A stretch of DNA of 38,178 bases, from the NCBI GenBank assembly GCA_004292515.1, contig RDXB01000096.1:1-38178 (forward strand). Direction: 5' to 3'. Origin of the DNA: Oscillatoriales cyanobacterium. Its GTDB lineage: Bacteria > Cyanobacteriota > Cyanobacteriia > CACIAM-69d. Below the pieces are notes generated by a model. That model made no database searches, was not told where the DNA came from, and was given only the letters and a program-made list of their open reading frames with translations. Below, piece after piece: positions 1 through 38,178 of the stretch; position 1 is the stretch's first letter; each line of letters opens with the position of its first letter. Position numbers and translations under genes: made by a program.

Positions 1-217
1 AAGTGCAAAAACCTCTGATGCCGCAAGGCGTTGAGCACTTTTGCCACCCGACTGACCAGTGGACAGAAGACTAGCCAGCGGGGATCGCCAACAGGGCAAG
101 TGCTAGGATACAGTGCAATTTGGTTTGGCCCATGCTTGGTCACGGTTGGGATTGGTTGCCGTGCGAGTCGAGCCGATCGCTTCCTGAGTCCTTCTCGCCC
201 CAGAGCGCCCGCTGCCC
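1..217. other. Leader region upstream of the penicillin-binding protein
   Basis: No gene is supported here. Positions 1-6 (AAGTGC) and 34-39 (GCACTT) form a short inverted repeat followed by a TTGCC run. It could be the end of a terminator for a gene outside the window, but the stem is only six pairs. Open frames here are out of register with the downstream gene and resemble no protein I recognise. Confidence 0.4.
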
Positions 218-2194
218 GTGTCTGCCAACGCTTCACCCAAGACTCCGCAACGCCGCCGATCGCCCGCAGGCACTCGCCCGCCCGCTCGCCCCACCCCGCC
301 CGATCGCGATCCCTTGCCTCCCGATCCCTCCCTGTGGCGCTTCATCCTCAGCGCGGGGCAAATCACCGGAGGCACCCTGCTCACCCTGACCATGTTGGGC
401 AGTGCCGCAGTGGCCGGAGCCTTGGTGGGGTTGGCGATCAGCTTCCGCAACCTGCCCGATGTGCGGATTCTGCAAACCTACACCCCCAGCGAAACCAGCT
501 ATATCTATGACGTAAAAGGGCGCGTTCTGGCCAGTCTGCATGATGAGGCCAATCGTGTCGTTGTACCCCTGAATCAGATTTCACCCCACCTAAAACGGGC
601 GGTGCTGGCGATCGAGGACAGCACCTTTTATCAACACCCCGGCATCAACCCCGGCAGCATCATGCGGGCGATCGCCACCAACCTCGAACGTGGCCGCACC
701 GCCGAAGGGGGTTCCACCCTAACCATGCAGTTGGTCAAGAACCTTTTTCTGAGTCCCCAGCGCCGAATTAGCCGCAAAGTTGCCGAAGCCGTCTTGTCCC
801 TGCGGCTCGAACAAATTCTCAAGAAAGACGACATTCTGGAGCTATACCTCAACCAGGTCTATTGGGGCCACAACAACTACGGGATTGAAACCGCTGCTCG
901 CAGCTACTTTGGCAAGGCCGCCGCCGATTTGAACCTGGCCGAGTCGGCCATGCTGGCTGGTCTGATCCAAGCCCCCGAGGACTACAGCCCCTTCATGCAC
1001 CTCGAACGGGCCAAACAACGCCAGTCTGCCGTGTTGAGCCGGATGGCAACTTTGGGTTGGATCACCGAAGCGGAGGAAGCCGCCGCCCTCAACCAACCCC
1101 TCAACTTGGGTCAGAGCACCTCGTTTCAGTCCAGCAAGCTGCCCTATGTGACCGAGGCGGTTACCCAGGAGTTGAAAAAACGCTTCCGGCGCGAAGACCT
1201 GTTTAAGGGCGGAATGCGAATTCAAACGACGGTGGATTTTGACTTCCAAAAGATGGCGGAAGCGACCGTGCGCGATGCCCATGCTCGGATGCGATCGCGC
1301 GGGTTGCGGGCCGACCAAGCGGCTTTGGTCGCAGTTGACCCGCGCACCCACTTTGTGAAAGCAATGGTGGGCGGAGTGGACTACCGCAAGAGTCAGTTCA
1401 ACCGGGCCATCCAATCGATGCGCCAACCGGGGTCGGCTTTCAAGCCCTTTGTTTACTACACCGCTTTTGCGACGGGACGCTACACCCCGAATTCTGCCGT
1501 CAGTGACAGCCCCGTGAGCTACAACGACGGTGGCGTAATGTATCGCCCCAAAAATTATGGGGGTGGCTTTTCTGGGTCGGTGTCGATTCGGCGGGCTTTG
1601 GAAATTTCCCTGAATATTCCGGTGGTGCGCTTGGGTCAGGAAGTGGGGCTGAACAAGACGATCGAAACCTGTCGTCTGCTGGGATTCCAAAGTCCCCTAG
1701 AACCCGTGCTGTCCTTGCCACTGGGGTCGGAGGATGTGACCCCCCTGGAGATGGCGGGAGCTTATGCCACCTTTGCGAACAATGGCTGGCATTCGGACAC
1801 GACGTTCATCATGCAAGTGACCGACAGCAGCGGCAAGGTGTTGCTCGACAATACGCCGCGCCCACAGTTGGTGTTGGATCCCTGGGCAACGGCGACGCTG
1901 ACCGATACGTTGCGGGGGGTGATCACCAATGGCACAGCTAAGGCGGCCAACATTGGCCGGCCGGCGGCGGGCAAAACGGGCACAACGGATTCGGAGCGGG
2001 ATATCTGGTTCGTGGGCTATGTGCCGCAGTTGTCGGTGGCGGTTTGGTCTGGCAATGATAATTACCGCCCGATCGGTTATGGGGCTACGGGGGGAAACTA
2101 TGTGGCTCCGATTTGGCGTGAATTTATGCTGAAGGCGTTGCAGGGTGTGCCGGCGGAGGATTTCCGTAAGCCTTGGGAATTTGAAAGACCCTAG
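218..2194 (+). CDS. Class A penicillin-binding protein (PBP1A family; transglycosylase-transpeptidase)
   Basis: Bifunctional peptidoglycan synthase that polymerises lipid II glycan chains and cross-links the stem peptides in the periplasm. The first ~45 residues are proline/arginine-rich and cytoplasmic. One membrane anchor follows at about residues 50-76. The GT51 glycosyltransferase domain shows the catalytic EDSTFYQHPG motif (E133) and GGSTLTMQLVKNLF. The transpeptidase domain has all three active-site motifs: SAFK (nucleophile S406, K409), SLN (464-466) and KTGT (586-589). The length of 658 residues is normal for the family. The start is a GTG; no good ATG lies between it and the membrane segment. 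Transcription appears monocistronic. Family assignment is very secure; which cyanobacterial PBP1 paralogue it is cannot be told. Confidence 0.96.
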   Translation: MSANASPKTPQRRRSPAGTRPPARPTPPDRDPLPPDPSLWRFILSAGQITGGTLLTLTMLGSAAVAGALVGLAISFRNLPDVRILQTYTPSETSYIYDVKGRVLASLHDEANRVVVPLNQISPHLKRAVLAIEDSTFYQHPGINPGSIMRAIATNLERGRTAEGGSTLTMQLVKNLFLSPQRRISRKVAEAVLSLRLEQILKKDDILELYLNQVYWGHNNYGIETAARSYFGKAAADLNLAESAMLAGLIQAPEDYSPFMHLERAKQRQSAVLSRMATLGWITEAEEAAALNQPLNLGQSTSFQSSKLPYVTEAVTQELKKRFRREDLFKGGMRIQTTVDFDFQKMAEATVRDAHARMRSRGLRADQAALVAVDPRTHFVKAMVGGVDYRKSQFNRAIQSMRQPGSAFKPFVYYTAFATGRYTPNSAVSDSPVSYNDGGVMYRPKNYGGGFSGSVSIRRALEISLNIPVVRLGQEVGLNKTIETCRLLGFQSPLEPVLSLPLGSEDVTPLEMAGAYATFANNGWHSDTTFIMQVTDSSGKVLLDNTPRPQLVLDPWATATLTDTLRGVITNGTAKAANIGRPAAGKTGTTDSERDIWFVGYVPQLSVAVWSGNDNYRPIGYGATGGNYVAPIWREFMLKALQGVPAEDFRKPWEFERP

Positions 2195-2427
2195 GGGAGA
2201 GACCGAGTTTGGGCGATCGCCCTGGCTTGCTGGCTTGAGGGGGTTTGGGGGATTGTTACGGTCTGGGGCGATCGCGGGGTGGTCGTGTTTAATTTAGGTG
2301 CAAGCCCGCAGTGGGCGGCGAAGATTGTCGCGAAGTTTGTAGTCTAGATGCGGTCTGTTCATCGTGATCTCGGTGGGTTGCGGATCATCTTCTGGATTCT
2401 GGAATCTTTCTTCTGAGGAGTAGCGGT

Positions 2428-3051
2428 ATGGTTCGGGGTTTTGGGCAACGATCGGGCAAGGGGGGCGCGGGACGGTCGATGTGGGGGGCGATCGCCCTGA
2501 CACTGGCAACGGCAACGGGGGCGATCGCGGGCGGCCCAGCCACCCCAGCACCAGAGCGGCCCGCCACCTGCCAATGTGCTTGCCCCTGTGCAGCAGGACA
2601 ACAGCGGCCGATGGCGACTCCTGCGGCCGCGCCGAGTGCACCCGTGCGAGCTGTGCCAAATGCGCCGGCCACGCGATCGGAAGCGAACCAGTTGCCCTTA
2701 CCTGCGCGCTTTCCACTGCCCGCCACTCGCTTGGCTCTGCGCGACGGCAAGGTGACAGTGCGCCTGGTGAATTTCACTAATGCCAAGGTGGCTTTTGAGG
2801 TGATTGGGGTGACGGGCGATCGCCTGTTGTCGGGGTTGCTGAATGAACCCGATCGCGCCACCAGCGTCTTGGAACTCTTGCCCACGCCCAGCAACTTAGT
2901 GCTGTATCGCGAAGATCGCGGCTTCTTGATTGCTCGGCCGGCCGTGACTCCCCAAGGCGACCTAGAACTGGTGCTGACGGCAACTCCCAACATCAATGAG
3001 GATGTGAATTACGTGAACGTGACCCCCCAAGGCGAAGTCTATCTTTACTAG
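2428..3051 (+). CDS. Secreted or membrane-anchored proline-rich protein of unknown function
   Basis: I do not recognise this 207-residue protein. It starts at an ATG preceded by a good ribosome binding site (GAGGAG, 2415-2420). The N-terminus has basic residues, then a hydrophobic stretch ending in small residues (about residues 18-36), consistent with a signal peptide. A cysteine cluster (CQCACPC) and an Ala/Pro linker follow to about residue 95. The C-terminal ~110 residues (from LALRDGKVTVRLVNF) look like a compact beta-rich domain. The cysteine cluster just after the signal could be lipidated or bind metal, but no classical lipobox is clear. Coding is supported by the RBS, the signal-like N-terminus and HIP1 sites in frame. 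Function unknown. Confidence 0.75.
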   Translation: MVRGFGQRSGKGGAGRSMWGAIALTLATATGAIAGGPATPAPERPATCQCACPCAAGQQRPMATPAAAPSAPVRAVPNAPATRSEANQLPLPARFPLPATRLALRDGKVTVRLVNFTNAKVAFEVIGVTGDRLLSGLLNEPDRATSVLELLPTPSNLVLYREDRGFLIARPAVTPQGDLELVLTATPNINEDVNYVNVTPQGEVYLY

Positions 3052-3242
3052 GCTGGGTGCTGCTGGGTGCTGCTGGGTGGGTTGGGCCCCAACTAGTGCC
3101 CAATCGGGACTACCTCACCAGCCCGGGCGATCGCCCCTCTTCGGGAATCTATTCCATGGGATGGGTTGGCGATCGACGGAGCATCGCTCGGGTGCGGAGG
3201 CGTTGATGGATCAACTGCTAACCTGGTCAAGTGTCAAAGTGG

Positions 3243-3391
3243 CAGGACTTTTACGCACAACCTCAATGACCCTCATCCCCCAACCCCCGCTCCCAGGACG
3301 GAAGCAGGGGAGTCAGCCTGATTTGGGTTCCCCTCGCCCAACTTGGCAGAAGAGCCAGGGGTGAGGGTTTTAGAAAATCCTGCGAAGTCCT
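3243..3391. mobile_element. MITE-like element with inverted ends
   Basis: The outer ends are GCAGGACTTTTACGCA on the left and TGCGAAGTCCT on the right, which are inverted copies of each other with a small insertion. Inside lies a second inverted repeat running from CCCTCATCCCCCAACCCC to CCAGGGGTGAGGG (3270-3367), a widespread type of cyanobacterial intergenic repeat. No transposase is encoded, so it would need one in trans. The assignment as a MITE is inference. Confidence 0.6.
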
Positions 3392-3446
3392 AAGTGGTTT
3401 TGAGTCACAGTCTTTAGTGACAGTTTTTATAGTAGCGTCAATCAAA

Positions 3447-3502
3447 AATGAGACAAATCATGACCTGAAACCTTTATTGGTAAAGGCTTTTATGATCTCA
3501 TT
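3447..3502. other. Long imperfect hairpin upstream of the 131-residue protein
   Basis: AATGAGA (3447-3453) pairs with TCTCATT (3496-3502), an inner ATCATG/ATGAT segment can pair, and ACCTTTA pairs with TAAAGG around a TTGG loop. It ends 50 bp before the next start codon. It could be a 5' leader structure, a terminator for upstream transcription, or a remnant repeat. Confidence 0.45.
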
Positions 3503-3552
3503 GCCGACTGGAACTACTATAGTCGAGCCGTGAAGTCGATGAGTTGAGTCGT

Positions 3553-3948
3553 ATGACGATGGGAAATCGCTTGATACTGTCGGTGGAAGCGATCGCCCAA
3601 CTGCGATCGGAGTTGCCGGAATATCCAACGGCCCTGGAAGCCCTCGCCGAAATTGAAGATTGCGAAGGCGACGTGGAAGATGCAGCGATCGCCCTGGCCA
3701 TTCGGGCGGGTCAGCAACCCGATCGCTGTGATGACTGGTTGGAAGGGTTGGCCAAGCGTTGCCGGGTGCGACTCTGTGCCCAAGAGTCCCTACGCCAAGC
3801 GCTCGATCGTCAAGCACTGGCCGCCGCCCTTGGCTATTTAGACGAAAATCCACCCTGTCCGCCCCTGCTGCTGTTGCCCGTCGTGTTGTGGGTGCTCGAT
3901 CGCGGTGTGGAGGCCTTTTGTCGGCCGCTCGATCGTCCTGGCAGCTAA
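3553..3948 (+). CDS. Small conserved-looking protein of unknown function
   Basis: A 131-residue acidic, leucine-rich, probably all-alpha protein. It resembles a cyanobacterial hypothetical family I recall with a segment like YPTALEALAEIEDCEGD followed by DAAIALAIRAGQ, but I cannot name a function. I chose ATG 3553; an in-frame TTG lies three codons upstream and another ATG two codons downstream. Four cysteines are present (CEGD, DRCDD, RCRVRLC), without a clear metal-binding spacing. The gene stands alone, with repeats upstream and no close partner. HIP1-type codons inside the frame support long residence in this genome. Confidence 0.7.
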   Translation: MTMGNRLILSVEAIAQLRSELPEYPTALEALAEIEDCEGDVEDAAIALAIRAGQQPDRCDDWLEGLAKRCRVRLCAQESLRQALDRQALAAALGYLDENPPCPPLLLLPVVLWVLDRGVEAFCRPLDRPGS

Positions 3949-4376
3949 GTTCCATCATCACGAACCGATCGCGATTGGCCAGTCTCGGGGTTGATCGACT
4001 GTGAATGACAATCGACCGTGAATGAAAAAGGATGACAGCGATCGGGGCGATCGTCAGATTTGCAGGCGCAGGCACATCCCCTCTGAGTGATCCCCTCTGA
4101 GTGATCCCCCGCCCCCAACTGATTGCGCCCTATTTGTCGCACCCTATTTGTTAAGCCAACCTTGACCTCTTCCTGAAGTTTGCCCAAAATACCAGCCAAC
4201 CGAGTAAGCTCGGACATACAGCTTGCTCGGCTTGGGGTAGCATCCGCATGGGCCAAGGCGCAACACTGTGTCCGCCCGGTTGTCGATTCGCCTACCGATT
4301 GGGTGCTGCCCCTCTTAGCCCAGCCAAAAGCGAACAGGCTCTGCATAGACCTCGACTTTGTATCAAGGAGACGATC
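3949..4376. other. Intergenic region
   Basis: No gene is supported. It contains a tandem duplication of CCCTCTGAGTGATC (about 4078-4106) and two nearly identical GACTGTGAATGA/GACCGTGAATGA stretches (about 3998-4025). An open frame runs in from 4248 without a stop before the next gene, but its sequence looks non-coding and the next gene has its own ribosome binding site. Confidence 0.5.
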
Positions 4377-4949
4377 GTGGCGACCGACGACAACACCAAG
4401 GTAAAACTAGGCCCCCAACGTTCCTATTCAACTTTGATCATTGATGGTCAAGAAGTCGGGTGGTGCACCGTTGAGTTTGCCGATCGGTTGTCCGAATCCT
4501 TTGGTCGCGATGCCCAATCCGATGCCACCAACACCATTCTGCGACGGGCATTTAAGCGAGTTTGCACCGACTTGCTCGCCAAGATGGGTGGCAATCCCCA
4601 TCAGTTGGGCCAGCTCATGCAGCGCTATCTCGAAGCAGTGATGCGTCCCGACACAGGCCCTCGGGCGATCGCCTATCTCCTGCGCGATCGACAAACCTCC
4701 CTGGGCATGAGCAATCAAGAATTTGTGCAATTCTGTGACTCCTATCGTCTGTCGCCCCCTGAGCTAAAAGAAATCTACGATGGCCGGCCCATCAGCGATG
4801 CCCAGCTCAAAAACATTTCGCGGATTGTGGGGCGTACCGCTCAAGAGTTGGCCGACATTCGCGATGGCGGTGGCGACAGTGAAACCGATCGCTTGGCCCA
4901 GAGCTTGGGCATGAGTGTGGCGGAATTAACCGAGTGGCTGTCGCAGTAG
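4377..4949 (+). CDS. Conserved-looking protein with XRE-like helical segment, function unknown
   Basis: A 190-residue protein starting at GTG 4377, chosen because a good ribosome binding site (AAGGAG) lies seven bases upstream; the frame stays open further upstream but that part looks non-coding. The N-terminal half begins LGPQRSYSTLIIDGQEVGW. The C-terminal half contains two helical segments that read like helix-turn-helix units: TSLGMSNQEFVQFCDSYRL with SPPELKEIYDGR, and SLGMSVAELTEWLSQ at the end. This suggests a nucleic-acid-binding or protein-interaction role. I know of no characterised homologue; the HTH reading is inference from residue spacing. Followed by a 16-bp tandem duplication. 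Confidence 0.75.
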   Translation: MATDDNTKVKLGPQRSYSTLIIDGQEVGWCTVEFADRLSESFGRDAQSDATNTILRRAFKRVCTDLLAKMGGNPHQLGQLMQRYLEAVMRPDTGPRAIAYLLRDRQTSLGMSNQEFVQFCDSYRLSPPELKEIYDGRPISDAQLKNISRIVGRTAQELADIRDGGGDSETDRLAQSLGMSVAELTEWLSQ

Positions 4950-6060
4950 CTTGTTCAATTCCAGAGCTGTTCAATTCCAGAGCTGTTCAATAACGGCGAC
5001 AGCTCCTCAACCCTTTCTGCTCATGGTCATGGGTACTTGACCCGCGCTAGAGGTGCATTAAGTCGATTTTGGCAGATGCATATTTACCTTGGCTTGGCAG
5101 AGATTACACTAAAAATATTAAGAATTTCCTGCAAATGAATCGCAATTGTGCCTAAGGATCGGTGTTCGTCTTAGCGTAGTTTCAGCACTAACTCTCTCTC
5201 CGCAATCTTGTAGACATCGTATTTGTCGGCGTTGCGGCAACGCACAGGGCAAAACGCAATGCCTAGGCTGTGCCGCCATGTATGGGCAACAAAACGCACG
5301 ACTGAACAATCTGCACCATTAAGCCCCTAACGCTACAACTCTGTTGACATCAGGATCCTGGGTATTGGCGATCGTCTCCTCAAGGGATGACCTTGCTGGG
5401 CATGAATTTGGGTCATTGAGTCACGAATTCGGGTCACGACATTTTTAGGAACTTAGGAACTTAGGAACTGATAAAGAGCGCCTAGGGGGCTGGTGGGCTG
5501 GTTTCAAGAGAGGTGGAACGTGAAATTCAACAAGATTTGTTGGCGATCGCATGGGCGACCGCCAAGGTTGAGGAGTCGCCATTGGCAGGTCGGTGATGCG
5601 GGTGCGATCGGTTCCCCAGCCCTAGGCCTCTTGGCTTTAACCACCATGGCCATTGGTTGGGGGGCAGTGGGCTGGGGAGCACTCAGATCTAGCAGCCCTG
5701 GCTGTTTAGTGGCCAGTGGGCTAGGTAGGCAACCCCAGGCATCACAATTGCTAATGGTGCAGGCAGCGCCTAGTGTGTCGCCGCCTGCGCCGCCCGACTC
5801 GGGTGGACTGCGCCGGAGCCAAGGTTCCGGCACACGCTAGGCCTCCGTTGCTGACGGCACTGCCCAAACAAACAGCATCATTGCTGACCCAAAAACCGCT
5901 AGAATGGGAAGCCGCCTTTGATCCGGCAACCAAGTTTGTTGAGTGGGGCGCGATCGGTGCGCGTGACATCGCTCCTTACACCGTAGCCGCGCAGTGCCCG
6001 AGTGCTGACCTAACGACCCGCCCATCAACAGCCCAAAACACGATACCCCCAACCACGCTC
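4950..6060. other. Long intergenic region upstream of rplI
   Basis: About 1.1 kb with no convincing gene. It holds a 16-bp tandem repeat GTTCAATTCCAGAGCT (4953-4984 plus a partial third copy) and an 8-bp triplet TTAGGAAC (5445-5468). It also holds a frame at 5493-5840 (GTG at 5519 possible) that could encode a small Gly/Ala-rich, single-membrane-span peptide, but it has no ribosome binding site and no recognisable similarity. The frame of rplI is open for about 96 codons upstream, but that sequence does not resemble L9 proteins. Confidence 0.5.
4953..4990. repeat. 16-bp tandem repeat after the XRE-like gene
   Basis: Two perfect copies of GTTCAATTCCAGAGCT plus six bases of a third, starting three bases after the stop codon. 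Typical of recent slipped-strand duplication. Confidence 0.85.
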
Positions 6061-6519
6061 ATGGCTAAGCGAGTCCAAGTAGTTCTAAACAAAGACGTAA
6101 GCAAGCTGGGTAAGACCGGCGATTTGGTGGAAGTGGCCCCCGGCTATGCCCGCAATTACCTGCTGCCCGGCGGGTTTGCTGTGAACGTCACCCCGGGGAT
6201 TTTGAAGCAAGTGGAGCGCCGCCGCGAAGCTGAGCGTCAACGTAAGATCGAAGAAAAGCAACGCGCTGAAGCCAACAAGACCGCCCTCTCGACGGTTGGC
6301 GTGTTGCGAATTGCCAAGTCTGTGGGCGAAGGCGACTCGATTTTTGGCACCGTGACCACGCGCGAAGTGGCCGACAAGGTGAAGGAATATGCCGGGATCG
6401 ATTTGGATCACCGCGATATGACCCTGCCGGAAATCAACAAGCTCGGCAAGTACACGGTTTCGCTGAAGCTGCACCCGGAAGTGGTGGGCACAGCCGTGAT
6501 CGAAGTGGTTGCTGAATAG
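6061..6519 (+). CDS. rplI: 50S ribosomal protein L9
   Basis: Binds 23S rRNA near the L1 stalk of the large ribosomal subunit. The 152-residue product starts [20 protein letters not shown], with the canonical L9 N-terminal domain motif [12 protein letters not shown] long central helix rich in R, E and K follows (about residues 45-75), then the C-terminal domain ([11 protein letters not shown], ending VIEVVAE). The length is normal. ATG 6061 fits the family start exactly, although no Shine-Dalgarno sequence precedes it, which is common in cyanobacteria. It lies upstream of dnaB in the same direction, a conserved bacterial arrangement, but with a 434-bp gap that holds repeat remnants. Confidence 0.97.
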
Positions 6520-6953
6520 TTGCCGAGTTGTGGCTCATGTTGGGGCGGTGGATTGGCGATTGTTACCCGTCGAGCTTGTGCCATCACTTGTGCCATTAAC
6601 GGGTCACCCATGTAGTCTCGTGCAATTTTCTCCAGAGCGGGGGCTTGATCTAATCAGAGTCCTCGCTCTTGCTTTAAGAGGGTGTCTGCAAAGTATCTTG
6701 AGGTACTGGCAAAGCACCAACAGTTGGGCGAGTACAGTTGGGGGAGTGAGGGGTTGAGAGGATGTCTAAAAAGCCAAAGTTGATACTCTTTAAGCACTCT
6801 TCAAGCCCCTTATTTTCAATGATTACTGGGGCAAGCAGAGGATTAATTCTGATTTTGCCCTTAAATTTTGCTCTTAACCACTGCCCTTAACTACTACCCT
6901 TAACTACTATTGAGTGAATTACGCTATTTTGGGCGTGACCCTGTCAGTTTGCT
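6520..6953. other. rplI-dnaB intergenic region
   Basis: No gene. It contains Rep-A remnants (6677-6812) and a 13-bp-period direct repeat of CCCTTAACTACTA type (about 6872-6910) just upstream of dnaB. Confidence 0.6.
6677..6812. mobile_element. Degraded Rep-A repeat (rearranged)
   Basis: AGAGGGTGTCTGCAAAGTAT at 6677 matches the reversed right end of other Rep-A copies and continues into a reversed GCACCAA segment. GAGAGGATGTCTAAAAAG at 6756 matches the left end in the forward direction. Two end fragments in this order suggest two overlapping or rearranged insertions. No open frame. Confidence 0.55.
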
Positions 6954-9617
6954 ATGAGTGAGCCTCTCGATTTTTCGGTTTCTAGCGATCGCCTGCCTCC
7001 CCAAAATATTGATGCAGAAGAATCAATTTTGGGGGGAATTTTGTTGGATCCAGAAGCAATGAATCGTGTGGTGGAGTTGCTGACACCTGAAGCATTTTAT
7101 TTGAGTGCTCACCAAACAATTTTTGAAGCGGTGCGCGAGTTGCATGGTCGCGGCAATCCCACGGATTTGTTGAGCGTCACCACCTGGTTGAAAGATCGCA
7201 ACTTACTTGAAAAAGTGGGCGGTCAACAGAAGCTTTCACAATTGCTCGATCGCACCGTCAGCGCTGTCAACATCGATCGCTACGCCCTATTGATCGCTGA
7301 AAAATACGTGCGCCGCCAACTGATCACGGCTGGAGGCGACATTGCCCAATTAGCATTCAATAACTCGGAAGAATTGGCTAAATTGCTCGATCGCGCCGAG
7401 CAACGCCTGTTTAACATCACCCAATCAAAAGCGAAAAATGATCTAACTTCCGCAGAAGTCATTCTATCTCAGGCCTTTTTTGAGCTAGAAAATCGGGCGC
7501 TTGATTCCCAAATGCCAGGACTCAGCAGCGGTTTCTATGATTTGGATGCGATGACCCAGGGCTTCCAGCGATCAGACTTGATCATTGTGGCGGGTCGGCC
7601 ATCGATGGGCAAAACCAGTTTTGTGATGAATGCGGCTCGTAATGTGGCTGCTATTCATAGCCTGCCGATCGCCATTTTTAGCTTGGAAATGTCGAAGGAA
7701 CAGTTGATGTATCGGATGCTCTCCAGCGAGGCACAAATTGAGAGCAACCGACTGCGATCGGGCCGAATCAGCGAAAACGAATGGGGCCGGATTGGCGCGG
7801 CAATTCAAGGGCTATCTAATCTGAAGCTGTATATTGACGACACAGCCGATATTTCAATTACAGAAATGCGCTCCAAGGCGCGTCGCTTGCAAGCCGAGCG
7901 CGGTGGGGCTTTGGGTTTAATTATTATTGACTACTTACAACTCATGGAGGGGGGTGGTGATAACCGTGTCCAAGAGTTGTCTAAAATTACGCGATCGCTC
8001 AAAGCCCTAGCCCGCGAATTAAATGTGCCAATCTTAGCCCTGTCGCAGCTGAGCCGCAGTGTGGAATCGCGGACAAACAAGCGACCAATGATGTCAGATT
8101 TACGCGAGTCGGGTTGTCTGTCGGGCGACACCTTAGTGCTGATGGCGGATAGTGGTCAGCGAGTTCCGATTCGTGAATTAGTGGGACGCAAAAATATTTC
8201 TATCCTTGCTCTAAATCCAACAACTTGGAAGCTTGAACCCCAAACGGTTAGCCATGCATTTTCAACAGGTATCAAGCCGGTCTTTCGCTTGACAACTCGC
8301 TTGGGTCGACAAATTCGAGCTACGGCCAACCACCAGTTCCTAACCTTAGATGGATGGTTGCGACTCGATCACCTTCAAGTTCGACAGCGGATTGCTTTAC
8401 CTCGTCAAATTCAGCACAATCATACTGATTCTCTAACTTCATCAGAATTGGCTCTACTGGGCCACCTTATTGGTGATGGTTGTACTTTGCCACGTCACGC
8501 CATTCAATACACTACTGTTGAACTAGATTTGGCAGAAACTGTTCAAGAATTAGCTAACCAAGTCTTTGGAGAACAAATTAAAAGACGAATTAAGGCAGAA
8601 CGGAGCTGGTATCAAGTCTATCTAGCATCTGCTACTCCCTTGACTCATGGTGTCCGAAATCCTGTAGCGTCTTGGCTAGATGAACTTGGTATCTTTGGAC
8701 TGCGATCGTGGGAAAAATACATTCCGGATCAAGTTTTTCAGCAGGACAGCCAAGATATTGCCAAATTCCTTAAACATCTTTGGTCTACTGATGGAGCCAT
8801 TCATTTACTAGATAGTAAACAGCCAGATATCAAAAGACCGCGCCCCCTTGCTTATTATGCTTCCAGTAGTTGGCAACTGGCTGAAGGTGTTCAGACACTG
8901 CTGTTGCGATTGGGAATTAATGCCAGACTTAAAAAAGTATCTCAGGCAGGAAAGGGACGCGACAACTATCACGTCATTGTTACTGGTCATGAAGATATAC
9001 GGCTGTTTGTTCAACGAGTTGGAGCTTGTGGAAGAAAAAAACAAGCAGCTTTAGTAGCAATATCTAACTACCTTGACTCTCACGCCGCCAATACGAACCG
9101 CGACGTGATTCCTTCCGAGGTTTGGGCGCACCATATTTTTCCAGTTCTAGCTAATGTTGACTTGAGCCAACGCCAGTTTCAAAGTGCTTTAGGAATGAAG
9201 TATTGCGGAACATCACTCTATCGACAAAATCTGAGTCGTGAACGTTTAAATAGAATTGCTAATGCACTCAACTCACCAACCCTAGAAAGCTTGGCAAATA
9301 GTGATGTTTACTGGGATGAAATTATTTCGATCGAGCCGGATGGCGAAGAAGAAGTTTATGACCTAACCATTCCAGGACATCATAACTTCGTTGCTAATAA
9401 CATCATTGTTCACAACAGCATTGAACAAGATGCGGATTTAATCTTAATGCTTTATCGAGAAGAATATTACAACCCTGATACGCCCGATCGCGGTATTGCA
9501 GAAGTGATTTTAACGAAGCATCGTAACGGCCCAACGGGTGCAGTTCGTTTGCTGTTTGATTCACAATTTACGCAGTTTAAGAATATGGCTGGTGGCGGTA
9601 GTCGCTTCCAAGCTTGA
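6954..9617 (+). CDS. dnaB: Replicative DNA helicase DnaB, interrupted by an intein
   Basis: Hexameric 5'-3' helicase that unwinds DNA at the replication fork and recruits primase. The 887-residue precursor contains about 453 residues of DnaB, a normal length. The N-terminal domain starts around LPPQNIDAEESILGG. The RecA-like domain has Walker A GRPSMGKT (214-221) and Walker B LIIIDYLQLM. The host protein is split after DLRESG (residue 387) by a 434-residue intein and resumes at SIEQDADLILMLYREEYYN (S822). The insertion site is the same as that of the known Synechocystis DnaB intein. After splicing the joined sequence reads RESG-SIEQDADL, a conserved helicase motif. ATG 6954 fits the family start. 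dnaG, its functional partner, lies 3 kb downstream on the other strand. Confidence 0.97.
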   Translation: MSEPLDFSVSSDRLPPQNIDAEESILGGILLDPEAMNRVVELLTPEAFYLSAHQTIFEAVRELHGRGNPTDLLSVTTWLKDRNLLEKVGGQQKLSQLLDRTVSAVNIDRYALLIAEKYVRRQLITAGGDIAQLAFNNSEELAKLLDRAEQRLFNITQSKAKNDLTSAEVILSQAFFELENRALDSQMPGLSSGFYDLDAMTQGFQRSDLIIVAGRPSMGKTSFVMNAARNVAAIHSLPIAIFSLEMSKEQLMYRMLSSEAQIESNRLRSGRISENEWGRIGAAIQGLSNLKLYIDDTADISITEMRSKARRLQAERGGALGLIIIDYLQLMEGGGDNRVQELSKITRSLKALARELNVPILALSQLSRSVESRTNKRPMMSDLRESGCLSGDTLVLMADSGQRVPIRELVGRKNISILALNPTTWKLEPQTVSHAFSTGIKPVFRLTTRLGRQIRATANHQFLTLDGWLRLDHLQVRQRIALPRQIQHNHTDSLTSSELALLGHLIGDGCTLPRHAIQYTTVELDLAETVQELANQVFGEQIKRRIKAERSWYQVYLASATPLTHGVRNPVASWLDELGIFGLRSWEKYIPDQVFQQDSQDIAKFLKHLWSTDGAIHLLDSKQPDIKRPRPLAYYASSSWQLAEGVQTLLLRLGINARLKKVSQAGKGRDNYHVIVTGHEDIRLFVQRVGACGRKKQAALVAISNYLDSHAANTNRDVIPSEVWAHHIFPVLANVDLSQRQFQSALGMKYCGTSLYRQNLSRERLNRIANALNSPTLESLANSDVYWDEIISIEPDGEEEVYDLTIPGHHNFVANNIIVHNSIEQDADLILMLYREEYYNPDTPDRGIAEVILTKHRNGPTGAVRLLFDSQFTQFKNMAGGGSRFQA
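8115..9416 (+). mobile_element. DnaB intein with LAGLIDADG homing endonuclease
   Basis: In-frame protein intron of 434 residues (precursor residues 388-821). It begins with the nucleophile Cys (CLSGDTLVLM) and ends VHN before the +1 Ser. Splicing blocks are visible: block B TANHQF, block F VYDLTIPGHHNFVANN, block G IIVHN. The endonuclease domain keeps both LAGLIDADG motifs, LLGHLIGDG (with its Asp) and LKHLWSTDG (with its Asp), so homing may still be possible. It closely resembles from memory the Synechocystis DnaB intein (segments GCTLPRHAIQYT, GKGRDNYHV, NTNRDVIP). The insert is AT-richer than the flanking exteins and lacks HIP1 octamers, while both flanks carry them, consistent with horizontal acquisition. 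Confidence 0.96.
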
Positions 9618-9764
9618 TCGATATCAGATGGATCGATGCTTGAATGGATCGAGGCTTGAATTGTTTTTCTTTAATTGTTTTTATTGATCCCATGCAAAGT
9701 ATGGGGACGGTCAGAAATCTACAAAGTATTGATACTTGCCCAAAGCTGAATTTAGGAATCTGGG

Positions 9765-10103
9765 ATGTCGGTTTATCAGCAGATTTATGAGGTGGTCAAA
9801 CAAATTCCACCGGGGAAAGTAGCTACTTATGGCCAAATTGCTACCTTGGCGAATTTGGCCGGTAAAGCCAGATTGGTGGGCTATGCTTTGGCGCGAGTGC
9901 CGGGAAACGATCCCGAGATTCCTTGGCAGCGGGTGATTAACGCCAAGGGTGAAATTTCCTATTCGCCCTTTCGGGAAGGAAACGATTACCTCCAACGATC
10001 GTTGCTGGAGCGCGAGGGGGTGGAATTTACTGCAGGCGATCGCGTGAATTTGCAACGCTACAGGTGGCAGCCGGAGGGGGAACCCGGGCACACTAGCCTG
10101 TAG
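9765..10103 (+). CDS. Alkyltransferase-like protein (ATL)
   Basis: A 112-residue relative of O6-alkylguanine-DNA alkyltransferase. The MGMT DNA-binding domain is clear: IPPGKVATYGQIA, then the active-site region reading PWQRVINAKGEIS. The catalytic Cys of PCHRV is replaced by Trp (W54), the hallmark of ATL proteins. These bind alkylated guanine without repairing it and pass the lesion to nucleotide excision repair. The N-terminal methyltransferase-like domain is absent and the length is normal for ATLs. It is followed 20 bp later by the TPR/M48-like gene, possibly co-transcribed. The start at ATG 9765 is clear. Confidence 0.92.
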   Translation: MSVYQQIYEVVKQIPPGKVATYGQIATLANLAGKARLVGYALARVPGNDPEIPWQRVINAKGEISYSPFREGNDYLQRSLLEREGVEFTAGDRVNLQRYRWQPEGEPGHTSL

Positions 10104-10123
10104 CAGTTGGTGGGTTGGATGCT

Positions 10124-12559
10124 ATGGATGGGTTGGGGGCAAAAGCACAACTACAGCGGGGTTTAGCCGCCCTTAAGCAAGGACGGGCCACGGAGGCAAT
10201 CGCCCTGCTGAAGGCGGCCGGGGCGGGGTTGGAAGGAGCCGATCGCGCTCGGGCTTTGGCGGGGTTGGTGGGGGCCTATCGGGCGGCGGGTCAGTGGACT
10301 GAGGCGATCGCCCTGTGCGATCGACTGCTACAGCATCCCAGCCTCCAGGTGCGCCAGTGGGCGACCCAAGCGCGATCGCAACTACCGGCCCAGCCCCCTG
10401 CGGCCGATCGCCCTGTGGCCCAACCCGACGAACCACCACCCAGTCCACCCAATTCCAGCGGATTTGCGGCGGGATTTGTGCCCCTGAGCGCGCCGATCGC
10501 CGCTGGACAACGGACGCAGGTGGTGTGGGTGGCCATGGAGTCGCCCGTGCTCCCGAGCGATCGCCCAGCCGCGACCGACGCTGGCCAGCCGATTGCCCCA
10601 CCGCCATCTGCCCCCAAAGCCGTCGTTTCGACCGTTGCACCCGTTACAGCTCAGGAGCCGATCGCCCCGCCTGGTCGTGATTCCAGTGTGCTGGAACCCT
10701 ACGAGGTGCAGTGGCGCAATGCCCCAAAAGCCGATCGCCCCACTGCCCTACCCCAGGTGGCGGCTTGGACGCACCATTTACCCCAGGTGATCGCCTTAAT
10801 CTTGCTGGTGGTGCTCATTCAGCAGGCGGCGATCGTTGGCATCAGCAGCTACAACCGGCTGATGGATTGGTGCATGAATGCCCTGTTATGGCTGCCGATT
10901 TGGGGCGATACACCGCCCAGCATTGACGGCAACCCCACTTGGCCTGTGGTGATTGGGCTAGGGCTGGTATTTGCTGGCTCGCCTTGGTTGCTAGATGAGG
11001 TGTTGCGGCGCTGGGGCAGCCAACCGCGCAAGTTTTCGGAGCTGGCGGCGGAGCGACCCGAAACCGCCCGCAAACTGCAACGAATGGCCCGATCGCACCA
11101 ACAGCCTGTACCCCACTTGCACCTGCTGACTACCGCTGTCCCCCTGGTGATGGTTTATGGCTGGTGGCCATCGCAAATGCGGCTGGCCATTAGCCAAGGG
11201 GCGCTGGAAAGTTTGACCGATGGGGAGTTGGCCAGTTTGGCGGCGGCCCAATATAGCCAAGCCCCCAGTGGTGATGCGGCGATCGCCAGTTGGGCCACGG
11301 CGGCCTTGATGTTGCCCTATGGCCTCTACATTCTGAGCGCCCAGTCTGCGGAAACTTGGCAACTGTTACCCGCCAAAATTGGCGCGATCGGCTGTTCGGC
11401 CCTCAGCTATGGCATCTATCGATTGGAGCGCTGGGCCTTGCTGGGCTGGAGTCGATCGCGCCAACTCACCGCCGATCGCCAAGGAGCCGCCCAATCAGGT
11501 GATCCCAACGCCCTCGCCCGCGCCTTGGTCAAGTGCAGCGCAGGCCTAGCCGCACAGTTCCACCGCGATCGGGCGATCGGCCTCTGGCTAGAACTCTGGG
11601 AATTTCTGTTGCCGATCGCCCCCCGCACCGCAATCACCGAAGGCAGCTTCCAGCCGATCGCCCCCCTCGAACCGCTCTGGGTTTGGGGTCGCCGCCACCC
11701 TTACCGCCAGTGGTTGCAGCTCAACCAATCCCACCCACCCACGGGCCAGCGGATGGCCCAGTTGGCGGAATTAGCCGTGCGCTGGAAACTAGAGCCGGAA
11801 TTTGAAATGAGCGATCGCGCCGCCCAAGACCAGCAGCAACGCTACCTGCCGCCCCTAATGGCCGCCCGCCTCAGCCGTCCGCTCAAGGCCGCCAGCCTGT
11901 GGATGCAATCCGCCCCTTGGGTCGGTGGGTTCCTGGGACTTGGCTTGGCGATCGCCCTCTGGACTATTGGCGGCATCGGCTTGCTGTTCAAACACCCGAT
12001 CGGTTGGATGTGGGGCGATCGCACCCTGATTGGGGGCTTGGCTTGGATGGGCTGTGGGCTGGGTATTTTCCTGCGAATTAACCGTTTCTTCCCCGAAATT
12101 CGATCGGGCCGGGCGGTGAACTTCACGGCCGACGGGCCGCCCCTGGCCAGCGCCCTCACGGAACCGAACGCCCTACCGATCGATGGGGTGATGGTCAAGG
12201 TGTCGGGGGTGTTGTTGGGCCGCAGCGGTTGGGCCAACGGCCTCTGGCAAGATCTGTGGCTGCAAACCCCAAGCGGCACAGTGCCACTGCACCTGGCCAG
12301 TCGCGGCGGCTGGCTGGGTTGCTTGGTGCGCCAAAGTCGGGAGGAATTACCGATCGGGCGATCGGTGGTGGTCACGGGTTGGTTGCGTCGCAGCAGCACC
12401 CCTTGGATCGATGTGGAAGCCCTGAACCTGCTGCAAGGCAAGCTAACTAGCACCACCAGCCTCGTGACGGCCGATGCTCACCCCCTGCGATCGGTGGCGA
12501 TCGGGGCGATCGCCGTGGTCGTTGGGTTCAGCATTCTGATGCGCTTCGGGTGGTTTTAG
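10124..12559 (+). CDS. TPR-like membrane protein with a degenerate M48 peptidase-like domain
   Basis: An 811-residue protein starting at ATG 10124 (a TTG three codons earlier is possible). Residues 1-90 form TPR-like helices (GLAALKQGRATEAIALL, AYRAAGQWTEAIALCDRLL). A Pro/Ala-rich linker follows to about 215. About seven hydrophobic segments are visible, at roughly 220-245, 270-295, 390-410, 425-440, 595-625, 635-650 and the C-terminus. Between them lies an M48-like domain: a stretch ending LAISQGALESLTDGELAS aligns with the region before HExxH, but the motif itself reads LAAAQYS. The later ADRQGAAQSGDPNALARAL aligns with the M48 third-ligand region, but the ligand Glu is missing. All three zinc ligands are absent, so proteolysis is unlikely. 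A C-terminal OB-like beta domain (GVLLGRSGW to SVVVTGWLRR) precedes the last helix. Role unknown. The stop codon coincides with the left end of a Rep-B-like repeat. Confidence 0.85.
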   Translation: MDGLGAKAQLQRGLAALKQGRATEAIALLKAAGAGLEGADRARALAGLVGAYRAAGQWTEAIALCDRLLQHPSLQVRQWATQARSQLPAQPPAADRPVAQPDEPPPSPPNSSGFAAGFVPLSAPIAAGQRTQVVWVAMESPVLPSDRPAATDAGQPIAPPPSAPKAVVSTVAPVTAQEPIAPPGRDSSVLEPYEVQWRNAPKADRPTALPQVAAWTHHLPQVIALILLVVLIQQAAIVGISSYNRLMDWCMNALLWLPIWGDTPPSIDGNPTWPVVIGLGLVFAGSPWLLDEVLRRWGSQPRKFSELAAERPETARKLQRMARSHQQPVPHLHLLTTAVPLVMVYGWWPSQMRLAISQGALESLTDGELASLAAAQYSQAPSGDAAIASWATAALMLPYGLYILSAQSAETWQLLPAKIGAIGCSALSYGIYRLERWALLGWSRSRQLTADRQGAAQSGDPNALARALVKCSAGLAAQFHRDRAIGLWLELWEFLLPIAPRTAITEGSFQPIAPLEPLWVWGRRHPYRQWLQLNQSHPPTGQRMAQLAELAVRWKLEPEFEMSDRAAQDQQQRYLPPLMAARLSRPLKAASLWMQSAPWVGGFLGLGLAIALWTIGGIGLLFKHPIGWMWGDRTLIGGLAWMGCGLGIFLRINRFFPEIRSGRAVNFTADGPPLASALTEPNALPIDGVMVKVSGVLLGRSGWANGLWQDLWLQTPSGTVPLHLASRGGWLGCLVRQSREELPIGRSVVVTGWLRRSSTPWIDVEALNLLQGKLTSTTSLVTADAHPLRSVAIGAIAVVVGFSILMRFGWF

Positions 12560-12760
12560 GGTGCGCTATTTTGTAACCGGCAATCCTGACCCCTGAGTCC
12601 ACCCTTACCTGAGCCGTGGGGCAGCAAGGGGCTTAGGGGCTGTCATCAAATCCCTGAAACCCTGATTCCACCGTGACGCGATCGTGAGGCAGCAAGGGGC
12701 TTAAGCCCCTTGTTGGCATCTGATGACACGCCCTAAGCCCCTTGTTACAACCATTGGGGC
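12557..12760. mobile_element. Rep-B repeat with a second Rep-B inserted in its palindrome
   Basis: The outer copy runs from TAGGG at the stop codon of the preceding gene to about CAACCATTGGGG. Its palindrome arm GGGGCT (to 12633) is interrupted at the centre by an inner copy at 12636-12733, flanked by TA on both sides, after which the other arm AGCCCCTTG resumes. The inner ends are GGGGCTGTCATCA and TGATGACACGCCC, inverted with 11 of 13 matches. The inner copy keeps its own AAGGGGCTTAAGCCCCTT palindrome (12694-12711). The hairpins may terminate transcription from both convergent genes. Confidence 0.75.
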
Positions 12761-12779
12761 CGGGCCATGACGATACTGC

Positions 12780-14888
12780 CTAATACCGATCGAGGGAACT
12801 GATTGAGCCTTCGCTGGGGTGCTGGGCCAGGTCTTCAAAGCCTACAAACCGCTGTTGGTTGAGCTGTTGCAGGTAACGGCGCTCTTGGTAATACAAATCG
12901 TGGAAGGTTTGCTGTTGTTCGTAGGCGCGGTTCAGGTTTTCTTCGAGGCGCTCAAGGTCGATCGGGTCGGGAGCCAGGGCCAAGTTGCCATCTACGCCAC
13001 CACCACCACCGCCACCGCGCAGGCTGACCACATTGCTTGATTGGTGCTTGCTGCCGGAACCGATCGGGGCTTCACCGGCAAACAAGCGCCGCAACTCCTC
13101 GGCGGCCACCTCCGCTTGCAGGTAATGAGTCAGCCAAGCATCGAGCAGGTGGCGGCAGCGCTTGGCACATTGCAAACTTTCCAGACTGGCGATCGCCGCG
13201 CGAATGGTCAGACCGGGGCGATCGAGATCCAGCTCAGTGCGCTCATCTAGATGCAACAGCCGATCGACGATCGCCAAATCCTCGTGGGATAGCTCCGGGT
13301 TCGATCGCAGCTCGATCGCCAACTCCGCCGCCTCGTAGCCCAAGGTCTCCTGCAGCTGCAAAATTTGTCGCCACAGGAATCGATGGTGCGACAGGCCAAA
13401 CTCCAGCTCCCGTTCTTCCAAGATCGCCAAAATTTGCTGGCGGCGATCGGGTCGGTGCAAATAGATTCGCAACAGTTGCCCCTCGGCCGCTTCCCGCAAG
13501 CTGCTGTCGCCCGATCGCTGCCATTTGGCCGATCGCCCATGCCAGCGCTGGCCCTGCACCTGCGATCGCAAATCCTGCTCCAGTTGCAGGGTGAAGTAGC
13601 TGTCCTTTTGGCCCAGCAGGTCGGCGCAGTGGCGGATGTAGTGGCTGCGGGTGGCGGGGTTGGGAATTTGGCTGAGGAACTGCACCGCGTCGCCCACGGC
13701 CGCCTGGAACTGATCCGACAGGCGCAAATCCCGCGAGCCGATCGCCCGATCGAGTTGCCAATCGAGCCACAGGGGCGCATCGGCAATCAGGGTGCGGTAA
13801 TGGTCGGCGCTGTAGGCCTTGAGGAACTCATCGGCATCCTTGCCCCCGGGCAGATTCAACACGCGCAGTTGAATTTCGCCCCGGTAGGCCAGCCCTTCCA
13901 CTTCCCCGATCGCCCGCTCCGTGGCTTTTTGGCCCGCCGCATCCGCATCGAAGTTCAAAATAATTTGCTTCGATTCGGTAAAGCGGGTCAGCAGCTTCAC
14001 CTGCGCCAAGCTCAAGGCCGTGCCTAGGGCGGCCACCGCGTTGGTGATGCCCACCGCATGCAGCGCAATCACATCGAAATAGCCTTCAACGACGATCGCC
14101 GCGTCGGTTTTGGCGATCGGCGTTTTGGCCTGATCCAGCCCAAACAGCGTCCGCCCCTTGTCGAACAGCTCCGTTTCTGGCGAGTTCAGATATTTCGGTT
14201 CATCGCCATTCAGCGTCCGGCCACCAAAGCCGATCGTCCGCCCCTGGGGATCGCGAATCGGCACCATCAGGCGATCGCGGAAGCGATCGTAATAGCCGCC
14301 CCCGGATTTGCGCGGCACAATCAAGCCCGCCTTTTCCACCAGCCCCACGGGATAGCGTTTTTGATCGACCAAATAGCGAAACAGCGCATCCCACCCGGCT
14401 GGCGAGTAGCCCAAGCTAAAGCTCTGGATTGTTTCCTGGCTCAGTTGCCGCTCTTCGAGCAAGTAGTCCATGGCCCGCACCCCCACGGGCTGGGTCAAGG
14501 CATGAGCATAGAAGCTGGCCGCCACGGCCATCACTTCATAGAGCTGTTCGCGTTCGGTGATTTGGCGCTGAATTTCTTCCCGGCGCTCTGGCTCCAGGGT
14601 TTGCACGGGCACTTGGTAGCGCCGCGCCAAGTCCAACACCACGTCGCTAAACGATCGCTTATCCAGCTCCATCAAAAACTTGATGGCGTTGCCCCCAGCC
14701 CCACAGGAGAAGCAGTAATAGAACCCCTTGGCGGCGCTGACGGTGAAGCTGGGGGATTTGTCGTCGTGGAAGGGGCAAAGCCCTTTGAAGTCCTTGCCGT
14801 TTTTTTTCAGCACGACCCGTTCCGAAACCACATCCACGATGTCGGCTCGTTGTTTGACGGTTTCTACGGTGTCGGGGTGCAGGCGCAC
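12780..14888 (-). CDS. dnaG: DNA primase DnaG
   Basis: Synthesises RNA primers for lagging-strand replication. The 702-residue protein has an N-terminal CHC2 zinc-binding domain with C38, H41, C59 and C62 (GLCPFHDDKSPSF, YYCFSCGAGG). The RNA polymerase core includes the conserved YLLEERQLS and FGGRTLNGDEPKYLNSPET segments. The TOPRIM domain shows IVVEGYFDVIALH and the acidic NFDADAAGQKA motif. The C-terminal DnaB-interaction region is helical. A run of seven glycines (coded at 12996-13016) sits in the linker before the last helices and looks like a trinucleotide expansion. The length is slightly above the usual ~600-650 because of this linker and the tail. Start ATG 14888 fits the family. Confidence 0.97.
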   Translation of the reverse strand: MRLHPDTVETVKQRADIVDVVSERVVLKKNGKDFKGLCPFHDDKSPSFTVSAAKGFYYCFSCGAGGNAIKFLMELDKRSFSDVVLDLARRYQVPVQTLEPERREEIQRQITEREQLYEVMAVAASFYAHALTQPVGVRAMDYLLEERQLSQETIQSFSLGYSPAGWDALFRYLVDQKRYPVGLVEKAGLIVPRKSGGGYYDRFRDRLMVPIRDPQGRTIGFGGRTLNGDEPKYLNSPETELFDKGRTLFGLDQAKTPIAKTDAAIVVEGYFDVIALHAVGITNAVAALGTALSLAQVKLLTRFTESKQIILNFDADAAGQKATERAIGEVEGLAYRGEIQLRVLNLPGGKDADEFLKAYSADHYRTLIADAPLWLDWQLDRAIGSRDLRLSDQFQAAVGDAVQFLSQIPNPATRSHYIRHCADLLGQKDSYFTLQLEQDLRSQVQGQRWHGRSAKWQRSGDSSLREAAEGQLLRIYLHRPDRRQQILAILEERELEFGLSHHRFLWRQILQLQETLGYEAAELAIELRSNPELSHEDLAIVDRLLHLDERTELDLDRPGLTIRAAIASLESLQCAKRCRHLLDAWLTHYLQAEVAAEELRRLFAGEAPIGSGSKHQSSNVVSLRGGGGGGGVDGNLALAPDPIDLERLEENLNRAYEQQQTFHDLYYQERRYLQQLNQQRFVGFEDLAQHPSEGSISSLDRY

Positions 14889-15132
14889 GATCAGGGCGGG
14901 TCGGGTCGAACGGCTATGGGTCTATTATCACGACTCGATCGGGCGATCGAACATCCAGGGGCGATCGGCAAAGCTGAATTTTTGTGGATCTCACTCAAAG
15001 CCGCACTGTTGCTCAACGATTGCTTGACTACAATCAGACAGTTTCAACAATTTATAATGGGGCGATCGCAACGGCGTAAGTTTTTCTATCATAGACAAAT
15101 ATTGCTTATCCATCGTCTACTCTGTAAACCCA

Positions 15133-15390
15133 GTGAATAGCTTGCTATCTCGTATTACTCAAACCCCCGGTCAATGTGGTGGCCGTCCTTGCATTCGAGG
15201 CATGAGAATTCGGGTGAGTGACATCTTAGAGATGTTGGCTGAAAACGTTAAAGCCTCTGAGATTTTAGAAGAGTTTCCAGATCTGGAAATTGCCGATATT
15301 CAAGCTTTCCTCTTGTTTGCGGCACGGCGTACTAATTTTTCTCGGTTGACTTCACGAAGATTTGGGTTGATGCTCGACTGCTGGTTCTAA
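15133..15390 (+). CDS. DUF433 family protein, probable antitoxin
   Basis: An 85-residue protein with the full DUF433 signature: TPGQCGGRPCIRGMRIRVSD, then ILEMLAENVKASEILEEFPD and LEIADIQAFLLFAARR. DUF433 proteins are helix-turn-helix antitoxins usually followed by a PIN-like DUF5615 toxin. The start is GTG 15133, giving the family's usual N-terminus SLLSRITQTPG. The last ~12 residues (RRFGLMLDCWF) are not antitoxin sequence: they are translated out of frame from the remnant of the toxin gene. It sits at the edge of an AT-rich, HIP1-free island. The antitoxin may be functional but orphaned. Confidence 0.85.
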   Translation: MNSLLSRITQTPGQCGGRPCIRGMRIRVSDILEMLAENVKASEILEEFPDLEIADIQAFLLFAARRTNFSRLTSRRFGLMLDCWF

Positions 15391-15401
15391 TGTCTTGCTA
15401 G
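15354..15401 (+). pseudogene. Remnant of a DUF5615 PIN-like toxin gene
   Basis: In the frame one base off the antitoxin, positions 15354-15401 read TKIWVDARLLVLMSC then TAG. This matches the usual DUF5615 toxin N-terminus of type MKIWVDAQLPP. The start ATG would be ACG here, and the match stops after about ten codons. The rest of the toxin gene is missing. The overlap of its start with the antitoxin end is the normal arrangement of these pairs. Call based on motif memory. Confidence 0.6.
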
Positions 15402-15423
15402 ACAGAAAATTATATCTAAATGC

Positions 15424-15449
15424 TACTTATAATCCGTGGACGAATAGTC
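15424..15449 (+). promoter_or_regulatory. Candidate C-box operator for the restriction-modification controller
   Basis: Two half-sites, TACTTATAATC (15424-15434) and GACGAATAGTC (15439-15449), are separated by CGTG. This is the layout of C-protein operators, whose half-sites resemble GACTnnnAGTC around a CGTG-like centre. A further imperfect palindrome, GACTAAATTTTAGTTC (15457-15472), abuts the ATG of the controller gene, which fits a leaderless transcript. It would give autogenous control of the controller and nuclease genes. Confidence 0.6.
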
Positions 15450-15472
15450 ATCTAAAGACTAAATTTTAGTTC

Positions 15473-15691
15473 ATGGCAAAAGCAGATTTACTCATCCTCT
15501 TAGGTACAAGAATTCGAGAGTTGCGGAAAGCCCGTGGCTTATCCCAAGAAGCTTTTGCTGCGGAGTGTGGATTAGACCGTACATACATTGGTGGAATTGA
15601 GCGTGGAGAGCGGAATGTTGCCATTCGTAATTTGGCATTGATTGCTAAAAGCTTAGGTATATCAATGTCAGAGTTACTGTCAGAACTTTAG
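15473..15691 (+). CDS. XRE-family controller (C) protein of the restriction-modification system
   Basis: A 72-residue single-domain HTH protein: [20 protein letters not shown], then [17 protein letters not shown] and [17 protein letters not shown]. Size and pattern match C proteins such as those of BamHI and PvuII systems. These bind C-boxes upstream of their own gene, first activating and then limiting nuclease expression. It lies 22 bp before the restriction endonuclease gene in the same direction, the standard C-R order, with the candidate C-box directly upstream. A general XRE repressor cannot be excluded, but the context strongly supports a controller. Confidence 0.88.
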
Positions 15692-15713
15692 AAACGAGGA
15701 AGCTTTAAATTCA

Positions 15714-16313
15714 GTGAAAATAGTAGAAAGAATTGATGTCATCTGCCGTGGCAATGTTGATCAACTTGAAATTTGGCATAGGGCTTGTGCTGATACTGAC
15801 AAAGCCATCACGTTAATTGACTGGCCGCATGGCTCAGGAACTTTCAAGCTGAATCCTGGCACGACTAAGAATGCTAATGGTGTTAAGCCAATTAAGATAC
15901 CTGGAATTGTTAAGCTGCAAGAGCTTGGTTGGCAAACAGAGCGTTTACCCAAGCAACTAGCAGGAGTAAAAATGGGTAATTTGGATGCCATGCTTGAGAG
16001 TAAGGAAGGTGTCATTGGGTTTGAGTGGGAAACTGGAAATATTTCATCGATTCATCGCGCAGTCAATAAAATCTTGCTTGCAATATTTAATGGTGGCTTA
16101 GTAGCTGGAATATTAGTAGTCCCTGCTGAACCTATGCGCCAATATCTAACAGATCGCACTGGTAATGTAACTGAACTACGTCCATATTTTTCCCTATGGT
16201 CAGCAGTGCCTATTGGTGCTGGTGTATTCCGCATTGTTGTGGTGGAGCATGATGAATTAGATAGCAGTGTGCCTCTGATTCCCAAGGGAAAAGACGGAAT
16301 GGCATCACGCTAG
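15714..16313 (+). CDS. BamHI-type type II restriction endonuclease
   Basis: The 199-residue protein aligns with BamHI (213 residues) along most of its length, from memory: WPHGSGTFKLNP with NGVKPIK near the N-terminus, EWETGNISSIHRAVNK, QYLTDRTGN, ELRPYFSL, and the C-terminal VPLIPKGKDGM. The catalytic set of BamHI (E77, D94, E111, E113) corresponds to E76, D91, E104 and E106 here. All are present, so the enzyme looks intact. Recognition of GGATCC is inferred from the family. The start is GTG 15714. The gene is AT-rich and HIP1-free. Its TAG stop shares the palindrome CTAG (16310-16313) with the stop of the convergent methyltransferase gene. Confidence 0.9.
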   Translation: MKIVERIDVICRGNVDQLEIWHRACADTDKAITLIDWPHGSGTFKLNPGTTKNANGVKPIKIPGIVKLQELGWQTERLPKQLAGVKMGNLDAMLESKEGVIGFEWETGNISSIHRAVNKILLAIFNGGLVAGILVVPAEPMRQYLTDRTGNVTELRPYFSLWSAVPIGAGVFRIVVVEHDELDSSVPLIPKGKDGMASR

Positions 16314-17206
16314 CAAGGTTCATCAATCACATCGGTATTGAGATGATGATAGACTTCACCCTGCGTTAGCCGTTCAATAATCACATCACAATTTTCGATT
16401 TCTATTCCTATCCAATGGCGTTGTTTAGACTCACAAACGGCAAAGGTGGTTCCAGCACCACCAAAGGGATCGAGAACAACGTCACCAGGCAGCGTTGAAA
16501 TTTCGATGACACGCGAAAGTAGCTTGGTGGATAGTTGATTTGCCTGTCGTTTTTTGCTCTTGAATTTCCAGTGACGGACAGGAGATATATCACTCCAAAC
16601 GTCGGTAAGATTGACTCCTTTAGGATTCATTGAAGATCGATGACCACCATAATCCCTAATCTCACCACCACAATGCCGACAGATTGCAATGGGTGTTCGG
16701 ACCTTACGAAAAGTTTTGGGTTTATTACCCTTACTGTAGTAAATTAGACTGTAGTGAGATGGGTATAGCCTGCCGTTAATAGGCATACTCATTTTTATAT
16801 CTACCGCAATCCAGTGACGGAAGGTTAGTCCGATTCCAAGTAGATACGAACCCAATAAAATATTTCATTTCGGAAGATTATAAATAAAGAGCGAACCGCC
16901 AGGACGAAGAACTCTTTCACACTCAGCAATCCATGAGTGCATCCAATTAATATAGTCGCTTTCACTTAACTGATCGTTGACTGTTTTGCCATATTGCTTA
17001 CCCAAATTAAATGGTGGATCTGCAAAGACTGTATCAACAGATTCACTTTCAATATGCTTTAGAATTTCTAGGCAATCGCCCTGGAATAGAATACCTAATC
17101 CTGTGTTGAGTATCGGTTTCGGGCATAGAGGATGAATAATACCTTGCGGTTTCCACCGAGTGGTACTGAACTCTAAGGATTGCTGTCTGTATTTGGCTTC
17201 AGGCAT
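16310..17206 (-). pseudogene. Beta-class DNA methyltransferase, interrupted by an in-frame TGA
   Basis: Partner of the BamHI-type nuclease, convergent with it. The 5' part (17206-16865) has the catalytic motif FADPPFNLGK and GGSLFIYNLPK, then TGA at 16867-16865. The same frame continues past the stop as NILLGSYLLGIGLTFRHWIA, then LYPSHYSLIYYSKG, a CRHCGGEIRDYGGH zinc-finger-like motif, VNLTDVWSDI, and the AdoMet motif DPFGGAGTT. Homologues read PKWN at the break, so one TGG to TGA change explains it. Everything else looks intact. Motif order (DPPF before FGG) marks the beta class; DPPF is more typical of adenine-N6 enzymes. A TTG at 16855 could restart translation and give a split enzyme. Sequencing error is also possible. 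Confidence 0.88.
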
Positions 17207-17492
17207 TAGCAAGCGCAGCGATATAAGCGATGATGACTATATGTATCACTTTGGCTGAGGGAATGTCAATCACTGGGCTGAGAGAATGTCAGGATTAGGT
17301 GATGATGAACAGGTAGAAGCCTTGTTGTGTAAGCAGTTGTTCTAAAGAAATTCCCCCTCACAGGCACGACCAAAAGAAGCAACGATCGCCCGGTGATTCC
17401 AGGGATGATCGGTTAAACCTGAAGGAGGCGCGATCGCCCGGTATCAGCCATTAGTCGCGATCGCCCTCACGAAGCACTGGGGAGATTTCTGG
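17207..17492. other. Intergenic region after the restriction-modification island
   Basis: No gene is seen. Two direct copies of GGCTGAG(G/A)GAATGTCA (about 17252 and 17275) stand 23 bp apart, and GATCGCCCGGT occurs twice. HIP1 octamers reappear at 17430 and 17457, marking the return to typical host sequence. The direct repeats may be a remnant of an element end. Confidence 0.45.
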
Positions 17493-17744
17493 ATGGATGG
17501 TCTCTACACCTTGGCCAACGATGTGGTGTTGGAGCAAGTGTTGGCGCTGCTCAACAGCATCGAAGCCAATGCCGGTCGGCGGGCTGATGGCAGTCCTGAC
17601 CCGGTGATCATTTGCCCCTACGATGATTGGCTCGATCGCCTGTGGGCTACTATTGCCGATCGCCCCCATGTGCAACTTTGGGATGACCCAGCAGAAAGTA
17701 GGATGGGCATTGCCCACCTATGCCTATGGCTCATTCATTGCTAA
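17493..17744 (+). pseudogene. N-terminal fragment of a possible glycosyltransferase-like gene, cut by a repeat
   Basis: About 68 codons read as genuine protein: GLYTLANDVVLEQVLALLNS, IEANAG, then VIICPYDDWLDRL and RPHVQLWDDPAE. This resembles the N-terminus of a cyanobacterial family that I recall as a GT-A-like sugar transferase (LLNSI followed by a PYDD/PFDD motif), usually around 300 residues. The reading then runs into GTAGGATGGGCATTGCCC (17697 onward), a repeat end, and stops after about 15 unrelated residues. The remainder of the gene is absent from the window, so this is a truncated remnant. The family name is low-confidence. Confidence 0.55.
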
Positions 17745-17833
17745 AACAATTTGACTGCACTGTGGTCAGCAGCAACTATTGCTTTAAGCATGAAACTATT
17801 TGACTAGATAGTAGTGGTCAATGCCCGCCCTAC
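17697..17833. mobile_element. MITE-like repeat with GTAGG-TGGGCATTG ends
   Basis: The left end GTAGGATGGGCATTGCCCACC and the right end GGTCAATGCCCGCCCTAC are inverted relatives enclosing about 100 bp without an open frame. The left end truncates the gene fragment before it; the right end supplies the TAG stop of the minus-strand gene after it. A single related hairpin occurs at 28983-29000. Confidence 0.6.
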
Positions 17834-18480
17834 TCGCTTTTACGCTGTTCTACTGCCTCACGCAAAGTGACAAAGTCTCTGCCCGTTTCAGTTGTCCATA
17901 CATACTCTGACAGATTCTCACCACGCTCAGGAATTCTGCCAATAACGTTGTCTTTTACTTCTATATAGCCAATAACCCGAAGGTAACGAAGTTCACGATC
18001 TAGAATTCCATTAGGCTTTTTATGATATTTACCAAATTGACCTGATGCTATCTTCTTTAAGCTTGTGTATAGATCAGAACCCATCGAAAGCAATAATAAA
18101 TTATTGATCTGATCCTGATTGGCTTCAATTTTAGCCTGAGCTTCTTTTAAGTCATCTTCGGCTGCTTTCAACCTTGAATTTAGATCATTAATCTTCTCCT
18201 CATTTGCCTCGGTTTTAGTGTAGGTTTCTATCAAATTATTTTCAGTGATCTTGAGCCTGGCGCTGATACTGTCTAGCTCAATCTGTTGTTCACCTCTTTT
18301 GTTGAGTCTGGCTTTTATGATGTCCTCAAGTTTAAAAGACCAGATCAAGAGAGTCGTAATAGCAACAATGGCGAGCAGAAGACCTGTAGAAGACTGAGTT
18401 GTTAGTAGCTTAATGAGCAGAACTATGTCAACCATAGCTACTCCAATCAAAACTACCCATGACTTAGTTGATGACATCAT
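17830..18480 (-). CDS. Membrane-anchored coiled-coil protein with winged-helix-like C-terminus
   Basis: A 216-residue protein not recognised as a known family. It has two N-terminal membrane segments (about residues 8-27 and 33-50). A heptad-like coiled coil rich in E, K, N and I follows (about 55-130, with KTEANEEKINDLNSRL and AQAKIEANQDQINNL). The C-terminal domain (about 135-205) looks like a winged helix: SDLYTSLKKIASG, then LDRELRYLRVIGYIEV and YVWTTETGRDFVTL. The gene is AT-rich and free of HIP1 octamers, so it was probably acquired recently. Its TAG stop lies in the end of a repeat (GTAGGGCGGGCATTG on this strand), so the original C-terminus may have been altered. Possible roles are signalling or defence, but nothing in the sequence decides this. 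Confidence 0.7.
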   Translation of the reverse strand: MMSSTKSWVVLIGVAMVDIVLLIKLLTTQSSTGLLLAIVAITTLLIWSFKLEDIIKARLNKRGEQQIELDSISARLKITENNLIETYTKTEANEEKINDLNSRLKAAEDDLKEAQAKIEANQDQINNLLLLSMGSDLYTSLKKIASGQFGKYHKKPNGILDRELRYLRVIGYIEVKDNVIGRIPERGENLSEYVWTTETGRDFVTLREAVEQRKSE

Positions 18481-18957
18481 TGCTGTTTGATAGCCTTCTT
18501 TGCTGAATCAACTCAATTGCTTTAATTTACAGGTAGTGCCGTCATTCAGTAATGATGAGCCAGTGAAAGTTCTGTGGGGTAGGCGATCGGTTACCGAAAA
18601 TCATTACCTCACAAGCACTACTTGATTTTAGAGTGCTGCTGCTCTCAGAGGATGTTTGAAAAACCAAAATTGATACTCGGCACGCCCCATCGATCGAAGC
18701 AGACAAGGGACTTGGGCATCTTGCCCCCACGACGATTGGTACTTGACCCGAGCCAAAAGATTCTTTTCAGATCTCCTCTCATCCCAATTTTGATTGCCAA
18801 TGCTACAAATGCTGACCTGGAATCCTTCCTGGCTCTAGATCTTGTGTAGCGTGAATTCACAAAATTGGTATCAGTTCCAATCGCTGGGCTAACCATCACC
18901 TCCCATTACCTTGTGGGGGATTGGAGCATAGTCCCTGAGTACCCCGCTTTGAGATGG
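18481..18957. other. Intergenic region containing a Rep-A copy
   Basis: No gene. The Rep-A copy at 18644-18781 occupies the centre. The remainder (to the mnmE stop at 18958) shows no recognisable structure. Confidence 0.6.
18644..18781. mobile_element. Rep-A repeat
   Basis: The left end CTCAGAGGATGTTTGAAAAA and the right end TTTTCAGATCTCCTCTCA are inverted. The interior has TTGATACTCGGCACGCCCCA and a degenerate palindrome (AAGGGACTTGGGCATCTTG). Confidence 0.75.
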
Positions 18958-20370
18958 TTATTTGCCAATGCAAAAGCGGCTGAAAATTCGATCGAGCACC
19001 GATTCTGTCACCTCTTCGCCGGTAATTTCCCCCAGGGCTTGGATCGCTTCTCGTAAGTCGATCGTCCAAAAATCTAGAGGCAAGTTCTGGGCCATGGTGT
19101 CGGTCACGCGGCCGATCGCCTGTTGCGCCCGCAACAGGGCCGCCGCCTGCCGTTGATTAATCGCTAAGTCTAGATCCGCCGCCCGCAGATCACCCGATCG
19201 GGCAATTTGCAAAATCGCCTGTTCCAAATCCTCAATGCCGCGCCCTTCGGAGGCGGCCGTGTAGACCACTTGGGCAAACTCGGTCGGCCACAGGGGGGGC
19301 ACTAGTTCCGGGGGCACTAAGTCGATTTTGTTCACCACCAAAATGGTTGGGGGCAAGGGCTGGTCGGGGTCGGCTGTGCGAATTTGCTCATAGATGGTGC
19401 GATCGCCCCCTGTCCAACCCCGAGGCGCTTCGATCGTCAGCAACAGGAGATCCGCCGATCGCGCGGCCTGGCGCGATCGCTCCACGCCGATTTTTTCGAC
19501 CCTGTCTTCTGTGTCGCGAATGCCGGCCGTGTCCAGCACTTGGATGGGAATGCCACCCACCACCAGCCGCGATTCCACCACATCCCGCGTGGTTCCTGGC
19601 AAGTCGGTGACGATCGCCCGATCGCTGCGGCTCCAGGCATTCAGCAAACTGGACTTGCCCGCGTTGGGTCGGCCCACGATCGCCACCTTCAGGCCGCTGC
19701 GGAGTAATTCCCCCCGATCGGCTGTGGCTAGCCAGCGATCGATTTGGCCGGCAATGTCCCGCAAACCCTGGGCCAACTCCGGCAGATTCAGGGGCGGCAA
19801 GTCTTCCTCAAAGTCAATCCGGGCTTCGATTTCGGCCAGCCAGTCCATGCAACTCGATCGGAGCGATCGAATCGGCTGGGCCAACTTGCCTTGGATGCCG
19901 GCCAAAGCGGCCTGGGCGGCTTGGGGCGACTGGGCTCCCACCAAGTCCGCCACGCTTTCGGCTTGGGTGAGGTCGATCCGGCCGTTCAAAAAGGCTCGCA
20001 GCGTAAATTCTCCCGGCTGGGCCAGGCGTGCCCCCTGTTGCAAACAAAGCTGTAAGACCCGCTGCACAACGATCATGCCGCCATGACAATGCAACTCCAC
20101 CAAATCTTCGCGGGTGTAGGTGCGGGGCGCTGCCATCAGCAACAACAGCGCCTCATCGATCGTTTCGCCTGTGGCCGGATCGCTCAAATGGCCATACAAA
20201 ATTCGGTGGCTTTCCCAGGGCTGCTGGCCGGGGGCCCGAAAAATGACCCGCGCGATCGGCCAAGCTTCTGGCCCCGACAGCCGCACAATACCCACACTGC
20301 CTTGTTGGGGCACGATCGCCGTAGCGATCGCCGCGATCGTGTCCTGTGCCATTGCAGATGCACCGGCCAT
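18958..20370 (-). CDS. mnmE: tRNA modification GTPase MnmE
   Basis: With MnmG, it installs the (carboxymethyl)aminomethyl group on the wobble uridine of certain tRNAs, using GTP and a folate-derived carbon. The product is 470 residues. The N-terminal folate-binding domain contains [20 protein letters not shown] and the LVELHCHGG motif. The G domain has [23 protein letters not shown] and NKID. The protein ends in the diagnostic CIGK with the catalytic Cys. I chose ATG 20370 because AAGGAG lies seven bases upstream and the sequence then matches the family. The frame is open for 42 more codons, but that extension is read through a Rep-A repeat and is not homologous to MnmE. Confidence 0.97.
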
Positions 20371-20713
20371 GTTGCTCCTTGCTGACTGACGGCAATTGAT
20401 GGATGAGCCTTGGAGGATGCTTAAAAAGCCACAATCGATACGCAGCTCGCCCGAATGATCGACGAAGACAAGGGGCTTAAGCCCCTTGTTCTTCACGACT
20501 ATGGGTGCTTGGTAAGTGCTTCAAGATACTTTTCAGACATCCTCTCAGATGGGCCTTGCGGGAATACCAGCTCAATTATTCCTCAATCATTCAATTAGGT
20601 TAGGCCAGTTTTTCCAAGCGGAAACTGACGCAAGCTCCTAAAATAGCCAACGTCTGCGGCCACGATCGCCCATCGACTACGATCAAAGCTTGCCTACCCT
20701 TCTTGTCCGTCCC
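20371..20713. other. Divergent mnmE-clpB intergenic region with a Rep-A copy
   Basis: No gene. The Rep-A copy at 20413-20548 sits between two divergently transcribed genes, 43 bp from the mnmE start, so the promoters lie beside or inside it. No CIRCE heat-shock operator was seen upstream of clpB. Confidence 0.6.
20413..20548. mobile_element. Rep-A repeat in the mnmE-clpB divergent promoter region
   Basis: The left end GAGGATGCTTAAAAAGCC and the right end ACTTTTCAGACATCCTCTC are inverted. A perfect palindrome AAGGGGCTTAAGCCCCTT lies at 20470-20487. A good reference copy for the family. Confidence 0.82.
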
Positions 20714-23665
20714 ATGCAGCCCACCGACCCCAACCAGTTCACCGAAAAAGCCTGGGAAGCGATCGTCAATTCCCAAGAAGTGGCGCGCCGGATGCGGCAA
20801 CAAAACCTGGAAGTGGAGCATGTGATTCTGGCGCTGCTGGAAATTAACGATACGGCGGCCGTGGTGCTCGAACGGGCCAAGCTCGACCCGGCCCAGGTGA
20901 CGAAGCAACTGGAAAACTTTGGCCAACGCCAATCGCGGGGTGGTGCAAGCGACCAGCTCTACTTGGGGCGTGGGTTGGATGCGATGCTCGATCGCGCTGA
21001 TGTGGCCCGCGAGTCCTGGGGCGATCGGGAAATTGGCATTGATCACCTGTTGTTGGCCTTTGCCGATGACGATCGAGTGGGGCGCAAGGTGTTGCGATCG
21101 CTGCGGGTTGATCCGCAAGATCTCGAAGCCGCGATCCGCGACATTCGCAACAGCATCAAGGCCCAAGAGCGCGCCGCCACCAGCGATCGCCCCGGCGACG
21201 ACCCCAGCGGCGGCCGCAATGAAGAAAATCCCCTAGAAGCACTCGATCGGTTTGGGCGCGACCTGACCGAGCAGGCCAAAGACGGAAAGCTCGACCCGGT
21301 GATCGGCCGCGATGAGGAAATTCGCCGCGTGATCCAAGTGCTGTCGCGCCGCAGCAAAAATAACCCCGTGTTGATTGGCGAACCGGGCGTGGGCAAAACC
21401 GCCGTCGTCGAAGGGCTGGCCCAACGGATCATCAATGGTGATGTGCCCGAATCTCTGAAAAATCGCCGGTTGATCGTGCTCGATATGGGCAGCTTGATTG
21501 CCGGAGCCAAGTTTCGCGGCGAATTTGAAGAGCGGCTGCGCTCCGTGTTGCGGGCCGTTACCCACTCGGGCGGCTCCGTGGTGCTGTTCATCGATGAGCT
21601 ACACACGATCATTGGCACGGGTTCTGGCCAAAGCAGCGCCATGGATGCGGGCAGTTTGCTGAAACCGATGCTAGCCCGGGGCGAACTGCGCTGCATTGGG
21701 GCCACTACCCTGGACGAGTACCGCACCCACGTCGAAAAAGACCCGGCCCTGGAGCGGCGGTTCCAGCAAGTGTTGGTCGAAGAACCGACGATCGATGTGA
21801 CCGTTTCGATTTTGCGAGGACTGAAAGAGCGCTACGAAGTCCACCATGGCGTGAAGATTTCCGATGCGGCTTTGGTGGCCGCCACCCAGCTTTCTAATCG
21901 CTACATTCCCGATCGCTTCTTGCCCGACAAGGCGATCGATGTGGTGGATGAAGCCGCCGCCAAATTAAAAATGGAAATCACCTCCAAACCGGTGGAGTTG
22001 GAGACGATCGAACGGCGGTTGCGCCAACTGGAAATGGAGCGCTTGTCGTTGCAAGGGGAAACGGCCTCGCGCGATCGGCTGCTGCGAATTGAAGCGGAAA
22101 TCGAAGACCTGCAATTGCGCCAAACGGAGCTCGATCAGCAATGGCATGGCGAAAAGGAATTGCTCGATGAAATTAGCGCCCTGAAAGAGCAAGAAAGCAC
22201 CCTTCAAAAACAGGTAGATCAAGCCGAGCGCGATTACGATTTGAACCTGGCAGCGCAATTAAAATACGGCGATTTGGAACGGATTCAAGAGGAGCGGGCC
22301 GCCAAAGAAGCCCAACTCTTGGCGATTCAAGCCCAGATGGCTGTGCCCATGTTGCGCGAACAAGTGACCGAAGCCGACATTGCCGAAGTAGTCGCCAAAT
22401 GGACGGGCATTCCGGTGAATCGCCTAATGGAATCGGAGCGCCAAAAGCTGTTGCATTTGGAGCGCTATTTGCACGATCGAGTGATTGGCCAACAGGAAGC
22501 GATTTCCGCTGTGGCCGCCGCCATTCGTCGCGCTCGGGCTGGCATGAAAGATCCCGGCCGCCCGATCGGTTCCTTCCTATTCTTGGGGCCAACGGGCGTG
22601 GGCAAAACGGAACTGGCCCGCGCCTTGGCCGAGCTGCTGTTTGATAGTGAAGATGCCATGATTCGGATTGATATGTCCGAATATATGGAGAAACAAAATG
22701 TGTTGCGCTTGGTCGGTGCGCCCCCTGGCTATGTGGGCTATGAAGCGGGCGGCCAGCTGACCGATGCGGTGCGGCGGCATCCCTACTCGGTGATTTTGTT
22801 TGATGAAGTGGAAAAGGCGCACCCGGATATTTTTAATATCCTGCTGCAAGTGCTCGATGATGGGCGCTTAACGGATGGTCAAGGGCGCGTGGCAGACTTC
22901 CGCAACACGATTTTGATCATGACCAGTAACCTGGGCAGCGAGCATATTCTGAAGTCAAGTTTGGAAGCGGAAGGCTATGACGAAATGCGCGATCGCGTTT
23001 TGCAAGCCCTGCGATCGCACTTCCGCCCTGAGTTTTTGAATCGGATTGATGAAACGATCATTTTTGAGGCCCTTTCTAAGGTTCATTTGCGCCACATTGT
23101 CTCGATTCAAATGAAGCGGATCGAGCGGCTGTTGGCGGATCAAAAAATTGCGATCGCCCTGTCGGAATCGGCCACCACCTACATTGCTGATGTGGGCTAT
23201 GACCCGGTGTATGGGGCGCGTCCGTTGAAGCGGGCGATCCAGAAGGAGTTGGAAAACCCGATCGCCGACAAAATCTTGGCGGGGGAATTTCTTGAAGGCG
23301 ACACGATCGAAGTGGAAGCGATCGAACTGAACGGCCAAAGCAGCTTGGTGTTTCGCAGCCATTCGCCCCATCGATCGGATCTCCCGGCGATCGACCGGCC
23401 GGCCGCTGAGGCTGCTCCCGAACCCATCGGGGCGATCGCGGCGGGGGTTGTGGAGGCGATCGATCCGGAAATCGTGCCAGATTTTGCCCCGGCGATCAAC
23501 CCAGAAATCGACCCAGAAATCAACCCAGAAATCAACCCGGAACTGGCCCCTCAGATCGTGCTTACGCCGGAGTTGGAGCCGGATGATCCGCCCCTAATTC
23601 CGACCAGCAAAATGTCAGAGCCGGTCTTTTCGACTGGGTTCTACGACGAAGACGAAGAAGCCTAG
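20714..23665 (+). CDS. clpB: ATP-dependent chaperone ClpB (Hsp104 family)
   Basis: Hexameric AAA+ disaggregase that works with DnaK to extract proteins from aggregates. ATG 20714 gives the family N-terminus [17 protein letters not shown]; the frame runs a few codons further upstream. The product is 983 residues. It has an N-domain (1-150) and AAA1 with Walker A GEPGVGKT (222-229) and [12 protein letters not shown] coiled-coil M domain follows (about 430-545, with the typical QLEMERLSL and ISALKEQE stretches), then AAA2 with Walker A GPTGVGKT (625-632). The canonical part ends near [12 protein letters not shown] ~100-residue acidic Pro/Glu/Ile-rich tail follows, absent from most ClpBs, containing four 12-nt tandem units (23495-23542). 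The tail is probably disordered. Cyanobacteria often have two ClpBs; which one this is cannot be settled here. Confidence 0.96.
23495..23542 (+). repeat. Four 12-nt in-frame tandem units in the clpB tail
   Basis: Units of type ATCAACCCAGAA encode [16 protein letters not shown]. Near identity at the DNA level points to recent slippage in a region free to change. Confidence 0.9.
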
Positions 23666-23722
23666 CGATCGCCCCGTGAACCCACACCACCCTGTGGCGA
23701 TTGCCCTGTGCTCTCCCGTGTT

Positions 23723-23795
23723 AGGCGATTGCTCGTGATTGCTTGTGATTGTGATTGTGCTTGTGATTTGCTTGTGATTACTCGTGATTGCTTGT
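23723..23795. repeat. Degenerate TTGTGATTGC-type repeats
   Basis: About six imperfect copies of TGCTTGTGATT or CTCGTGATTG lie between the convergent clpB and aminotransferase genes. Irregular spacing and variable units rule out a CRISPR array. Confidence 0.7.
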
Positions 23796-23817
23796 AGTGG
23801 CGGGTTGGGTCGCTGGG

Positions 23818-24648
23818 CTAGGCGTGATAAAGAGATTGCAAATCCACCACCGGGGCAATCTCAAACCGGCGATGATCGCCTCGATCCAGCAGCGTGTGGA
23901 TCGGCACCACTTCCACCGCGCTGTTGGAATAGGCGATCGCCTCTAACTGGTCTACCCAATCGGCCGTCCAAGGGCGATCGACCACCACCGGCCGCCCCGC
24001 CCGTTGTAGTTGCCGAATCAAGTGCGATCGGGCAATCCCTGGCAGACAGTCGCCCAAGGGTGGCGTGTACCAAACCCCATCCCGCAGGCCCCAAAGGTTG
24101 CCGGTACTGGTTTCCAGCCAGCGATCGTTTTGGTCAATCAAAATCGCTTCGGTGGCCGCTTCTGGCCCCGTGCCTAGGTCGATCGCCTGGGTTTGGGCCG
24201 CCCGCAATGCCAGCCAACAGGGAAAGTAGTTGCCGGTTTTGTGGGTGGCGATCGCCCGACGATATTGAGGTTCACGGGCCAGCCAGGCCACGATCCCTTG
24301 GGCTTGCTTGCGATCGAGCTGGTCGGGCAGTTGACGGCCCATCACCCACTCGCGCCCATCGGCAAATAGCGTCACCCGCAACACCGGGTAGCGATCGGCC
24401 AGCAGCCGGGCCCCGGTTTCCACAGCCACCCAATCCGGTTGGGGCAGGCCCAGTTGCTCGCGGGTTTGGCGCAGGCGATCGCAGTGGGCCGCCCATTGGG
24501 TCAGGGGCGCATCGAGGCGGCGATCGTAAACCCGCAAGGTGCTGAAGGTGGTGGCCCCAAACATCAGACCGGGATCGGTCGCGTCTAAGGTGATTGTTGA
24601 TTGTTCCAACAGCTGACCCGCATACCATTGGGCACATTGGGCAAACAT
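23818..24648 (-). CDS. Class IV aminotransferase family protein, probable aminodeoxychorismate lyase
   Basis: PLP enzyme of fold type IV. The 276-residue product has the catalytic lysine in ATHKTGNYFP (K137). The cofactor-binding ETSTGNLWGL motif follows at about residue 200, then a family-typical segment reading DCLPGIARSHLI. Short length and the lyase-like motif favour 4-amino-4-deoxychorismate lyase (folate synthesis, PabC type) over branched-chain aminotransferase, but D-amino-acid transaminase activity is also possible within this family. I chose ATG 24648; a TTG lies two codons upstream. Divergent from the SafE-like gene, with about 180 bp between the starts. No pabA/pabB neighbour. Confidence 0.85.
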   Translation of the reverse strand: MFAQCAQWYAGQLLEQSTITLDATDPGLMFGATTFSTLRVYDRRLDAPLTQWAAHCDRLRQTREQLGLPQPDWVAVETGARLLADRYPVLRVTLFADGREWVMGRQLPDQLDRKQAQGIVAWLAREPQYRRAIATHKTGNYFPCWLALRAAQTQAIDLGTGPEAATEAILIDQNDRWLETSTGNLWGLRDGVWYTPPLGDCLPGIARSHLIRQLQRAGRPVVVDRPWTADWVDQLEAIAYSNSAVEVVPIHTLLDRGDHRRFEIAPVVDLQSLYHA

Positions 24649-24826
24649 AGGCAACAGGCTCGGTTAATTTACCTGCAAGATTTCCAGTAAGCTCAAAACA
24701 ACACTGACAGATTCTCCGCGACAGGATGTCCCGCCATCGTCCAGGCTCTATGCCGATCGCTTCGGAATCGGGTAGGACTGCACCAGGCATGGGCTAATAA
24801 CGTTAAGGCAAACGGGATCGCGCACA

Positions 24827-26170
24827 ATGCTCGATTGGGGTCTGGTATGGGCGCTGGGATTTTTAGGGAGCTTCGGCCACTGCGCGGGTATGTGTGGGCC
24901 GCTAGCGGTGGCCTTTGCTTTGTCGGGGATGCCGCGCCCCGTGGAGAGTTCCTTGGGGCCAGCCCATTCCACCATTCAGGCGGACTGCCATCCTAGCTCG
25001 ACTGATCCCACCGATCCCATCAATCCCACCAATCGCCCTGATCGCCCCGGCCGATCGCCCGCTTGGCAAGTGTGGTGGCCGGCACTGCGGTTTCACGGGC
25101 TGCTGAATTTGGGACGGGTGATCAGCTACGCGATCGCGGGTGGGGCGATCGGCAGCTTGGGATCGCTGTTGGTGGCGGGCGGCCAACTGGCAGGGATTGA
25201 TAGTCCCCTGCGCCAGGGGTTGAGCTTGCTGACGGGGGTGATGTTGGTTTGGTTTGGCCTGGCCCAGGTGCGGCCCCAATGGCTGCCGCGCTTACCCCTG
25301 TGGCATCCCTTGGCCCAGGGGGTGCAACGGGCGCGCCTGGAGCGGGGGATGGTGGCGATCGCGGGTCGATCGGGCTGGTGGATGCCCTTGGCGGTGGGGC
25401 TGGCCTGGGGGCTGATTCCCTGTGGATTTTTGTATGCGGCCCAAATCAAAGCGGCAGAAACGGGCAGCGCGATCGGCGGTAGCTTGACCATGCTGGTCTT
25501 TGGGTTGGGGACAATGCCGACGATGGTGTTGACGGGGATGTGGGCCGGGGCCGTCAGTCGCGATCGCCGGAGTCAACTGTTTCGGCTGGCGGGCTGGGTG
25601 ACCCTGGCGATCGGGGTGATTACCTTGGCCCGCACCAGTGCGATGCAGGATTTGACGGGTTATGGTTCCCTGCTGCTGTTGGTGTTGGCCTTGGTTGCTC
25701 GGCCGATCGCGCGGTTGTGGGCGGCCCCCCTGCGCTACCGACGGGCGATCGGTGTGGGGGCTTGGGTCCTGGCCCTGGCGCATATGGGCCATATGTTGGA
25801 ACACACCTTGGACTGGGATGTGGCGGCCATCAGCTTTTTGCCCCTCGGACAACAAGTGGGCATTTGGGCGGGGCTGACGGCGATCGGCTTGCTCACCCCC
25901 TTAGCCTTGACCAGTTGCGATCGGGCGGTGAAATGGCTGGGCGATCGGTGGCGGCGGTTGCACTTGGCTGCGGTTCCGGCGCTGATTTTGGTCGGGATTC
26001 ATGTGAATTTGGTCAGCTCAGATTTTCTGGGCAATCTGACCGGGGCCCATTGGGGGCGATCGCTGCTGTTTAGTGGCCTGTTGGTGTTGATGGTGGCCTT
26101 GCGATGGCGGCGGGCTTGGCAGGCGATCGGGTGCGATCGCTGGTATGGCGATCGAAGTACGCCCCAATGA
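24827..26170 (+). CDS. SafE/UreH-type membrane protein fused to a ferric-reductase-like domain
   Basis: A 447-residue polytopic protein. The N-terminal half is a TauE/SafE (COG2836, DsbD-like) domain with the signature GHCAGMCGPL at residues ~17-26, and a matching later motif GLIPCGFLYAAQ; the paired Cys residues suggest thiol or metal (Cu) handling. The C-terminal ~150 residues resemble the heme b ferric-reductase/MsrQ (YedZ) transmembrane domain: RAIGVGAWVLALAHMGHMLE with His residues, then LTSCDRAVKWLGDRWRRLHL and LVGIHVN. This implies transmembrane electron transfer coupled to the SafE part; the coupling is inference. The last few codons and stop (STPQ then TGA) are contributed by the edge of a Rep-A repeat, so the natural C-terminus was altered. 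Confidence 0.85.
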   Translation: MLDWGLVWALGFLGSFGHCAGMCGPLAVAFALSGMPRPVESSLGPAHSTIQADCHPSSTDPTDPINPTNRPDRPGRSPAWQVWWPALRFHGLLNLGRVISYAIAGGAIGSLGSLLVAGGQLAGIDSPLRQGLSLLTGVMLVWFGLAQVRPQWLPRLPLWHPLAQGVQRARLERGMVAIAGRSGWWMPLAVGLAWGLIPCGFLYAAQIKAAETGSAIGGSLTMLVFGLGTMPTMVLTGMWAGAVSRDRRSQLFRLAGWVTLAIGVITLARTSAMQDLTGYGSLLLLVLALVARPIARLWAAPLRYRRAIGVGAWVLALAHMGHMLEHTLDWDVAAISFLPLGQQVGIWAGLTAIGLLTPLALTSCDRAVKWLGDRWRRLHLAAVPALILVGIHVNLVSSDFLGNLTGAHWGRSLLFSGLLVLMVALRWRRAWQAIGCDRWYGDRSTPQ

Positions 26171-26350
26171 TCGACATAGACAAGGAGCTTAGGGCGTGTC
26201 ATCAGATGCCATTGATGGCAGATGAAACAGTGATGTTCCGTGCCCCAGTCGTCGTAACAAGGGGCTTAAGCCCCTGACAGCCCCTAAGCCCCTTGCCCCC
26301 ACGACTATTAGTGCTTGCCCGTGCCAAAAGATATTTTTTAGACAGCCTCT
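26150..26350. mobile_element. Rep-A repeat interrupted at its palindrome by Rep-B
   Basis: Rep-A sequence (TACGCCCCAATGATCGACAT from 26159) leads into the palindrome arm AAGGAGCTTA, where Rep-B (26192-26284; ends GGGCGTGTCATCAG and CTGACAGCCCC) is inserted with TA on both sides. The other arm AAGCCCCTTG and the Rep-A right end (TTTTTTAGACAGCCTCT) follow. The Rep-A left terminus is lost into the end of the upstream gene. Confidence 0.75.
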
Positions 26351-27206
26351 AAGGATTGCAAGCGGGGCAATGGGCTGGGTCAGCGGTTTGGCCCTGGGGA
26401 AAATCCTCGCTCCGTTGGTGGCCGCAATGGTCACAAGTCCAGCGATGTACCCGCACCAATGCCGTGGGCCAGCCACAAGCCTCACAGGGCAGCCCCGGCA
26501 GCCGCTGCGTGATCCAAAACCCCGGCCAATCGCAGCTCGGACAGGCCGATTGGGCTTTTTCCAGCAAGTTATCCATTGCTTGGGCAATCACTTGCATCCG
26601 TTTGGGATTGTGCATGGCGCGCATATCGGTTTCGAGCCAGAGCGTGCCATCGGGCGATCGGGCTAGATAATCCATCGCCAAGTCCTGTAGCAGCATTGGA
26701 TCTCGGACTCCTTTGACTACGGCTTGGCCCTCGGCGGGATTGCCCAAGCTCACCACCAAACCGTGGTCGGGAAAGCCCACCTGCTGGGCAAACCGATCGA
26801 CCGCATCCCAGTCTCGCAGGGTTGCTTGGCGATAGTTGGTCTCCCATGAGAGGGCTTCCCCCACCAGTTCCAGGCCCGACGTGCGGTCGAGCAGCAACAC
26901 CAACTCATAGTTCACCGCCGCCAAGGGCAGGGCCGGATGGGGGCCAAAGGAGCCTTCGCTGGCTAGGGCGATCGCCGCTCCCGTGGCTTCGAGGGCAGCC
27001 AGTGCCTTGGTGCGGGCCGTGGCCCGTTGGTCGCCGGGTCGATCGCGATCGCGGGTGAAAGTGCCAAAGCGATCGGTATCAAAATCCGGCGGGACAATCG
27101 GCCGCAATCCCCAAGCCCGTTCCACGGCGGGGCCCAGCACCTGTTCCTTATGGTGCATGGTGGCGATCGCGATCGGTTGGCCCTGCCAACGCTCCGTCAG
27201 GTTCAT
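26349..27206 (-). CDS. DUF6671 family protein with two C-terminal zinc ribbons
   Basis: A 285-residue protein I recognise as the DUF6671 family from features such as IAIATMHHKEQVLGPA, EGSFGPHP and NYELVLLLD. The catalytic or binding role is unknown. The C-terminal third carries four Cys pairs, CPSCDWPGF, CEACGWPT, CDHCGH and CPACNP, arranged as two zinc ribbons. Its ATG overlaps the TGA of the upstream GNAT gene (ATGA, 27203-27206), so the two are translationally coupled. It is convergent with the SafE-like gene; a nested repeat lies between them. Confidence 0.82.
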   Translation of the reverse strand: MNLTERWQGQPIAIATMHHKEQVLGPAVERAWGLRPIVPPDFDTDRFGTFTRDRDRPGDQRATARTKALAALEATGAAIALASEGSFGPHPALPLAAVNYELVLLLDRTSGLELVGEALSWETNYRQATLRDWDAVDRFAQQVGFPDHGLVVSLGNPAEGQAVVKGVRDPMLLQDLAMDYLARSPDGTLWLETDMRAMHNPKRMQVIAQAMDNLLEKAQSACPSCDWPGFWITQRLPGLPCEACGWPTALVRVHRWTCDHCGHQRSEDFPQGQTADPAHCPACNP

Positions 27207-27682
27207 GGGGCTGTGAGAGATTTGACCAGTTCGATCGACTGGGTGGCGTAACCCAGCGACTCATAAAAGGCGATCGCGCCGGGGTTGTGGGCATCCACTT
27301 GCAAGCCCAGGCGATCGCAACCTGCTTGGCGGGCAAAGGCTTCGGCTTGCCGCAACAGGGTCGTGGCAATGCCCTGGCGACGCGCCTCGGGACAGACCCA
27401 AATCCACAACAGTTGGGCCCGTCGCGCGCCCGTTTGCGGATCGATCGCCCAGCCCAGCCACAGGCCGGCGATCGGCTCCGGGGCCTGGGGCGGCTGCACC
27501 CACCAGAGGGGCGTTTCATCACTCAGCAGCCGATCGAGGGTGGCGGCGATCGCCTCGGGGGCGATCGGGTGGGGCGACAGTTCTTGGTAGGTGGCCTGCA
27601 ATTGGGCCACCAACAGGGGGCGATCGGCCCGGGAACCCCGCCGCAACCAACCGGCCGGCAGGGGGCGATCGACCTGGCTCAT
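27203..27682 (-). CDS. GNAT-family N-acetyltransferase
   Basis: A 159-residue acetyl-CoA-dependent acyltransferase; the substrate is unknown. The GNAT core is clear: LLWIWVCPEARRQGIATTLL (motif A with RxxGxA, the acetyl-CoA pyrophosphate loop), then AFARQAGCDRLGLQVDAHNP and AIAFYESLGY. The start ATG 27682 is unambiguous. It overlaps DUF6671 by four bases and follows the small membrane protein gene by 14 bp, giving a three-gene minus-strand operon. Confidence 0.9.
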   Translation of the reverse strand: MSQVDRPLPAGWLRRGSRADRPLLVAQLQATYQELSPHPIAPEAIAATLDRLLSDETPLWWVQPPQAPEPIAGLWLGWAIDPQTGARRAQLLWIWVCPEARRQGIATTLLRQAEAFARQAGCDRLGLQVDAHNPGAIAFYESLGYATQSIELVKSLTAP

Positions 27683-27696
27683 GCGGGGTTCATGGC

Positions 27697-27960
27697 TTAC
27701 AAACTGGCGGATAGATCACCGTCGGGCGTGACCCCTTGCACCAGCACCGACAGGGACGGCGGCAACCCCACCGAGGGGCGATCGCTGACCGCGCTCACGT
27801 CAGGGGACTGGGCGATCGGCACAGGCGATTCCAGGGCGCTGATCGGGGCCGGAGCCGCTAAATCATTCGGCAGGAAAATACGAGCACTGACAGCGATCAG
27901 GGCGATCGCGAAAATCAGCACCACCAGAAAAGGAGCCACATACTGCCGGAAGAACGCCAT
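27697..27960 (-). CDS. Small single-span membrane protein
   Basis: An 87-residue protein beginning MAFFRQYVAPFLVVLIFAIA, with one N-terminal membrane segment (about residues 8-30) and a Pro/Ser-rich tail predicted outside the cytoplasm. Family not recognised. ATG 27960 was chosen; a GTG directly precedes it. First gene of the operon with GNAT and DUF6671. Confidence 0.65.
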   Translation of the reverse strand: MAFFRQYVAPFLVVLIFAIALIAVSARIFLPNDLAAPAPISALESPVPIAQSPDVSAVSDRPSVGLPPSLSVLVQGVTPDGDLSASL

Positions 27961-28076
27961 CACCGACCCTCTCTAATATTGATAATGTTCTGTAATATTT
28001 CTTGACCATCATTTTGACAGAGAACGCACCCGATCGAACCGGGCTTTTTCTCGTCGTTCCTTGTGCTCCCTTCGCC

Positions 28077-28856
28077 ATGAGTTCCCCCAATCAATCCCCA
28101 ACCAGCTCCGACTCAGCCCCGGCCCTGGCCCTGGTGGCAGCCAGGGGCCAAGGGCGACGGCCGTTGGGCCCCCTGAGCGGGGCGATCGCCTCTGGGGAGC
28201 GAGTCGCCATTTTGGGGCCCGGTAGCCGGGATCTGTTGCGCTGGTGGGTGCGTTTAGCTGACCCCGCCCAGGGCCAGGTGATGGCCCTGGGGCAGTCGGT
28301 GCAGGCGATCGACCCAAAGATCCTGCGACAACAGGTGGCGCTCGTGCGGGGTGATGCACCCTTGCTGGCCCCAACGGTGGCGGAGGCCCTAGCCGCTCCC
28401 TTGCGGTGGGCGGGCCAATCGCCCATCACCCTTGAGTCCCTGGTACTGGCGGCGCTCGATCGCTTTGGGTTGGATCGATCGTGGCTGACAAAGCGCGATT
28501 TTCAGCTCTCGCCAGCTGATCGACTCTGGGTGGCCCTGGTGCGAGCCAGCCTCTGGGAACCGACTGTCTTGCTCCTAGAAGACCTGTGGCCGCAGCTCAC
28601 CCAGGGTCAAGGCGATCGGTTGCAACGGATTTTGGATGCGGGCTGGCGCACCGGTCAGGCCAAACCAACCGTTGTGGTGACAGGAGCCGTGCCCCCACCC
28701 CTCACCCGCTGGCTCACCCGGGTTTGGATGCTGGAAGAGGGGCAACTCACTCGCGATCGCCCGGCTGGCGATTGGGATTGGTCAGACTGGGGCGATCGCA
28801 CTGCGTTGGACGCTCCCCCCAGCCAGGAGTCTGATGCCGATGCCGATTGGTTTTGA
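28077..28856 (+). CDS. Degenerate ABC-transporter ATPase-like protein
   Basis: A 259-residue protein with the layout of an ABC ATPase but with every nucleotide-binding motif altered. The Walker A position reads ILGPGSRDLL, without the Gly-Lys-Ser/Thr. The signature LSGGQ is LSPAD (LSPADRLWVALVRASLWEP). Walker B and the catalytic Glu read VLLLEDLW instead of LLLDEP. The switch His is missing (VVVTGAV). The general fold is still recognisable: GPLSGAIASGERVAIL at the start and the post-signature helix. It probably cannot hydrolyse ATP and may act as a structural or regulatory subunit. I chose ATG 28077; an upstream in-frame start would give an unrelated 25-residue extension. No transporter permease is adjacent. 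Confidence 0.8.
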   Translation: MSSPNQSPTSSDSAPALALVAARGQGRRPLGPLSGAIASGERVAILGPGSRDLLRWWVRLADPAQGQVMALGQSVQAIDPKILRQQVALVRGDAPLLAPTVAEALAAPLRWAGQSPITLESLVLAALDRFGLDRSWLTKRDFQLSPADRLWVALVRASLWEPTVLLLEDLWPQLTQGQGDRLQRILDAGWRTGQAKPTVVVTGAVPPPLTRWLTRVWMLEEGQLTRDRPAGDWDWSDWGDRTALDAPPSQESDADADWF

Positions 28857-29027
28857 GCCGCCCCATAGGAATTGAGTCGGTCAGTTAGTCGGTCAGTTAA
28901 CTCAGTTACAGGCTTTATCTCTACAGGCTTTACCTCAAACGATTGGTACATCCGATCACCGATGCTATGAAGCGGTTAGTCGGTGGGCATTGCCCACCCT
29001 ACAGACTACGGGCTGTACTGTACTCAG
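28857..29027. terminator. Convergent intergenic region with hairpin
   Basis: A 12-bp tandem duplication GTCGGTCAGTTA lies at 28876-28899. The hairpin-forming GGTGGGCATTGCCCACC (28983-28999), inside a wider AGTC/GACT inverted repeat, sits between two convergent genes and probably ends transcription in both directions. Confidence 0.5.
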
Positions 29028-31520
29028 CTAATTCAGCCGATCCATACGGGCTATGGCGGCCGGGTCGAGGGAGGGCGAATTGACAGCAAAGGTCGCTGAC
29101 GTTAAGCCCGATTCATGGAAGCAAGGCAAATCAACAGTGAAGCAACTTCCTTCGTTGATGCTACTGGTGAGACTCACTCGCCCGCCATGTAACTCCACAA
29201 TTCGCTTCACCAATGCCAGGCCTAGCCCCGTGCCTTCATAGCGGCGGTTGAGGGAACTCTCGACTTGGCTAAAGGGCTGAAAAATCCGATCAAAATCCGC
29301 TTCCGCAATGCCAATCCCCGTATCAGTCACTGAAAACCGCAACCAGGGATCGGGGCGATCGAGCTGCTCAACCGCCAGCACCACATGACCCGATTCTGGG
29401 GTAAATTTCACCGCATTGATCAGTAAATTAATCAACACTTGTCGCATACGGCGTTTATCCACCACAACCGCAGGCAACGTGGGCGGGACATAAACTTCTA
29501 AATCAATGTACTTATTAAGGGCTTGGTGTCGCACAAACCCAGCACTCGATTGGCAAAGGACATTCGCAGAAACAGGCTGAAAATCGAGATCGACCTTACC
29601 TTCCTCAAGCTTCACAAAGTCTAAGATATCCGTGATCAACTCCAGCAAATGATCGCCACTTGCTTCAATGCTTTTGAGGGCTTTGATTTGCTCAAGATTA
29701 ACCGGCCCCAAAATTCCTTCACGTAGACATTCCGTAAAGCCCAGAACAGCATTGAGGGGCGTGCGTAATTCATGACTCATAATCGTCAAGAAATTACTTT
29801 TGGCTTGGTTGGCCTTCTCTGCCAATTGAGCAGACTCAAGAGCGAGCTTTCGACTTTGAAATAACTCATAGGTTCGCTGTTGCACTAACAAATTCACCAC
29901 AACTGAGTTGCGGGCTTGGGAAATGGAGAACCCACCAATCAGACCCGTAATCAAAAAACCAGCCCACAACACAAAGGCAGATTCCTGGGTGCGGAGGGGT
30001 TGAAAATAGCGATCGCCTCCCGAAAACCGAACGATCCAGACTCGATCGCCAAAGTCAATGGTTGTTTCCGCTTGGGTCATCACTTGCCCTGGATTGGCTG
30101 TCGTGATTGATTGATCAAGTTGTTCTTGAGTTTGGCTATCTTCTAGGACAAACGTCATGCCCTCAGGAATCAAGTTACTGAAGGATTCTTTGAACAAATC
30201 TCCCACTCGAAACACAGTAGCCACATAACCTTGCAGGCTTTGCTGGCGCTCTGCCAGGGTGCTCGGTTTGGGCGTGGCGTAGAGGGGTAAATATAGAATA
30301 ACGCCCTTTTGTGCTGCTGTTCCCTGGGCAAGCTCAATGGGTGGTGTGGCGGTCATCCGACCCGAATTTTGAGCCTCAATTAAGGTTTTGAGACGACGGG
30401 ATTCTGACCCCAAGTTAAAGCCGAGCGCTTTGAAATTTTTGGCTAAAGGCTCGATGTAAAAAACAGGATAATAGAGATCACGATCATCATCAGGTACAAG
30501 TAACTTTTGTGCGTTTTGCTTTTGAAATTGAAAGTTGGGAAAGCCCTCCTGACGGGCTAATTGCTCATATTGCTGGCGAGTCGATCGGGTCACTAAGGGA
30601 GTCCAACTCACGGACTGAATGCCTTGGACACTTTCTAGATAGGGTTGAGCAAATTTCTGAAATTGTTCACGATTAACACCGATCGCACCTGCTGGAAAGC
30701 TACCCGAGTCAAAGAGGCTCTTGAGACCAAAAAGCACATGGGTAGCATGGTCAAGATTGTCCTGAAGACGCTGCGTAATAATATGAACATCGCTTTGAAA
30801 CACTGCTTCGATGCGCTGTTGCTCGCGATTTTGGGACTCTTCGAAAATCAGAATCGTGGAAACTAATGCCAACAAAACTGGCAAAATGTAAGACAAGAAA
30901 TGTCGCTCTTGGGCAGTTTCTTTTTGGAGGATGAGGGGAATGCGCCGTTGCTTGAGCAAGTAAATGGTGCCGATCGGTAAGATGGCAACCACTCCCAGGG
31001 AATCCCCAATCCACCAATTCCACCAAGACTCAATGAAACCCGCAGGACTCAGGGAACCGCTGATTAACAGGGCACTGTTACCGATCGTTGCTCCCACCAA
31101 ACAACTGGCGGGCCCCGCCAAAATCAGAAAAGCCAGAATGCCGGGAACTTCTGCAAGCCAAATGGGGCGCTTAAACAGTTTGGCAAGTAGCCAATTACCA
31201 AAGGCTGCTTGGGTGACTGCCCCCAGCGCGATCGTGACCGCTACAAGTACATTCACCGGGGTCAATTCGCCGCTTGCCTTTAGGCCGATCGCCATGTTTA
31301 AACAACAGGACCCGAACCAAATCCCGGGATAGGCTTTTCTGCCCCAACACAACACACCCAGCAATGCCAAACCGGCAGCCGGCCAAACCGGCGATGCATA
31401 GCCTGGGGGCAGTGCTAAATATCCCGATAGCAAGCCGATGCCACCATAGGCGATCGCCACGCCTAGGCTCGGCAACCCGCCAGCCACAACATATCGTTTG
31501 ATTCTTGAGAAGACTGCCAT
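29028..31520 (-). CDS. MASE1-CHASE sensor histidine kinase
   Basis: An 830-residue membrane sensor kinase. The N-terminal ~300 residues form a MASE1 domain of about eight membrane segments (PPGYASPVWPAAGLALLG; later SWWNWWIGDSLGVVAILPIG). A periplasmic CHASE-type ligand-binding domain follows (from about 235, IEAVFQSDVHIITQRLQDNL, through SVSWTPLVTR and YYPVFYIEP), then a further membrane helix (about 510-535). The HisKA domain shows SHELRTPLNAVLGF with phospho-acceptor H583. The HATPase has N box NLLINAVKF, G1 DTGIGI and G2 GTGLGLALVKRIV. No receiver domain and no adjacent response regulator, so it is an orphan kinase. Ligand unknown. ATG 31520 begins right before the first hydrophobic segment. 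Confidence 0.93.
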   Translation of the reverse strand: MAVFSRIKRYVVAGGLPSLGVAIAYGGIGLLSGYLALPPGYASPVWPAAGLALLGVLCWGRKAYPGIWFGSCCLNMAIGLKASGELTPVNVLVAVTIALGAVTQAAFGNWLLAKLFKRPIWLAEVPGILAFLILAGPASCLVGATIGNSALLISGSLSPAGFIESWWNWWIGDSLGVVAILPIGTIYLLKQRRIPLILQKETAQERHFLSYILPVLLALVSTILIFEESQNREQQRIEAVFQSDVHIITQRLQDNLDHATHVLFGLKSLFDSGSFPAGAIGVNREQFQKFAQPYLESVQGIQSVSWTPLVTRSTRQQYEQLARQEGFPNFQFQKQNAQKLLVPDDDRDLYYPVFYIEPLAKNFKALGFNLGSESRRLKTLIEAQNSGRMTATPPIELAQGTAAQKGVILYLPLYATPKPSTLAERQQSLQGYVATVFRVGDLFKESFSNLIPEGMTFVLEDSQTQEQLDQSITTANPGQVMTQAETTIDFGDRVWIVRFSGGDRYFQPLRTQESAFVLWAGFLITGLIGGFSISQARNSVVVNLLVQQRTYELFQSRKLALESAQLAEKANQAKSNFLTIMSHELRTPLNAVLGFTECLREGILGPVNLEQIKALKSIEASGDHLLELITDILDFVKLEEGKVDLDFQPVSANVLCQSSAGFVRHQALNKYIDLEVYVPPTLPAVVVDKRRMRQVLINLLINAVKFTPESGHVVLAVEQLDRPDPWLRFSVTDTGIGIAEADFDRIFQPFSQVESSLNRRYEGTGLGLALVKRIVELHGGRVSLTSSINEGSCFTVDLPCFHESGLTSATFAVNSPSLDPAAIARMDRLN

Positions 31521-31590
31521 AGGTCTAGTCAGGCAACACTCGAAGGGAACGTGGGGTGCTGCTTGTGAAATTGAGACCTGGGATCATGAC

Positions 31591-31730
31591 CTGAGAAGAT
31601 GTCTGAAAAGCTGGTATTAGTCCAATCCTTACCCTACCCTAGTCATTGATAGAACCTAGGGGATGCAACCCTTTCTAGGATGATGGGTGCTTGGCTGGTA
31701 TTTGAATCAACTGTTCAGATATCCTCTCAG
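31591..31730. mobile_element. Rep-A repeat, divergent copy
   Basis: The left end CTGAGAAGATGTCTGAAAAG and the right end GTTCAGATATCCTCTCAG are inverted. The interior is highly divergent: the palindrome is replaced by CCTAGGGGATGCAACCCTTT. Confidence 0.7.
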
Positions 31731-31871
31731 AAAATGTCTGAGAAGCCAAAATAGATACTCGGTATGCCCTAGCGATCGACGGAAATAATGGGCTTAAGTC
31801 CCTTGTCTTCTGTCTTCACGACTATTGGTGCCTGACCCGTGCAACAAGATACTTTTCAGACATCCTCTGAG
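31726..31871. mobile_element. Rep-A repeat sharing its end with the preceding copy
   Basis: It begins CTCAGAAAATGTCTGAGAAG, reusing the last five bases of the neighbouring copy, and ends ACTTTTCAGACATCCTCTGAG. It contains a mutated palindrome (ATGGGCTTAAGTCCCTTG). Confidence 0.75.
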
Positions 31872-32500
31872 GCAAAGACTCGATCTCAATCCCATTTCGG
31901 TGATTGGGTTAACTGATCGAGCTTGACCACACCCAAAAACAATCTCAAAGCATAGTAAAAATTCTGGTCAGGTGTCAGCTAACTCGACATTCTTGGCGCA
32001 GTCTCGATAATTAGATGATATCTCGATTCTACGACAAAAAATCAATGAATCTTTGAAATGACTTACAGTTGGATCATTCATAAACTTTGACCTGAAATCG
32101 CTTGATTAAACCATTTAAGGTGGCTAATTTTAGTACTGATCGAGCCTAGTCCAAATCATCATGCCCAGAAAACCAAGAAAAATGCCTGTTGCTCACTACA
32201 CTGTCAACAATATTACCTAATAATTCTATTGGTGATGTTGAATGAAAATATTGTCAATAGAGTTGTTTACAATTTTGATACAAATTTGACATAAATATGA
32301 AAGTAGTAATCATGAAAATCAGCCCTTCTGCGCGTTGTTCTCTCTGAATCGTCGAAAAACAGCGATCAATCGAGTGATTTCTCCAGTTATTGAAAACATA
32401 CCCAAATTTGACTGAACTGATCGCGCTGGCCAGAACAATTCTTGACCAGAAGCCCTTAATCAAATGGGTTGAGACTGCCCGTCAGTTTGGTCTCATCCAT

Positions 32501-32530
32501 CCCTGAAATTCCCTGAAATTCCCTGAAATT
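32501..32530. repeat. Three tandem copies of CCCTGAAATT
   Basis: Perfect 10-bp triplicate, 245 bp upstream of tyrS. Confidence 0.9.
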
Positions 32531-32775
32531 CCCCCACTCCAATTTCAAACAAATTGGGTGTGAGGAGATGGCGATCGGGGCGATCGCTCGCCAAATTTGG
32601 ATGAGCAATCCTGTGGCGAGTTATTTTGGAACGCTGATGCTGGCGATCGCCACTGGCTGGGCCACCTCCCCGCTTGGCAAGCTCGACCCGGCACGCAACA
32701 ATAGGAAGGCTTTCGGGAACTCCCGCAAGCGACCCGCCCCTTTGGTTCTCTTGATCTGATCTGATTGCCCCGGCT

Positions 32776-33984
32776 ATGGCAGCGTCCACCTTCGACTGGC
32801 TCCATCGCGGAACCGCCGATATTTTCCCGAATCAACCCGACTCCAACGACCCCAGCCAAAACCTGGAACGGTTGCTGGCAACGATTGATCGCCCCCTGCG
32901 CGTCAAGCTGGGAATCGACCCCACCGGCAGCGACATCCACCTAGGCCACAGCATCCCCGTGCGAAAACTGCGGGCGTTTCAGGATGCGGGCCACATGGCC
33001 GTGCTGATCATCGGCGACTTCACGGCGCGGATCGGCGATCCCACGGGCAAGTCAGAAGTCCGCAAACAGCTAACCGAAGAGCAGGTGAAAGCCAACGCCG
33101 AAACCTATTTAGACCAGGTGCGATCGATCCTCGACTTTGAAACGCCGGGCCGCTTGGAGGTGCGCTACAACTCCGAATGGTTGGCGGGGATGGATCTGGG
33201 CAAAATCCTGGAGCTGCTTGGCACGATGACCGTCGGGCAAATGCTGGCCAAGGAAGGCTTTGCGGAGCGCTACGGCCAGGAAACGCCAATTTTCTTACAT
33301 GAATTTTTGTACCCGCTGATGCAGGGTTACGACTCGGTGGCGGTGCAGGCGGATGTGGAACTGGGCGGCACGGATCAGAAATTTAACCTGGCCGTGGGGC
33401 GTGACCTGCAACGACACTTTGGCCAAAAGCCGCAATTTGGTTTGCTCACACCGATTTTGATTGGCACCGATGGGGTGCAAAAAATGTCGAAATCCTTGGG
33501 TAACTATGTGGCGCTGCGGGATGATCCGCTGACTATGTATTCCAAGTTGGAAAAGGTGGCGGACTCACAACTCGCGAGCTACTTCGAGTTGATGACGGAT
33601 TTGGCGCTCGATCAATTGCCGGAAAACCCGCGCGATCGCCAAAAATTACTGGCCCTCGAAATCACGCGCCAAATCCACGGCGAGGCGCTGGCCTGGCAAG
33701 CCCAAAAAGATGCGGTGAACCTTGTATCGGGCAGCGGCGGGGCCGAAAATGTGCCGGAGTTTTCGATCGCTGCTGTGGAATTTCCCGCGCCGATTTTCTA
33801 CTTGTTAAGCGCTACGGGCCTGTGCAGCAGCAGCAGCGATGCGCGTCGTCAAATTCAAGGGGGCGGCGTGAAATTAGATGGCGAAAAACTGGCGAATGTG
33901 AATCAAAAGTTTGAATCCGCAACGGAACTGGCGGGCAAAGTGTTGCAAGTGGGCAAGAAGAAATTTGTCCGGTTGGTGGGCTAG
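32776..33984 (+). CDS. tyrS: Tyrosyl-tRNA synthetase
   Basis: Charges tRNA-Tyr with tyrosine in the cytoplasm. The 402-residue product has the class I signatures HLGH (residues 55-58, in [17 protein letters not shown]) and KMSKS (236-240). The tyrosine-binding region includes [14 protein letters not shown] and [22 protein letters not shown]-terminal S4-like RNA-binding domain is present ([20 protein letters not shown]). Length and motif spacing fit the TyrRS branch common in cyanobacteria, with the D-Q-K variant of the tyrosine pocket. ATG 32776 is the natural start. The downstream palindrome at 34051-34071 may act as its terminator. Confidence 0.97.
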
Positions 33985-34050
33985 CGATCGTCCCAATTGG
34001 TGCTTGTTATACTGGGCTGACCGGGCATTACAGCGCGACCATTCCGGTAG

Positions 34051-34071
34051 GGGCAGGTTTCAAACCTGCCC
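34051..34071. terminator. Palindromic repeat, possible tyrS terminator
   Basis: GGGCAGGTTTCAAACCTGCCC is a near-perfect inverted repeat of a type common in cyanobacterial intergenic DNA. There is no T-run after it, so the terminator role is uncertain. Confidence 0.5.
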
Positions 34072-34127
34072 TCACGGCCATGATACGGGCATGATGATAT
34101 TTGTTAACACTGGATGGTGAACTGATC

Positions 34128-34739
34128 GTGTTTAAAAATCTTGCGTCCGATGCCTTGGGCTTGAGTGATATTGGGGCGGTGATTAGCCCCCAGGATTATG
34201 GCAAGGTCGATGCGGATGATTACATCCTGCATGAGGAAAACGAGAAGATCTATTTTTTGATTAAGTCAAAAATGGATGAATATTGTTTTACCAATTTGGC
34301 GCTGATCCATGTGGATGGTACATCGGCTGTCAGCAAAAAACGGACTTTGCGTCGTTTTAGCTATTATCGATCGCCCATTAGCCATGTGACCTTGGAAACG
34401 GCTGGCTCACTGGATCGGGATGTGGAAATTAAGTTTACGGTCGGCGATCGTCACTACTCGATCGATGTGGCTAAAACCTTCATTAATGAACTCAAGGATC
34501 TTTACAAAGCCTTGGTCAAAATCGCCTTGATCCAGCATGAAAATGCTGCCTATCATGCCTATGCCCAAACCAGCTTGAGCACGGCGGCTTCCAGCATTTG
34601 CCGATCGACCAGTGCTTCAACGGCTGATGAACAATTCAAAGCCATCAACCAATATGTTTTCAATTGGTTGAAAGTTACCCACGAATCCTATGTTCGTAAG
34701 GATTTTGGCGAGGTCTTTGAAAAGTTCATCAATAATTAA
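34128..34739 (+). CDS. YvbH-like PH-domain protein
   Basis: A 203-residue protein with the bacterial pleckstrin-homology domain of the YvbH family: FKNLASDALGLSDIGAVISP, KVDADDYILHEENEKIYFLIK, DEYCFTNLALIHVDG and RTLRRFSYY. The C-terminal part (from about 130) is the helical YvbH extension. GTG 34128 was chosen because it places Phe-Lys directly after the start as in the family; nine in-frame codons upstream do not match. No function is established for the family beyond a PH fold; first described in Bacillus. It is followed by a 15-bp tandem duplication (34743-34772) and a Rep-A copy. HIP1-like sites inside suggest it is not a very recent arrival. Confidence 0.85.
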   Translation: MFKNLASDALGLSDIGAVISPQDYGKVDADDYILHEENEKIYFLIKSKMDEYCFTNLALIHVDGTSAVSKKRTLRRFSYYRSPISHVTLETAGSLDRDVEIKFTVGDRHYSIDVAKTFINELKDLYKALVKIALIQHENAAYHAYAQTSLSTAASSICRSTSASTADEQFKAINQYVFNWLKVTHESYVRKDFGEVFEKFINN

Positions 34740-35066
34740 ACGCTGTCACCTCCTCAGCTGTCACCTCCTCAAGTGTTTAATTGTTGAGGATATTTGAACA
34801 GCCAAAGTTGATACTCTCTATGCTCCATCGATCGAGGCAGGCAAGGGGCTTAAGCCCCTTGCCCCTACGACGATTGGTGCTTGATCTGTGCCAAAAGACA
34901 CTGCTCAACTATCCTCTCAGTCAACCGAAAGAATAGCGATCGCAACCATTGCCGCCTAGAACTCGGGTACTGCCTCGGCGAATTTGCCCGATCGCCGACC
35001 CAAAATCGCCAACCCCTCCCCCGATCGGCCTTACCCTAAAACCAATGTGATGGTGTGGTGTGCCTG
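34740..35066. other. Intergenic region with tandem duplication and Rep-A
   Basis: No gene. CTGTCACCTCCTCAG and a near-identical second copy (34743-34772) precede the Rep-A copy; no clear promoter elements were identified before the aminotransferase gene. Confidence 0.6.
34785..34920. mobile_element. Rep-A repeat
   Basis: The left end TGAGGATATTTGAACAGCC and the right end GCTCAACTATCCTCTCA are inverted. A perfect palindrome AAGGGGCTTAAGCCCCTT lies at 34843-34860. Confidence 0.8.
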
Positions 35067-36209
35067 GTGAGTAACGTTCCTGCTTTTAATCTGACGGAGC
35101 AGTTTCCGCAAATTCAAGATGAAGTAAATGCAGCTGTGTTGGCTGTGCTAGCTTCCGGTGGCTACATTGGCGGCGCAACGGTGGCCAACTTTGAAGCTGA
35201 TTTTGCTCGTTATGTGGGCACTGAGCTTTGCGTGGCCTGTAACTCGGGCACTGATGCCCTGTACTTGGCCCTGCGGGCCTTGGGTGTGGGGCCGGGCGAT
35301 GAGGTGATTGTGCCGCCCTTTACGTTCATTGCCACCACGGAAACCGTGAGCGCCGTGGGTGCGGTGCCGGTGTTTGTGGACGTGGAGGCCGACACCTTTA
35401 ATTTGGACTTGGCGGCGGTGGAGCGGGCGATCGGGCCGCGCACCAAAGCGATTATCCCGGTGCACCTGTTTGGGCAGCCGGTGGATATGGATCGACTGAT
35501 GACGATCGCCCAGGCTCACAACCTGTTGGTGATTGAAGATTGCGCCCAGGCCACCGGGGCCAAGTGGGGCGATCGGCGCGTCGGTAGCATCGGCCATGTG
35601 GGCTGCTTTAGCTTCTATCCCACCAAGAATTTGGGCGCTTGCGGTGATGGCGGGGCGATGACGGTCAATGATGCTGGCTTGGCGGCGGATCTGCGAATGT
35701 TGCGCGAACATGGCCAGCGCCAACGCTACTACCACGAGGCGATCGGGGTGAATAGCCGCCTGGATGCGATCCAGGCCGCCATCTTGCAAATTAAGTTGCG
35801 ATCGCTCGACACCTGGAACCAACAACGCACGGCGATCGCCCAGCGCTATCAGGCCGGTTTGGCGGGTTTGCCAGGTCTGAAGTTGCCCCAGGCGATCGCG
35901 GGTGGCACGAGCGTTTGGAATCAATACACGGTGCAAGTGGGAACCGGCGACGGGCCAGAGCTACGCGATCGCCTACGCAACGAGTTGCAAGCTCAGGGAA
36001 TCGGCACGGCCATCTATTACCCGCTACCGTTGCATCGCCAAGCGGTCTATGCATCGCTGGGCTATGGAGCCGGATCGCTGCCGGTGTCGGAGCGCTTGGG
36101 CCATCAGGTCTTGTCCTTGCCGATGTTCCCCGAGTTGGCGATCGAACAGCAGGAGCGGGCGATCGGGGCGATCAAGGAAGTGCTGACCAACGCCTTGCAA
36201 ACAGCCTAG
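35067..36209 (+). CDS. DegT/DnrJ/EryC1/StrS-family aminotransferase
   Basis: PLP-dependent aminotransferase that makes amino sugars, usually nucleotide-linked, for surface polysaccharides. The 380-residue product has GGYIGGATVANFEADFARYV, the cofactor-phosphate segment NSGTDALYLALRA, VIEDCAQATGA, and the internal aldimine lysine K187 in SFYPTKNLGACGDGG. It also has the family-typical GVNSRLDAIQAAIL. The length is normal. I chose GTG 35067, which gives the usual family N-terminus (VPAFNLTEQF); two GTGs lie further upstream. No other sugar-biosynthesis gene lies nearby, so substrate and pathway are open. The TAG stop coincides with the left end of a Rep-B-like repeat. Confidence 0.93.
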   Translation: MSNVPAFNLTEQFPQIQDEVNAAVLAVLASGGYIGGATVANFEADFARYVGTELCVACNSGTDALYLALRALGVGPGDEVIVPPFTFIATTETVSAVGAVPVFVDVEADTFNLDLAAVERAIGPRTKAIIPVHLFGQPVDMDRLMTIAQAHNLLVIEDCAQATGAKWGDRRVGSIGHVGCFSFYPTKNLGACGDGGAMTVNDAGLAADLRMLREHGQRQRYYHEAIGVNSRLDAIQAAILQIKLRSLDTWNQQRTAIAQRYQAGLAGLPGLKLPQAIAGGTSVWNQYTVQVGTGDGPELRDRLRNELQAQGIGTAIYYPLPLHRQAVYASLGYGAGSLPVSERLGHQVLSLPMFPELAIEQQERAIGAIKEVLTNALQTA

Positions 36210-36387
36210 GGGTTGTCGCTATTTCGCCTGAAACCTGATTTCGCCTGAAACCTGAATCTGCCGTGAGCGGATCGTGAGGGGGCGAGTGGCTGAGGGCCTG
36301 TCGTCGTTTCGCCCGAAACCCTGATTCCACCGTGAGCAGATCGTGGGGCAGCAAGGGGCTTAAGCCCCTTGTCTGAGACGGTTGGGG
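36207..36387. mobile_element. Two Rep-B-like repeats in tandem
   Basis: The first starts at the stop codon (TAGGGGTTGTCGC) and contains a duplicated TTTCGCCTGAAACCTGA. The second starts near 36293 (AGGGCCTGTCGTCG), continues ACCCTGATTCCACCGTGAGC, and has the palindrome AAGGGGCTTAAGCCCCTT at 36353-36370, ending near GACGGTTGGGG. Confidence 0.7.
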
Positions 36388-36650
36388 TATGAACGATTAG
36401 ATGGTTCAGCGTCATGCCAGGAAATGACGACGGGCCCTCAGTCAAGGGTGGATGGGACGCAACAATTCCCACCATGACGATCGCGGCTGTACCCCGTGCC
36501 GAATCAGGGCGGGAAATGGCGATCGCCCCTTTCGGCAATTACCACCACTGCCTACCCGCCCTCGATCGGTCAAGCTATGCTTTACTATCGACAAGCATCC
36601 CGACTTCGGCCCCGTTGCAATCCACCCCTTTGCAATTCCCTTTGCAGTCA
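36388..36650. other. Upstream region of the PRC-barrel gene
   Basis: The PRC-barrel frame remains open through here but the translated sequence has no domain character; most likely a promoter and leader region. Confidence 0.5.
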
Positions 36651-37625
36651 ATGACCTCTGAATCGATTCGCCAGCGCTCTGACCTGCTCGGAACCCAAAT
36701 CATTACCCGCAACACCGGTAATCGCCTGGGGATTATCAGCCAGGTGTGGGTGGATATCGATCGCCAGGAGATCATCGGCTTTGGCGTAAAAGACAATATT
36801 CTCGCCGTGTCGGCCATGCCCCGCTTCATGCATCTCGACAGCATCAGCCAAATCGGTGATGTGATTTTGGTCGAAGATGAACGGGCGATCGAAGACTTTG
36901 TCGAACCGGATGCTTACAACACCCTAATCGGCTGCGAAACCATCACCGAAACCGGCGAATTGCTGGGCAAAGTGCGCGGGTTTAAGTTCGATGTGGAAGA
37001 TGGCAAATTAGTCTCGATTATTATTGCCTCGATCGGGTTGCCCCAAGTGCCCGAACAGGTGATCAGCACCTATGAATTACCGATCGAAGAAGTGGTCAGC
37101 ACCGGCCCCGATCGCCTGATTGTGTTTGAGGGGGCCGAGGCGCGGTTAATCCAACTCAGCGTTGGTGTGTTGGAGCGGCTGGGTCTGAGCAGCCCGCCTT
37201 GGGAGCGCGACGAAGAAGATCTATACTTCACCCCGACGGCAGCTCCCGGCAACCAACTGGCCTCGGGTTTGCGGACTGAGGCGCGATCGGAACTGCGCCA
37301 GGATACTCGCCAAGAGATTCGCCAAGAAATTCGCCAGGAGCGCCGCTACGAGACCGAAGCTTGGGACGAAGACGACTGGCAAGAACCGGCTCCGCGCTAC
37401 AACCAGTCGCGCCGCCAAGATTATGACGAAGCGGACAACTGGGACGAACCGCAACCGCGCCGCGAACGGGAGCGCGAGTATGAATATGAGGATGCATACG
37501 ATCGCTACGATGAAAACGTGGAGTCGGACGCTTGGACGGACGAGGACGACGCGGCCTATCGCGCACCAAAGCTAGAAATTCCCGAGAAAGTCCGCCAACG
37601 CGAACCAGAATACGAAGATTACTAG
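36651..37625 (+). CDS. PRC-barrel domain protein with a charged tail
   Basis: A 324-residue cyanobacterial protein with two PRC-barrel domains: residues ~5-85 (SDLLGTQIITRNTGNRLG, VWVDIDRQEIIGF) and ~90-165 (LIGCETITETGELLGKVRGF, FDVEDGKLVSIII). PRC barrels are small beta-barrels found in RNA processing factors and photosynthetic reaction-centre proteins. The C-terminal ~120 residues are highly charged and low-complexity, with tandem RQEIRQE units (37296-37343) and acidic Tyr-rich stretches, probably disordered. ATG 36651 was chosen because domain similarity begins directly after it; an in-frame ATG 79 codons upstream would add sequence without domain character. Its function is unknown. The TAG stop coincides with a Rep-B left end. 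Confidence 0.88.
   Translation: MTSESIRQRSDLLGTQIITRNTGNRLGIISQVWVDIDRQEIIGFGVKDNILAVSAMPRFMHLDSISQIGDVILVEDERAIEDFVEPDAYNTLIGCETITETGELLGKVRGFKFDVEDGKLVSIIIASIGLPQVPEQVISTYELPIEEVVSTGPDRLIVFEGAEARLIQLSVGVLERLGLSSPPWERDEEDLYFTPTAAPGNQLASGLRTEARSELRQDTRQEIRQEIRQERRYETEAWDEDDWQEPAPRYNQSRRQDYDEADNWDEPQPRREREREYEYEDAYDRYDENVESDAWTDEDDAAYRAPKLEIPEKVRQREPEYEDY
37296..37343 (+). repeat. 12-nt in-frame tandem units in the PRC-barrel tail
   Basis: Four units of type CGCCAAGAAATT encode RQDT, RQEI, RQEI, RQER. Confidence 0.85.
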
Positions 37626-37715
37626 GGTCCGTCGTCCAATCGCCCAAAACCCTGATCCTGCCGTAATGAGATCGTGGGGCAGCAAGGGGCTTAAGCCCCT
37701 TGTTACGACGGTTGG
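37623..37715. mobile_element. Rep-B repeat abutting the PRC-barrel stop codon
   Basis: It starts TAGGGTCCGTCGTCC, continues AAAACCCTGATCCTGCCGTA, has the palindrome AAGGGGCTTAAGCCCCTT at 37684-37701 and ends near TACGACGGTTGG, whose complement matches the left CCGTCGT. It lies between convergent genes, so it may double as a bidirectional terminator. Confidence 0.75.
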
Positions 37716-37743
37716 CGGATGGAAAATGGGCCAATCAAGGGAC

Positions 37744-38178
37744 TTAATTCACCGGCAAGTTCGCGCGGGGATCGAAGGATTCGATCGCCCGTAGCTGTTC
37801 GTAGAGGGCAAATTCCTCAGCGCTCAGTTGGGTGGGCGTGGCGATTTGGATTTCCACGATTTGATCGCCCCGGCGATCGCGGTTGATCGGGTAGCCCTTA
37901 TTCGACAGGCGCAACCGCTGGCCGTGACGCACGCCGCGCGGTAGATTCATCTTCACCATCCCATCCAGGGTCGGCACTTCGATCGCGCTGCCCAACACGG
38001 CCTCGCTGGGTGTGACCGGCACATCGCAATACAAATCCACCCCCTCCAGCCGGAAGAAGTCGTGGGGGGCGACGGTGATTTTCAAGAACAGATCGCCGCC
38101 ATTGATCCCCTGATTTTTCAGGCGGATGCGCTGACCCGTCACCAAACCGGGCGGCATATTCACCTCCAGCGATCGCCC
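37744..38178 (-). CDS. DnaJ-family co-chaperone, C-terminal part (partial)
   Basis: C-terminal substrate-binding domains of an Hsp40 protein of the DnaJ/CbpA type, with its 5' end beyond the window. Visible: SLEVNMPPGLVTGQRIRLKN (the first beta domain), GGDLFLKITVAPHDFFRLEG, DLYCDVPVTPSEAVLGSAIE and MVKMNLPRGVRHGQRLRLSN. These are typical of domains CTD I and CTD II, followed by a short tail ending PVN. No Cys-rich zinc domain is seen in the visible part and the spacing suggests a type II (CbpA-like) protein. It works with DnaK. The frame continues to the window edge without a start. Confidence 0.92.
   Translation of the reverse strand, partial: GRSLEVNMPPGLVTGQRIRLKNQGINGGDLFLKITVAPHDFFRLEGVDLYCDVPVTPSEAVLGSAIEVPTLDGMVKMNLPRGVRHGQRLRLSNKGYPINRDRRGDQIVEIQIATPTQLSAEEFALYEQLRAIESFDPRANLPVN

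Follow-up and report, generated by a model that had tools for sequence, protein, structure and literature searches.

Nested copies of the Rep-B repeat at the centre of a repeated palindrome in an Oscillatoriales cyanobacterium

A Rep-B element divided by a second Rep-B

The window analysed here is a stretch of 38,178 nt (contig RDXB01000096.1, positions 1 to 38,178) from the draft genome of an Oscillatoriales cyanobacterium, a repeat-rich assembly of 3.98 Mb in 111 contigs. Two convergent genes, an ORF at 10115-12559 and dnaG, flank a Rep-B element that is divided at the centre of its palindrome by another Rep-B. The dnaG gene shows 91% identity to that of Limnothrix sp. CACIAM 69d, and the organism is therefore Limnothrix-like. 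The features of the locus at 12557-12782 are as follows.

12557 to 12558: TA that flanks the outer Rep-B on the left (target duplication); the same two bases open the TAG stop codon of the ORF at 10115-12559
12559 to 12633, plus strand: left arm of the older, outer Rep-B, whose last bases (12626-12633) are the half palindrome AAGGGGCT; alignment to the Rep-B left arm 78%
12634 to 12635: TA to the left of the inner Rep-B, one copy of the target duplicated on its insertion
12636 to 12733, plus strand: inner (younger) Rep-B, 98 bp, with ends GGGGCTGTCATCA and TGATGACACGCCC
12694 to 12711: intact central palindrome AAGGGGCTTAAGCCCCTT of the inner Rep-B
12734 to 12735: TA to the right of the inner Rep-B, the other copy of the duplicated target
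12736 to 12780, plus strand: right arm of the outer Rep-B, starting with the half palindrome AGCCCCTT (12736-12743) and internally shortened; alignment to the Rep-B right arm 82%
12781 to 12782: TA that flanks the outer Rep-B on the right (target duplication); these bases belong to the TAG stop codon of dnaG (12780-14888, minus strand)

The palindrome of the outer element is split in the order AAGGGGCT, TA, the insert at 12636-12733, TA and AGCCCCTT. When the two flanking halves are joined through one TA they form a perfect 18-bp palindrome, AAGGGGCTTAAGCCCCTT, and the outer Rep-B restored without its insert is 122 bp long. A first, sequence-only reading of this DNA had placed one Rep-B in the exact centre of the palindrome of another, with TA on both sides, and the exact restoration of the palindrome from 12626-12743 bears this out. 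The outer limit given in that reading, 12760, stopped 20 bases short of the right end of the outer Rep-B; the whole element occupies 12559-12780, with TA at both borders. The description of the insert as a complete 98-bp Rep-B was right in that both ends are present, but the copy is not full length (~143 bp), 45 bp of the right arm being gone.

The inner copy is identical at 98/98 aligned bases to an intact 143-bp Rep-B at C70:92323 (L065), from which it is separated by this single 45-bp deletion; the loss could have come before or after its insertion. The outer arms are diverged from the young L065 sequence, with identities of 78% and 82%. We read the locus, from its sequence, as an older Rep-B that took a young Rep-B into its hairpin tip. 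No orthologous empty site was found in relatives; in both congeners the two flanking genes are not adjacent but sit on separate contigs. In Limnothrix sp. CACIAM 69d, Rep-A but no Rep-B was found after dnaG.

Rep-B and the repeats that share its palindrome

Full-length Rep-B is a non-coding element of 142-143 bp, with ends GGGNNTGTC(A/G)TCA and TA on either side. Its shortness, lack of coding capacity, terminal inverted repeats, target duplication and high copy number are those of a MITE, as is the possession of ends in common with an autonomous element: the ends of Rep-B match those of an insertion sequence (IS) in the genome G004, described below, although this partner was not found in the genome studied here. 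An Rfam search of the window gave no match.

Repeats were counted in a sample consisting of the window and 40 further stretches, none longer than 20 kb, 838 kb in total. The stretches were blocks from large contigs together with some contigs picked for Rep-B matches, so that densities are possibly somewhat high; the comparisons of occupied with empty sites are internal to this sample. Rep-B gave 164 non-overlapping matches in the 838 kb, whole or partial. The palindrome AAGGGGCTTAAGCCCCTT occurs seven times in the window with up to three mismatches, and a chance origin is excluded because none is expected in 100 shuffles of the window. Genome-wide (3.98 Mb, up to two mismatches) there are 413 copies, and the reversed-pattern control gave 0. 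Two further families, Rep-A and Rep-C, have other ends and the same central palindrome. The window holds the following additional examples.

26182 to 26294, minus strand: second nested case; inner Rep-B at 26192-26284, one arm shortened, with TA at 26190-26191 and 26285-26286, in a split Rep-A palindrome
34786 to 34915, plus strand: Rep-A with an unoccupied palindrome at 34843-34860
36294 to 36436, plus strand: non-nested full-length Rep-B with an intact palindrome at 36353-36370

Rep-A is also found in the window at 20413-20543 and 31595-31866, and Rep-C at L045 13589-13735. The ends of Rep-A and Rep-C are unrelated; the central palindrome is common to them, and some similarity reaches past it.

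Nested Rep-B copies were found in Rep-B hosts (L065, L026, L056, L074 and the window at 12559-12780), in Rep-A hosts (the window at 26182-26294, L058, and L045 at 8850) and in Rep-C hosts (L035 and L237). Neither Rep-A nor Rep-C was found as an insert in the 838-kb sample. Since Rep-A and Rep-C also serve as hosts, the target is the palindrome, the element's own included, rather than 'self', and since the hosts belong to the different families A, B and C, the insertions are independent. Nested copies are not invariably short of an arm, as was first supposed: those at L065, L026, L032, L042 and L074 are full length.

Distribution and a candidate partner element

The sequence-only reading had proposed a genome-wide search for palindromes interrupted by Rep-B ends. 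One-sided junctions (up to one mismatch) numbered 129 in G000, the genome studied here, 60 in its congener G001 and 14 in its congener G002, with 0 in the reversed controls. Five more were found in G004, from the same family and another genus; the remaining 55 genomes of the 59-genome set had none. A slightly shorter junction pattern gave any match in 7 of 390 cyanobacterial genomes. Junction-like matches in G084 and G336, outside the family, were set aside as not resembling split copies of this palindrome. The palindrome itself is present in 18 of the 59 genomes. Four genomes of other cyanobacterial families (G013, G022, G054 and G039) carry 8 to 38 exact copies of AAGGGGCTTAAGCCCCTT per genome and no Rep-B junctions; the palindrome is therefore older or wider spread than Rep-B.

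In G004, the centre of the palindrome is occupied by an 862-bp IS, in the arrangement CAAGGGGCT-TA-IS-TA-AGCCCCTTG (L165:1501-2384). This element has a TA duplication and two overlapping ORFs on the minus strand (L165:1949-2320 and 1522-1974), which match the IS5 transposase model NF033580 at 139.9 and 135.4 bits (cut-off 110), and also PF13340 (DUF4096) and PF01609 (DDE_Tnp_1). It thus combines the DDE transposase, overlapping ORF pair, length of 0.83-0.87 kb and 2-bp duplication that characterize the IS427 group of the IS5 family. The ends of the IS are slightly unlike each other, GGGGGTGTCGTCATTT corresponding to the right end of Rep-B and GGGGCTGTCGTCAAAA to the left end. The transposase gene occurs once in the G004 genome, an assembly of about 10 contigs. 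This IS5-family element is probably the autonomous partner type of Rep-B, and we infer from the matching ends that an IS of this type moved Rep-B.

No close relative of the G004 transposase was found in G000 or its two congeners. The IS5 model gave one weak, interrupted match in G000 (C98), with ends unlike those of Rep-B, and better matches in G001 and G002; the active mobilizing enzyme may have been lost from the genome studied here. IS5 relatives in G009, G018 and G034 lie at ordinary TA sites. An IS630-type source was also considered: there are three PF13358 matches at two loci, and no Rep-B-like end pairs surround these loci in the stretches examined. This candidate was not taken up, the matching ends being found on the IS5 element instead.

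Origin of the nested copies

Nested inserts might have spread by gene conversion or template switching through the half palindromes, rather than by fresh transposition. Hundreds of copies carry identical half palindromes, and the same right-arm fragment is present in three different hosts (L235, L236 and L237). However, the Rep-A and Rep-C hosts share little beyond the palindrome with Rep-B, and full-length inserts begin and stop exactly at the TA and the element ends. The IS of G004 occupies the same site, and its single-copy transposase gene leaves no other copy as a donor. We consider this route unlikely.

It is very improbable that the apparent nesting is a tandem duplication, or slippage, of one arm with no insertion at all. 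One-arm arrays do exist (five left arms and one right arm at L044, and the one-arm forms at L235-L237), but at 12559-12780 inner and outer arms are only 78-82% alike, whereas the inner copy agrees with another locus at 98/98 bases. In many cases, moreover, two full inner arms lie between two outer arms that come from another family or run in the opposite orientation (L026, L056, L058 and L035). Insertion is preferred to tandem duplication because only insertion predicts the order observed, a young element within an old one.

Preference for the central TA of the palindrome

The 838 kb contain 106 Rep-B ends with a TA at the border, and 40 of these lie directly against the half palindrome CAAGGGGCT. 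Thirty distinct complete, TA-bounded Rep-B copies could be classified by their surroundings: 12 have palindrome halves on both sides, eight on one side and ten on neither. The 12 copies in palindromes compare with an expectation of 0.17 when all TAs are considered (69-fold, P = 1e-19), and of 0.52 when only intergenic TAs are considered (23-fold, P = 5e-14). The comparison of palindrome centres with other TAs, likewise suggested by the sequence-only reading, gave a clear result within the A, B and C repeats themselves, where 12 central TAs are occupied and 83 are empty, against 0 of 681 non-central TAs with a complete insertion (Fisher P = 6e-12).

An excess of this kind could arise by survivorship if Rep-B inserted at any TA and the insertions in palindromes were kept as harmless. 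The palindromes are mostly intergenic (107 of ~120), and non-nested copies often lie at stop codons. Yet insertions at the non-central TAs of the same repeats should be equally harmless, and their lack of complete insertions, set against 12/95 for central TAs, favours a choice of target over mere persistence in DNA where insertions do no damage; the excess also remains 23-fold against intergenic TAs. We therefore give survivorship very little credence. Short-read misjoining of pieces from different repeats is scarcely conceivable as the source of the pattern, for although this is a draft genome with repeats at contig ends (L232, L241 and L244), the 98-bp insert is short, the outer arms are unique and diverged, and the same structure appears in three other assemblies, G004 among them.

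The suggestion that Rep-B targets a TA within its own hairpin tip is upheld by the 23- to 69-fold excess at the palindrome centre, but was drawn too narrowly: the palindromes of Rep-A and Rep-C are also entered, and 10 of the 30 complete copies lie at other TAs, outside palindromes. Every one of the 11 Rep-B copies with 98% or more identity to the young sequence has a palindrome junction, some of them being cut by contig ends with one side visible. In a few places (L067, L075, L036 and L044) a Rep-B insertion and another element lie end to end. At L075 897-1327, two end-to-end Rep-B copies, about two bases apart, are situated between the halves of an apparent single Rep-A.

We consider it highly probable that Rep-B is a MITE of an IS5-family (IS427-like) IS, with a strong preference for the TA at the palindrome centre (the TTAA tip), hence the nesting. 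A transposase supplied in trans would bind the two terminal inverted repeats of Rep-B, insert the element at a TA and duplicate that TA. The preferred site would be the central TA of AAGGGGCTTAAGCCCCTT, the hairpin tip in the middle of Rep-B, Rep-A and Rep-C. Each insertion there would destroy one target and bring in a new, identical one, and because of this fresh target Rep-B copies could nest repeatedly.

In single-strand folds of both Rep-B and Rep-A, a stem of 9-11 bp is capped by a loop that contains the TTAA. We speculate that the transposase recognizes the extruded hairpin tip, with its TTAA loop, as a structure, and that Rep-B carries a portable, structure-defined landing site, a possibility to which we give rather less than even weight; unrelated TA-centred dyads in the sample (9, vs 78 of the family) are too few to separate shape from sequence. 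If the idea is correct, each insertion would lengthen the hairpin and set a fresh tip inside it, creating a self-renewing safe haven in which the family multiplies without hitting genes.

Relation to known systems

Several IS strike REP palindromes, including ISPsy8, ISRm22, ISPpu9/10 and ISPa11 (Tobes and Pareja 2006, PMC1525189). Like Rep-B, they strike a fixed point of a repeated palindrome, and ISPsy8 and ISRm22 do so exactly at the symmetry axis (PMC1525189). These elements are autonomous and lie in foreign REPs, whereas Rep-B is non-autonomous, renews the target that it carries and nests. In the type 1 cases every copy lies at the same palindrome position, 100% of them in REPs (PMC1525189); Rep-B as a whole does not show this exclusivity, which is confined to its youngest subfamily (11/11).

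The IS427 group (IS5 family, Paracoccus) is described in the portion of PMC3281130 available to us as elements of ~830-865 bp with two overlapping ORFs and a 2-bp duplication. The G004 IS (862 bp, TA, NF033580) agrees with it in size, ORF pair and duplication length, and that portion makes no mention of palindrome-centre targeting. The palindrome of QMITE2 of Coxiella is hit by IS1111 (reviewed in PMC10969869); a MITE palindrome is the landing site in both cases, but the invader there is an unrelated IS, and here it is the Rep-B family. GTAG-15 REP dimers lie inside long palindromes of Anabaena variabilis, according to the available part of PMC3733652. They too are small repeats within palindromes in a cyanobacterium, but are REPs and not TA-bounded inverted-repeat elements; the same part, which gives mobilization by a RAYT tyrosine transposase and the GTAG tag as marks of the REP/REPIN class, contains no description of self-nesting. 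The accessible text of the Limnothrix genome paper (PMC6256058) does not mention the present repeats.

Our search of the open-access literature, with subscription papers outside its range, found no description of a MITE nesting in its own palindrome. Targeting of palindrome axes by IS is already known; what is new, as far as the open literature is concerned, is a MITE nesting in the very target it carries. Rep-B would represent a non-autonomous element whose spread also multiplies its target, and nature supplies dozens of independent events that can be read. Such a system lets one ask how transposases find palindrome tips, and whether mobile elements spare the host by landing in their own copies. 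It is also informative on the origin of small tandem arrays, because nesting supplies direct repeats.

Arm arrays and stop codons

The nested halves form direct repeats ~68 bp apart (a 21-bp repeat with a spacing of 68). One Rep-B arm is missing at L235-L237, and L044 8900-9462 (G000:C88, about 28900-29462) carries five left arms of Rep-B in tandem, with a repeat unit of 68-69 bp, and then one right arm. Both forms would be accounted for if single arms were lost or gained between half palindromes, and because nesting leaves direct repeats, it may drive the one-arm losses and the one-arm arrays alike.

Both convergent genes end in a TAG stop codon that includes a TA duplication of the outer Rep-B (12557-12559 and 12780-12782). 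The 838 kb hold 83 non-nested Rep-B-like termini, of which 19 give an in-frame TAG to an ORF of 100 codons or more, compared with 6.6% of all TAGs (binomial P = 1.5e-6).
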